Assembly: GCA_024180945.1 (NCBI GenBank)
Contig: JAKSGN010000006.1
Span: forward strand, 248,001-312,000
Length of the DNA: 64,000 nucleotides
From: Macrophomina tecta
Taxonomy: Eukaryota; Ascomycota; Dothideomycetes; Botryosphaeriales; Botryosphaeriaceae
Direction: 5' to 3'
In this document: positions 1 through 64,000 of the stretch, piece by piece
Layout of the letters: each line of letters begins with the position of its first letter
How positions within the stretch are numbered: the first letter of the stretch is position 1
Position numbers and translations under genes: made by a program
Notes under the pieces: generated by a model
What the model saw: the letters and a program-made list of their open reading frames with translations, nothing else
What the model was told of the DNA's origin: nothing
Databases searched by the model: none

Positions 1-546
1 ATAGATAGTAAAGTAGATCTTCCACGACCGCCCAGGTAGCCATTGGCTTTGGCGCACCTTTAGTTGTTGCCCCCTCCGTGACATCAAGGTTGTCGATAAA
101 CTATGAAATTATTAGCGCCAGCCTAGATTAGATGATTTTAGGATCGTTACAGTCTTCATACACCGATCTTCACTTTTCTTATACGCATAGTTCGCGCGGA
201 CACCGATCAGGCGCTTTAGATCGCACCACCACCGCTGAAGTGTTCGGATGCATAGTTTTCCCCGGAGGCCCTTCTTTTCTCGCACAAGCCATTTGAAGAA
301 GATCTGTAGTTGGTTAAGGGTTGGTGCAGTGTAGAAAGGCTCGCACGACGGTGATTTTTCTAAGAGAATTTCTTTTGCAAACCTTCTATCTATTAGCTTA
401 CTACTATGCGAGAGCGAGGATACATACTCTTTCCACCGCTTGACATGGACATCAACTCTGTAAGACTCCAGGAAGTTTTGCTCCCGCAGGTCGATAGGCT
501 GCGATTGGTTGGCAAGCGCGATGAGGTCACTATATTTTGCACTCAT
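1..546 (-). CDS. Tyrosine-recombinase-like protein (Crypton / DUF3435 captain type), N-terminal part
   Basis: Model: ATG at 546, exon 546-151, a 50-nt intron 150-101 (GTAACG donor, GCTAAT branch, CATAG acceptor), then exon 100-1, which stays open and leaves the window. The visible ~165 residues read like the N-terminal SAM-like region of fungal tyrosine recombinases: a helical stretch with FFKWLVREKKG, then RTLQRWWCDLKRL, then after the intron FIDNLDVTEG and a KPMATW..VEDLLYYL segment. In these families the R-H-R-Y catalytic domain comes later and would lie left of the window, so no catalytic residue can be checked. Splicing removes the only stop codon, so this need not be a relic. DUF3435 captain and Crypton recombinase are both possible. 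The family call rests on recalled pattern, not a search. Confidence 0.45.
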
Positions 547-611
547 GATGAGTTGTGGAGGGAAGAGAAGCAATGGACAGTCGAAGAAACGTCGCAGGTG
601 ATGCCCACCCT

Positions 612-619
612 ATATATAC
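612..619 (-). promoter_or_regulatory. TATA-like element upstream of the recombinase-like gene
   Basis: TATATATA lies about 66-73 nt upstream of the ATG at 546. It is well placed for a core promoter and supports choosing that ATG. Confidence 0.3.
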
Positions 620-939
620 GTGGCTGGCGCGAGCGTAGAGCGGACGACACGCCGTTTGCCGGCGCACGACCGCCCCTGGAGCACAGATGGACATAGGAGT
701 CATGGAAAGATGGAGCTGGTTTCAGTACAATCGTGAAGCCTGATATCTTTTCCATACTTCCAAAATCCCAGAAAAGGGAACTAGTAAGCAATATTAGCGT
801 CTACGGTATAGAAAACACATTTGATAGGTCGCTAATATTGGTCACTAATTAACGGATTCCAATTTCTGAATCGGTGTTTGGTGGGCGCTTAATTGTTCCC
901 GAAAAGTAATACGAAAAAAAATCGGGGTGAGCGGACACG

Positions 940-1039
940 AGAATACAGGGCTTCCCGTCCGCTCAGCCGTACTTAAGCTGCGAACCGGCTGATTAGTACT
1001 CAAGTGGGTGACCATTGGGGAATCCCGGCTGTTGTACGT
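940..1039 (+). rRNA. 5S rRNA gene, 5'-truncated copy (lacks first 19 nt)
   Basis: These 100 nt are identical to nt 20-119 of the intact 5S gene at 15820-15938, including the internal control region and the 3' end, followed by a TTTT pol III terminator at 1039-1042. Upstream of 940 there is no similarity to the 5S 5' end, so helix I cannot form. Perfect identity over the retained part argues for a recent break or strong homogenisation, not slow decay. Probably non-functional. Confidence 0.85.
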
Positions 1040-1042
1040 TTT

Positions 1043-1941
1043 GTAGTTTTCTTTTTGGTCTGTGCTTGGTGCATCTTAGCTACTTTTTTCTTTCTTTTTT
1101 TTCTTTTTTTTTTTTGGCGGTAGTTCCTGACGTATGTGGAATTCTATCCCGTGTCTAGGTATAATAACGGTTAACTAAAGGTTTATTCGACTAATCAAAT
1201 AATTTGAGTGCGGCGAAGATTTAACAATGGCCTTGTTGGACCGAAAAAAGCACGGCGCTGCACTGTTATTCAGTGCGAATTGATTAAGTTATATCCCAAC
1301 AAGCCTTAACAACTTTTCTTATCTTTCAGAGCCCAGCTGTCCCAGATCTAGCCAGCAGCACTCCCAACTTCGGAATAATAGCAACAATCGAGGCTTTGGC
1401 TGACCAATCACTCAGCATCGGCAACAGTCCTTAGAGCCAGACGTGCGCGAGAAAGAGAGGGAAATAGGTATGCATGATAGTGTCCTGACTCGGTTTCTCT
1501 AAACTTTCCACGTTCCGCCCGACGAGTTTACAGAAGGAACTTTCTATGAAGAGCCTGAATCCTTTACATATTAAGAACACAATAGGCCAAAATAATGCCA
1601 AGTGAACCCCTTGCATACAGAGTACCGTTCGTATGGATTGATTAGGAATGCATAAACCAAAACGTTCCAACCAACGTCTAGAGACACTTATAAGTAATGC
1701 ACAAGATCTCCTCTCAGGCAAAGCATTTAATTGGATTGCTTAGTCTTCGAATCCATAGGCTAGTCCAGCTAAAGTCTCTATTTATACTTCTATAAGCTCT
1801 TCCAGTGGCTAACACGGAAGACTACACGGGCTTTATAAGTAACTTCTGGAACCTGTTTGAAGGCGAACATGCGTGTAGCGGGAGATATTCCACATGAGAA
1901 TGTCCAAGTAACCCAGTCCTTGATGTTTCTGGAATAATAAA
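1043..1941. other. AT-rich stretch without a recognisable gene
   Basis: T-rich runs near 1090-1115 and generally AT-rich sequence. Only short ORFs with no recognisable content. It lies between the broken 5S gene and an old LTR and is probably repeat-derived. Confidence 0.5.
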
Positions 1942-2428
1942 TGTATTACGGCGCAGCCTCCACAGGGTTGGGAAACAGCAGAATAAGGTAGTAAGTAGGG
2001 AGCTCGGGTGCGGCGCGGAAGGACCCACGCGCACCCACGTAACACACGTGACGCTAAGGAAGTGCTCTTACTACTCCGAGGGTGCTCGGACTAAGACACC
2101 ATATAGCACCTAGAGTAGAGCAAGCTGCTCCGTCTACGCTTAGGAACACCGCCCTCCGAAAGAACAGAGCAGACAGATTAGAAACCAGATTATATTCCTT
2201 TTTTACTAGTATATAAACCACACTCTTTAGATAGCTTTAACCTTCGTGGTTAACTTTAATAACAATTTAGTATATTGTTAGTAACACGGCCTTCGCACGT
2301 AGTGCTCAGTCTTATTACGTGTTCGACTTGCTCTTACCCTCTTCTTATACCCACTCAAGGAAACCCTTCGACAGGTTTTCTCCCTCTTTGGTGTTTGGAT
2401 CCTTGGAGGCAGAGGCCCGCTCGTTACA
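1942..2428 (+). repeat. Old, mutated LTR related to the young chromovirus LTR
   Basis: It begins with TTACGGCGCAGCC and ends with CTCGTTACA, like the young LTRs, and its right half (about 2208-2428) aligns throughout with them. The middle (about 2050-2190) has diverged or been replaced. In the alignable right half I count nine C-to-T or G-to-A differences, eight in CpA/TpG context. No second LTR or internal domain and no clear target duplication is visible, so it is a solo LTR or the remnant of an older insertion. Confidence 0.75.
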
Positions 2429-2623
2429 GAATATCGATACCTGGGCTATATAGACCTTTGGGAACGAATGTCTTCCGTCGACTTTCACAATATCCCAGTC
2501 CAGCTAAGACGGTAATTTATTTTCAACTTAAAAAAAGTAGTGCGGCATTCTCCGGTAACGTAAGATTAGCCACAGGAAACATAAGCTCCGAAGGACTCCA
2601 AATTACCTCACCCTCCGGTGCGA
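2429..2623 (+). pseudogene. Left flank of the insertion site; ORF relic interrupted by the retroelement
   Basis: This unique 195-bp stretch ends with TGCGA, the 5-bp target site. Its open frame continues in register with the sequence after the second TGCGA (10460 onward) once the element and one target copy are ignored. The element therefore landed inside an open frame. I do not recognise the product. Confidence 0.3.
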
Positions 2624-3065
2624 TGTTACGGCGCAGCCTACACAGGACCTGGGTAAGAAGGATAAGAAGGACAAGCGGGGCGCCTACGCGCCCGCGAGAA
2701 AGATCCACCGGCAAGGAGTCACGTGACTCCCGGTTCAACTGTTCAGAGCCTTGGCACTCTGAACTCCTGAACTCGCGAAGTTCAGACGTTCAACCGCTTG
2801 GCAGAATGAACCCATGAACTATCAGATTGTATACACTCTCCCACTATTATATAAACCACACTCTTTAGATAGCTTTGACCTTCGTGGTCAACTTCAATAA
2901 CAATTCGCACATTGTTAGTAACACGGCCTTCGCACGCAGTGCTCAGTCTTGTCACGTGTTCGACTTGCTCTCACCCTCTTCTTGTACCCACTCAAGGAAA
3001 TCCTTCGACAGGTTTTCTCCCTCTTCGGTGTTTGGATCCTTAGAGGCAGAGGCCCGCTCGTTACA
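2624..3065 (+). repeat. 5' LTR of the chromovirus
   Basis: 442 bp, TGTTACGG...CGTTACA. Contains a TATATAAA box at 2848-2855 and a small inverted repeat at 2873-2891 (TTGACC / GGTCAA arms). No difference from the 3' LTR was seen when read side by side. Confidence 0.97.
2848..2855 (+). promoter_or_regulatory. TATA box of the retroelement promoter
   Basis: TATATAAA in the 5' LTR predicts a transcript start near 2878-2885. That is where the GTGGTCAA sequence complementary to the primer-binding region begins (2884). Confidence 0.6.
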
Positions 3066-3076
3066 CTTTGACCACC
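3066..3076 (+). other. Primer-binding region, possibly self-primed
   Basis: Immediately after the 5' LTR there is no TGG start expected for a tRNA 3'-end primer. Instead TTGACCAC (3068-3075) is the exact complement of GTGGTCAA at 2884-2891, close to the predicted mRNA 5' end. Self-priming by the mRNA 5' end is established for Tf1 and the Tf1/sushi group. Applying it here is inference. Confidence 0.4.
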
Positions 3077-3156
3077 ATCCTTGCAAGGAGAGGAAGGTTC
3101 CGAGATCAAGTCTCATCGGGTAAGGTATCACCCCCTAACGAGTTTAGGAAACAGCA

Positions 3157-4995
3157 ATGGCACCAGGATCTCAGATGGAGGTCGACCCGGTCGAGGGTCA
3201 GGTTCAGGGTGCCCAGGGGCCAGCTCAGCCCACACAGCAAACGGAGCCCACCAGAGCTGAGCTCTTGCAGCTCATCGAGGAGCTGAAGGCTCAGAACGCT
3301 CGACTGATCGAGCATACGACAAAGCGGAGCGCTACTAAGGTTAAAGTAGCGGCACCCGAGAAGTTCGATGGGGACAGGAAGAAGCTTCAATCCTTCCTCC
3401 TCCAGATGCAACGCTACCTCCAGTTCAATCAAGCGCAATTCGACAGCGACGCCGAGGAAGTACTCTTCGCATCGACCTACCTCAGAGGAACGGCAGAGGC
3501 ATGGATGGAACCATACCTTCGCGACCACCTAGCCAACGAACACTCTCTCGAGAAGAGACGAGAAAAGACCAAGGAAATCTTCGGCACCTATACGGGATTC
3601 GCAGACAACCTTAGGGCCACTTTCAACGATCGAGATGAAGTCCGCAAAGCCTCCAACGATATCATGACCGTTAAACAATTGGGATCTGTAGCTGTCTACG
3701 CAACCAAGTTTCAACAGCTTGCAGCCTACCTCGAATGGTCAGACGAGACTTTCCGCGACCTCTTCTACAAAGGCCTGAAGGAAGAAGTCAAGAAGAACAT
3801 GATTACCCACGAATACCCGGCCACCTTTCAAAAGATGGTAGACCTTGCGTCTCAGATCGACGGTCGCATGTACGAATGGAAAATGGGTTCCCGACAAGCC
3901 AACACCTCGAAACCTCGCCGTGAAAGAACAACCCTCGAAGGCGGAGACGCTATGGCCCTCGACGCGGCCAACAGACAGGACTCCAAGAAGGGCAACAACA
4001 ACGGTCGAAACAAGAAGCCCAAAGGACCTAACCCGAACTGGACGGACGAGCAAAAACAGCGCTACAAGGATCGACTCTGCATCACCTGCGGAAGTGACAA
4101 GCACTTCTCTCCTAAGTGCCCGCAGAACCCTCGCAACAAGAAGGATGGAAAGCAGACCTCGAGCGCTCAACGCGAAGCATCGGTTGCATCCCGTCAAGAC
4201 AATCACGATATGCTGCACTGGACAGCCTGCTACAACGATGACTGTCAGACGCACCAAAGCAGCAAGGACATATCGGGATGGTACCCCCACGAACCGCGAC
4301 AATTCGGTATGATGACTAGGAACGAGGAAGTCATCGAGACCGACGATATTATCGACAGTTTCCCCTTGGACGAAGAACTGGTCAACAGCGAAACAGGAGA
4401 ACTCTACGAGAGCACGACCGAAAGCGGCGATAGCGTACGGTCAGGGGACCCTCCGATGCTGTCCGATAAATGGGATACCCTCATCTCATTGGAAGTTCTT
4501 GCCGAAAGATACGGCATTAGCAAGCACTTACATGACGAATGGGGCAACCTCAGGACCATCTGGATTCCGCATCAAAGAAGCCTTGCCTTGACAGTCCTCT
4601 GGGAATGGCGCCAGAATACTCTTTGGGAAATCCGGATCGAACAAAACGGAAAGAAGTACGAACTCCCAGTAACTAAGAATACGACACTTGTCGAGCGCCA
4701 CCACCAAGGAACCTCTGCGCGCGAACAGGCAGACTACGACTCCCTCCGAGAGTTAGCGAGGATTCTTTGTCGGCACGGTACGGCAACCATCCAGAATCGC
4801 ACACTCCAGTGGATACCGGACGAGAAACTCAACATGCCGACTTTCCGATACCAGGTGCGAAGGGATATAGTCTACCAGCGGAAACAGTTGCGTGCCAATA
4901 AATGGACCAACTGGAAACAAGCATACCTTCAAGTCAACGAATGGGAAGACTACATGCACAGCGAAGTCTACGGCTATCCGAAGCCAAAAAACTAG
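3157..4995 (+). CDS. gag: Gag polyprotein of the chromovirus
   Basis: 612 aa. The start ATG has a good context (AGCAATGGC) and is the first in the long frame. An N-terminal leader is followed by the retrotransposon capsid region (about residues 60-245, with FDGDRKKLQSFL and AYLEWSDETFRDLFYKGL segments), a basic linker, and one CX2CX4HX4C zinc knuckle at about residues 308-321. It forms the particle and binds element RNA. The ~290 residues after the knuckle are unusually long for a gag C-terminus and have no recognisable domain. The frame ends at TAG 4993-4995, directly after a slippery heptamer, so a fraction of ribosomes should continue into pol. gag and pol frames overlap by 94 nt. Confidence 0.92.
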   Translation: MAPGSQMEVDPVEGQVQGAQGPAQPTQQTEPTRAELLQLIEELKAQNARLIEHTTKRSATKVKVAAPEKFDGDRKKLQSFLLQMQRYLQFNQAQFDSDAEEVLFASTYLRGTAEAWMEPYLRDHLANEHSLEKRREKTKEIFGTYTGFADNLRATFNDRDEVRKASNDIMTVKQLGSVAVYATKFQQLAAYLEWSDETFRDLFYKGLKEEVKKNMITHEYPATFQKMVDLASQIDGRMYEWKMGSRQANTSKPRRERTTLEGGDAMALDAANRQDSKKGNNNGRNKKPKGPNPNWTDEQKQRYKDRLCITCGSDKHFSPKCPQNPRNKKDGKQTSSAQREASVASRQDNHDMLHWTACYNDDCQTHQSSKDISGWYPHEPRQFGMMTRNEEVIETDDIIDSFPLDEELVNSETGELYESTTESGDSVRSGDPPMLSDKWDTLISLEVLAERYGISKHLHDEWGNLRTIWIPHQRSLALTVLWEWRQNTLWEIRIEQNGKKYELPVTKNTTLVERHHQGTSAREQADYDSLRELARILCRHGTATIQNRTLQWIPDEKLNMPTFRYQVRRDIVYQRKQLRANKWTNWKQAYLQVNEWEDYMHSEVYGYPKPKN

Positions 4996-7900
4996 ACGGC
5001 CCTACGGCATTGGGATCGACCCAGGGGCCACAGTCTAGGTCCCTTCACATGGTATCACGCACATCGAATACGGAAATTCTCACCGGACCAAATCTTTGGA
5101 AACAATTCAAAACGAAAGGAACACTCAACGGAGTGCCCATCAGGATACTGATCGACACAGGATCAAGCGGAAACTTTATACACAACGAGTTTGTGGAACA
5201 ATGCAAGATCCTATACCGGAAGAAGAAAGAGCCATACCCACTCAGCGGATTCGACGGGAAAAGCTCAGTCTACGGAGAAGGCTGGGTAAAGATAGAAACG
5301 GAGGAAGCAACCCTCCAGATCAAGAACCATCGGGAGCAGATTTCCCTCGATGTCCAAAGGATCCCCGGGCATGACATTATTCTAGGTATGCCCTGGATCC
5401 GAACACAGAAACCTATCTTCGACTTCAGCGAAGGAGACGAAATCGTCTTTCGAGAAGAGATCGACGACCTCCTACGAAAATTCGGTTTACGCATGGAAAA
5501 CGGGTTAATGAACACCCTACAGCGACTCTTGTCTACTATGAATCGGGAAGTAGCCAGCGTAAGGCCCAAGAGCGGCAGCTGTGTAGGCGACTCCGATAGT
5601 GGTGTAAGTCAGAACCAGGACTGCGACGCAGAAGGCGAAGCCTCCTTGGTAAAATGCAACCCTATCGCAGGAATAAGCCCTACCGAGCGAAACGATACCC
5701 TCGAATCATCAAGAGAAGAGCAAGACTCAAACGATGGCGTAAGGCCCAGTGACGGCAACATCAACGGCAACCTTGAGGGAGGCCTAAGACAGGACCAGGA
5801 CTGCAGCGTGCAAGACGCCGCCTCCTCGGTAAAATGCAGCGCCTCAAGCGGAGTAAGCCCTACCGAGTCAAGTATTCCCGAAAATCAGGTACAACATTTG
5901 TCACGAAGGACCACGCGGAGAAAGCGTAAGGCCAAGAGTAAGGCTTCGCGGAAGCAATTGGCAGCCACCGAACCTCCCGTGGACGTACAGACAATCTCAA
6001 GAGAGGCATTCAGGCGTATGCGACGCCAAGGACAACAGGTCTGCCTCATGTACATCAAACCCTCACCGGCGGTGCAACAGAGAGCACTGGCCAGGGCCCA
6101 ACGGGAAAGGCCAAGGGATGAGGACTGTCCAACTCCCATCGGAGGAGACGATCCTGCGAGGATCAAGAGAGGACAACACGGTAGTTTGGAGATGTGGCAG
6201 CAACCACAAGGAACACCTCCAATCCCAGAAATGGAAACGGTACCCGACGAATATTGGGACTTAGTTGCCGTTTGCCAAGAAAGAGGAAAGGGAGACTTGC
6301 CAAAGCACCAACCGTGGGACCACGAGATTCCGCTCAAGCCAGGAACGAAACCGGCTTATAAGCCTATCTACTCCTTATCAAAGAAGGAAATGGAGGCTTT
6401 GAAGGAATACATCGAGAAGAACCTCGAACGAGGATACATTCGGCCATCGACGTCATCAGCCGGATATCCGATCCTCTTCGTCCCCAAGAAGAATGGCAAG
6501 TTACGCCTCTGTGTCGACTACCGACAACTTAACGACATCACGATCAAGAACCGATACCCGCTCCCACGCATCGACGAGCTCCAGGACAAGTTAGGGAACG
6601 CAAAGTACTTTACGAAGCTGGACCTACGGGACGGTTACCACTTGGTCAGAATCAAGGAAGGGGAAGAGTGGAAGACAGCCTTCCGCACGAGACTAGGACT
6701 ATACGAGTATACGGTTATGCCATTCGGGCTTACCAACGCACCAGCAACCTTTCAGAATCTCGTCAATGACACGCTGCGCGAATACTTGGATATCTTCTGC
6801 ATGGCTTACCTCGACGACATCCTCATCTTTTCAGACACCCTTGAGGAACACAAGAAGCATGTCAGAAAGGTCCTAGAAACGCTTCAAGCAAAGAATCTCA
6901 CTATTGCACCGGACAAGTGCTTCTGGCATACCCAGAAAGTGGAATTCTTAGGCTTTGTCATCACCCCCGGACATGTCGGTATGGACGACTCGAAACTGGA
7001 TTCCATCAGAGAATGGCCAGTACCGAAGACGATCAAGGAAGTACAGTCCTTCCTTGGGTTCGCGAATTTCTACAGGAAGTTCATCTGGAACTATTCAAAG
7101 GTCACGGAACCTTTAACGCGACTCACTCAGAAGGAGCATGGCTTCCAATGGGGAGACGATCAGCAGCAAGCCTTCGATTCGCTGAAACGGATGTTTTGCG
7201 AAGCACCCGTCTTAGGGATATACGATCCCGACAAACCAATCGAAGTAGAAACTGACGCGTCAGGATTCGCCCTAGGAGCATGTCTCAGCCAGCCTGACGA
7301 TGAAGGCAGATGGCATCCGATCGCGTTCTACTCAAGAAAGTTCACCCCAGCAGAGCTCAACTACGACACTCATGACAAGGAGCTCTTGGCTATCGTCTCA
7401 GCATTCAAGCACTGGAGACACTACCTAGAAGGAACCGACCAACAGGTGATAGTGCATTGTGACCATCAGAATCTCACGCGCTTCACCACGACCAAGGAGC
7501 TGAACCGACGACAAGTTCGCTGGTCACAAGAATTGGCATCCTACAATTTCAAGATCACACACAGAAAAGGTGTAGATAACGCCGCCGCTGACGCGCTCAG
7601 CAGAAGGGTAGACTACATGGAAGGAAGAATCGAGCCGCAACCTGCAGTACTGCAGTGGACAAGCGATGGATCGCTCACCCTTGCCAGACAGTCTTTCCCA
7701 ATGCTTCGCATCGAGTCAAACCCGTGGCATCAGAAGATCCGAGAAGCATACGCTCAGGACTCCTTCGCGCAGGAACTTTTAGCGCTTGAGGACGACCCGC
7801 GTGTTGCTCGAGATAGAGAAGGAACGCTTCTCTTCAAAGGGTTAATCTATGTCCCGACAAGACTGCGAGAAGCACTCGTTAAAGACATGCACGTAGCACC

Positions 7901-10211
7901 CGCGCATGGACATCAGGGCATCGACAGGACAACCGAGAGGATCACGCAAAACTTCTACTTTCCGGGATTACGAAAGACGGTCCAGCGTATAGTCTCGCAA
8001 TGCGACCTTTGCATCCGGAGCAAAGCCGCGACACACGCTCCGTACGGACATTTACAACCCCTGGAAGTACCAGAACGACCATGGCAATGGGTCACGCTAG
8101 ACTTCATCACAAAGCTACCAAGGTCTAGGGACCCGCTCACAGAAGTCAAGTTCGACTCGATCCTAGTCTTTGTCGACAGACTCACGAAGTACGCCTACTT
8201 CTTGCCCTACCTAGAGGCATCGAATGCAGAACAGCTAGCCCACACGTTTCTCCGATACATCTTCGCGGATCACGGAATGCCGGAAGTATTGGTTTCGGAC
8301 AGGGACAAGCTGATGAGATCAGAATTTTGGCAAACGCTTATGCGCCAGCTTGGAGCAAAGAACAAACTCTCTACAACGGCACACGCGCAAACCGACGGCC
8401 AGACAGAACGGATGAACCGGACTCTCGAACAGTATCTTCGCTGTTACATCAACTACCCACAGGATGACTGGGCCACATGGCTACCCATGGCACAATTCGC
8501 CTATAACAGCGCCAAACAAGAGTCAACCAACGTATCCCCGTTCTTTGCCAACTATGGGTTTGAACCAGACGCGTATAGAGAGGCCATCCCAAGCAGAAAA
8601 TTGGCCCAGAAAGGCGTTCTCAAGGCCGAGCAGCTAAGGGGATTGCACAAAGCCATCAGTCTCGACCTCGAATATGTACGAATTATGATGTCCAAATACT
8701 ACAACAGACGGCACCAGGCGGCACCGAACCTTAAAAGGGGGGATAAAGTGTACCTCCTCACGAAAAACATCAAATCAAAACGACCGAGCGACAAATTGGA
8801 TTTCAAGAAAATCGGTCCATTCGAAATTGCAGAAAAACTCGGAGAAGTCACGTATCGACTCAAATTGCCTAACACACGGATGAACTCCACCTTTCACGTG
8901 GCAATGCTCGAGCCAGCACCAGAAAACGCCACCATTCCGGAAACTCAGGAAGAAATTATACCAGAAAACCCTGACGCCGAAGAAGACCAGTACCCAGTCG
9001 AGAAGATCCTAGACTGCAAGCGGTTCGGTCGTCAGCTCAAATATCTCGTCAAATGGGAAGGTTACGGGAATGAAGACAACCAGTGGGTGCCAAAGGACGA
9101 CATACACTCAGACCTTGTCACGGAGTTCCATCGCCAGAACCCTGACCTCCCGCGGAAACGAGGCCGTCCTCGAACGAGAACGACGGAAGGCCCTCGAGAG
9201 TCGCAACATCCCACACCAGGGACGACGACCGGCGAACAGAATCCACAGGTCCAGGAGAACGCGGGGACCACGCACCAGCCACAGGCTCGCCGGCAGAATC
9301 GGCAAACCCAGCCTCCCGCGGCGCAGCAGGATCCACCGACTCGTGACGTGGCCGTTTTGACGCGGACGGACCCCCGGAATTCTCAGGGTCAGACGGCTCC
9401 CCAGCCGCCAGCTGCTCCAACAGCCTCTGATCCTTCATCTCCAGAGCCGCGACATCCTCCGAAGAAAGTTCGCGATCAAGAATGGAGAAACCACGATCCT
9501 CCAGCAACTTCTGCTGTTTCCGAAGGCGTACTAGCTTCGAGGAAGAAGCGCGAAGGCGAGATTGTAACCTCTCCAACGCCTCCGAGGCCTCCTGGAAATC
9601 ACGATAAGCAGCCTCCTCCTCAGAACGGATCCGCTCTTGTTGGCGACGCAAACGATTCACTGTTAGGACGTCAGCAAGGAAAAGAACAAAAAAAACGAAT
9701 CCTTACTAGTGGACACGGAAACCCTCTGAGCGTCACACATGGTATAACCACGAGCCGCACACTCTCCACAACGGGACGAACGAGGACCAATCCTACAGAC
9801 ACGCCCGTTAGCGGAACAATCGAAACAAGCACGCGTGACCGGAGCAAAGGAATTGATCGCGGTCGACAACTCAGCGCGATAAGCCGACTCGTCGCGAGAA
9901 CGTTTCACGCCAGCCATGACGAAGGAAACTTACGGGAGAAAGAGGAATCACAGCAGCAGACGAATTATAGCCTTTACGGAGAATCTTCGGGCCGAAGATC
10001 CTTAAAGGGGGGGATAGTGTTACGGCGCAGCCTACACAGGACCTGGGTAAGAAGGATAAGAAGGACAAGCGGGGCGCCTACGCGCCCGCGAGAAAGATCC
10101 ACCGGCAAGGAGTCACGTGACTCCCGGTTCAACTGTTCAGAGCCTTGGCACTCTGAACTCCTGAACTCGCGAAGTTCAGACGTTCAACCGCTTGGCAGAA
10201 TGAACCCATGA
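4902..10211 (+). CDS. pol: Pol polyprotein: protease, RT, RNase H, integrase, chromodomain
   Basis: This frame is open from 4902 and lies -1 to gag. It is expected to be entered by frameshifting at about 4992, giving a gag-pol fusion. Seen in order (residues from 4902): aspartic protease DTGSS at 85; reverse transcriptase with FVPKKNGKLRLCVDYR, MPFGLTNAP and catalytic YLDD at 636-639; RNase H with TDAS; HHCC integrase zinc finger; DDE integrase core (TLDF, VSDRD, QTDGQTERMNRTLE); a GPF module; and a chromodomain at about 1365-1420 with VKWEGY and cage-type aromatics. All key residues are present. After the chromodomain the frame stays open a further ~350 residues, proline/arginine-rich and apparently disordered, ending 194 nt inside the 3' LTR. 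That tail lies opposite the antisense gene, and the true end of functional Pol may be earlier. Confidence 0.93.
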   Translation: MDQLETSIPSSQRMGRLHAQRSLRLSEAKKLDGPTALGSTQGPQSRSLHMVSRTSNTEILTGPNLWKQFKTKGTLNGVPIRILIDTGSSGNFIHNEFVEQCKILYRKKKEPYPLSGFDGKSSVYGEGWVKIETEEATLQIKNHREQISLDVQRIPGHDIILGMPWIRTQKPIFDFSEGDEIVFREEIDDLLRKFGLRMENGLMNTLQRLLSTMNREVASVRPKSGSCVGDSDSGVSQNQDCDAEGEASLVKCNPIAGISPTERNDTLESSREEQDSNDGVRPSDGNINGNLEGGLRQDQDCSVQDAASSVKCSASSGVSPTESSIPENQVQHLSRRTTRRKRKAKSKASRKQLAATEPPVDVQTISREAFRRMRRQGQQVCLMYIKPSPAVQQRALARAQRERPRDEDCPTPIGGDDPARIKRGQHGSLEMWQQPQGTPPIPEMETVPDEYWDLVAVCQERGKGDLPKHQPWDHEIPLKPGTKPAYKPIYSLSKKEMEALKEYIEKNLERGYIRPSTSSAGYPILFVPKKNGKLRLCVDYRQLNDITIKNRYPLPRIDELQDKLGNAKYFTKLDLRDGYHLVRIKEGEEWKTAFRTRLGLYEYTVMPFGLTNAPATFQNLVNDTLREYLDIFCMAYLDDILIFSDTLEEHKKHVRKVLETLQAKNLTIAPDKCFWHTQKVEFLGFVITPGHVGMDDSKLDSIREWPVPKTIKEVQSFLGFANFYRKFIWNYSKVTEPLTRLTQKEHGFQWGDDQQQAFDSLKRMFCEAPVLGIYDPDKPIEVETDASGFALGACLSQPDDEGRWHPIAFYSRKFTPAELNYDTHDKELLAIVSAFKHWRHYLEGTDQQVIVHCDHQNLTRFTTTKELNRRQVRWSQELASYNFKITHRKGVDNAAADALSRRVDYMEGRIEPQPAVLQWTSDGSLTLARQSFPMLRIESNPWHQKIREAYAQDSFAQELLALEDDPRVARDREGTLLFKGLIYVPTRLREALVKDMHVAPAHGHQGIDRTTERITQNFYFPGLRKTVQRIVSQCDLCIRSKAATHAPYGHLQPLEVPERPWQWVTLDFITKLPRSRDPLTEVKFDSILVFVDRLTKYAYFLPYLEASNAEQLAHTFLRYIFADHGMPEVLVSDRDKLMRSEFWQTLMRQLGAKNKLSTTAHAQTDGQTERMNRTLEQYLRCYINYPQDDWATWLPMAQFAYNSAKQESTNVSPFFANYGFEPDAYREAIPSRKLAQKGVLKAEQLRGLHKAISLDLEYVRIMMSKYYNRRHQAAPNLKRGDKVYLLTKNIKSKRPSDKLDFKKIGPFEIAEKLGEVTYRLKLPNTRMNSTFHVAMLEPAPENATIPETQEEIIPENPDAEEDQYPVEKILDCKRFGRQLKYLVKWEGYGNEDNQWVPKDDIHSDLVTEFHRQNPDLPRKRGRPRTRTTEGPRESQHPTPGTTTGEQNPQVQENAGTTHQPQARRQNRQTQPPAAQQDPPTRDVAVLTRTDPRNSQGQTAPQPPAAPTASDPSSPEPRHPPKKVRDQEWRNHDPPATSAVSEGVLASRKKREGEIVTSPTPPRPPGNHDKQPPPQNGSALVGDANDSLLGRQQGKEQKKRILTSGHGNPLSVTHGITTSRTLSTTGRTRTNPTDTPVSGTIETSTRDRSKGIDRGRQLSAISRLVARTFHASHDEGNLREKEESQQQTNYSLYGESSGRRSLKGGIVLRRSLHRTWVRRIRRTSGAPTRPRERSTGKESRDSRFNCSEPWHSELLNSRSSDVQPLGRMNP
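4986..5038 (+). promoter_or_regulatory. -1 programmed ribosomal frameshift site with downstream stem
   Basis: A AAA AAC at 4986-4992 is in register with the gag frame (codons AAA, AAC) and directly precedes the gag stop TAG. After a 5-nt spacer, GGCCC (4998-5002) pairs with GGGCC (5025-5029). An outer CTAGAC (4992-4997) can pair with GTCTAG (5033-5038), and the loop contains TGGG/CCCA. Heptamer type, register and spacing match known -1 sites. The stem is by eye. Confidence 0.8.
9118..9917 (-). CDS. Antisense spliced accessory gene: Zn(II)2Cys6-like cysteine cluster plus coiled coil
   Basis: Model: complement of join(9118-9659, 9707-9917), 250 aa. The ATG at 9917-9915 has G at +4. Intron 9706-9660 (47 nt) has GTAAGG donor, CTGAC branch-like motif, pyrimidine-rich middle and ACAG acceptor, and splicing joins two open frames exactly. 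Residues 31-61 have cysteines spaced CX2CX6CX8CX2CX7C, inside the fungal Zn2Cys6 (Gal4-type) pattern. However the stretch between cysteines 2 and 3 has one arginine rather than the usual basic run, so DNA binding is uncertain. A charged coiled coil follows at about 71-128, then an acidic and Ser/Pro-rich tail with a KRPRH nuclear-signal-like patch. The gene overlaps the end of the pol chromodomain and the pol tail on the other strand. A TATAATT-like sequence lies about 50 nt upstream. Function unknown. Confidence 0.6.
10004..10017 (+). other. Polypurine tract
   Basis: AAAGGGGGGGATAG abuts the 3' LTR start at 10018, the expected plus-strand primer position for an LTR retrotransposon. Confidence 0.85.
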
Positions 10212-10459
10212 ACTATCAGATTGTATACACTCTCCCACTATTATATAAACCACACTCTTTAGATAGCTTTGACCTTCGTGGTCAACTTCAATAACAATTC
10301 GCACATTGTTAGTAACACGGCCTTCGCACGCAGTGCTCAGTCTTGTCACGTGTTCGACTTGCTCTCACCCTCTTCTTGTACCCACTCAAGGAAATCCTTC
10401 GACAGGTTTTCTCCCTCTTCGGTGTTTGGATCCTTAGAGGCAGAGGCCCGCTCGTTACA
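10018..10459 (+). repeat. 3' LTR of the chromovirus
   Basis: Same 442 bp as the 5' LTR, followed by the TGCGA target duplication at 10460-10464. The open pol frame ends inside it at 10211. Confidence 0.97.
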
Positions 10460-10464
10460 TGCGA

Positions 10465-10754
10465 TCCACACGACTTGTTACGCGGAAATGTCCAGAAAGT
10501 GGGGTTCTGAACCGAGCTTACCCGTGGAACAACTTGTTGAGCGTCCAGTGCAGCTGATGTTCAAGATAAGAGCTAAGGGGAACGAAAGAGCAATTGGCTG
10601 GCTCGGTATGGCTGTGGCAGCGCTCGCTTTTCATTTCGTGCTCCACAAGCGAAGGAAGGCTTGGAGGGAGGAGCAACCCTATGCTCCTCGTATCGAGTGT
10701 GCCGAAGAGTTGGCACGTCCTGCAGCTCGTCACATTTTTGAGATGGATAGGTAG
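10465..10754 (+). pseudogene. Right part of the ORF interrupted by the retroelement
   Basis: The open frame after the target duplication continues the frame seen at 2429-2623. It encodes ~95 residues with one hydrophobic segment (AIGWLGMAVAALAFHFVL) followed by a basic HKRRK, a plausible single TM helix, and ends at TAG 10752-10754. A further open stretch runs at 10872-11288 without a convincing intron linking them. I recognise no family. Confidence 0.25.
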
Positions 10755-12096
10755 CATCACATCGTTGAACTTTCAGGAAGCCCCGCCCCTATAGAGCTGC
10801 ATGCGGACTTCGACGCTCCGGAGCCCACGGGAAGGGAGATTTCTCGACAAGAGTCAGACACAGATAGTCTGTTGCGCACTCCAGATTCTGTATACTTTCC
10901 CGCAGGCAGTGGATTCCCGGATTGTGGGGCAATTGGCCCTCCTGCTTACCTGTGTCTGACAGAAGTTCGTCGCCCCGCGTCTCCAGCAATCCCAGATCAG
11001 CCAAAAGTGACTGTCGGTGCTATAACTACCAAAGTTCAACGTCGAACTTCATCAGCGACCGTGCTTAATGTGAAGCCTCTAGAGATTCTGCATCCCATAT
11101 CCTCTGCTAAGCGAGAGCATCACTCAACAGAACAAATGGCAAACACTCCAGCAGAAATGAGGCAACGTATGGCCAGCAAGCCTCCAACAGAACTAATTCC
11201 TGGGAGATTCAATGATCCGTGCAAGAGCAGAGTAATTGCGCCACAAAGAACAGCACCAAAGAGCATGCAAAATCCTAGTTTCCGGTAGATATTTTGCGAA
11301 TGTAGGCCTTCTTAAGCTTCTACCCCGGCCTTGATCATCCAGAAATCACAAATTCCGCCCTCAGAAGCCACAGTCACCGACTGGCAGTGCAAGATTAAGA
11401 TCTAAGACACACAAGAGAGCAAGATCTAGTAAGGCCAAGCAGTCTCCGTACCTGCCTTCAAGTTGAAGCCTCAAGGCTAGTTAATAAAGCAATCACTAAC
11501 TTTCCCAAGAAATATCCCAAACATTAGCTTCTTGATGATAGCGGACCTACTGAGACATCTGTGCCATATGTGGCAACCTACTTGGACCGAAGAACGCTCA
11601 CTTTTAGTAGCAAAAATCCTTATAGGGACAGGTTACCGGGGGGTTACAAGGCATTCCTCGAAGCCAAGCTCCCCAAAAACAAAGAAATCTTCAGATATAT
11701 CGGAATTAACCAAAACCCCTTTTCACTACTTCCATCAGACCAAATCTTTCTCATCAACTCTCCTCAGGAACTAACGCCCTTCGCCCCTGGGTTCCAAAAG
11801 CCTCAATTTCTCTCTACAAAGAGGGCGATGGGCGACATCGACTGAATGATCTCCCTAAGATTTTCACACAAATGCTGACGGATTGCAATCCCTAAGAAGT
11901 AAAAGGAGAGTGTCGGTCTCCCTTCCCTAAGATCTGGGCTTGGATCTAGGCTACAACCAGTGAAATCGATACTCCAGCTGAGACCCGAGCCAACCAACCG
12001 TGCTAGAGGATTGCTTGAGAATAGTGGTGACTCAAAGGGCAGCGATACCTACATTTAATCCGTTCATATTCAGAATCAGATTAAGGAATACCCAGC
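10755..12096. other. Degenerate stretch without a supported gene
   Basis: Several short open frames (10872-11288 on +, 11561-11845 on +) carry no motif I recognise and lack splice sites that would join them. The region lies between two gene relics and is probably decayed coding sequence. Confidence 0.4.
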
Positions 12097-12324
12097 GTGG
12101 CGAATCAGGGTGAAGGCTGGGGTGTCGAGCTTGTGGAAGGATTGCTCGCTCAGAGAGTGCTGGTCATGGCTTTTTCGCTGTTTTTCCTCGGGAGCGGATT
12201 TGGTGTATGCATCCGTACTTTTTGTGGCAGTGAGAGTAGTCACCTGCTGGGCTTCGTTGCAGCTCTGTGGGCATGGGCCTTGTCTGTGTTGATGTTACTC
12301 TGCATGCAGGCTTTCAGTGGATAG
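12097..12324 (+). pseudogene. C-terminal fragment of a fungal two-TM protein
   Basis: About 75 residues: a GEGWGVELVEG motif followed by two hydrophobic helices and a stop. A short EGWG(I/V) motif before two TM helices is a C-terminal signature I associate with a family of uncharacterised fungal proteins. No upstream exons of such a protein are recognisable, so this is a relic or a very incomplete gene. The family link is from memory. Confidence 0.3.
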
Positions 12325-13023
12325 GATATTTAATGCCTTGTATCTCCAAAAGTGGCGCGCTGGCTTCCTTTAGTGGTTCTGACTGAGTAGAAGTTCGCTG
12401 AGCATCTCTTAACTACTCCACTGCCCTCTCCTCGGCTCGTCTAACCTCCCAACATGCATGACAGCCAACGGACCAGCCCCATTCAATTTATCACAGTATG
12501 CCACCAAATCCGGATGCCCCCTCGGCTCCCACCACGATAGTCGCAGCCCCACAGATGAGGTGCGTTCCCCGAATTAGCCGTTATATTTGTTATACACGGA
12601 CGATGGCGGAACTGTTGAGATTCCCCCTAAGGATTTCTTTATACCCCATGCCGAGGTATTGATGTCTTGGTCACCCATACCACTGACAATGGCACACCAC
12701 AAGTCGTGTGGAAGAGTTTTGTTGGTCGAACAATGGGAAGAGATAGGAAGTGCGATCAGTAGTCGTTGCCAGGATCATGATATAGGTAGTGCTGAAGAGA
12801 GTGCAGGTATAGGTAGGCCATGATAATTGGTGGCGGTGAATAGTGATATATAGCCACATATAATAAATAGGTGGCTTCCCATATCAGGATACTACCTTGT
12901 GCATCCCCATCCGGACTCATCACTCCGTGTCTTCATCCCGATAGCCATGTAGCGACAGGAGACACCTGTCGTAACACGCCATAATACTAGCACACTGTAA
13001 AACTCTCTGTCGTGTTCGAACCC
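12325..13023. other. No gene seen
   Basis: Only short frames and no splice-linked coding potential. It lies beyond the 3' end of the HET pseudogene. Confidence 0.5.
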
Positions 13024-15072
13024 TCAACGAGATGGCTGATCGCGATGACGGCTCGCGACGACGGCTTTCCCTACCCTCTCATAATATTCCATCGCTCTGC
13101 TATGATGCTCTCTTGTCATCTCAGAGCGAGTTCCATCATAGTCGCCCCGGATGAGGAGTACCACAACGCCCCAACGTTTCCTTCCTTGAGCGTCTATGCG
13201 TAGAGGTACACCTGGATGCTTCAGCTTGTCAAGAAGTAATCGAATGTACGGTATACTTTCATTAAGAATCGGATCGTTTGCGAGATCTTCTGGCAGCAGC
13301 TGAAAATTATATGAATGGACAATATTTTCATATTGCATGACCAGTTGTAAGCACAATTGTTTTCCACGGGAAGATAACGCTCCCCGTGGGTAGAGTGAGG
13401 GCACTGGCCCGCTGGTTTGATCGTTAAAAGAACGAAGAAACACCCGAAGATGGTGTGTGGGATTTTCCAATTCAATGGAGCATGACTGTCCATTTGGACA
13501 ATTATGTCGATGTCCTTAGCTGGTTACCCATTGTCTTGTTCGGCGTGCACACTTGCAACGTGTCTTTTGTTGGGATACATGAGCGGCCAAAGGCAGTCGT
13601 ACGGACCGACATCATTGGTTCCCTCCCATCTGGCCCAGGACCAACTTGGGAACCCTTCGCGCCTCTTGCTTGGTGTAGGCATCTCCCATGTCAGGTTGAT
13701 AGAGCAATGGTTTTGCCAAGAGTTGGCCATCATATCTTTCCACTCATCGATGCGATAAATGGGGATGCCGTAGATATGCCAGAACGTGAACCTGCTCCAT
13801 TTCGTCTCAGCGTACTTTTCGAGAATACCCAGCATGGCATTCAAAACATCGTCTGGACGGCTCAAATATCGTTTGGTGTACTCGTTTATACGGCTCCAGA
13901 TGTCGGAGTGGTGGAATCCAAATTTGAAAAATCCACCGAGGTTCTCGGAAATATTGCAAGCCGTGGCTATTGAAGAAGCGAGTGACACAGCCTCTGACTA
14001 TACAACATAGGAATTTTTCGTCGTATGCGCCGCCGTAAGCCGCATCGGGGCTCTCGCTACTTGTATATTTGCTGATCGGTTAACACGAGTCTCCTGCGCG
14101 ACAAGAGGGTTTCTTGGCAGGTCCATCCCCGGGTCGACCATATCGACAAAGAGATAAGAAGCCGATCGTCTGGTAGAGTTGCGACCAGCGTATGACGAGC
14201 CGAAGCTGACCTGTGGCGGCTTACGTCTCGGCTCTGACACCCCGGGTAGTCCGTGATCAGGTGATTTTCCCGCGGCTGCTACCAGAGTCACTTCGGCAAT
14301 CGCATAGATCTTGTGCATCAGAGAAACCTGCTCATGTCGCCCCTTATCTTCCGTATCCGCGGAATACAGTAACGAACAATCCACAAACAAGGGACATGCA
14401 TCTTTTGAGTGGCTAGGATCGCGTCTTCGATCGTTTTTGGAAGTGCATCGGGCAACCGGAAGTTGCTCATTGTCCCTGAGTCGGATTCTCCCCAATATCA
14501 CGACAATGCAGCATAAGTATCTCACTTTTCACAAGGTCGAACTGATCTAGTAGGGGAGTCAATAGTCTCGAGTTCGGGATACTAGTCGCGCTCCGCTGGC
14601 CTTTGCAAGATTCACCGTGGTCGGTCTTGCACCGGTTCATCCAACCTTTTACCACACTAAAGTCCACCAGAACAAATCTTCCAAGGGCCCCACTTTCACA
14701 CGGATGTAGGCCAGAAGAGAAAGCAAGGCTGCCAGGGCAGCGTGACGCGGTGCGCCCCTCGTGTGGGGTCCAGAACGATGTACTCGGACCATCCTGTGTC
14801 AAGACTGTGAGACTACTACCTGGATTTTCCCATTTCGCATGTACTTGGACAAGCACATGTTCTTGATCTTCCCGGTAATCTGGTCTGATGAAAGCTATGG
14901 TCGAGCATAGTGCACAATTGAAGTCCAGAGAATGTGATGGTGTGACCTTGTGCAAAATGCGGTCACCCACCATGATGTTTTTAGAAAAGACATCTTGGAG
15001 GTCCAAGTTGTTGCATCTCCAGCAAAGCAGAGATGGTTGTGCTCCGTGGGGTTGTTGATTATCAAGAGACAT
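13024..15072 (-). pseudogene. HET-domain (heterokaryon incompatibility) pseudogene
   Basis: Reading from ATG 15072, successive frames give a typical HET protein: an N-terminal CWRCNNLDLQDVF cysteine motif, GRFVLVDFSVVKGWMNRC, then ALS...WGES, ALPKTIEDAI, CLWI, QVSLMHKIYAIAEVTLVAAAG, RGWTCQETLLSRRRL, YTKRYLSRPDDVLNA, and GFPSWSWARWEG near the end. The pieces are spread over different frames. A one-base deletion follows IPNSRL, TGA stops lie near 14516 and inside the ALSY.WG motif, there is another deletion after the LWI block, and a TAG after QQIYK. The breaks are not at splice signals. The parent type acts in non-self recognition and triggers cell death; this copy is dead. Confidence 0.85.
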
Positions 15073-15819
15073 AGCGTGTGTAGGGGTCGGGGCTTGTGGA
15101 GAGACGAGCAACGAGAAACAAAGTCTACGGGTTGTAAATATTGCTCCTCAAGATCGACAGAAAATTTCGGGTGTACAAGAATTAATAGCCATTGGAGCGG
15201 TAAGGCCGAAAAGTCATGTGTTTGAGCTGTCTAGGCCTTTTTCTTTTTTCTTTTTTTTTTCATGTCTGCAACGATTGAGCAGATACTCACCTTCGCCTAT
15301 CTGTTTGCGGAATAGAGGTGGGGTGAGGCTCAGTGGGTCGGCCTTGTGATACATACCGCAAGCACTGCCCGTCCTTTTTCATTTGCATGAGTGGGTTTAT
15401 TCCTTCTTCTGTGCTTAGTCTCGGCAAAAGAAATGCATGATCGCTTCAGTTGCCTTTTTTGTTGGCCCCGTATTTCAGATCGATGCACGATGTGTTGTCC
15501 TCATCCGTTCTCCGAATGTGGCGGAGTAGCATTCGGGGTGGCCTGGATATGCAAGCCACGTCCATTTCGAGCTTTGCTGGACCAGGCTGAGGTCAGCGAG
15601 CATCAAAATCGCCAACGTTAGATTGACAGAGCGAATAGCGCGAATCGCCTTTACTGGGAAAGCAGCGCCGCAAAAATATATATATAATGGAGCGGGGGGC
15701 ATTGTCCACCTCACAATCTTCATACCTGCGTGACGAAACTGCCGGTAGAAAGCCGAAGTGCCAGCAACCAATAGCGTAATAACTAGTAGTCATATTGTTT
15801 GATTGCCAAATTATCCATT
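15073..15819. other. No gene seen upstream of the 5S gene
   Basis: Mixed sequence with T-rich runs near 15240-15260. No convincing open frame or splice pattern. CATATT at 15791-15796 sits about 25-30 nt upstream of the 5S gene, where an upstream TATA-like element is found in Neurospora 5S genes. Confidence 0.4.
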
Positions 15820-15938
15820 ACGTCCGACCATAGGTCGCAGAATACAGGGCTTCCCGTCCGCTCAGCCGTACTTAAGCTGCGAACCGGCTGATTAGTACTC
15901 AAGTGGGTGACCATTGGGGAATCCCGGCTGTTGTACGT
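15820..15938 (+). rRNA. 5S ribosomal RNA gene, complete
   Basis: 119 nt. The 5' end ACGTCCGACC pairs with the 3' end GGCTGTTGTACGT to form helix I. Conserved blocks include ACAGGGCTTCCCGTCCGCTC, CCGTACTTAAGC and GGGTGACCA, with internal promoter elements in place. A TTTT terminator follows at 15938-15941. Single dispersed 5S genes away from the rDNA array are typical of filamentous ascomycetes. It is the reference for judging the truncated copy at 940-1039. Confidence 0.95.
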
Positions 15939-16175
15939 TTTGTAATTTTTGTTTTGCTTCTCTCGGCTGCTTCTACAAACTATTAATACTCGTCTCCTGT
16001 CGTGAGTTCAGGCGCTGCTTGACCCATAAGGGCCTTCCACACAACTAGCTTTTATGAGAACGGAACTTGGATTGAGTTTAAGCATCGAGAGGCGAACATG
16101 GAAAGGTCGATTATCATTTGACAAAAATCCGCTGTGATTCCAGAGGAGCAGGATGAAAGATTGCGGTAAGTGTAG

Positions 16176-16206
16176 TTTTTTTTTTTTTCAAAAAAAAAAA
16201 AAAAAA
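16176..16206. repeat. T(13)-C-A(17) palindromic homopolymer
   Basis: Thirteen T, one C, seventeen A. It can form a T/A hairpin with almost no loop. A T11-C-A12 counterpart lies at 50160-50183. Confidence 0.7.
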
Positions 16207-16415
16207 GCGCGCCTAGTAATATAACTTGTTGGAATATTTGATTCAGTAGTGTTTTGGATTCAGTTATGTCTTATACTCGTTGCACACCTGTCTCAGCAGG
16301 TAAGCAAGTTACATACCCGTTTTACCCTAGTAGGTAGAATAGGTATAAGGGAAGCCCGTACGGCCTCCCTCTACTAGATATGCCAATCTATGGGAACTCA
16401 TCTTCATCAGTTGAA

Positions 16416-18545
16416 TCAAGGCTGCCAATTAGTCATTTTCCAACATAACTTCTCCCTGTCAGCCTCCGCCCCCCTCTCCACCAAACTGATATGTCCTAGT
16501 TGCAGCCCCGCTCTCGCATCTCCCACGAGCCCCGGGGCCCTGCGCAAGGCTTCCTCATGCAGCAGTTTCTCACTGCTACTCCCACAGCTACCGCTACCAC
16601 CACCGCCGCCGCCGCCCACCGTGCTCACCACGCCGCCCGCATCCCTCAGCTCGTCCGCCCGGTCCGCGCCGAGCACGAACATGCAGCGCGCGTCCAGCGT
16701 CTCCGCCCACCGGCGCCCGAGCCCGTACGCGGCGCCCAGCGAGGCCGACAGCAGCGCCCAGCCGGCGAGCAGCGCGGCGACGACGGGCGCCGGCACGGGG
16801 CCGTGCTTCAGCACCGTGCCGGAGCGCGCCAGCGTGACGTTGGCGTTGCGCCACGGCGTCGTGGTGTCGTACATGAGCTTCTGCGCGTAGGCGGCGTGGG
16901 CGCGCAGCATGGCTCGGCGCAGCCCGTTGGCCTGCAGGTACGACGTCTGCAGGTACGCGCTGCTGGTCGTGGCATTGTTGTTGTTGTTGATGATGATGCT
17001 GCTGTTGTTGGCGGGCCGTGAGGCGCCGTGATGATCATCGGTGGCGCCGGCGTTGGCGGCGTCGAAGCGCGCCTTGATGCAGGGGCGCACGCCGGAGAGG
17101 TAGAAGAAGTTGATGGTCAGGTTGGTCGGGTCGTAGTCCTTGAACATGCTGGTCACGCCGACGGCGAGGCGCGAGGCCTGCAGGTCGGCGAAGATGCCCG
17201 TCGTGGGCGCGGCGTCGGTGCGCCGGAAGGAGGAGAAGGTTTGGCTGCGCGCGGAGACGGAGGCGATGCCCACGGCGGAAGAGGAGCGGCAAGTCACGCC
17301 GATGCCGACGGCCGCCGTGGTCAGGGCGGGCTTGTTGCCCTCGCTGCCGGTGTAGTTGGCGAAGGGGACCGCCACGTCTTGAATTGGGTGGTCGATGGTT
17401 TTGTTGTATAGGTCGGGCGATACTAGCGGGAAGTCGCCGTGAGTGCCGGGATCAGTGCTGAAATGCTGCCACAGCTGGAGCTCGAGCAACTCGTCCGTCT
17501 CTAGGCCCGGAGATCCGTCCAGATAGGTGTTTTTGGTGGAGTGGTTGTAGCCCGTTATCAAGAGCGTCTGGGCATAGTTCGTAGCCCCTATGGGCCGAAA
17601 CCCTACCTCGATCCGGGCCGAATCGTTGAAAATGCTCTGGAGTGTAAAATCGTTGAGCTGGCGACGGTGGGACAGAATGGTGAAGTCGGATGATTTTGTA
17701 GTAATGGAGCAATTATAGCGTAACGCCAAACCGAATATGCTCCCGGAGATTGGGACGGCCGCTTGCGAGGGAAGAAAGATGGTTTCGACTCCGTCATCAA
17801 CCGGTAGATAGTTCGGCGTTTCGTGAAGATAAGGTTTTTCGTCTGATGACCTGGATATGTTTGGACCTGTGTAGATGATTCCAAGGCTTGGAAGCTTGAT
17901 GTCAGTTCCAGACTGCCAAAGGCTGCGTGCTACGTCGAACGTCTGGTCTGTCTCTCTGAAATTGAAGTCGTCATAATGCCGTCCGACAACATAAGGGTGC
18001 TCTTTGGATTCGATGTACCCTTGCGTTGGTTCCATAGTCAGACCCGAAAGAGGGATTGCAATGAATGGTAAAATGCTGGTAGCAGAAAGAAGAAACCAAG
18101 CTTTGGACGGGAATGAGGAGTTTGACCGATTGCGCCGATAACGTGAAACAGTTATCTTTGCGAGACTCAACCAACCGCTTGGTCCACTCCAAGAGTGATC
18201 CCCATGCTGCATTACCTGGGAAGCATCTGTGGGTGCCCAATGTCTGTCCATAAGAAGTGCCGCTTCGATGCCGACTGCGCCATATTTTCCAAGGTTCAAT
18301 GCGATTGTGCTGAAGATAAACCAAGAATAGAATAGCAGTGATCCTGGAGGGCCAACGTAAACCCCGCTGACAGGGTCAACAATGATGTGGCGCCAGATTG
18401 TGATGAAATACGTGACCATCAAGGATGGAATTAAAATAAAAAGACAGGTTCGACCGTAGAATGTGCGCAATTTATTTCCTTGAGGGCACAAACTCTGCTT
18501 TTGCGTGGTTTCTTCCATCTGCGGGCGACTATTGCTCTTTAGCAC
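16416..18545 (-). CDS. Fungal multi-pass membrane protein, function unknown
   Basis: 709 aa in one exon, start ATG 18545; a later in-frame ATG (residue 10) is also possible. Hydrophobic helices lie near residues 33-48, 67-85 and 145-165, then a large presumably extracellular region of ~400 residues rich in N-glycosylation sequons (NCS, NDS, NHS, NYT, NLT), with an asparagine run (NNSSIIINNNNN), and one last helix near 585-610. The cytosolic tail is glycine/serine-rich (GGGGGGGSGS). The YGAVGIEAALLM...HWAP and DHSWSGPSGWL motifs are ones I associate with a fungal membrane family lacking known function. The C-terminal third is markedly GC-rich compared with the N-terminal part. Confidence 0.8.
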   Translation of the reverse strand: MLKSNSRPQMEETTQKQSLCPQGNKLRTFYGRTCLFILIPSLMVTYFITIWRHIIVDPVSGVYVGPPGSLLFYSWFIFSTIALNLGKYGAVGIEAALLMDRHWAPTDASQVMQHGDHSWSGPSGWLSLAKITVSRYRRNRSNSSFPSKAWFLLSATSILPFIAIPLSGLTMEPTQGYIESKEHPYVVGRHYDDFNFRETDQTFDVARSLWQSGTDIKLPSLGIIYTGPNISRSSDEKPYLHETPNYLPVDDGVETIFLPSQAAVPISGSIFGLALRYNCSITTKSSDFTILSHRRQLNDFTLQSIFNDSARIEVGFRPIGATNYAQTLLITGYNHSTKNTYLDGSPGLETDELLELQLWQHFSTDPGTHGDFPLVSPDLYNKTIDHPIQDVAVPFANYTGSEGNKPALTTAAVGIGVTCRSSSAVGIASVSARSQTFSSFRRTDAAPTTGIFADLQASRLAVGVTSMFKDYDPTNLTINFFYLSGVRPCIKARFDAANAGATDDHHGASRPANNSSIIINNNNNATTSSAYLQTSYLQANGLRRAMLRAHAAYAQKLMYDTTTPWRNANVTLARSGTVLKHGPVPAPVVAALLAGWALLSASLGAAYGLGRRWAETLDARCMFVLGADRADELRDAGGVVSTVGGGGGGGSGSCGSSSEKLLHEEALRRAPGLVGDARAGLQLGHISLVERGAEADREKLCWKMTNWQP

Positions 18546-20232
18546 CTCTGATCACTCAATGCCAACTGGAACAACTAACGAAGGGCTCCTAGCTTCCAAA
18601 GAAGCTTGGTGATGCACCGCATGGGTAGAAGGCAAAGTATTTGTGGAGGATGCCTGGGTTAATTCCAGATATAGGGATTGCGGACTTGACTCTGATCAGC
18701 GTTATCATACGATAGACATTTTGGCCTTACTCTGAGTGCGTCTCCTCCCTTTGCGGGGAGTTATGATGTTCCATAAATGCTCGTGTTGAATTAAAGACCA
18801 CTTGGGGTGCTGCAAAGTGTGAAAGAAGAAAAATGCCCTTAGGGCCACTGCTTCAACTTTGATAAATATCGCAGCACTGCTGAGCTCAACTGCATCCCTG
18901 CCTTATATAATGGGCTCAAAGTTTTCAAATATGCCTGTACAAACGTGGTAAATCAGACCCCATACATGAATTTCGGCTTGGTTTACCCCTTCGTATGCCC
19001 GCAATTTTCAGCCTGGCTTCAGAGCTCAGCCTTGGCTCTGCAACGATTATTCTTCCAAGACCCAATCTTGCTGGGGAAATCTAAAACTAGACAGGTGGCG
19101 CTCTTGATAGCCTATGGTCTGTGATAGTTTTGCAAGGGTCTAAGATGTATGTCTGTTTTGGTAGACTGCAGCGCGTCAGCCTTGTGTGGCTGTTCTGGAA
19201 GGGTGCACGAAAGCGAGCAGAGGTGCATATAATCCTTGCTCCGGCTTACTCAGCCATCCTACTTGAGCCCTCTAAGCGCATTGCACCAGGCCTGATACGG
19301 CTGTGTGCCGATCACCCGCTTACATCTAAATTTATCTTTCAGCCTTGGCCCTTTCTTTTCTTTCTTTTTTTGGTACTTCGCCTTGTGCTTTATAGTGACA
19401 TTTTGATCCATATCACAGCAGCAAGCTGCTATGAAAGTTGATCCATCTATACGTCCAGCGCTCTTGGTCGTCTGCAAAGCAACGCTAACAGGCCCATGTG
19501 TAACACCCATCAGGCCGATATAATCCCGGTAAACTGACACTCTGAGATAGGCCCAAGAGATTCTGGGTTAGCAGTTGCTTCGCCCTGGCTTCTTTGTTTC
19601 GATCTTCTCCCCAGTCTTTGCCACTGCTCTATATGCAAACATACTGTCCAACTTAGAAACCCCAAGAGGGAAGGGGAGAGGAGAAAGGGAGGTAAGCGTA
19701 TACATCGTACAGAGCACCATACACCACGTATTTCTCCGAATCAAAGCATCTCCATCAGCTCGTAGAACTCCATAAAGTACGACCGAGCCATTGAGATATC
19801 ATAATAACATTGCTCGACTTCTCATACATGCAGCCATTCGCTGTATCCAGCCCCCAGCCATATTCAGCCACGACCTGCCCCAGGTTCGCCGACGCTATGC
19901 AAAACGAAAAGAAAAGAATAGAAATACACATCAGAAAGTTCGCCCTTGAGAACCTTGAGAGGCCAGTTAAGGTAATCATCCGTGCAACTAACCAGAGCCT
20001 CCCCTCCAATGCTTTGCGCAGTGCCATAAACAGCGGGAAGCTCTTTCGTAGGGTCTTCGGAGGAAGTTTGGCCGTATCGTGGAAACGGAAAGGTGAAAAG
20101 CAAGTTTAAAATACAGAAGTGGTCCTTTCAGCAGATCCAGTGCAACCAAAGCATCCCGCGGAGCTTTCAAGCAGTCGCAATCCCGTCCAGTTCATTACTG
20201 ATAAACTCAATATGTGCCCGAAATACTTCGAC
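18546..20232. other. Intergenic, no gene seen
   Basis: Between the 5' end of the membrane protein gene and the 3' end of the F-box gene. Short frames only. A minus-strand frame near 19755-20112 has some hydrophobic content but no recognisable domain. Confidence 0.45.
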
Positions 20233-23068
20233 TCAAACAGCCTCCTCAGCAAGCGGGCCAGATTCGTCAAGATCCACTGGGCGAATGACGGCAGAGAAGC
20301 GGCCGGTGCCACCCTCCCTCAATCCGTCCAAGCTAACAGCATGTTTGTGGTCTCCATCGGTCCACCCGAAGGTCGCTCCCCACATCGTCTCGAGTACATT
20401 GGCTTCGACTGCAGGGATGTGCTGGATGATGGTGCCCAGGTGCATGTCCCGGACCTTGAGCATAACCGGCTCGAGAACAGCACGCCGCGAGTTAGGGGAA
20501 AACTCCATATCATCTGCGGCGGCAGTGTTTGCATTGATGAATTCGCGGTCCATTGAGTCGAGGCCCCAACCATTAGCTTCAAGGACGCTGTATCCACAAG
20601 AGACCAGCTCAAGCTCGTTTAACGAAGCCTTGTTCCCGTAGTTTCTGGTCTCGCACCGCCAACTGCCGAAGTGCTCACCGGGTGAAATAGCATCAAGCAC
20701 ATTGGGCCAGGATCCTTCGCGCTGAGGAAAGACCAGAGTTGGACGTCCTGCAACGGGGTTCGCGATCCTTTCGAGAGGCGCAGGGGTCTGGCCTCCGACG
20801 CCAGCCGGTATGATTTGCAACGAGACGGAGTCAAGGGTGAGCTTCGTCATGCTTAGCTCTCTGTGGGCGGCAACGAGGAGCTCCACGGATCTGGGTGTCA
20901 TCCAGCAATTAGTGATAGTAAGGTGCTCTACGTGCGGGAATATGTTGACGTCGTCCATCATGGATGGCGAGGGAATGGCGGCAACATCCAAGAATGCCGC
21001 CGGAAGGAGATGTCTGTTCCTAGCCAGCAAACCTGTTGCATGCTCACCGCCACTGACATAGCCAATTGTGAGGTGTTTGATGTTAGAGCGTGGCGCGATG
21101 CTGTCCGCCAACAAGCTGCGAAAAATCGGTACCGGTTTTAGTGGAACGGCTGGATCAGAACACGCAGCCCCAAACACATCTTTTCCTACATATCTGATCT
21201 CTCCCATCACCATTATTTTCAGAGATTCGAGACATGGTAGTGCGTCCCAGAAGTCCGCTCTGTCGAGGAATTGAATGCAGCGGCCGGGTATGCATGTCAA
21301 ATTTAAGGATTTGACGCCTCTACATGTCTCTGAATCGATGACGCCGATTATGTAGGAATCTATCAGGGAATCCTGAGCCCATTGCGTCTTCAGCAGAAAT
21401 TCAAGTTGTGCTTCCGTCAGATTCCCTGGCTGAATAGGGTGTGTCGTGCAGGTGCGAGACCAATTGCTATCCTTAGCAACCGCAAGGAATCCGGAATGCG
21501 GAAGAAACTGGGTCGATTCATTCTCAGGGACCGCAGCTTCCATTAGGATCCTTCGATCAAGATGCTGGAGCTCCTTAGCGATGCCAGTGTAAGGAGCAGA
21601 CATTTCGTTCCAGTAGCCTGGACGCTCGATCCTGAACAGACGGGCAAAGGGGAGCTCCTTTAGGTTCTCTCGAGCCTCGTAGTGCGACTTGACAAAATCC
21701 CACAGTTCCTGCTGCGCCTGCCTGCTCCTAGTTGGCAGTCCATAAGAATTCGTGAATAACTGGATGCGGTCATGAATAATCTGAGAGCGAATAGACTTGT
21801 CGGGCCCGGGTAACCAGCCAAGACCATTGTCGATCGACAAGGCAAGCTCCTGCAGGCTTGTCATATCCGCGAAGGCCTCCTTTATGCCTACGATCTCTTC
21901 CATGACCGAAGCCGGCATGTCATCCGGCTGATGAACAGGTGCAGAAGGCCACTCATAAGTGCCCCAGTATGACTCCAACAGATCGTGTTGGATCAATTTC
22001 GGCAAATGTGCTAGCCGCGCTACGGATTGTTAGCTATTCGAGGTTAATCATGCACGCAGATCTGACCGACCTTCGTTCACTTCATAGCTGATACCAAACT
22101 TTTTAATGTGATGTCCATGGCTCTTGAAGATGTTGATTGCTGTGCTTTTAGCTTTGCCTTTTCCGGCATGATTTTTCATCTCAGCTCGAAGCTCCTCGCC
22201 GAACATGCCCTGGCGAAAAGGTATCACGACAATGGTGAACAAGGCCTTGGAAGCTACCATTCTCATCCTTACAGACGTCAAGCTGAGGGCCTTGAGATCA
22301 TCTCGGGATAAATAAGCCATGACTTCGTCCCACATCTCCTGCGGGAGTCTATCAAGTGCCGGCTTCTCGGTCGTAGGAACAACGGCGGGCCGAGGGATGG
22401 TAGGCGGTGTATACCGATGAAGCTGTTGCCGGTTGTACATCCAATTCCAGTCCGAAAAGCTGTAAGAGCGACTCTCAGGCACAAGTTTCTGTGGGAGAGG
22501 ATATGCGATATAGGCAGCAGTCGCGCTGTCTTCGGGGCGCTTGTCAGGCCAGATATTAGAAGCGCTCGGCGAATGTTGCACCGTGTAGGCCATGAGTGCG
22601 CAGGGGTTGATCTTGAGAACGACGTCAGGGACGTGAACCTCTTTGCGCACGCACTTTGAATTGGCTGGGCGCTGGAGAGGGTACATCTTTCGCATGCTCA
22701 AAGAAGCAGCAGCATCGTCCGCATCACTGATGTCGAGGTAGCCCAGACTGCGAAGAATGATTGGAATAGTCAGTACGTCCTGCTCACGGTCCCGGGGAAT
22801 AAGTGATGCAGAGACTTACCGAGGTGCGGATGGTGGCTGATTAGGATCATGTGGCTGGTCTTCTGATTGGGCAGCATCTGGAGGGCTGTCCGTCGCCCTG
22901 GAAAGAGCATCGCGCGGAAAACGGGTTGCCAGTTCTGCGAGTTGCTCCTGTAGGGACCCTGGGAAGGGATATAAGGGCAGCGCCTCAGTGGTGTCTGCGA
23001 GAAACATTCAGTGTTCAGCTTGCTTAGCTGGGAAACAAAATGCGGCGCTTACCGTTGCTGGATGCCAT
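20233..23068 (-). CDS. F-box protein with LRR-like C-terminal region
   Basis: Model: complement of join(20233-22019, 22071-22747, 22820-22994, 23053-23068), 884 aa. Start ATG 23068 is followed by a 16-nt first exon. Introns are 58, 72 and 51 nt; the first two have GTAAGC/GTAAGT donors and CGCAG acceptors, the third a weaker GTCGGT donor but a good CTAAC branch and TAG acceptor. An F-box at about residues 193-235 (LPQEMWDEVMAYLSRDDLKALSLT) should bind Skp1 in an SCF ubiquitin ligase. The long C-terminal part contains repeated hydrophobic LxxL-type strands (NIKHLTIGYV, HVEHLTITNC, MTKLTLDSVSL, SLNELELVSCG) typical of irregular leucine-rich substrate-binding regions. The substrate cannot be read from sequence. 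Confidence 0.85.
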
Positions 23069-23561
23069 AGCGAGGCCGTGCGCGCAGCTCTGGAGCTTGC
23101 GCGCGGACGGGGCTTGGAAGAGTGCAGAGCCGCCGCGCGAAGCACGTGAGAGCGCGGAAAAGTGGAGGGTGAGCCAGTACGTGCGAGGACTCACTGATGT
23201 TTGACAATCGAAAGCGGAAGCCGAGCGTGGTTCCGCCGAGCGGTCCGGAGAAGGGAAGTGTTTGGTGGAGGGAGGAGGGCTGCAGCTCGAGGCTGCCAAA
23301 TGCTCGAGCTGCAGCAATAACGGGAAGCCTAACCACATTCGGAATAGGGCTCATGGTTGAGCTGCCACCAAGTGATGAGCGAAGCAGGGAGGCTCTGTGC
23401 AAAGCAGGACACGACGACATTGATGATGATGCTGATGTGCCATTGCCGCCGTATTAACCACATGCTAGATGGTACCCCGTTCACAGCCCACGCCGCCCCG
23501 TGGTCTCCGATGTCCCGCGGATCTGCAGAGCCCGTCCGTATCCTGAAAATCGTCCTGCACC
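23069..23561. other. Promoter region of the F-box gene / 3' side of the DENN gene
   Basis: Both neighbours are on the minus strand. No separate gene seen. Confidence 0.4.
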
Positions 23562-25611
23562 TCAGCAAATCTTAATACCACAACACTCGATACTTCCCCC
23601 GTGCACCTGCGACCTCCTTCCGAAATACATCTGCAGCACCTCCTGCACAAACTGCTTGTCTCCTTCACTCCAAACATCGAGACCCATCCTGCTGATGTCG
23701 TCGCCATGCACCGCCACGGAGTTTTCTTCTCCTTCGTCCTCTTCCTCGTCGTGCTCCTCGTCATCCGCCGCGTCGACAATGTCGCCTAGTGTGCTGAAGA
23801 TTTCCGCAGTAAGCCGATGGAAGTACGCGATGATAGCTGTGTGCGGTGCCGCTGCCCCTTGGTACCACGTTTGCGCCATTGCGTCATCCGAGCTGCGAAG
23901 GGATCCGTGCGATACAGTCATGAAGTCCGAGAGGTCGCCCAGCAGAGCACGATCCCGGTCCGCTTCTTCGGATAGCGATGCGTCCTTTTCACCTGCTGAC
24001 GCCCACCACATGAAACCCGAATAAGCGAGCGCTGCCCAAGTTGACGGCTCAATCAGGTTATCAGCGTAGACATCGTCGTCTCCATCGTCACTCTCCGGCC
24101 GTGGAGACGAGCCCAGCAGCGCCGCGCTGTCACTGTCGGCGTCTTCGTCTTCTTCTTCCTCTCGCGGGACATCGACAGAGTGCCGCTGCGTCTTACGCAG
24201 TTCTGCGTGTAGGATGCGAAACCGTCTCAAATCACGCTGCGTTGCTTTGATTTCCTTGGCAGTTGACGTCTTTATCCTTGGCCAGCGCTTCTCTTCCTCC
24301 GATGACTCAACTTGGGCCGGGAGTTCGACAATAATGTCGTAGAGATCCGTTTTCACCGCCAAAACTTCGTCTGTCGTACAAGCTGCCCAACCAGGAGACC
24401 AGTTGCCTTCTTCCAAGACCTCTGTAGAGTGCTTTGCTGCCTCATGCTTCTTCGCTTCCTCCTGTAGTTTAGGAATATCGTGGATACCGACGGTGAACAA
24501 GCTTCGCAGTCGTTGTAACGGTTCCGAGCCCGGGGGAAGAACGTCTGTGACAGAAGAAGGTATGGTCGAAAGTATGGAAAGGTCATAAACTAGCCCGAAA
24601 AGAGACTTAGAATGCTACCCATCTGCACTCGCGTGGGAGGTGTACATACCGAATTCACAAGCCAACCGAACCGGCGGTGGCGTAACAAAGAGAATACGCT
24701 TTCTCAGCAGCGCCAATCTAAGAAGGGGAAACACCAAGGGACCGAAGGTATCTATGTACTTGATTATCGACAAGGCGGGATGGGCTACGTCCAGAGTCTC
24801 GTGTGTTGGGTGAAACGCAGTTATGTTGGACAATCCGCGGTTTCTGGCGTAAGTCTTATTCTTCCGGAGAACAGAGGGAGGAGGACGTGAAACAGTCGGA
24901 GAGGCCTCGGAGGACTCGGCCTCGGGAGAAGCGTCACTGCGCTCCGCGGAGTAGGCGGCCCAGTACTGCTCCAGGGGCTCAGTCTTCGTTGTGTCGCGAA
25001 CTAGCAGCCTAAAATGCGATCAGCGCTGTTCGCTTAAGCCAACGGGAGCAACAGTGCATTGGCATACTTGGCCAGCTCTCTCAACTTCTGGGTGTGTAGC
25101 CAGCTCCGTCCAAGTCGGCCCTGGCTCAGGGGGACCAGGATACCAACAGCGACCAAGTGCGCATTGCGCTCTGCTTCGGAGGCTGGGTCGTTGACGAAAG
25201 CGCTCAACCCTACATATTGCTCATGGACAAAGTATCTTGCGATCCGCCGTCAGCGCTCCACCACCACAGAGTTGGGCCTTTGTATGGGCGTACACGAGGT
25301 CTTCCTTTACGCTGTGTAAGCCCGAGGGCAACGACTTGAACTCCACGGCTCCATCGAGCTCAACTGCGACGCGATCAGCAGGCGGTCATCTGGAACGGGA
25401 CACGGGGTTGATCGCACGGCCGTCTAGGGAGCGCTTCCAGGTGATAGTATAGCTGCGAGGTCCAATTAGCTTCGGGGCGCGCGGGAACGGGCAGGCAGCG
25501 GCACACTCACCCAACCTTGAGGTCAAACTTGATCAAGAACAGGGCGGCGAGCGAGGGCAGGTCTTCGTGTGGCGCGTGGCCGTTTGTCGCAGTCGCGTTA
25601 GTCGCGGACAT
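23562..25611 (-). CDS. DENN-type protein (DENND11/LCHN-like, DUF4484 C-terminus)
   Basis: Model: complement of join(23562-24589, 24650-25008, 25068-25235, 25294-25358, 25404-25452, 25511-25611), 589 aa. Six exons with five introns of 45-60 nt; every phase joins. The start SLAALFLIKFDLKVGYTITW, then EFKSLPSGLHSVKEDLVYF, and after exon 5 ITAFHPTHETLDVAHPAL, YIDTFGPLVFPLLRLALLRKRILF and PPPVRLACEFVYDLS are typical of the uDENN/DENN core of this family. The C-terminal half has a long acidic stretch (DEDADSDSAALLGSS region) and ends with HTAIIAYFHRLTAEIFSTLGDIV, like the DUF4484 region. DENN proteins generally act on Rab GTPases in membrane traffic; the target is not predictable here. Confidence 0.85.
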
Positions 25612-27478
25612 GGCTGCCGGGCCTCATGGCACTCGCGACAGGCGAGGGAGAGGGAGAAGACGGGGATGGCGTTGGTTCCGTCGCGGCTCTTCGTGTCGCG
25701 TCATGCAGCGGCGTTGGATGGGACCTTGATTGTCGTTGCCGCCGCAAGCCACCCCACTGGCCCGAGCCGAGCCGCCTGTGAGATCGCAGTGCTGCCTGTC
25801 TCGCCGACCACCACCACCTCCTCCTCGCGCTCCAGCTCAAGCTGCCACACACTTATTCATCGACAATTCGCTCTTCCTCGACAGATCGTCCTATTGGCCG
25901 CACATTGCACAACGCTTCTTCCTAAACACCTGTGCGCCGCATGGGCTCTGTTCGCCCAATTACGCCGAAACGCCATGGGGATGGGAGATCGGCTTTCTTC
26001 TACAAAAGCTCTCTGCTTCGTCATGATCGAAATCTTCTTTACTAACTCACAGGTTATACGGAATACATTCTAATCGATGGTCTACGTAGTTTTGTAGTCG
26101 CCGTGGTTTCCTTTACCATGCCATTGTGACACACCCCCGCTTGCTGGCCGCGTACCTTGGACGCCTTTCAACCTCGCACATTCACAGTGTACGACTACCA
26201 GCACGAACTCTTCTCATTTACTCCACCGCACTTGGCAATGGCAGATCAGCTCATAGCTCGGAAACTTGACTAAATGTCGTGTAATTCGCCGAATTCACCA
26301 CTGACCTGCTCAGTAGCGGTCACAGACTCTACAAAGCCACAGGAGGTAGCCTCTTCAAGTATGTAGAGCTTGATTCCATGTTTCAAAGCATCAGGAAATT
26401 CAGTCATAATCTCTACCTGGAATCCAGCATCGAGCTACAGGCTTCAAGCAGCCTAGGAACACATCTCATATCCTTGACCGGAGCCTAGGACAACATGAGG
26501 CTCAGACTCAATGTGCCGCGCCCGAAGCATGTATAACTTTAAAGATTGCACAAAAGATGCCGAGAGGTGTGCGCGAAGCTACTGAGAATCCCGCTTCGAG
26601 CAGAGAGAAAGCGTGTAGGTACTCTGGGCGGTGTTTTGCCAGTCGAAAAATAAGTCTGTTTCAGAGGAGAGGATTGCCTTGCAGGCATGAGCAATGCCTC
26701 GGTTCAATTTGAATGATAATGCCGGTATGGAGAATGCTTACGCACGGCCGCACTGACCGGTTCGTACGAGACCGGCTCGCTACTTGATTCATGGGTGATA
26801 AGGTGATGGTCCAGGTGTCCATGACAGAGACTCCGGCGAATAATCAAAGGTTCCTATCTTTTCACCCATGCAAGTCTTGAAGCAAGAAGCAGAAGAACTA
26901 CTTATACAGGCTGAGTGGCATGTTTGGACGGCTGCATAAAATAGACAAGCACAACTTTGGCGCTTCGTCTTTCCTGCCCTGGCGGCCCGCATCCATGACT
27001 CGCATACTATGCCTCGCCAGTGCCATCACATCTCTTCCAAGAACCAACCAGATGCATATTGCTGACCGCCTGTATGATGGGACTTTGCTTTGACATCGCC
27101 ACGGCACCGTGACACCGGCCTGCAGAAGCTGAATCTCAATGCATCGAAGTCGGGGCCGGAGACAGAACGGACTTTACACCCTCAACTCCGTCGACTCTGG
27201 AAATAACCGACAGCCGGAAGCGCCCAAGCGGCCAGAATTCCGTTTCGTATTCTCGATGCGGGTGACGGCAGGTCGACCGGACGGGCCGAACGGGATACGC
27301 AGTTTTAGAAGGGTACCCCATCCAGTGGGACCCATCGAAGCTCCTCGGCGGACTATAAAAACGCGGGGACAGTCGTAGGCAAAGATCGCACCTCAATCGA
27401 ACCTGTTCAATTGAACCGTCAGGCCATTCAATTTCCTCCCCAAAAGTCAACAGCCTTTTACCTTTTCCGCTTCCCAAC
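25612..27478. other. Shared upstream region of the DENN and GFA-type genes
   Basis: The two genes are divergent. No coding exon found. On the right, TATAAAA at 27354-27360 lies 119 nt before the ATG at 27479 and is a likely core promoter for the GFA-type gene. Confidence 0.5.
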
Positions 27479-28061
27479 ATGACGTCCGGCGGCTGCGCTT
27501 GCGGAAACCTGAAGTACACCTTCGACGGCGAGCCCGTAGGAGTCGTGAGTTGCCGAGCCTTCGAATCTTACCCCACAGGCACCGACCTCACTGTCCTCAT
27601 CACCGCCAACACCAATGTGCCCTACCAAAACCAGCCCTTTCACCTCTCCTCTTTCCCACCCTCAACCACACACACCCACCCATCTAACGCACCCCATCCC
27701 TGTCCAGGCCCTCTGCCACTGCATCCCCTGCCGCCGGAGCTCCAACAGCACGCACTCGACCAACCTGATCGTGCCGACGCCCTCCTTCCACCCGACCAGC
27801 GGCACCGCCAAGCAATGGACGCGCACGGGCGACTCGGGCAAGACCGTGACCAACAACTTCTGCGGCGAGTGCGGCACCCTGCTGTGGGTGACGGGCGAGG
27901 CGACGACGGGCGTGACCATCGTCAAGGCGGGCACGCTGGACGACCTGTCGCTGAACGACACCAAGTACAAGCCTAAGGTCGAGATCTTCACGCGCAACAA
28001 GTATTCGTGGCTGGCGGACGTCGAGGGCGCGGCCAAGTTCGAGGGGTCGATGAGTGCTTGA
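27479..28061 (+). CDS. GFA / CENP-V domain protein (glutathione-dependent formaldehyde-activating enzyme family)
   Basis: Model: join(27479-27544, 27708-28061), 139 aa. The 163-nt intron has a GTGAGT donor and TGTCCAG acceptor and is longer than most in the window. Zinc ligands are visible: GGCACGNLKY at residues 4-13, ALCHCIPCRR across the splice junction, and NNFCGECGTLLW in the middle. Members are small Mss4-like zinc proteins; some condense formaldehyde with glutathione, but most fungal paralogues are uncharacterised, so the reaction is inferred only at family level. Confidence 0.9.
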
Positions 28062-28450
28062 GGTGCCTCGAAAAGATAAAAAGGCGGGTCCGGTGGGTTA
28101 CGGTACGGAGGGTGGAAGAAGGAAGACGGCTGGAAAAGACGGGTGTGGGGGAGACCGGATGCCTTATGTAGATAGGTTGGGAGGGAACACGACATGCAAT
28201 GAAGATAGGCTACGCGTACATATATGCCCTGCACCCCCGTACCGAGGATGAGTAATCGAAAGGACATCAAGGTAACTAACAACCGGAAGAGCCGCGCAGC
28301 AGCTACGGGTTCGGGACGAGCCGGCATGACGTGCTCTCTCATCAACTATCTATACTTCAGTCCTTTCGCATCCACCTCCCTTACATGGCAGAAATCACCT
28401 GTTCTCAATCAAAACATGTTTGCATTCCGGGTATCTCAGCTCTGCAGCCA

Positions 28451-31400
28451 TCACCCCAAGATCTCGTCCCTACCGTCACCACCACCACCCTCCCTATCCA
28501 CCTTCACCCCTAAACCCTCCAGCTTCTCCACCACCTCGGCGCTTGCCCTCAAATTACTAGACCCGCTCAACGCCCTCGCAATACCTGTCTCATTCCTCTC
28601 TCTCACCAAGCGCCTAAGCGCACTGATTATGAAGCCCGAGAAAATCTCCAACGACCAGTCATCCGGAATCATCTGCAGCACCTGCGCGACATCGAACCAC
28701 CCACCAAACCGTTCCAGCAACTCCGCCGTCCGCTCGACACGCTCAGTGATATCCTCGACACGGAGGAACTCGTGCAGCAAGTAACCAAATAAACGCGCTT
28801 GTTCAGCGTGCGAGGGCAGGTCTTCGGCAGGAATGCCGCGGGCGCCGGGCGGGCGGTAGATGCTAGAGCCACCGAGCAGGCAGTATGAGATGGCTGTGTC
28901 GAAGTCTCCAAGGCCGTGGGTGAGCAGACGGATGGCCTCCTCGTGGCGGCCCTGGCGCCCGTTGAGGATGATCATCTCCGGCACGAGCTCCTGCTCGTAG
29001 GGCGCAAGCCGCGTGAGGATGGCACTGACGTCGTATGACGAGGCTGCATCCTGCCCCGTACCGAGGAGCTGGAGGAGGCGCAGGCGGCTGTGCCACCATT
29101 CGGCCTCGAGTGCGTTCTCGGTGATGAACTGTCTGTAGGTGGGCTTCGGGGGTCGGAGGGCTCGGTAGGTTTCGTAAGTCTGGAGGAGGGTAGATTTGGA
29201 GTCGTTGGATTGCTCGAGCTCGGCTACTACGATGTCTAGATAATACGCTATTAAGTCGTTTGCGTATTGAGTTTGCTGCGATGGTCAGCGGACGGTTTAT
29301 GAGCCTCTCAAAGCTCGAGTTCTTACCTTCTTTCCGTAGACGAGGTATTCCAGGTATTCTTTGACCGCAGCCGGGGCTTTCTCCCTCAATAAAGCCACAG
29401 CTTCGTCATGCCTGAACTTGACTCTGCTGTGCTCGTCTGCAAAAACCTGGACGCCGAGCCTAGGATTGCGGTTGGCTAACCAAGTTCCATACTCCTCAAC
29501 CATGGCTTGATCCCTTATCCTACTCAGGTACTTCCGGAATTCTTGCTCAGCGTCTAAGAAATCGCCACCCTGGTTCGGCTCGCCGTCGATGATTCGCCTC
29601 CACGTGGCCAAGACATTGTTTGCTTGCTTCCGGCTCTGATACAAGCGACTCAGAACATATAAACGCTGATGCTCCTCAAGAAGCTCAATCGCTCGGTCCC
29701 AGCAATCCACACCGTTATCCACGAGTGCATTTAATTCCGCTCGAAGAGAAGCCGGTGTCGCGGGCCCAGGTTGACTCTGGGTGTCCAGAAGAAGTAAGAT
29801 TTTGAGCAGCGCGGCATCAACTGTCTGGAAAACCTCGTCCTCGTCCGCCACGCTACCAAAGCCCTTCTTGCGTCTCCAAACTAAGAGGTAGCGTTTCGTG
29901 AGTTGCAGCAGGTTGTCGCCAAACGGACCGGCGGGATCAGTAGGAAAATCGGAAGTTTTGCGCTGTGCAAGGAACTTCTCGATGATGTCCTTAAGACCAC
30001 CTTGAACCCAGATACCCTTCTCGCCTTGAATGACTTCACCATTGAGGATGGGTAGAAGAGCCAGGATGATGCGCGGATCAATCTCGCCCTCCAGGAGAGC
30101 TTCCTCGGTAGTGCGCTTGTCGATTTCATAGGCAATGAAACTTGATTCTGTTCGGAGAATGAGATCCATGAACAAGAGTAGCGAAGCCTTTTGACGGATA
30201 TAGGTGAAACCAAGGAACTCTGCCTCGTTGCGGGGCTCTAGGCCTCGGATGCTGTTCAGGAGGTGCCGGACAGCGTCGGTGTTGGGCTCAATCTGGGTGT
30301 CCCCAGGGTTGGGAGACTGGGCAAGTCGGAGTTTTGCGTCGAGTTGCACAATCAGTGGGTTTCTCACAACCCACCAAACCTCGTCATGATTCCAGAGGAC
30401 GTTGCGTGATTTGAACTTGCAAATGCGGCTTGTGAAGGCGACTTCATCTCGCTCTTTATCCGCTTCCACCTTTTTGTCGAGGTCAATCTTCTCAGAAGCT
30501 GAGACGGAGATGGATCCACCTCTTCTCCTTGCCGTGAGATGGAGACGCCTCAGGGAAAGTATATCACTGATCTCAGACAGGTTCACTTCAGTCTCAGAGA
30601 CGACGGTCCTGATGCCCAGTGACTGGCTGCTGTAACGAGTATGGTGAACGTCTTCGCCAAGGCTGCTGGAGAGCATGCTCAGATTGAGCCATTCTTTGGA
30701 GGCAATGCCTTCGCCTGGGTCAACGTCCCAGCGCTGTATTTCGACCCCACGTACGACGCCATGCTCAGTCTTGCGCTTGATGACCGCTAGGATATAACCC
30801 TCCTCAGGCGGCTCACTGGAGGACAAGGAGGCGGCGAGTGAAGTCGCCAGGTCTACCTCTATACCCGAACCATCTATCACAACTGCTTCAGGGTAGCTTT
30901 CAAACTCTAGCGTTCCGCGCACCACATCACCATCGAGATTGACAAACATGCCAACACCAGGTTCGTCCGGTGTGGTCCCTGTAGTCAGGAGAAACTCTGA
31001 GGGGGTGGGGGATACTATGTGTGGCTTCAGGGGCGTGAATTTTTTCTTGTCGACCGGCGGTGAGGGACGCCTCGCCGCAGCAGCTTCAGCTTCAGCAGGC
31101 GTCGGAGGAAGCGCCTTATCAGGTGTCGCAGTCCGTGGCGCTGGGCTTCCTTCGCGCGCGTGTCCACCTTCAGGAGTTCGTGCAGGACTTGGGGAGAAGG
31201 ACCTTCCCAGGACTTCTGGGGCGTCGAAGCCATATCTGCCGCTGACGATCCCACTGAGCGGCCTGGGTTTCGGACTTGCGAACCTCTCTCCCGTGCCTTG
31301 GGTGTTCCAACTCGTACTGCGGCCATGGCCCCTCTCATCTCCAGATGGCCTTGGAATGTTACTACTCGAGGACACACTCCGGGAAACACTAGGACTGGGT

Positions 31401-32186
31401 TCATGCATGGAGATATCCTGGGAAGCGCCGCCAACAGTAGCAGCGGCCTCCTCATCGAGCGACGAAATAGGAAAGAGCGGGATCTTTTGCTGATGCACCA
31501 CGTCCAAGAGCGCGTAAGAATGGGTGTCGGCAACACAGGCAAAATCATCGCGGCGCGAGGTGGAGAGGCATCCGCCAAACTCAATGTTCCGTATCCTGCG
31601 GGGCTCTTCTCCGATCCTGACGAGCTGGATGCGACTGCGCAGACACATCATTATCATGACGCCTTGCTCCGAGTCATTTTCAAGCGAGCCATTCTGGTCG
31701 ATGCCACCAATCCAGACGCAACTGATGGGTTTCTGAGTCGCAAAAGCGGGGCTCAGCTCGGGCAGGGTGTAGAAGGTGAGGGCGTTGTTGCATAGAATGC
31801 AGGCCTTGTTGACGTTAGGGAGGAGCAGTATCTGCTGCACCCCGGCACTTGACTGCTGCGTGAAGGCCGGCTGCAGACGCGAGGCGATGATGAAGCTCGG
31901 CTGGCCCAGCGGATCATTGGGCTCGGGTGGGATGAGGACGAAGTGCAGGATCTCGGCGGCGGAGGTGCCGATATACAGGTTTGCATCTGTTCGCAGGTGT
32001 CAGTGCTGGTGACGGGCCAGGAAAGGCGGGTAACGGACTCCAGAACTCGACACAGGTAATGCGGACATCGTGGGTGTTGCCGTCGGCGGAGAGCGGTACG
32101 TCAGAGAGCAGCTTGCGCAAGGTGTAGGAGCCGGTCTGGATGTGGGAGCCGGGACGCGGGCTGGAGGGGCTCGCTGAGGCTTGCAT
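28451..32186 (-). CDS. VPS3: Vps3-like subunit of the CORVET tethering complex (CNH / VPS39-type)
   Basis: Model: complement of join(28451-29275, 29327-31986, 32039-32186), 1210 aa. Introns are 52 nt (GTCCGT donor, CTGAC branch, AACAG) and 51 nt (GTAAGA, CGCAG). The N-terminus reads as a CNH beta-propeller (CVEFWNANLYIGTSAAEILHFVL), interrupted by a Ser/Pro-rich loop (about residues 230-370). The remainder is helical solenoid with the TRAP1/VPS39 type region (LLLDTQSQ, NALVDNGVDCWDRAIELLEEHQRL, YLEYLVYGKK). Fungal proteins of this length and layout are Vps3, which with Vps8 and the class C core tethers Rab5-positive endosomes. The HOPS paralogue Vps39/Vam6 is the main alternative. Confidence 0.8.
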
Positions 32187-32493
32187 GGTGCGCGTGCATC
32201 GCAATTGCCATGTCTATGGCGCAGGCGGGGCCATGATGCAGCTGTTGTGCGGTGGTGCTGCGATTGGGGCTGTCGTGCGGCCGGTGCCTGGCAGGCGGAT
32301 CGGCGCGCGGCTGCTCGAGCTTCGTCAGTTGGGACGCGCACGATGACACCTCTCCCCTTCAACCTCCACCCCGCAGACTACCCGCCGCCCGCTGGTTGAT
32401 GCCTCCGTCACTGGACCCCGATTCTGTCCCTCTCTGAGATCCTGCAGTCTGTCCACCCACCCGTGTACCGCCCGCCCTCGCCATCGGTGAGCT
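32187..32493. promoter_or_regulatory. Bidirectional promoter between the Vps3-like and CASP genes
   Basis: 307 bp between two divergent start codons. GC-rich, without an obvious TATA box. Both products act in endomembrane traffic, so shared regulation is plausible. Confidence 0.5.
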
Positions 32494-34882
32494 ATGGAAG
32501 CCGCCGCGACGCCCGCCGACCCGCCGAGTTCTGAGCCCCAGAGCAAGCTTGACAAGCCCGATGCCACCGCAAACGAGAACAAATTCCAGCTGGCCATTGC
32601 TGCCTGGCGGAGTGCGCTTGTCCGTCTGTTGCTCCGCCTGGTTCAACGCTGACCTGCTGTGCAGATGTAAACCTCGCCGAGTTGATGCCCGCGCTGGACT
32701 CGGCGGCAGAGGAACTTGTTGAACATCAGCGGGATGCAGTCACCCAGCGCAAGGACCTTGCTCAGAAAACGAAGGACTTCAGGAAGCTTGACGATCAGAG
32801 CAAGCTTGCTGAAATCAAGGGACTGCTGAAAGGTCTGCTCCAGCCCTCTCGTGCAGCGCGCGCTATGAGCTAAGCCAGCGCAGCCTACCAGAACTTCATT
32901 GATGTTCTGACGAACCAATCGAAATCGATCAACGCCGCTTTCTTCAAGGCCTACACGCCGCTCTCTGAAGCCCCGGATCCTTACCCGCTGCTCGAGGCTT
33001 CCGTCGATTCACTCGTTACTGCTGAGGAAACCGTTCCGAAGCTCACCGAAGAGAATCAGCGGCTCCAAAAAACCGTCTCTCAGCTGACGTCGCAATTGGA
33101 GAATACCGAAAAGAAGCTCGAGGACGAACTTACCGCAAGGAAGGGTCTGGAGGAGACAAGAGATGCCAAAATCAAGGAAGTGGAAACATCGTGGTCTGCT
33201 GTGCTCACTGAGAAGCAGGACAACTGGGAGGCGAAGGAGAAGGCTCTTGAGGAGAAGGTTGAGAACCAGGAGCGGCTACTGAAGGAGCTCAAGGCCAGTT
33301 ACGAGGTTTCTCAGCGCTTGGGCAAAGGCGAGGACGAGGAAGAGGATAAGGGACGCAGTGGCGCCACAGCCGCTGAATTGGAGATTGTTAGCTCAGAGCT
33401 GGATCGGGCAAACACACGTCTCGCTGAAGTCGAGGCTCGGAACGAACAACTTCGGCTCGAGCTGGCCCAATCAGCCTCAAGCGCAAACACCCAGGCTTCT
33501 GTGCCGGTTGAAGAGGATCCTACCTTTAGGAGGTTGCAGTCAGAAAACCAGTCTCTATTAAGAAAGCTGGATGCCGCACGATACGAGAAGGACGCGGAGA
33601 GGAGGAAGCAGGAGACTGACACGCGAAAGTTGGAAAAGGAGGTGGCGACTCTGAAGCAAGACAGAGACGCGCTGCGTGAGAAGGTCAACAGCTGGAGCGA
33701 TTATGAAAATGTGAAGCGCGAGCTCGAGGTGCTGAAGGTAAGTTGCATTCTCCTCCGAATTCCTATAACACGCTAAAAATTTTTCAGTCAATCGAGTTCG
33801 CAACTGGAGAAGATGATGATCTTGATGCGGCTGATGAAGCTGCGACAGATGGAGCGAAGAATGCTCAAAGCAAAGGAGAAACACTGGAGCAGCTCCTGCT
33901 CGCAAGAAACAAGAAACTCAGCAATGAGCTCACAGTACTTCGAGTATCTCATCAGGACCTGCAGACAAGGTTGGAGCAGCTGCAGGAAGAGTTGTCGAAC
34001 ACGAACATGGAGTTGGAGAAGTCCCAGAATCTGGCCCAAACACTCGAGAACGACCTCATGAAGGTCCAGCAAGAGGCATCAAATGCCTTCGACCCCTCGG
34101 CAATGTCTGTTGCAGGAACTTACACATCAAGATACCCACAGTCATCTTTCCAGGGCAGGAAAGGGGGCAGGTCATCGCCAACTTCATCAATCATCTCAGG
34201 TTTCAACCCCAGAGATGGGCCGAGTACGCTGGATGCCATCAGAGCGGGTGAGCCCGTTGGCGGCGGTTCAGGTATCCTGCCTATGGTAACCGCCCAAAGA
34301 GATCGTTTCAAGAAGAAAAACGCGGAGCTTGAAGCTGAGCTGCAAAAGACCTACCAAACCGTCTCCTCTCTCAGGTCGGAGGTGGCATCCTTGCAGAAGG
34401 ATAATCTGAACCTGTATGAGAAGACGCGCTACGTGTCCACGTACAACCGTGGCCATGCGTCGGCCTACTCGTCCAGCACCAACCCTTCCACGATTCAAAT
34501 GACACCAGACGCGTCATCGAACCTGGATCGTTACCGCTCGGCATACGAGCAAAACATCTCGCCCTTCGCGGCTTTCCGCGGCCGCGAATCAGCACGCGCA
34601 TTCAAACGGATGAGCCTCCCTGAGCGCGTAGTCTTTCGTATCACCAAGATGGTGCTCGCGACGAGGACCAGTAGAAACATGTTTGCGGCCTACTGCGTGG
34701 CGCTCCATCTCTTGGTGTTCTGGATGCTCCTGTCCGGCGCCTCCGGCCCTGTTGAGGAGACGATCAGTCTGAGCAACAGTGGCTCGGCGGCCGCAGCGGC
34801 GGCTGCTGGTGCTGGACCGCTAGCCGGTGGCGATGCGAATGAGAGAGGTAATTGGCAGCAAGAGGGGTTCCAAGATACGTAA
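32494..34882 (+). CDS. COY1: Protein CASP (Coy1-type Golgi membrane coiled-coil protein)
   Basis: Model: join(32494-32611, 32665-32832, 32884-33737, 33788-34882), 744 aa; introns of 53, 51 and 50 nt, phases consistent. The N-terminal AWR..NLAELMPALDS, HQRDAVTQRKDLAQKTKDFRKLDD and LLKAYQNFIDVLTNQSKSIN blocks are diagnostic of CASP. A long coiled coil follows to about residue 480, then the conserved C-terminal CASP domain (ILPMVTAQRDRFKKKNAELE, LYEKTRYV...Y) and a single TM helix near 677-695 (MFAAYCVALHLLVFWML). CASP is a tail-anchored Golgi protein acting with golgins and SNAREs in retrograde traffic. The short lumenal tail is Ala/Gly-rich. Confidence 0.93.
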
Positions 34883-37740
34883 AAGGGAGGTGTTGTACCA
34901 AGATGGGAAGCTGAAGAGCACTGCCAATTTACGGAGCCGCGCGAGCAGTAAACCGACAAAACCTGGCTTGACACGTGAAGTGCTTCACTGATGAAGAGGA
35001 GGCTTACGTTCCCCGAGCAATAGCAACTCGGCAATGCTGTTTACCTCCGAGGATTCTTCAAGCCACAGCCGAAGCGCTGCTTGAAGCGCTGGCGAATGAT
35101 TGATATGGCGACCAGGATTCTTGTATAATTAGCAGCATAGACATGTGTCGAGCGCGTGCACAGATGCACGGCAAGGTCGTAGGGCGGCTACCAGGCATGG
35201 CACGGGTGTTTTCGAGAGACACTGGGAAATTATCTTGGAAGAGGTGGCTCTCAAGGACATTTTTGGTTGCACCGGCAAGCCTTCCAGAACCGCAATGGGT
35301 CTCTACTGGAGGACAGGCGGCTAAAGCGTCAGCCAATGGGATATTAACCACGAGACGAACACCTAGCATCCTTGCTCAGCTGGACGGAACCGGTAGATCA
35401 TTTATGCTCGGCGTCGGTAATCTGTCCTGGGTTCGTACGTACTCCTCGTCTTTTTGTTCGCGTGAGTTACAGGCCCTGCGAGGACAGGCCTAAAAATATT
35501 AGAACGGCACACACAATTCCGCGGACGGATTTGGAGCTTCCGTCTGTCGGAGATGTCAGTAAAATATAGTTAGAATGACATACGGCCATATGATTTAACT
35601 CCGAACGTCGAATGCAGCATGCAGTCGATCTCGTGCAGCAAAATCTTCAAACAGAACAAACATCATGCGGACGTCAAGCATTCCGACACGGCTCCAACGA
35701 ACGTGCTGACTCTAGCGAAGAGCGAATCCTACAGCCACATCTGACCCGCATGGCTTGGCGTCTGCCGTTGAAGCTCACCGGAGGGGCGGACGATGGGTCT
35801 GACCGGCCATAAGCCTGACTAGAAGCTCTGCTGTTGGTGGCTTCGACAACTCTAGATTATTCGCACCCATGCTGCACTCAACAGAAAGAAAATAAAACAG
35901 CTCTCTTCCGAACTCCGCACCAGGCGAGCATGCTCTAGAGAAAGCCACGTTCTGACCTCACGTATACATATCTTGGCTGTATGTACACGCATGCCAAGAT
36001 TCCCTCGAGCACAGAAGAGCATAGCTAAACGCATCCCCGCACCACTTCCCTCCCATCACCAACCATGCTCGATTTACAATCAGCGGGCGGCCAAGAGCTT
36101 GCTCAATCCAATGACGGAAAGGGGGACACGCGGCCTTTCTCCCCGGTCGGGCTGGCCGCGGGCATCGCATGCTCCTCCTCCGCATCTCATTATCAGCATC
36201 ATGTGCGAAGACAGCCCAAGGCAAAGTAAACGCCGGCCGAGGACGCCCACGGTGGAAGCGGAGCGTACGCCATGATCGCCGAGGGCAGGACAAGGGCGGT
36301 AAAGTAGGTAAGCCGCAGATAGGCAGGACAAGCGAACGCGCGAGCAAGCCACGGACTTCGTCTTCGACGTATCCCAAGGAACAAGGTAGATTGCGAGGAG
36401 GTCCACCGCGGCGGCAAGCAGACGACAGGGAAGCTGGGGTACTTTATCGGCAGCCAGCCAGCTTGCTCCACACCACGCGTTCTTCCGACAGTCCGTTTTT
36501 TCCTCATGCAAGCAAGCGGCGGAAGGGTAGGGGAGAAACGAGGGCCTTCCAGCCAGTCGCTCCGCGCACCAGCTTCCCCGCTGAAACGAGTGCGATCAGG
36601 TGTCAGGACGTGGTTGGTCGACTCGGACGCGAGTCCAGCGCAGACGCGCATGCCACGGGAAGGAATGCCGATTAATTTGGTCCACAAGCCCCATAATTCC
36701 GCCCGTTCGGGCAGTTTGCTGGGCTAAGGAGACGCAAATAGGTACGGCAGTGCGGCATTTAGCTGTAGATTGCGGTGGGGAAATTAGGCTCGCATGGCCA
36801 ACGACCGCGGCGGACCCTTGCTCGCGCGGGCGCTTACAAGGTGGAGCGGCGCGGAGACTGATTGGACATCGGCCGCCCCAGCCAGATCTCGCTCCTCCAA
36901 AGATGGCTGGACGGTCGCTCTCCCGGATTTGCGACTGGGCGGGCGGGGCTCAAACGTGGTACAGGCGGCTCTGCAGCCTGCGGCCGGGTTCAGAAGGCGA
37001 GTTGTGTTTGGTCAGATGGGCGGTCGGGCTGCACACACTCGACCAGACGTGAGCGACAGTGGCAGGGCGAGCGAAACGCAGTCCGAAGCGGAAGAAGACC
37101 GGTCTTCTCAGCGCTCAGCCATCGGCTTTCGCGAGCATCAAGCCTCCCAACTGTGGCTCGTGTCAGTCAGTGAGGATGGTGCTCACGCGAGCCGGCAGCG
37201 AGAGAGTGCGTGGGCGAGAGGAAGGGCTCGGACGGGCCCAAGAATAGCTCGCAAGCGGGAACTAGCCGAAAGCTTGGCTCTCGGATCCTCGTGCTGCCAA
37301 AACGGCCTGCACGGCTCGGCGGCATGGCGCAAGGGCCATCCCTGAGCGGCTCTACTCCAGCCGTCCAGTCCAATCAGCTCCGCCCAGCCCCCGGTCGTCC
37401 TATTTCGAGGTACAGCCTACGCGCTGCCCACTAAAACCGATGGCTTGCGGAAAGATGACCACCCGCGCATACTTTGCATATAAGGATTTCACAACCACCC
37501 GACCACCACCGGCCATTGAAAGCACGACAGCCTCGACCACCACAAACACCACCTAACTCCGGTCTGCAGCCTCCTTCTATTCACCTACCGGATTCGGGCC
37601 GCTGCTTCTCTCCTCTTACTCTGCAGCTCTCCTTCGCCTTTGCCTTCCTCGAAGTTGAGCCTCCAGTCGGACTCTTGCTTCCCAGGACCACTTCTTCCAT
37701 TCTTCGCAAAACAACACCGGAAACCAGACATACGTCCGCC
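34883..37740. other. Long intergenic stretch, no gene supported
   Basis: GC-rich from about 36000. Open frames exist (for example 36169-36675 and 36794-37345) but they are explained by base composition, overlap each other on both strands and show no domain. CATATAA at 37478-37484 is a plausible core promoter for the downstream secreted-protein gene, leaving a 5' UTR of about 230 nt. Confidence 0.5.
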
Positions 37741-38783
37741 ATGCATTTCTCGCCCGCAGTAGCCCTTCTCGCGGCGTTGACGCCCGCTTGCGTGCTGGCC
37801 GCCCCCACCAAGAGCACGTCCCAGGACAACATCCAACGGCGGGCCGCCCAGTCAGACAGCGACGACTCGTCCTCCAATTACGTGATCAGCTCGATATCGA
37901 ACGTATGGCGCCAGGCCAGCAGCTGCGATCTGAGCTCCGTCACCATGCCTCTCGGTAAGCCTCCCTTCCCACCGATCCCCCTCTCACCTCATACCTTCCC
38001 TCTCTTCCCATTCGATGTCTCGCCCACCCCACCCTATCGAAACCAAGCCCTCTCCGAAAACCAGACCAACCCACGCTGACCACCACCTCCTCCTCCACAG
38101 ACCAGGCCCCCTCCCCCTCCGCCCTCCCCTCCCCCTCCTCCGGCCTCGTCCTCTCGCACGTCGCCGTCGGCCGGGGCACGCAAAACTACACCTGCAGCGC
38201 GTCGCCCTCCTCGGCGTCCTCGACGCCCGTCGCCCTCGGCGCCGTCGCCACGCTCTTCAACGCGACCTGCCAGGCGGCGCGCACGCCCGACCTGCTCTAC
38301 CAGACGCCCTCGATCGCACTCGGGTACGCGGTTCCCGACGCCGAGAGCGCGCTGCAGGCCTACGACATGCTGCTGTCGGGGCACCACTACTTCACCACGT
38401 CGACGACCGCCTTCTTCAACCTCGACACGTCCGAGCACAGCTACGGCACCGTCGCGTGCAAGAAGAACGCGTCGAGCAGCGCGCCCGCCGCCGACTCGAC
38501 GTCGCCGCTGAAGTCCAACTACGCCGCGGGCACGCAGGGCACGGCCAACGGCGACGTGCCGTGGCTGAAGCTCGAGGCCGTGCAGGACGCCACGGGCTAC
38601 ACGTGGCAGGAGGTGTACCGGTTGAATACCGCGGGCGGCGTGGCGCCCGCGACGTGCGAGGGCATTGACGGCGACTTCACCGTTGAGTACGCGGCCACGT
38701 ACTGGTTCTGGACCGAGCCGGGCAGGGACAGGTATCTGAACGGCGCCATTGCGGGGACGCCCGATGGAACGTCCTCGTCGTAG
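37741..38783 (+). CDS. Secreted DUF3455-family protein
   Basis: Model: join(37741-37954, 38101-38783), 298 aa; 146-nt intron with GTAAGC donor and CCACAG acceptor. Signal peptide at residues 1-20 (MHFSPAVALLAALTPACVLA). The mature part has the family signature: LSHVAVGRGTQNYTC, TPVALGAVATLFNATC, GHHYFTTSTTAFFNLDT, PWLKLEAV, EVYRLNTAGGVAPATC. Paired cysteines suggest disulfides in the secreted form. DUF3455 proteins are common in fungi, sometimes near development- or host-associated genes, but their activity is not established. Exon 2 is markedly GC-rich, creating a long shadow frame on the other strand. Confidence 0.9.
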
Positions 38784-40226
38784 GTTTTCGCATGACTGGG
38801 CGAAATGACGATGAGGAAAAAAAAAGGAAAGACACGCGAAGACGAGGGACGAGAAGATGAGAGATGTTACTTTCTTCACTTCTTCACTACATTTTTTTAC
38901 TACTATTCGGGACTGTCGCTCAAAGCCTGAAAGCACTTACTCGGCGTTCTATACTCCCTCAAGCCGGTAAAACGGGGTGGTGGGAAACGTGGGCTTGTCA
39001 CTCCGGGTAGACATATTCTTGGGCTTTTATTCTCTGCTTCTTTCTGGGCGTTAGATACCTATACTTTGGGAAAGGATTTAGTTTCATTTTTACTTTCTTT
39101 ACTTCAATCTGTTCAAATCTTCTTGGGAGAGAAACACTCGTTGGCTCGGGCAAGCTATCACAACAAGCAGCCCTTCTGGTTACGGAACCATGGTGAAAGA
39201 GGAAAAGGTCTGGGGCACAGGGGAGCCAGATCTTCGGAGCAAAAGAAGTAATTTAGTGACAAAAAAAATATAGTAAACAATCTCTTAACAGACTTTGCTC
39301 CTGGCCGACAGTGATCATGAACTGCGATTTCGCAGGACTTACCCGTCGCGAAGTCTTGCTTAAGCGCTCGACCACTGAGGACAGAAAGGAGCCGGGACAT
39401 GATATTCAGCAAACAGCCTTGTTGAGAAACAGAAACAAAGACTGTTTCGGCAAGGTGGATGCGCTGTTCGAAGCGCCTTCGGCTGTCGCTTCGGACAAGT
39501 CGCTTCGGTCTCATGGCGTATCTCCGCGTGTCGAGCAATTACCTCCAAGGGCGCGTTTGAAAACGCGTTTCGGTGGGGTCGGCATCTGGCGCCAATGTCC
39601 TTCCAAGTATAGAAACTCTTAACGTATCAAAAATACAGGCAGATGGGAGTTCATGTGCCACGCTGACTTCGGAGTTGTCCATCAGGGGGGTCATGTGCTC
39701 GGAAGATCCCAAGCCCACATGGTGAAGTTGACATTGGTCGGCTGAGAATACCACAGGAAGTCAGACATGATGATGCATTGCATGAGCACCCTTGTTCTTC
39801 TATTGCATTTTTGACGAAGCATCCTCAAACGGGCACTGACGGGAGCTTAGTTCGTCCAAATACGTGTAAGCTTATACAACTGTGTGGATGCGGCCTGGTC
39901 CGACTGGTTGGACAGTGGCTGTATGGGGGCACGATGTTCCCAACGTGATTAACTTTTGCCGCCGCACACATGTCATGGATACGTGCTTATTAGAGTCGGT
40001 GGCAACCAACTTCAAACAAAAAGTGTACCAACTTTTATAGTCGGCAGGTGACCATCCCGGACCAATAGGCTTATCCTCAATGGAGACCCAAGCTTCTTGG
40101 GGGCGCATGAAAGGTGTGGCTGGCGGAGAGCGGGTCCAACATCGAGAGGTCCGAGTTTCTTGACTTCAAGCGCCGTGTTTCAAGCCCTTCCGTGGCAGAG
40201 AGAGTTGCGTAACTGCCTTCGTCACC
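38784..40226. other. Convergent intergenic region; weak tRNA-like relic inside
   Basis: Between the 3' ends of the DUF3455 and PIG-A genes. On the minus strand 39394-39297 there is an A-box-like CTCAGTGGTCGAGCG and a class II-style variable-arm hairpin (CTGCG AAAT CGCAG), but the anticodon and acceptor stems do not close. Otherwise no feature seen. Confidence 0.35.
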
Positions 40227-41950
40227 TCAAACCTCCCGTCGCTTGTCTCGACTCCGGGCACTGCGTGTTCGACTGACACTGACCCTCTCTTCGGATATCT
40301 GCTCAGGCTTCGCCTGGAGCCGAGCTGCTAGTTTCCTAGGCCAGTCTCGGCAGACGTCGATGCGTTCCCGTGGGTAAAAGAATTCCAGGAGCACGAAAAG
40401 GAGGTAGTCGATGATAACGCATAGACAGAACAATTTGCCGGCCCAAATACCGCAACCGTAGTATCTCTTCAGTCGATCAATCAGCGCGAAGCTTTGTACA
40501 CCCGCTCGACCACGCGTAGCACCCCAGCCACTGCTGGAATATCCGTAGAACTCCTCCTCACTGAGGACGCCAGAGATGCCGTCATAAACTCGCTCTGTCC
40601 TTTCGGCCACGTCTGTCCAAGAATACATCATCTTGACTTGCTCATGGAAGCGCGTCGTATGGATCTTATTGGCGCGGAGGGCTGTGATGGCTTTTCCTGT
40701 AGCCGTCACAATATCGTCTTCCTCAGGTTTTGCAAACGTGGTCATGTGCGCTGGTAGAACCTCTGGAATGCCACCAACACGGGTACACACAACATAAAGA
40801 CCACAGCTGGCGGCTTCAACAATGACGGTGCCGAAGGCTTCCGTCAAACTGGGATGTAAATAGATATGACCACGGATCATCACATCTCGAACTTCCTCAT
40901 GGCGGACAGGGCCTAGAAGTTCCACTCTGTCCTGAAGGACATTGCGTTCAAGCATTTGCTCAAGGTCAATGGCTTTTGGACCTGAGCCAGCGATGATGAA
41001 CTTGACGTTTGGATGGGCAGCCAAAATCCTCGGAATTGCTGCTATGAGTAGATCCGTGCCTTTGTTGTAGAAGAGTCGTGAGATAACGACAATGGTTATC
41101 GTGTCGTTGGGGCCGAAATGTTGGGTTATGGCTGATGCGCGGCGATCTGGGGAAGCAACTGAGCCGTCTTCAGACTCTTTGTACCATTTCGGCCTGAAGT
41201 TCTCTGCGACGACTGCGTTGGGAATGACCGATACCATTAGAGGATCTAGGGATGCGCGAAGGACTGTGTTTTCCTTGCTGTGCGGTTGTCAGTTTTGCAA
41301 ATGCGCATTTTCTTCAAAGGAACGTACCACGTATGGCTAACGCAGATCACATGGTCGACATCGCTGAGGGTGAACTTGAGGAGCTTGTTGGTCAAGATGC
41401 TCGCAGCATCAGCGAAACCGAACAACGAGTGATCTGTGAAGACAGTCCTCAACCCCATGGTCCGCGCATGTAGTATAGCCTCGTGGCACAAGCTACTAAG
41501 GCTGGCATGGCCGTGGACAATCTCGATTTTCTCGCGGATCACAATATTGCGAAAAATGGGAAAGAAGGAGAAGACGGTCGGGAAGGTTGTCTCGCGATAG
41601 ATGACGAAGAAGGGGACATGGTAGACTTTCAACCCGTTGGTCAAGTAGCGCACACCACGGCGACCCTCATATCCATGAGTAATTATTATAACTTTGTGGC
41701 CACGGTCGATGAGCTTCTGCGGAGAGCTGTGAGTGGTGGGACTAGAGGAGCGACGCATCGCGGACGTACGGTCGACAGCTGGTAAATGTGGCTCTCGACG
41801 CCTCCTGAGGTTTCAATTAGATCTTGCTGCATGCGTAACAAGGACACGACATACCCGGCTGGGGAAAGAAGAAATCGCTAATCATCCTGCAAATTGTTAG
41901 TTGCAGCTGCTGTGATGCGACAAGTATACGTACGCGATATTGTACGGCAT
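40227..41950 (-). CDS. GPI3: PIG-A / Gpi3, catalytic subunit of GPI-GlcNAc transferase
   Basis: Model: complement of join(40227-41277, 41328-41716, 41770-41804, 41855-41886, 41934-41950), 507 aa. Four introns of 47-53 nt, with three very short exons (17, 32, 35 nt) at the 5' end; all phases fit. It transfers GlcNAc from UDP-GlcNAc to phosphatidylinositol on the cytosolic ER face, the first step of GPI anchor synthesis. Seen: start [57 protein letters not shown], the GT-B donor-site [17 protein letters not shown] with the EX7E glutamates, and a C-terminal TM helix ([19 protein letters not shown]). It extends further at the C-terminus than the yeast protein as I recall it, with a basic tail. 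Confidence 0.95.
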
Positions 41951-42239
41951 CTCGAAGGCTTCTTTCCGTTACAAGCGGTAACAGAAGGCTGAGGAGATCG
42001 ATGATGCATCGCAGAATGAATTGAGGGGTTGCAGACAGCTGCGGGGCGGGCAGCCGCGAGGATGGGGGAGAGAGATGAAGCTCGGGGATGGCGAGAAGCT
42101 CCGGGCGTGGGTTGGAGCTGCGAGGCGCGCCAAGCTTTCAGCGCCGCCGGGGCGGGTGGGTCAGGACGAAGGTCCGCGCTGATAATTATTTTGGCTCTCA
42201 AGGCCTCTCTTTCTCCACCAACTCCTCCACCACAAAGCA
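41951..42239. promoter_or_regulatory. Bidirectional promoter between PIG-A and Dbp6
   Basis: 289 bp between divergent start codons; GC-rich, no obvious TATA box. A typical compact housekeeping promoter. Confidence 0.5.
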
Positions 42240-44540
42240 ATGCCGGGCCCCTTCTACGCCCGCTACGTCCCCCCGAAAGCGTCGGCTGCTTCCTCGCCGA
42301 TCACCCCCCGAAAGGCACCTGAACCCATCGCATCGTCGCCCGAGCCCCCGCCAACGCCCGTGTCGGAAAAGAAAGAAAAGCGGTCCAAAAAGCGGAAGAG
42401 GACCGAGGTGCAGGGTGTCGCAGCCGCGCCAGACGAAGATGCTGCACTCAAGAAGCACAAGTCCGTGCTATCAAAGTTCGAGAAGTCGACCAAGATTGCC
42501 GAACGATTGAAAGCAAAGGACCCGCCAGCTGAAGAACAACCACCCCGCGAAGAACCCGAATTGCATGGCAAGTTGGACAACGACGGATACGAATTGTATC
42601 CTGGCTAATTTTTCTCAGACCTAGTTCCTCTTCCGCAACCTGAGCCTGTTCCCGAAGCGCCGTACGAGCCGAAGTTCTCGTCCCTTCCATCTTGGCTTAC
42701 CGAGCCCATCGCCGCACCGACACGGAAAACGAAGCCCTTTGAGCAACTCAACATTGACCCAAAATTGGTACGGCACCTCAAGAGCAAAGGATACAATGAG
42801 GCTTTTGCGGTCCAGTCAGCCGTCTTGCCGCTTCTTCTTCCCGGTGCGCCCCCGAGAGTGGCAGACGTGTGTGTCTCCGCCGCCACTGGGTCGGGAAAGA
42901 CGCTGGCATATCTACTGCCAATGATTGAGGGCATGCGCCATCGGGTAATAACGAAGCTACGTGGCATAATTGTGGTGCCAACCCGTGAGCTTGTGAGCCA
43001 AGTACGCGAGTCGGCGGAGCTCTGCGCTGTCGGAAGCGGGCTCAAGATCGGAACGGCAACGGGGAATCACGCGTTCTCCGTGGAGCAAGACATGCTTGTC
43101 AAGAAAGGACAGAAGTATGACCCTGAAGAGTGGAGCAGATTGAACGCCAAGGCCGGAGACAGACTGTGGAATGGCTGGAGCGTGGCTGATGATCACGCTG
43201 AGGATGTCTTGGATCTGCTGCCTGGCCATGTGCCGCAGTACGAGTCAAAGGTCGATATTTTGATCTGCACGCCGGGTAGACTCGTAGAGCACGTGCAGCA
43301 TACTAGAGGCTTTTGTTTGGACAGCGTCGAGTGGCTAGTGATCGACGAAGCAGATCGCTTACTTGATCAGAGTTTCCAAGGTTGGGCAGAAACAGTCATG
43401 AAGGCGCTGGAGAAAGAGAAGGCGTATGAAGAGATGAGTCCTAGGGAGAAAATTATGTCGCGAATGTGGTACGCTCCACTAAAGCGATCTGTCCGGAAGG
43501 TCATTCTTTCTGCTACCATGACACGGGATCTGAGCAAACTCAGCGCGCTTAAGCTTCGCAGACCGACGCTTGTTGTTGCTGAGGGTACGGACGGATCGAC
43601 TGGTCAACGAGCTCAAGGGGAAGTGTATGATATGCCGTCCACTCTGGACGAATGCACGATTCCGGTTGGTGATGGCAGTCAGAAACCACTATTCCTTCTT
43701 CACCTCCTTCGGAATCAGATCCTGTGGGATTTGCAAGCATCTGAGGGAGACATTTCAGAACCCATGCAAATTGGCAAGCTATCGGATGCATCGTCTTTGG
43801 ATGCCGACTCGTCTTCAGAAGCTTCGGATGACTCGTCATCAGTTTCATCCGAAGCTACTGAGTCAGATTCGGAAGGCTCAGCATCTTCGGCTTCAGAATC
43901 AGACTCAGACTCTTCAGAATCAGACGTATCAGACTCTTCAGAGTCGTCGGATTCTGAGTCCTCTATGCCGGAGACCGCCAAGGGGGAGAATACAGTAGAC
44001 GCAGCCCTGGAGACCAAAAGTACCGCGGAACCGGTCTCCAACGTTTTAATTTTCACGCATAACAACGAAAACGCGAACCGTCTATCCCGTCTTCTCTCAC
44101 TTATCTACCCATCTTACGCAGGACTCACCGGAACACTTACCAAATCTTCGACGACATCGGCGTCTCGCAAGGTTTTGCGCGCTTTCCGTGCCAACAAATT
44201 ACGGATACTAATTGCATCGGACCGTGCATCCCGGGGACTGGATCTGCCCAACCTTGCGCACATCGTCAACTATGACATTCCTACCAGTATAACGAGTTAC
44301 GTGCACAGAGTTGGTCGGACAGCGCGGGCAGGTGCCTACGGCGTAGCTTGGACATTCCTGACAAAATCCGAGGCAGGCTGGTTCTGGAACGTGGTGGCCA
44401 GAGGAGAAGGGATCAGGCGAGGCGGCCGGAAGGTCCAGAGGATGAAGCTCGAGGACGCTGTGACGCCTGAAACGACTAAAGAGTACGAGCATGCGCTGGA
44501 GACGCTGAAAGCGGAGGTCCGAGGCAGAGAAGAGAGATGA
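42240..44540 (+). CDS. DBP6: ATP-dependent RNA helicase Dbp6 (DEAD-box, ribosome biogenesis)
   Basis: Model: join(42240-42567, 42619-44540), 749 aa. The intron (51 nt) uses a GC donor (G/GCAAGT) with TTTCTCAG acceptor; no GT donor keeps the frame. A lysine-rich N-terminus is followed by LPSWLTEP and a Q-motif region, motif I AATGSGKT (about 197), PTRELVSQ, TPGRL, DEAD (about 351), SAT (about 405), then RecA2 with IASDRASRGLDLP and HRVGRTARAG (about 670). Dbp6 acts in the nucleolus in early 60S assembly. Between SAT and the second domain there is a ~75-residue insert of almost only Ser, Asp and Glu (about 498-573), larger than needed for the fold and probably a disordered or phosphorylated loop. 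Confidence 0.92.
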
Positions 44541-47451
44541 TGGCACATGGATACCACGACGGGTCTAATAATGGCGCGGATTCAGACGACCAGGAATGGG
44601 AAGTGAGCCAGGTGGATGTTGGTTTGCTTCGCCCGGCAGTGCATTTAAGGTTAGTCGTGGCTTAAGCATAAGTCGCGCATTGCCCCTAGTAGGCGTTTCT
44701 TAATTCTCTCTTGTGCGCTCACAACAGATACCAAATACCGCAACCATTTTTTTCAAATCCCGCTGTGACGTTCGCCGTGTCTTCAAATCCTGTCAACCTC
44801 AGCGACGAGACTGGGCTATCATCACGTGCGACCGGCAGGTGGGGATTTCTTGCTGCAGGAGCATCGCTCGATCGATGCAAGCAAAAACATACTCGTATGT
44901 TCGGTGAATTCAGCACCCTATACCACGTGAGGGAGGACGGCCCTGCGATGACCACGATTGGGTCATGGGATCATACGGAGGATTTCTGATGTGATTGAGA
45001 GTGTCGGTGTGAGCTGGGTCCCGTCGTAGGTGAGGCACGAAGCTGCGCGTTCATTACTCGTAGACTGTGATAACGGACGAAAAGCAAACAGCATCCGGTG
45101 CAACTTTTGTCTGGCGGATCAAGGAATACCCTGCACTGGATTCGGCGGTCTTCGGGTACGCCGACAGCGCAAGTCTACCTATAAGCTGTGAGACCTGGGG
45201 GCCCTTCGTATTTCGCCGTCGCCGGAAGTGGAGTAACGGCGGGACAATCTGCCTTTTCTTTTTTTTTTTTTTTTAATCCACAACCGCCTGTTACACCAAC
45301 CAACTCATCCTTCTCCTTCTGTGCTTGGCCTACATCGATGGGGTGCGGAGCGCATCCCGGCCCGCGGATGGTACCTGGCGGCGCCAAGCATCTGTCTGTC
45401 TCGGGGAGGGCGAGACGGAAGAACCGCCACAAAGGATGGTACCAAGCTTTCGTGAAGCTCATCGCGGAGGGTCGGGTACTAAAAGGGAAGTTACATGAGG
45501 GAGGCACATACCAAAGGCCTTGGTGGAGCAGCATGCTTGGCGCGGACGGGATGTAGCTAGGGGCTCACCGTGCAAGGCACATGAAAGACCAAACAACATC
45601 TCCACATGGCCAAGCCGAGCTCTGAGCCGACCGGCTTGAAATGAATAATGGTCCTCGGAACGCGCGACAGCCTTTGTCCTGGCCGGCTGCAAACGCCTGC
45701 ACTAGCAAGCATACTGAAGAGATCGTGTGATGCGAACAGTGATCGGGAGAGGAAAAGGTGCAGACAGTATCGTTGCTCCGCATCATGAGGCCAAGCGCAC
45801 CAAGGATGGCGGCGCAGGCTTGAATCGTGGCACAAGACCTTGGGGGAGAGCTTTTGCTCAGTGGTGGCGAGGCTTGTGTGCGGGTGCATTGTTCTCCGCT
45901 TTCCACCACGACTCCACGGGCAGCGCTATCGACCTGCCGGATTCGGCAAGGAGGGAGTTTGACCCTTTTGGGTTCGGCGAGCGGAACGGCTGGCTTGCGG
46001 GCACGTGGTTGGCCGAGCTCGAGATTAAGTCGATGCGAGCGCTCAAGGTTGCGGAAGATCGACACAACCCGAAGGCAAAAAGCCTTTCGAATCAACGGTT
46101 GTTCTCTGCACGCCCGACTCGCTGCGCACACCCCCCAGCCATGGCGCCATTCCGTCCGCCTTCTTCTTGCAAGGCCGGAGGCGCCTTATCGGAAGACGAC
46201 CACACGACCAGGAATCCGCGACACCATGACAACAGTCCCTGGCGGCCTGAACCAATCCCGGCCAGGGGTGTGCTCAATCAAGGCGATGCGACAGCGCCGG
46301 ATTGGCGGCACAGCGAGATGAAGGAGGCGACAACGTCTTCTTCGTCTTGCTGCGCCGCCGGAAGGGCTGGCCGGCGGGTTGCACGGAGCCGCACGGGGCG
46401 TCGTGGTGTTGTCGATGATGTCTGCTGGCTCGTCTCTCCGCCGCTCGGCACTGCAGGCCGGAGCAAGCAGGCATCGTCACTCCTCGCCTGGCGCTTCACT
46501 GGCTGGCGGGACCTCGGGCTGCGCTGTGAGACACCACCGGCCGGTCACCGCCCTCTTGCGCGACGTCAGCCATGGAGATGTTATCGATTATCTTCCTGCT
46601 TTGAGCGGCCTCCCCACACCGCGCAGGCACAGGCGCACGCCATCCCAGGCGCCCACCGTGATGCCTAAGTAGCCGTTCTTGGCTCTTGGCTGGCGGCGGA
46701 TCGTTGCAGACGGCACCGCCTTTGGCAAAGCTTAGCAGCCATCCCCTATGGCTGCCCGCACGGAACAGCGCACACTGCGTCGAAACGGCGCTCCAATCCC
46801 GCGCCGCGCACGCTGTTTCTGCGTCTGACGCGCCTGATACAATCGCTTGTCCAGCGCTGCGCATTTCCCTTGACGCCCCAATCGGATGAAACAACTGCTC
46901 GGGCCCTATCGTCAACACGCTATGCGCCCTCACGAGACTGGGCCGATCAGCCTCCTAATGTCCGACGCCGGCCGCACGCGTGGAGCCGCCTGTTTGAAAC
47001 AGGCAGTTGGCCTGTCCTGCCCGTCCCGCGGACCTATGCCCGGGACGACTCTGCCCTGAGTAGCGCCGACCCTGCGCTGTCGTCCAGCAGAAGGGTCCCG
47101 CGATGGAGGACTTCCCAGCAGTGCCACCCATGCCCGCAGCGCGAGCATATGGCGCGCATGCTGGGCGCACCAGGCCGGACGTGCAGCCCAATGCAGCAGC
47201 TCGTGAGAAAGCTTCAGCGTGCTTGCCGCTACACCACAGACGCACGCCGAGCCATTTCCTGGGGTCCTGCTCCACTGCCCGTGAGTGGCTTATGCTGTGA
47301 TTGTGGAGCTCGTCGATCCCACAGCCAAACTGCTCATGGGGGGCTTGCTGTGCCTCTATAAAGCGGCTGGCCATCCACTCACTTGCCGCTACATTGCTCT
47401 CCGTACCTCACAGTTCCTCGTCATCCCTGCGGTTCCTCTTCTCTCGTCACG
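44541..47451. other. Long intergenic stretch with homopolymer tract; protease promoter at right end
   Basis: No gene supported. A long T run lies at about 45256-45276. The GC-rich part (45700-47300) carries long open frames on both strands, including a 313-codon one at 45727-46668, with no domain or splice logic. TATAAA at 47357-47362 is 95 nt upstream of the protease ATG. Confidence 0.5.
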
Positions 47452-49855
47452 ATGCCTACGCTCCGGTCTGTTACCGCCCTGGCGGCGCTCATGAGCAGTG
47501 TCACTCTGGCTAGCCCAGTTGACATGCGCTCGCTCGAGAAGCGTGACACCTTCTCCTTCAACCAGGTCCTCCGCGGCACCGTCAGGAAAAATGGTCCTAT
47601 TCAGATGGCCAAGGTCTACAACAAGTACAAGGGCACTGCCCCGTCCGATGTCAAGGCCGCCGCGGCTGCTGCTGCCACCGGCACGGTTGCTGCCACGCCG
47701 GAGGATGAGTACGACTCGCTGTACCTCTGCCCAGTCACCGTCGGTGGCAAAGAGCTCGAGCTGGACTTCGACACCGTAGGTCTGCCCAGCCCTTGCGGTG
47801 AAGGCTAAGAACTAACATTTGCTTGTAGGGTTCCGCTGATCTGTGAGTACCCCAATTCTTACCCGTTTGGGCGATTCTGCCAAGCACGATGTGCAAATCC
47901 CCCAATGGCGGCCTCTCCTGCTCTCCCCAACACCTCTCCGATGTGCCACCAAGGCATTCCGTCCGAATGTTCGTCGACTTCGCCGTTCGTGCGGGCGCGC
48001 CTTGCGATCGAGCCGGGGCGACAGCTGTAGCCGAGCCCTGCAGATTTCATGCGCGCGGACGCCGATCGGGGCAGCCAAGCGACGTTTCAACCCGCCCCGG
48101 CCCGCCTTGTTTCGGCTTGAGTCCTCTCGGCCCTCTGGGCATTTCGCACATCTCCACCCTGCCCTCAACCTGCAACCTGCGCGCTGTGCAGTGGCGCGCC
48201 GCCATGCCAGTGTCCAGACTGCGTCTTGAAACACTTCCCTTGCAGCCGCCTACGTAACGACGCCTCTGCCGCTGTGGCTTGCAGCTGCAGTTCGGCGTGC
48301 GCTGTTCGTGCGACCGGCGAGTGCGGCAAGATGGATGACGCCTGCACTCATGCGCGGCATGGATCGAACAAGAGAGGAGACGTTTAGCCAGTCTGCTATG
48401 CCTTCTCCAGCATCCATCCATCCATCCGTCCGTCCGCCCGCATCTCTGGGCCACTCGTTGCCTCGCGACACGGTGCATTGCAAACATGGCGGGGCTGGGG
48501 CGGTGGGGCCGCGTGGCGGCGGAAACTGTGTGCTTCGTCAGCTTCAGGCACCACGCACTCTCTTCTCGGCCTTTGCACCTCTGAGACACTTTCCCTTTTC
48601 GCCCCCTCCCGCCAATCATGCCCCTTCACGCATGGATTCCTGCCGTGCTTCTCTGCCGTGACCGGGCACCTGGGAGGCAGCAATTTGTCAAATGCGAAAA
48701 TGCAGCACGCTAACATCCTTGCAGCTGGGTCTTCTCGACCTTGATGAGCTCGAGCGAGCAGACTGGCCACGCCGTCTACGACCCCACCGAGTCGGGCACC
48801 GAGAAGACTGGCTCTTCGTGGGACATCTCCTATGGCGACGGCTCTGGTGCTTCTGGCAAGGTCTATGCCGACAAGGTCGTCGTTGGCGGCGTCACTGCCA
48901 CCTCGCAGGCCGTCGAGGCGGCCACCTCGGTTTCCTCGGCCTTCACCCAGGACACCGACAACGATGGCTTGCTGGGCCTTGCTTTCAGCAGCATTAACAC
49001 TGTTCAGCCCCAGCCGCAGAAGACTTTCTTTGATACTGTCGGTGATTCGCTTGCCAAGAAGTTGTTTGCCGTGACCCTGAAGAAGGGCGAGGCTGGCACG
49101 TGAGTCCACCCATCCCCAACACCACATCCCGAAAGACTCGCGTATGCATTGAACAGCGGCTAATTAAAAGCAGATATGACTTCGGGTTCTTGGATAACAG
49201 CAAATACACCGGTGAAATCGTTTACACCGATGTTGACACCTCCAACGGCTTCTGGGAGTTCAAGCCTGACGGCTACGCCATTGGATCCGGCGCCACGCAG
49301 ACGGCCAGCATCGACGCCATTGCTGACACCGGCACCACTCTGCTTTACCTCCCCAATGCTGTCGTCTCTGCCTACTACGCCCAGGTCTCGGGTGCGAAGT
49401 ACAACTCCAACTACGGTGGCTACGTGTTCGACTGCTCGGCCGACCTGCCCAGCTTCTCGCTGATCATCAACGGCGAAAAGCGCACCATCCCTGGCTCTTA
49501 TGTCAACTACTCCCCTGCCACCGGCAGCACCTGCTTTGGCGGCATTCAGAGCGACGATGGCATCGGCTTCTCCATCATTGGCGACATCTTCCTCAAGGGC
49601 CAGTACGTCGTCTTTGACGCCAGCAGCACCACTCCTCGTCTCGGCTGGGCCCAGCAGGCCGGCGTCTCGTCCGCGTCCAACGGCACTTCGTCCTCCACCC
49701 CTACTCCCAGTTCTCCTGCTGCCTCCACCCCTACTCCCACTTCCATTTTCGGCCCCGGCTCTGGCTCTGGCTCGAGCGGTTCTGGCTCAAACTCTGGCCC
49801 TGGCTTCCAGCCTGACTCTGGCTTCGGCTCCGACGCTCCTCCTTTCCCGTACTAA
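47452..49855 (+). CDS. Secreted pepsin-type aspartic protease (aspergillopepsin-like)
   Basis: Model: join(47452-47775, 47829-47842, 48725-49099, 49174-49855), 464 aa; introns of 53, 882 and 74 nt. Exon 2 is only 14 nt and encodes GSADL, so the first active-site motif DTG is completed across an intron (DFDT/GSADLWVFS). The second is [11 protein letters not shown] near residue 289. A signal peptide (residues 1-20) and a propeptide ending near the KR/RK-containing region precede the mature enzyme; [10 protein letters not shown] is the flap region. After the fold ([19 protein letters not shown]) a ~75-residue Ser/Thr/Pro then Gly/Ser tail follows, longer than in standard aspergillopepsins, without a GPI-type hydrophobic end. 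It degrades proteins at acid pH outside the cell. The 882-nt intron is far longer than any other here. Confidence 0.93.
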
Positions 49856-50896
49856 AGTAGCATGCTCGGTCTAGCCCGCCCTTGCTGGCAAGGTGGAGAG
49901 TAGAGTATAGTTTTTCTTCTTCCTTCTCCTTTTTGACGGAGAACATTTGTTACCAAACCACACTGAGAGTATTGGGACCTGAGATGGAAACTTGAGATGA
50001 CTGGTCTGTGAGGCTCTGGAGAGCTGCTTCAAGAGAGTGCTTGGATGAAAGACTTGGAACTAAGAGGAATTAATGACGAATTTTCCTTTCTCATTTTTGC
50101 GGAGCTCGAGATGTTTAGAGTTGCGCTTTGGGATGAACATTTTGAGTAATGATGCTGTATTTTTTTTTTTCAAAAAAAAAAAAGAATGCCTTTATCGTGA
50201 TTTGCTTTTGCTTGCCTTGGCCGCAGATTTTTTTTTTTTTTTTTTTTGGTAGGGGGAGGGGGGGTTCGTCCTTTCGGAATGTGCCTTCGGCGTTCGACTA
50301 TCGTTCAAATGAGCATACCCCCCCTTCGCTTGTGACGACTGCGTGTCAGATACAACGAATTCATTTTTCTGGTTCTATTATAATTTGAGACACATCCGTG
50401 CCGCCGTGGATGACGTTGTGACATGGGAATGGTGACGGCGCTGAACGCCAGGGGCATTTGCTCCGAACCCTTTCTTTTTTGACCCCCTCAAGAGGATCAA
50501 GTGGATTAGGCGAACTTGTTCTCGGCGCATCAGCTGGATTATATTGCGAGAGTTGTGGCACATCAAGAGTATGAAAGCACAAGTGGGGAGTTGAAGCACT
50601 TGTCCGGACGCAAGTGTTATGGAATTACTTGAACATGTACGTCCGGACAACTGCTTCAACTGCCCATGAATGTCTACATGAAAGTTCCATTGCAACCACG
50701 CATCACTAAATACACTGTTGATACCATAATGGATTAACCCCCTAAGGGGCACATAGCAGAGACTACGTACACATGAGGTGGGACTAAGCTCAATCCGACA
50801 ATTCCATTTTGGGTAGATACTGCTTGCGACCTAACGAACTTCAACATAAACGTTTCTAAGCGTATCAACGCCATCATGTTTTCTTCCCTGTCCGTA
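49856..50896. other. Convergent intergenic region with homopolymers and an inverted repeat
   Basis: Between the 3' ends of the protease and HET genes. Contains T11-C-A12 at 50160-50183, a T run at about 50229-50247, and a near-perfect inverted repeat at 50591-50659. No coding sequence supported. Confidence 0.5.
50591..50659. repeat. 69-bp inverted repeat (20-bp arms, one mismatch)
   Basis: The left arm TTGAAGCACTTGTCCGGACG (50591-50610) is the inverse complement of 50640-50659 except for one base; spacer 29 bp. A diverged relative is seen at 53859-53932. It could be a tiny MITE-like element or a hairpin. Confidence 0.5.
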
Positions 50897-53002
50897 CTAC
50901 GCGACTCTGAGCCTCATCCTCTCCGGCCCCGCCCGCCACCACGTCCCCTCATCCATGACGCCCACAGCCATCCTCTCTGCAACTCCCTCACCCACCCACC
51001 GCACGAGCATGACATTCAGCGGGTATCTTGCCATCCCCTTCGGCGAGCGCGACAGCAGTACGATCTCCCAGTCAACCTGCGAGCACCGTTCCGGCACATC
51101 CACACCGATGCTCTCCAACCCATAAAGCACACCACAATGCACTCGCTCGTTTCCAGCCAGCAACACTGCAGCCCCGCCAGTCACCGAACTGGCCACGCGT
51201 AGCCGCGCGCCGCTCCGCACGCTCCACGCGGTGAAGTGCAGGACGTCGATATCCACGGCCGGCGTCATCCTTCGCCTCCCTCCTCGCACCACCACCCTTT
51301 CCTCCACCTCCTCTTCTTCCTCTTCCAACCGATCTCCAACCGCAACCCCACCACGCGATCCCACTTCATCCCCATTGCCATTAGCAGCACCAGCAGAAGG
51401 AGTAGAAGAAGAAGAAGAAGTAGAAGAAGAGGAGGAGGAGGAGGAGACACGCCTCTCAAACCTCACCCCCTCAATCATCGTCACCATACTATCATCACCA
51501 CCATCACCGCCCACCCCCTCCCACAAAAACCCAACCCGCCCCGCTCCCACCCACCCCACCCACGACCAACTCGCAAAACACGCGTTCCGCGCCATGCGAC
51601 ACCCCGCCTGCGGGATCCACAGCAAGAAGGCGTCGAGCGCCGCGACGGGACACCCCTGCACCCACGCGTCGTCGCGGCCGAAGCGCGGGCGCAGCAGCGC
51701 CTGCACGCCGGCGAAGGCGGCGAGTCTGTCGGCGGGACGGGTCGTCGTGGTCGGGGCGAAGTCGGCGATGAGGGCGGCCAGGAGCGAGTGCGGTCCGGGC
51801 GATGGCGGCGCTGCGGGGACGACGCTGCTCGAGACGAGCGAGGCGGGGTGCGGGAGGGCGAGTTCCCCGTCGTCGAGGAGGATGGTGGAGGTGTTGACGC
51901 CGATGGGGAAGGGGTGCGCGGAGCAGGAGGCGGGCGACGCAGCGCACACGAAGAAAGCGTCGTGGTAGGAGAGGTAGAGGCGGCGCGGAGAGAGGAGGCG
52001 CTCTTGGTACGTCCAGGCACGCGTGGTGTGGCGGGAGAGGCGGTGGTGCGTGCGCATGTAGTCCGCGTGGAAAGGCGCGGTGCGGAGGTGGAGGAGAGGG
52101 GGGCTGGGCCGGTTGGCATTGGTGGAGAAGGGGAAGTGTTTGGAGAGGTGGGGGGGACGCAGGGTGCAGGGTCGGACGCCGGCGAGAGAGGAGTGGGCGG
52201 ATGCGGCTGTCCAGGCGATGATGGTGAGGTGGGAGTGGCCGAAGATGGTGCCTGTTTGCGAGGGGCGGTGGTGCAGAGAGGGGTGATCTTGGGGGATGCA
52301 GAGAGCGTCGATCCAGAGGTAGCGTTCGCCAATTTCTCGGGTCAGGATGATGGCGTCGAGGAGGGTTTGGGGCAGCTGAGATCGGATCCTGAAGATACCG
52401 CCGGGTTTCTGCAGCTCTAAAAGATTGGCGGTGGTGGTGTGGAAGAAGGGGTCCTTCCCTCGTACGTAGCTGAGGGCTAGGTACCGGTATTTGGTGGTGG
52501 CTTTGACGAGGCAGCCTCGTTGGGTATCCAGCAAGAGAATCTTCAATGGAGGCTCTCCAGAATCATTGAGCCTCCCCCCCAGGGATTGTTCATGGCAACC
52601 TTCACATTGTGATAGAAGCTCCTTGATCCTCTTGAAGTTGAGCATGGGAGGTAATGACCGGGCCAACGTCTTTTCCGGATTTGGCACGACTGGTTCAGCC
52701 CATTTGACCTCGATGTGTCCCACAGGGATTCGCTGTCGAAGTCCTACCATGGCGGAGACATCGGCACCATCCCGTCCATCCGATTCCAGAATAAGCACTT
52801 CGAGTGAATTGGCATCGGTTGGCAAGCTGGCAAGGCCAATGACGACGTTGGCCTCGAAAGGCAAAAGAAAGTCCGAGGGAAGGAGATGGTTGATGAGAAC
52901 GCAAAAGGAGCAGGCAATTCGTTTTCGGACTTCGGCTATAGGGCCGAAATCCACGAATCTGGGAATCGTCTCAATACTGGCGGCGTATGTAAGTTCCTGC
53001 AC
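50897..53002 (-). CDS. HET-domain protein, intact main exon; 5' end unresolved
   Basis: A single open frame of ~701 codons. Its first codon in this span is GTG, so the true start is either a downstream ATG or an upstream exon. The frame at 53228-52971 reads LCSICRGHDIINALRRWG, the kind of cysteine motif that begins such proteins, and may be the missing exon, but I found no convincing intron linking them. HET motifs are present: YRYLALSYVRG, LPQTLLDAIILTREIGERYLWIDALCIPQD and RAWTYQERLLSPRRLYLS. A serine run followed by an acidic run (SSSSSSSSTSSSSS, EEEEEEVEE) lies near residue 560-600. HET proteins trigger heterokaryon incompatibility cell death; the partner is unknown. Very GC-rich in its second half. 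Confidence 0.82.
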   Translation of the reverse strand: MQELTYAASIETIPRFVDFGPIAEVRKRIACSFCVLINHLLPSDFLLPFEANVVIGLASLPTDANSLEVLILESDGRDGADVSAMVGLRQRIPVGHIEVKWAEPVVPNPEKTLARSLPPMLNFKRIKELLSQCEGCHEQSLGGRLNDSGEPPLKILLLDTQRGCLVKATTKYRYLALSYVRGKDPFFHTTTANLLELQKPGGIFRIRSQLPQTLLDAIILTREIGERYLWIDALCIPQDHPSLHHRPSQTGTIFGHSHLTIIAWTAASAHSSLAGVRPCTLRPPHLSKHFPFSTNANRPSPPLLHLRTAPFHADYMRTHHRLSRHTTRAWTYQERLLSPRRLYLSYHDAFFVCAASPASCSAHPFPIGVNTSTILLDDGELALPHPASLVSSSVVPAAPPSPGPHSLLAALIADFAPTTTTRPADRLAAFAGVQALLRPRFGRDDAWVQGCPVAALDAFLLWIPQAGCRMARNACFASWSWVGWVGAGRVGFLWEGVGGDGGDDSMVTMIEGVRFERRVSSSSSSSSTSSSSSTPSAGAANGNGDEVGSRGGVAVGDRLEEEEEEVEERVVVRGGRRRMTPAVDIDVLHFTAWSVRSGARLRVASSVTGGAAVLLAGNERVHCGVLYGLESIGVDVPERCSQVDWEIVLLSRSPKGMARYPLNVMLVRWVGEGVAERMAVGVMDEGTWWRAGPERMRLRVA

Positions 53003-54421
53003 GGTGGAAGGGCTCTGCGGCCCCTGAGTTCAAGTGTGATCTGTACTTGCTGGGCTTAAAATTTCCCGATCCCCAGCGCCGCAGAGCGTTTATTATGTCA
53101 TGCCCGCGACATATACTACATAGGTCTGGCAAGGGTTCCGGATATAGTGATATAGCGCAATGCCGTTTCACAGAAGTTAAGGCATCGACGCGAAGTTCGC
53201 GTGTTTTACGTTTCTCGATGCAAATCATGGTCGCTTAGGAACTTTCTTCTTTCGGAGGTAAGGGAGATGGAGGGAGATAATCCGAACAGGGAGGGAGATA
53301 GAAAGGCCAGGTACGAAACAGAAGTGAGAAGAGATGGATTATACCAGCGTTATATGCTCGCGGAAGATCGGGCGTACTTAATGCTTGGCTGGTCGCGCTT
53401 TGTCCATTTCGCCTTTCGTTCTGTTGCAATCCTGCGAGCCATTCGCCAATGAGGGGAAGGACGGGAGACTGCCTGGAATATGTGTCAGCTACACCTGACC
53501 GCTATGGCGTTCATATTGTTCGTTTCGGGAAAGGTTACGGGGCCCTAAACCCGTTTGAGGTATGATTGGGTCGAACGGCGATTCTACGGGCTTCTATCCT
53601 ATTCAGCCGTCCTCGAAATGCTTCCAAGCCCTGTTCAGAGTAATAAATGGAACGTCCTCGTTTTCTCGATCGGATCGAATTTGCATAGCACCGCAACTGC
53701 ATCATTACAGGAAAAGTACCTGCAATTGCATACAAATGTGGATCGTTTCTTTGCCAAGTGCCCGAGATCTGTGGGTCCCCGTAGATCTCGCATTGCGCAT
53801 ACATTACCACGGTAGGGAACAAAATAAATTACCCTTGGACTGAAAAGACCGTAGCAAAGTTGAAGCAGTCGCCTGTATGCACACTTCAGGGGGATTAAAT
53901 GATACGTTCGGACGATTCCTTCACCTGCCCATAGGCCCGTGCAGAATGTCAATGAACTTGCTGTCGCTCGACCTCAACGTTCGCAGCGCCCCCCAAGGGA
54001 TCATATCTTTTCCATCCACTGTACAAGGATGCGATCTAGATGATCTTTTTGAACGTCTTATTGAAGCACAGAGATTACAAATTTGAATGTTAATTTTGAT
54101 GTTGATGCGTTCCCGACATCGAGTATGTCTCGCCGACGTAGATCCCTCTATGGCTACCTACTACACATTTACAGCTGCGGCATGATTTAGCTCGCGCATG
54201 CGTCTGAAAAGACAACGATGACGTAGATATGCGTCTAGAGGGCGCCAAGTTAGACACGAAGGGGCAGACGGGAGAGACAACGCGTTCTCGGAGTGGGCTG
54301 AGGTCATTATCAGCCCCCCACCACTCCCAAAACGCTCTCTTCCTCACTTCTGTTTAATCCACCTCGTCATGCCCACGGGATCGAGAAAGGCGAGAGAGGC
54401 CGTTTACCTCGGATTCTCTCT
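53003..54421. other. Intergenic; possible HET upstream exon and a diverged inverted-repeat relative
   Basis: 53003-53228 may contain the first exon of the HET gene on the minus strand. 53859-53932 resembles the repeat at 50591-50659. The rest shows no gene. Confidence 0.4.
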
Positions 54422-55300
54422 TCAGGCCTTTCCCTTCTTCTTGTCCTTCTTCTTCTTACCGCCAGCACCGCTGTCGCTAGCGTTGCCAGAGCCGGGTATC
54501 TCTCCCTGCATCTCGGCCATCATGTCCTTAAACAGGTTCTCGCTAACACCGCCACCGCTCAAAGCCGGCGAGTGAAGTGGCACGATAGGGTTGATCTTCC
54601 ACCCCCGCGGGACAGCCGGAGGCTTGAGCTCCTTTGGCGGTGGCAATCCACGAATCTGCATTTTCATGGGGGAGTCTTCAGTCGTCGGGTGCTCCTTGAG
54701 ATACGCGGCGACGAGGTTGTAGAGATGGTGCTCTGGACACCCATGTCAGAATTCCGCAAAGGAAAAAAGAAAGAGAAAAGAACCTGGAGACAGGCAAGGA
54801 TGCATACTATTCTTGATCTGCGCACTCTTCAACTTCCCATCCTTATCCTTCAACTCCACGCGCACCCTGCCCGGGTTACTCCAGTCCTTTGGATGCGTCT
54901 TGCCCGGATCGAGCAGCACGTTCGTCAAGCCGAGGTGATTGACGGCCTCGGCAATCTCTCGCGCGAGTGGCGACGCGACCGCCAGCTCTCTGCCGACGCG
55001 GCGGCCCTCGGCGCGCGTGCGCGACGCGTCGAAATAGACCGGGTACAGGCACTGCCAACGCTTCGACTTCTCCGCCATGGTCGCTTCCGCCGCGCGCTGC
55101 GCTGCGGCATTGGGGTTGTTGTTGATGTTGCCGGGAAAAGGCGACTGCGGCTGCAGCGAGGGACCTGCGCCTGCGCTGCCTCCACCCGGTTGGTTCATGG
55201 CCATCATGCTGCGGGCGAAGGCTTGCGGGTCGAAGTCAGAAGGGTCCATGTCTTCGGGCTCGCTGTCGGAGACCTCCTCGATGCGGGCATGGTGCGCCAT
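54422..55300 (-). CDS. SEC65: SRP19 / Sec65, signal recognition particle subunit
   Basis: Model: complement of join(54422-54732, 54808-55300), 267 aa; 75-nt intron (GTATGC donor, GTCCAG acceptor, phase 1). The SRP19 core begins near residue 80 (RWQCLYPVYFDASRTRAEGRRV, NPGRVRVELKDKDGKLKSAQIKN) and continues after the intron (HHLYNLVAAYLKEHPTT). SRP19 binds SRP RNA so that SRP54 can load, for co-translational targeting to the ER. An acidic N-terminal extension (SDSEPEDMDPSDFDP) and a lysine-rich end (GGKKKKDKKKGKA) are seen, as is usual in fungal Sec65. Confidence 0.94.
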
Positions 55301-56583
55301 GGTGGGATGCTGGGCTCTGGCGCCTGGAGGCGGGCGATTGGACTGGTGGTGCGGTGGAGTGGGAGGGGGGCGCGGGTGGGAGTGATTCGTCCGCGTGGAT
55401 ACGTTTCTTGGTGTTCAGCGGCAGCAAACTAGCTGCCCCCCATGCTGCTGACCGCCTTTGGCCTTGGCGCTCTGTCTCGCTTCGAGCGGCGTCATCGGCC
55501 TCGCGGTGTTTCGGAAGCTCAATTGATCCGCAATTTGACTCGTGCTTATCTCCGGCCACGGAAACGCACGGGTCTTATCGCTTCCCGTCTCGAGAGAAGG
55601 GGGGGGTTGGGGGGGGCCTGTTGATCCCAATGGGCTCCTTCACCAGGAGCACGACTCGTAACGGCCGAGATCTCTTGAGCGTCCAGGCCGCCGTTGTCAT
55701 CCGGACAAGAGGCGAGGAAGGCGGTCTGACGTCGTGCTCGTTAGTCTATTGCGCATCCAATACTTTACCGTGCGTAGCGTCTGAGCATGGGGCAGCCGTG
55801 ATTTAGGTTTAACCGCGGGAATTGTTAGAGTCCCCATGGTCGAGATGCCCTGGTGCTAGGTCTGCCGGTCTTTCCGAGTCTCGGGATGCCGAAGCTGTGG
55901 ACGCGGGAAAGCGCGGAGCCGATGATTGTGCTGCCTCAGGCCGTTGAGTGGATCGTGCGCGGGTTCGTCCTCATGTCACGAACATCGACTTGTAAGCTGA
56001 CATGAGCTTGAGTGTTTTCAAGGGCGACAAGGTGTACCGGGAAAGTCTAAGAGATAGGAATGTGAAAACGAGAGGCCTGTTGTTGGGAGAACACAATCCA
56101 GCTAAGCAAGGGCTCGCCAGATATTCGACTTTGAAGATTAAACGAGCATCTCTATGCTTCCAACAGAATTTGTCCTAACCATTTTGCAAGCCATCATACC
56201 AGGCTGCTACCCGTATCGCTCTGAATCTACTTTTCCGGGGATGGTCGAGCTTGCGGACGCACTAGCCATACCTTTGCCGGCCGGTCCGACCATCGGCTCC
56301 CGTCCGTTCGGCATGCCGAGTCCTGACTCATCTTCGTCGTCCCCGCAGCAGTATCAAGCACACAATTTCTCTTTTGAGCAAATATCCCCACTAATCTGCG
56401 GGCTACAAGTGTGGGATAGCGTGACTTCTGAGATAAGCTGGGGTGGGTATAAAAAGCCGATGCGTCCAACACTGATGCGGGCCGAGAACATTACAACATA
56501 TTGAACCCCTCGTTCCGTGTGAGTCAAGAGCATACGTTTTTCATCACTTGCCTTAAATTTTTCTTTTGAGCTCTCTTTTGAAC
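55301..56583. other. Divergent upstream region of SRP19 and the aminotransferase
   Basis: No gene supported. TATAAAAA at 56448-56455 lies 129-136 nt upstream of the aminotransferase ATG and is a likely core promoter on the plus strand. Confidence 0.5.
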
Positions 56584-58305
56584 ATGCTGCCACCATCTCG
56601 GTCCACTCACGACAATGCCGAAGCCGCGAAAAAGTCCGGCATCCTCCACCGAAGCCTCAGGACGCTTCCCCTCAAAGTTGTTGGCGCATCGGGAAACTAT
56701 CTTACGCTATCGAACGGCCAGCAAATATTCGATGCCACAGGTGGTGCAGCGGTGTCCTGCCTAGGCCATGGAGATAAGCGAGTGCAGGAAGCTGTCATGC
56801 GACAGATGAACGAAGCCGCGTACTGCCATTCGCTGTTCTTCAGCACTTCGGCTGCTGAAGCTCTGGGAAACGAATTGATTGCTGGCACGGATGGCGAGAT
56901 GGCGAAGGCGTTTATCGTCAGCTCGGGTAGGCATCTCCCCACATTCCCCACTCACAGCTCTTGATCTTCCATCGCACGTGGGGGTTGCCTTTGAAACATC
57001 ACTAAAAGGTGATCTCCAGGCTCCGAGGCCATTGAAGCAGCAATGAAGCTCGCCCGACAGTATCACCTGGAGACTACGCCTCCCCAACCTGGTCGCATCA
57101 ACTTCATTGCCCGGAAGGAATCGTACCATGGCACTACCTTGGGTTCGCTGTCCCTGGGCGGACATGTTGCCAGAAGAGCACTGTTTGAGCCCATGCTCCT
57201 CCAGAACATCTCACGAGTCTCGCCATGCAATGCGTACCGTGGAAAGAAGGAGGGAGAAAGTGACGAAGACTACGTTGTGAGGCTGGCAAAAGAGCTGGAC
57301 GATGAGTTCCAGCGCCTCGGTCCTGAATCCGTAATAGCTTTTGTCGCCGAGCCTGTAGTCGGAGCGGTGAGCGTCCAATTTCCTTGATTCAATTTCCCTC
57401 GGCGGGAAGATGTTAGCTCATCTCGCCTATGCCACGAACACTGGCAAAACATAGCTTTCTTTCCGAGTCGTCAGTATGCTGACCTGAATCGCAAAAGGCA
57501 CTCGGCTGCGTCCCCTCTGTCCCCGGCTACTTCAAGGCCGTGAAAGCAATCTGTGACAAATACGGGGCCCTTCTCATCATGGACGAGATCATGAGTGGGA
57601 TGGGCCGCACCGGCACGCTACACGCTTGGCAGCAGGAAGGCGTCGTCCCGGACATCCAAACCATCGGCAAGGGCCTAGGAGGCGGCTACGCCCCAGTGGC
57701 CGGCCTGTTGATCAACCACCGAGTGGTAAATGCACTATATAAAGGTACCGGCAGCTTCTCTCATGGACAGACATACCAAGGGCATCCGATGGCTTGCGCA
57801 GCCGCGGCTGAGGTGCAGCGGATCATCAGGGAAGACAAGCTGTGCGAGAACGCCATGGCCATGGGCAAGTACCTGGAGGAGCTGTTGAAGAATAGCTTGG
57901 CGGACCACCCGAATGTTGGTGATATTCGAGGGCGCGGGCTTTTCTGGGGCGTGAGTATCTGGAAGTCGCCGGAATTGACGGATTAAGGACTGACTATTGT
58001 AACAGATTGAGTTCGTGAAAGACAAGTCCACGAAGGAGCCCTTTGACCCCAAGGTTGGCGTAGCAATGGGTATACACGAGAAAGGTATGTAGTAGCGAGG
58101 ACTGAGCTTATCAGACATCTGACTGTGGCGTACAGGAATGGCACCGGAGTATTCCATCTCGATTTATCCGGGCACGGGTACGGCGGACGGCAAGCTTGGC
58201 GACCACGTGCTGTTGGCGCCGGCATATAATGTGACCCGGGTCGATGTGGAGAAAATCGTGGACCTGACTGCTAAGGTCATTAATCATTTTTTCGCTGGGC
58301 TTTGA
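56584..58305 (+). CDS. Class III PLP-dependent aminotransferase
   Basis: Model: join(56584-56926, 57020-57366, 57498-57950, 58006-58084, 58136-58305), 463 aa; introns of 93, 131, 55 and 51 nt, all in phase. Class III signatures: FDATGGAAVSCLGHGD near the N-terminus, FIVSSGSEAIEAAMKLAR for phosphate binding across the first splice, KESYHGTTLGSLSLGG, MDEIMSGMGRTG, and the PLP lysine in TIGKGLGGGYAPVAG (about residue 287), then TYQGHPMACAAA. The fold fits omega-amino acid:pyruvate / 4-aminobutyrate-type transaminases; the substrate cannot be fixed. No clustered pathway genes are next to it. Confidence 0.93.
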
Positions 58306-61298
58306 GACTGCGACTGCGAGATCTCATCGACTCCACACGCAAAAAGGAGGCCATTCACTCCAAGACAGTCGTGGGCAGCTGGTGCATTCGAATTCTTCTT
58401 AGAAACGACTTGGCACTCTCGATGTGGATCGGCAAAGGGCGGGGGATGCATTGCGCAGCAGATGACTCTGCATGATGACCTTCCTGTTTAGAAAGAGACG
58501 AATGTTACCAGCAGGCGGCGCTGCACCGCCCAACCGCAGAGATCGCCGCGCATGAGCTGCAACCTCACATATTCCACGTCGTGAGAAGACGGGGTGATGT
58601 GCGTGAAACGACAACCACCTCATCTACGAACCCGAAGTTTCCGGCCCAGCAATCGCATTCCAGTAAAAGTTTACGGGAGTGCAAATGATTCAGTCATCAG
58701 ACACCGAAAGTCGCTCCCACAGTGGACGTGCGAGAGATGTTAAGCCTCGGGATCCGGCGGCGACACATAGAGCGGGCAGTTGAGAACTGACTATGCGGTG
58801 CTGACTGCTTATGATCATCACGCCACCCATCATCGTTGGCAAGAACAGCCCTAAAGCGCCACAAGGCATACCCAGTTGAAAAGTGAGATCAGAGCAAACA
58901 TTGCCCCATGCAGACCGCGGGCCGGTAGTAGGAATGTGCGGGCCGGCGGGGGCAGATCCTTGGGAGCGATTGAGAAAAACAGCGAAGAATCCGGGTGTTA
59001 GATGTAAAGTATCAGGGCGGGCAATGTTCCGTCACAAGCAGTACGTGGATCCCTTGCGTTCAGCGTCAGCAAAGTTGAATGAGCGCAAAGTCTCCTCGCT
59101 GACAGCCCCTGCTTCAGCACAGGCACGCGTCCGCGGATCCTGAGGCCGATGCTGCTTTATCTTGTTTTACATTATTAGGAGTTCAGAGGGATCTGCTTCG
59201 CTTGCCAGCGCGTTTCGCTTCTTGGTGCACGTTGGACAGCTAGCACCGACTTGTCATCGAGAGAAGTAGATCGATATTGAGGTCAAGTTTCACCGGTCTC
59301 CACCAGATCTGGGGGCATAGGCGGGCGGTATGAGAGCGGGAAAATTGGCTTGATTTCCCAGGGAGTCAGGCTTCCCGCTGGGTTACGAACAGCCCAGCCT
59401 TTTGGAGAGCGACTAGCGGATTAGCGACTCGGGTCCAGGGCAGCGGATAATGCGGTGCATAAGAATGAGGAGCCCCTGGCAGCAAGAAGCAAGATTCGGG
59501 AGGCAGCAGTCGTAATCAGCGTGCGCAAAAGCGTTTCGCGAAATGTCCAGCCGAGCGGGCCAAAAGTCGTTGGGCCGATGACGGGGAGTGGTGCTTTTGT
59601 GGGTGGGTGGGTGGCTGAAGAAAAGAGGAGACGGCCCCCGGCCAGCCCAGGCGCACCGCGACGTCGAGGCTGGCGGCGCCAACACCACCACTACCACCAC
59701 CACACGTTTGCCACAGCTTGGTTCTCAGCTCTGTGGGGGATTTCCCTTTATGTCGGCCTCCGGGAACTCCAGCCAGCGGGCGGAACGCAGGCTTCGTATC
59801 CGCCAGGCGCGCGAGATATTGAGGAATGGGGCCATTATGAATTGCAGCGGGCGATCAGGGCTGGGGAGAATTCCTTAAATAGAGCCAACGGCAATTTAGG
59901 AGAGCGGCACGTGATCCGAGCGCGCCTACACCGGCTGGCTGTAGGTGCCTGGCGGCTGCGGGCTGTGCAACCTGGCCGACGGGAGCTGGGCAGGTTGCCG
60001 AAGCAGTGCAACTGTATTTTAATCTCGTAGTTTCAGGATCTCTCCTGCGACGCGGCTCGCCGCCTCTGCTCCAGGCGTCGGCGTGCCGCTGAGGCCCAAA
60101 GCGTCCCGCGCGTCATTTCGGTGCACCGCGTCCAGTGGCGAGGAGCGCGAGGCTCCTCACCCAGGCTCGCACGGCTGCGCGTGGGCCTGGGGCCTGCTGC
60201 TTGAGACGGCCGGCGCGGTGCCTGGCGCAGTTCGAGTGAGACAGGCACCCGACTGCAGCAGAGGGCGAGGTGTGCTGGCTAGCCGTCAGCTGCGCGTGTG
60301 GCCCGGCCACGCTCGCGCTGGGCTGGCAGGGCAGGGCAGGGCAGGGCAGGGCAGGGCGTGCGATGACGGCGGGAGCGGAGAAGCTTCAAGCGAGGCGAAG
60401 GACGAGAGGGTGGGTGCTGCCCTGGGCTGGGCTGGTGGGTGGTGCCGTGGGAGCTCCGGCGCGGACGCTTGGGGCGGCACCGAGCATCACCAATTCCGCC
60501 CAGCCTGGCTGCGCCGCGCACGCATTTTATGGACACGCGGGCCCGCGCTGCCGCCGCCGCCGCCGCTGCTGCTGCCATCTGGGCAGAGCGACGACGGGCG
60601 AGGGCAGGCGGGTGAATGGTTTCCTGGTGTTGCGGGTGCAGCGTAGCGGCTCGCAGCGCGTCGCCGACAGTGCATGATCGCTTGTGTTGCGCCACCGAAG
60701 ACCGACGGCGCTCTTGTGAACGGAGTGATGGACCGCAGGCCCAGTGACCATTACCAAAGCAACGCACGGAGTCCAGCTGCATTTGTCGGCCGCTGCAAAT
60801 CACAGCGCATGCCTGCAAAAGAGGAGTCCAATTTTCGCGCTAACCCGCATCGATTCCAGCGGACCTCACCTGTGCCTCCAACGTGCCCCAAGGCGACGGC
60901 TCTGACCTCAATATCGCTCGCCCCAAGCAAGCCCAGCACCGCGCTGCTTCCACCGCACACCGCCGTCAGGCTCTCCGGACGATGCTCACTGTGCTCTGAC
61001 GCCTTCGGCCTCCGCTGATGAGCACGCAGTAGCAGATCCAATCCGCCTCGTCCGTCATTTCCCGCCGTTTCTCCGTCACTGCCTCGCCTGCTTCCGACCG
61101 GGCAGCCTACGCAGCAGAAGCGCATTTCCGCTGCCACTGCGAGCCTGCTGCCGCCGCTTCTCGCCTGCTCAGTCGTGCCCGCGCCCGCCGCTGCGTTGAC
61201 GAGTGCATCTCAGAGCCCAGTGGCTGCCTTCGTTCAGTTTCACTTCGGCTCCCGTCCTCGTCACGCTTCACGACTTCGGTCCTCGCACCGGCCCTGCC
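58306..61298. other. Long GC-rich upstream region of the LAMMER kinase
   Basis: No gene supported. The many open frames at 59455-61137 overlap on both strands and follow base composition. Contains a GGGCA tandem array at 60329-60356. Confidence 0.5.
60329..60356 (+). repeat. (GGGCA)n tandem repeat, potential G-quadruplex
   Basis: Six GGG runs separated by CA only, about 940 nt upstream of the kinase ATG. It fits the G3N1-7 quadruplex pattern with 2-nt loops. Confidence 0.7.
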
Positions 61299-63548
61299 AT
61301 GTCGACCCCTTCGACAGCGACCGCGACCCTTCCTCCACACCACCAGTACTATCCACATCACCAGTCGTGGCAGCCCCAGGTCTCCCAGCATGTAAACGGC
61401 TCGTCGCGTCTGACCAACTCGCACTACAACAACGCCTACCCCAGTCAGGATCTGCGAAGGACGGCCACGGTCAACGCCCGCCAGCCGCAGCAAGCGGAGT
61501 CGTACCCCACCCACTACACCGCCGACCAGCAGCAATTGTCGAATATGCCTTCCCGGAGGCGGAACCATAAGCCCGACTGGAATGAGTTCTACAAGAACGG
61601 CATTCCAAAAGAGGTCATTGTGATTGATGACGACAGCCCGGAGCCCCAGTCTTCCAGGGCCATCGCCGCCAACGGTGCCGATCGTCACACGGACAAGAAG
61701 CGCAAGACTGCGACTTCGACCGCCTACGACCCCGTCTATCACCAGAACACCTCCTACTCCACTACCGAGACACCCCTCTATGCCGACACCCCGTCTAACC
61801 ATACCATCTCCACCGACCGGACCGCCTCGGCCCTACACACAACCGCGTCCACGTCGCTGGGGTCTACAATCAGCAATGGGGCGTATGCCGCCCAGATGGA
61901 GGACGGTGTTGTCGGCCAGAAGCGGAAGCGCACCACGCGCAGGACTACGCTCGATGAAGCCAAGGAAGCGAAGCGGCGAGAAACCGAGCAACAGCAAGAG
62001 CACTGGACCACCTACGTCCCTCCCAAGCAGCCTCCTATCAAGGCTAAGGATGTCTACGTCAAGGTCGTTCCGGATGTAAGTGGTTCTGCAGTCTGTATGA
62101 CCAGGGTTAGTGCTGACAGCCAGTAGAAGTACCGCCCGAACGAGAAGGTGGATGATGAGGACGGCCATTACGTCGTCCACCCTGATGCTGATCTTACCGA
62201 GAAGTGTGAGTATATACTCTCTTCACTGCTATGCAAGATGCTAATGTTTGTAGACCAAATTGTAAAGTTGTTGGGCCAAGGCACTTTCGGCAAGGTCGTT
62301 GAAGCCTTCGACAAGAAGAAGGGCAACAAGGTGGCTATCAAAGTCATCCGATCGGTCCAGAAGTATCGCGACGCATCTCGCATTGAGCTGAGGGTCCTGT
62401 CAACGCTCGCTTCCAATGATCCGCACAACAGAAACAAGTGCATTCACCTGCGCGACTGTTTTGACTTTCGCAATCACATTTGCATTGTCACCGACCTATA
62501 CGGCCAGAGCGTGTTCGATTTCCTCAAGTCGAACCAATTTGTGCCCTTTCCAAGCACACACATTCAGACCTTTGCACACCAGCTTTTGACCAGTGTTGCC
62601 TGTAAGTACTCTTTTAAAGCATGACTTTGGAATCGCACGCACTAACGCATGACAGTCCTTCATGATCTACACCTCATCCACACTGATCTCAAGCCGGAGA
62701 ATATCCTGCTCGTCAACAATTCCTATCAGACTTTCACTTACAACCGAACAATACCTTCATCCTCCACCGCAACGGCTCGTTCGGCTCGCCACAGGAAGGT
62801 ACTGCTGAATCCAGAGATCCGACTGATTGATTTCGGCTCAGCCACTTTCGACGATGAGTACCACTCTTCGGTTGTTTCGACCCGGCATTACCGCGCACCC
62901 GAGATTATTCTTAATCTTGGATGGAGTTACCCTTGCGACATTTGGAGTATTGGCTGTATTTTGGTTGAGTTTTTCACTGGTGATGCTCTTTTCCAGACGC
63001 ACGACAATCTGGAGCATCTCGCTATGATGGAGGCTGTATGTGGTGGAAAGTTGGATAAACATTTGATCAGGCAGGTCCTGGCAAAGGATCGAGGACAATC
63101 ACGCAATCCAGCCGCGCAGTAAGTTGCCACCGCCTCATGCCGCCTGATATTCGATCACTAACGTTTGGCATAAGGTACTTCAAGGGCCAAAAATTGGATT
63201 ATCCCAACCAAGATACGCCCAAGGCCTCCCGAAAATATGTCAAGGCAATGAAGCGGCTGCAGGTAAGCCATGACGGTTCCCGCTTCGATTGCAACCTGGT
63301 CTGACGTGATATTCCAGGACACCATTCCGCCTCACAACGAATTCAATCTGCAGTTCCTCGATTTGCTCAAGAGGATCTTTGTATATGACCCGTCGAAGCG
63401 GATCTCGGCCAAGGAGGCTCTGAACCACCCTTGGTTTGACCAGAGAATTGAGGATGATGGCACGGAGGCGCTCAAGATCCGCAAGAAGCAGGAGAAAGTG
63501 AAGGTAGAGAGAGCCCGTCAGCAGGAGAGGGAGAATGGTTACCGGTGA
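61299..63548 (+). CDS. LAMMER (CLK-type) dual-specificity protein kinase
   Basis: Model: join(61299-62075, 62127-62205, 62254-62601, 62656-63118, 63175-63262, 63318-63548), 661 aa; five introns of 48-56 nt, all phases consistent. A low-complexity N-terminus (about 285 residues, His/Gln/Ser-rich with KKRK and QKRKRTTRR nuclear-signal-like patches) precedes the kinase domain: [31 protein letters not shown] (catalytic Asp about 412), DFGSATF (about 460), [12 protein letters not shown], and [11 protein letters not shown] (about 520) in place of the classic EHLAMMERI motif. HPWF closes the domain, followed by a charged coiled tail. Lkh1/Kns1-type kinases phosphorylate SR-like and growth regulators; fungal orthologues affect cell cycle and development. 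Confidence 0.94.
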
Positions 63549-64000
63549 CCTACTCCCGTGCATGGCCACACTGCACGACTTCCCGACTCAAAACTTTTCC
63601 TTGTGCAAGTTATATCAGATCTAGCCTGAGGCATTTGCCTCGGCAACATCACACTGACGAACTTTTCTTTATGAAAGGAGCATGGGCGGGCTTATAACCA
63701 TCTGGTCGGCTCTGGCGTTTCATGTGGATTCTGCTGATGGGTTCTTCTTTTCTTTGCATAATTTTGTTCGTTCAGACACAAAGGGAACTGGTTATATCCA
63801 CATACAACAGTACGCCGTCGAGAATATCGAGAGTGCGTCTAATCTCCGGCGTGCCTTGGGTTTAAGGGACCGGTTTCAAAGGGATCTTTAGATGAGGTGG
63901 GAAGCGAAGACGCTAGAGCGTCCATGGACAGGAATGGTGGGGGAGGTGATTCGAATCCGCGGAGAGCTTTTGTATCCATAGACATCATCTCCTGCACAAT
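63549..64000. other. 3' flank of the kinase gene, no gene seen
   Basis: A short open frame at 63682-63891 has no recognisable content and sits where the 3' UTR is expected. Confidence 0.4.

Follow-up and report, generated by a model that had tools for sequence, protein, structure and literature searches.

What is already known of additional genes that LTR retroelements carry on their antisense strand? Examples have been described in plants (Retand) and in fungi (brtn), according to the accessible parts of the papers concerned, on which the literature comparisons here draw. In the plant elements Retand, Grande and RIRE2, an antisense ORF lies between pol and the 3' LTR, and for the TRP28 domain DNA binding and a regulatory role were suggested by the author (PMC11963269). 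The fungal gene brtn lies antisense in Boty-like Ty3/gypsy elements of Botrytis cinerea (Zhao et al. 2011, Virology; cited in PMC8365987). HBZ and APH of the deltaretroviruses are antisense, spliced and driven by the 3' LTR, and act on their own LTR; HBZ is a bZIP protein that works through CREB-2 (PMC10186651). The VANC proteins of VANDAL DNA transposons recognise short family-specific motifs repeated in the non-coding parts of their own elements, and their anti-silencing activity was demonstrated by experiment (PMC5735166). A related question, why the U3 of LTR elements diversifies while the rest stays uniform, is raised by crapaud, a chromodomain LTR element of Podospora whose subfamilies have a mostly similar interior but diverge in the part of U3 that precedes the TATA box; escape from RIP did not explain this diversity, the cause was left open (PMC10787394), and the word "antisense" is absent from the main text of that study.

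The window (the whole stretch of 64,000 nucleotides that was analysed) contains a Ty3/gypsy chromovirus, identified by domain search. The gag region is followed by protease, RT, RNase H, integrase and a C-terminal Chromo domain, which is the order of Ty3/gypsy chromoviruses; the Chromo domain match (E 4.3e-10) scores 39.8 bits against a cut-off of 25.1, and paired LTRs and a target-site duplication are both present (Table 1). An earlier note on this DNA had proposed a chromovirus, which domain order, Chromo match and LTRs bear out, and opposite pol a spliced gene for 250 residues with a 47-nt intron and cysteine spacings of 2, 6, 8, 2 and 7, which proved correct in every detail. The gene starts with an ATG at 9917 on the minus strand, and its two exons and stop give the 250-residue protein. 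In the window, the pol frame runs without a stop across the antisense gene and reaches into U3.

Table 1. Features of the chromovirus and its antisense gene, in window coordinates.
Feature	Position	Strand	Details or basis
5' LTR	2624..3065	+	442 bp, 100% identical to 3' LTR
3' LTR	10018..10459	+	442 bp, 100% identical to 5' LTR
Target-site duplication TGCGA, left copy	2619..2623		5 bp
Target-site duplication TGCGA, right copy	10460..10464		5 bp
gag open frame, stop to stop	3148..4995	+	Retrotrans_gag, Ty3_capsid matches
pol open frame, stop to stop	4902..10211	+	protease, RT, RNase H, integrase, Chromo domain
Sense TATA box TATATAAA of 3' LTR	10242..10249	+	sequence
Antisense exon 1: ATG and Cys6 cluster, residues 1-70	9707..9917	-	homologous exon in nine families
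Intron (predicted), 47 nt, phase 1 (GTAAGG, CTGAC, ACAG)	9660..9706	-	sequence and family conservation
Antisense exon 2: coiled coil, KRPRHE patch, acidic/aromatic tail, stop	9118..9659	-	sequence, alignment
Cys6 cluster, residues 31-61, CX2CX6CX8CX2CX7C	9735..9827	-	Cys 31, 34, 41, 50, 53, 61
KRPRHE basic patch, likely nuclear localisation signal (putative role)	9340..9357	-	family alignment
Acidic, aromatic C-terminal tail, candidate activation domain (putative role), overlaps pol	9121..9234	-	composition
TATA-like box of antisense gene (TATAATT), 52 nt before ATG	9963..9969	-	inspection
Operator-like dyad 1, 3' LTR, GTTCA-N3-GTTCA-N14-TGAAC-N3-TGAAC	10127..10166		sequence
Operator-like dyad 2, 3' LTR, layout as dyad 1, 47 bp further	10174..10213		sequence
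Dyad 1 copy, 5' LTR	2733..2772		sequence
Dyad 2 copy, 5' LTR	2780..2819		sequence
Exchangeable cassette: antisense N-terminal part, upstream region, U3	9400..10238		identity scan; same pattern in M/N/Q
Variable part of U3, upstream of sense TATA box	10066..10217		identity comparison

Compared with these systems, the gene has the position of the antisense ORFs of Retand, Grande and RIRE2, between pol and the 3' LTR. However, Retand is a plant non-chromovirus lineage for which the accessible part of the source describes no U3 pairing (PMC11963269), and its proteins carry TRP28 (PF04195), which has no match at E<=1 in the present antisense proteins. brtn, too, is an extra gene on the antisense strand of a fungal LTR element, a likeness drawn from its description only, and that description, as far as accessible, mentions no U3 link, unlike the present gene; its publication weakens the earlier claim that such a gene would be unusual for fungi. 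HBZ and APH are also antisense and spliced (splicing is here predicted from conservation), whereas the present protein has a Cys6 cluster instead of bZIP, for which a Pfam search of the antisense proteins gave no match at E<=1; a family-private operator cassette is not described for HBZ and APH in the accessible part of PMC10186651. As with VANC, family-specific motif arrays occur in the element's own non-coding DNA (8/8 U3s), although VANDAL is an unrelated DNA transposon without LTRs. In the literature we found no Cys6 or zinc-cluster antisense gene paired with a U3; subscription papers may hold more, and a survey of fungal LTR elements shows no such antisense gene in its accessible part (PMC3248453).

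The earlier note had called the cluster Zn2Cys6-like, a description that is only partly supported: the spacing in families A (the window family) to E and H and weak fold matches agree with it, and the spacing in M, N and Q and the Pfam Zn_clus scores do not. Zn2Cys6 domains have the spacing CX2CX6CX5-12CX2CX6-9C, and basic residues between their second and third cysteines contact DNA. Families A-E and H fit this spacing, and M, N and Q fall outside it with Cys2-Cys3 loops of 11-15 residues; on inspection, the loop lacks the basic DNA-contact residues typical of host domains (SANGRV in A, ELNGTV in B). With the Gal4-type factors, the protein shares the six-cysteine spacing (A-E, H), a coiled coil after the cluster, basic and acidic stretches and, through the predicted model of a distant relative, a weak fold match; unlike them, it is small, lacks the basic loop and has no Pfam match over cut-off. 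No member reaches the Pfam Zn_clus cut-off (best E 0.75, in one of eight family members), nor does the distant relative (E 0.035); no other Pfam family exceeds its own cut-off for the antisense proteins, and a PDB sequence search with them gave nothing better than E 0.29. Structural matches to the distant relative's model are few and weak, and all are Zn2Cys6 proteins (Leu3; HAP1 and 1cld); AlphaFold modelled exon 1 from the window itself only poorly (pLDDT 56). When the exon 1 profile was compared with ten host Zn_clus domains, probabilities were 34% and 16%, with an offset alignment, and the score was 21.1 (18.8 in the reverse direction). Shuffled controls scored at best 20.2 when columns were permuted and 14.9 when the cysteines were kept in place (30 runs each). 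With such scores and an offset alignment, homology to host Zn_clus lacks real support. An IMG/VR scan with one peptide pattern returned 63 stretches, of which none was confirmed.

The antisense gene is a genuine accessory gene of the element. Its two-exon form is common to nine diverged families in one 54-Mb fungal genome, with an intron of 46-49 nt, in phase 1 throughout, and its antisense position opposite the chromodomain match recurs in 50 of 50 loci (45 distinct places; more than 150 matches overall). The six cysteines are invariant in 8/8 aligned families, the basic patch reads KRPRH or KRLRG across families, and the tail is acidic, the last 40 residues holding 5-9 D/E against 0-2 K/R in 16/16 proteins. 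Relatives of the protein are present in Botryosphaeria, Aplosporella and Thermoascus. Recent capture of a host transcription factor, which the earlier note had offered as one origin, could draw on abundant zinc-cluster genes (at least 149 Zn_clus matches, with 150 of 323 candidates scored), but the gene, shared by nine diverged families, diversified alongside its elements, every copy examined lies opposite pol, and profile similarity to the ten host domains is weak, making such a capture very improbable.

Exon 1 has an antisense-frame dN/dS of 0.04, 0.16, 0.18, 0.14 and 0.14 in five close pairs, and the coil has 0.09-0.23 in four of the five, M-N giving 0.56. The antisense frame has the lowest dN/dS of the six frames in 10/10 exon 1 and coil comparisons, and its third codon positions are enriched in differences in all five close pairs, from p=6e-4 in the weakest, D-E, to p=2e-11 in B-C (differences by codon position 14/8/54). 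Judging from these substitutions, the antisense frame of close sister-family pairs is under purifying selection. This constraint is seen in exon 1 and coil of sister families; the C-terminal third, which overlaps pol, has no clear antisense constraint (dN/dS 0.98 in A-B, 1.16 in B-C). Thirteen near-identical copies of the window family carry no selection signal, so constraint is demonstrated for sister families; the nearest diverged relatives of the A family (L014-L018, L022-L025) have RIP-type stops. The strand opposite coding DNA is often open, and here the sense frame is open too, but the third-position excess, together with the conserved intron, the invariant cysteines and annotated relatives in other genera, leaves a chance open frame opposite the GC-rich pol tail next to no credence; that excess and the antisense dN/dS rule it out. 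The sense pol tail was also considered as the true coding frame across the module and rejected: its dN/dS in the coil is 1.5-3.6 in five pairs, so the sense frame is not conserved there as protein. The sense tail is open in A-E and has one stop in H, and its openness in exon 2, given the antisense protein, is only mildly unlikely (P 0.02-0.13, eight families).

What is new here is that the N-terminal module of the gene (Cys6 cluster and coiled coil) and the U3 change type jointly between families. Identity from family to family is 84-100% in pol and R/U5 but falls to 34-75% in the N-terminal module and most of U3. Within A-E, identity is 89-100% in pol, 34-67% in the cassette (except B-C and the PPT step) and 88-99% in R/U5; within M, N and Q, it is 85-99% in pol, 49-74% in the module, 58-75% in U3 and 84-95% in R/U5. 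Family C has a B-like N-terminal module (66/69 exon 1 residues the same) and a B-like U3 (89%); its C-terminal part is D-like (dS 0.04), yet its U3 is just 55% similar to that of D. Module type equals U3 type in 47/47 loci with a U3 score >100 (52 scanned; threshold chosen after the scores were seen), and 34 of these are left when nine reference places and four duplicate fetches are set aside. The other five loci (L028, L031, L032, L033, L043) had no U3 score >100, L028 later being aligned to an A-type U3. As a pattern of sequence identity, this is best read as exchange of the antisense gene between related elements along with the promoter stretch most likely under its control.

Because the module adjoins U3, joint switching may be linkage only: U3 would diversify for other reasons, such as host factors or silencing escape, the module would be carried along, and the protein would have another role, such as countering host silencing or working within the particle. 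Diversification confined to U3 has precedents in Tnt1 (PMC1838419) and crapaud (PMC10787394), from the accessible parts of both papers. However, the module is as variable as U3, yet the PPT/LTR-start island that separates them is 84-97% identical to A in B-E; the U3 half-sites of A-E form significant mirrored sets, and the protein layout is of DNA-binding type. We regard linkage as an improbable explanation.

Repeated 6-mers exceed shuffles in 8/8 U3s (0-7 of 500 shuffles), the lowest P among 25 pol windows used as control being 0.025; H was omitted from the U3 tests because no U3 resembling those of the other families was found in it. The motif arrays are nearly family-specific, with single stray matches of some motifs in other families. 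In the window, each LTR carries two dyads in its U3. Mirrored half-site tetrads in A-E are reached by 0, 0, 0, 1 and 4 of 300 shuffles, in a test designed after the layout in A was seen; in M, N and Q the repeats are in tandem and form no mirrored tetrad, the observed score being reached by 208, 218 and 300 of 300 shuffles. A plain best-dyad test is significant in B-E (0-2 of 400 shuffles) and not in A (50 of 400) or in M, N and Q (about half). The diverged A' lineage retains 40/40 half-site positions and 57/64 spacer positions (p=0.04, purine/pyrimidine code, one lineage); the difference is not significant in L028 (p=0.12) or in B versus C (p=0.20), and L016, for which the aligned U3 matched that of the window exactly, was left uncounted.

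The antisense protein is probably an element-borne, self-activating factor that is paired with private U3 operators and swapped with them as a cassette. It would be a small transcription factor that binds DNA through its Cys6 cluster, dimerises through the coiled coil, carries a nuclear signal and activates through the acidic, aromatic tail. Transcription of the gene would run leftwards from a putative promoter that separates it from the polypurine tract, the U3 of the 3' LTR would serve as upstream control region, and the transcript would be spliced. The factor would bind the family-private half-site arrays in U3, control the antisense gene as well as the promoter of the genomic RNA in copies of the same family, and most likely activate its own expression. 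We propose that, because recognition is private to the family, the half of the protein that binds DNA moves together with the U3 operators as one cassette on a shared backbone. A regulator of the element, among the roles suggested in the earlier note, thus appears the most likely one. The same protein and operators could instead silence their own family and shut out incoming copies of that type, much as the immunity region of a temperate phage does. Private U3 repeats and cassette exchange would suit such an incompatibility system, and HBZ of HTLV-1, an antisense factor, reduces 5' LTR expression (PMC10186651, accessible part); but the conserved acidic and aromatic tail resembles an activation domain, and the dyads of A, located 29-115 bp upstream, do not overlap the TATA box, which makes repression unlikely, if the likeliest of the alternatives.

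Extension of the exchangeable cassette of factor and operators to fungal chromoviruses in general is tentative, and we rate its chances as somewhat short of even; each lineage would then have a transcriptional circuit of its own, as temperate phages have in their immunity regions. If true, the cassette would explain why the subfamilies of crapaud and similar fungal LTR families are distinguished chiefly by U3. A factor that is encoded by the element and switches type together with U3 offers a directly testable cause: private regulator-operator pairs evolve. A family of compact DNA-binding proteins, each naturally matched to its set of operators, would be a further gain. Some gene models annotated as "hypothetical" or "uncharacterized protein" in Botryosphaeriales (P0005, P0007, P0014, P0016) may be such mobile genes.

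The two minus-strand exons of the antisense gene join across a 47-nt intron into a 250-aa protein with a cysteine spacing of 2-6-8-2-7, all as the earlier note had read them. By domain set and paired LTRs, the host element is a chromovirus. The LTRs, 442 bp each, are identical when compared within the window, and a 5-bp target duplication flanks the element. Among named proteins, the nearest come from species of Macrophomina and Botryosphaeria. Left of the element, a fragment at 2186-2428 is 90.6% identical to the R/U5 half and differs upstream; it is what is left of an older LTR, whose U3 may have been of a different type.

A search of the 54.1-Mb assembly (37 contigs, window included) gave at least 150 antisense-gene matches; among the matches listed, 13 copies belong to the window family and are nearly identical, several diverged families keep their frames open, and many copies contain TAG/TAA stops of the kind that, we infer, RIP would leave. 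Fifty loci, representing 45 distinct places, were retrieved, and the antisense placement extends to every one, a chromodomain match lying on the opposite strand in 50/50. From these, nine distinct families with open exons were chosen.

The antisense gene in the window and the family representatives
Feature	Position or locus	Strand	Basis
Antisense gene, exon 1	9917-9707	-	window sequence
Antisense gene, exon 2	9659-9118	-	window sequence
Family A	window		open exons
Family B	L045		open exons
Family C	L039		open exons
Family D	L034		open exons
Family E	L042		open exons
Family H	L031		open exons
Family M	L035		open exons
Family N	L037		open exons
Family Q	L051		open exons

In all nine, an exon 1 with six cysteines is separated from exon 2 by a phase-1 intron that measures 46-49 nt and keeps its position, the junction for each family being picked from mechanical GT-AG options using donor, branch site and homology; the donor in H is the non-canonical GTCTGT. 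Two gene models, which are annotations and not transcripts, bear on the junction: P0005 of Botryosphaeria dothidea has that of B/C, with a start after the cysteine cluster, and P0013 of Thermoascus crustaceus has one resembling that of N. The annotated Macrophomina protein P0001 resembles a RIP-mutated A protein, several cysteines having become tyrosine. In L043, a family D copy, the gene is interrupted by sequence containing a frame that is presumably similar to the C-terminal region of a hAT transposase. Three metagenome proteins (P0031, P0032, P0033) have, at low identity, the Cys6, coiled-coil and acidic-tail layout in common with the antisense protein, and the fungal range of the family may therefore be far broader.

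Is the antisense frame maintained by selection? Exon 1 dN/dS is low in all five close pairs (0.04-0.18). These pairs have ancestry in common, and in some cases dS approaches saturation; every pair with A is too distant for a clear answer. When all six frames are compared, dN/dS is lowest in the antisense one in 10/10 exon 1 and coiled-coil comparisons, and differences are biased by codon position (p 2e-11 to 6e-4). Over the C-terminal third, where the gene overlaps pol, the pol frame falls below the antisense frame in 3/5 pairs. The sense pol frame at 9118-10211 stays open for ~1.05-1.09 kb beyond the antisense stop, into U3, in A-E; despite this, its amino acids are not conserved across the coiled-coil part.

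Antisense-frame dN/dS, and differences in exon 1 plus coiled coil by antisense codon position
Pair	Exon 1 (NG86)	Coiled coil (NG86)	C-terminal third	Positions 1/2/3
B-C	0.04	0.09	1.16	14/8/54
B-H	0.16	0.15	0.93	44/22/68
C-H	0.18	0.10	0.56	40/23/76
D-E	0.14	0.23	0.28	51/39/79
M-N	0.14	0.56	0.39	54/36/79

The N-terminal module of this gene and the neighboring U3 appear as a cassette exchanged on a shared backbone. Scanned in 120-column steps, all ten A-E pairs are 89-100% identical in pol (7738-9057), 9/10 drop to 34-67% at 9402-9923 and 10031-10238, and 10/10 return to 88-99% at 10239-10475. Between the two drops, the step with the PPT and LTR start stands at 69-75% in 9/10 pairs, the island proper reaching 84-97% for A vs B-E. 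The exceptional pair, B-C, keeps 73-93% through the whole cassette. C is 98% identical to D at 9058-9297 and then 34-58% over the module (9402-9923). It shares 66/69 exon 1 residues with B, and its U3 is 89% identical to that of B vs 55% to that of D, so that C combines a B-type cassette with a C-terminal end like that of D. In the separate M/N/Q lineage the pattern recurs (pol 85-99%, module 49-74%, LTR start 91-95%, U3 58-75%, R/U5 84-95%). Among 52 loci scanned, module type equals U3 type in 47/47 with a U3 score >100, a count that includes 9 reference places and 4 duplicate fetches, many of the remaining 34 being copies of one family. Since module and U3 adjoin, joint switching alone is no proof of function.

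The U3s contain candidate operators. In 8/8 U3s, hexamers recur on either strand more often than in shuffled sequence (reached by 0-7 of 500), the lowest P among 25 control pol windows being 0.025. The motifs are nearly private, CTGAAC/AGTTCA to A, CTGATC and CTGAGC to B/C, GAGCCC to D, GGCGAC to E and CACGGG/CCCGCA to M/N/Q, with stray single matches in other families. All the U3s carry a tandem-like unit, of 47 bp for A, B and C, 36 for D, 35 for E and 61-68 for M/N/Q (0-5 of 400 shuffles). In A this unit forms an exact dyad whose half-sites are paired, GTTCA-N3-GTTCA-N14-TGAAC-N3-TGAAC, twice per LTR, with 4 matches in the window and none expected (100 shuffles); a shortened pattern, taken from the A sequence, gives 174 pattern matches in the genome and 0 when reversed. 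Mirrored tetrads, by a test designed after the A layout had been seen, are significant in A-E (0, 0, 0, 1 and 4 of 300 shuffles) and not in M, N and Q (208, 218 and 300 of 300). By a plain best-dyad test, B, C, D and E are significant (1, 0, 2 and 0 of 400), and A (50 of 400), M, N and Q are not. Seven diverged A' copies of one lineage keep half-site positions at 40/40 vs spacers at 57/64 (p=0.04); the same comparison gives p=0.12 at L028 and p=0.20 for B-C. A CACGTG box, a possible host bHLH site, occurs in all five A-E U3s (1, 1, 1, 2 and 2 matches) and is absent from M, N and Q.

In A, D, E, M, N and Q, inspection shows TATA-like boxes (TATAATT or TATATC) ~50-60 nt upstream of the antisense ATG; B, C and H have only CTATTTC there. 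Behind these boxes lies U3, with the sense TATA box beyond its other side in A-E, so that the 3' LTR repeats sit between two divergent promoters. This arrangement, together with the protein layout, suggests a factor that would bind the U3 of its own element and, once bound, drive transcription in both directions, sense and antisense; its acidic tail favors activation rather than repression. HBZ is the viral parallel to such an antisense factor (PMC10186651), and VANC the one for self-recognition through family-specific repeats (PMC5735166). Known examples of antisense ORFs adjoining the 3' LTR are, for plants, that of Retand, carrying TRP28 (PMC11963269), and, for fungi, brtn of the Boty-like elements of Botrytis cinerea (PMC8365987). 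Diversification limited to U3 is described for Tnt1 (PMC1838419) and crapaud, in which RIP escape did not account for diversity (PMC10787394); the available portions of the literature on LTR-element antisense genes and U3 diversification describe no antisense factor that switches type with U3. A splice-donor-like GTAAGT, which might serve as an alternative 5' donor or belong to the core promoter as a motif, stands 5-10 nt before the antisense ATG (9928-9933 in the window), exact in 6/9 families (A, B, C, E, H, M) and varied to GTAGGT in D, GTAAGC in N and GTAAAT in Q.
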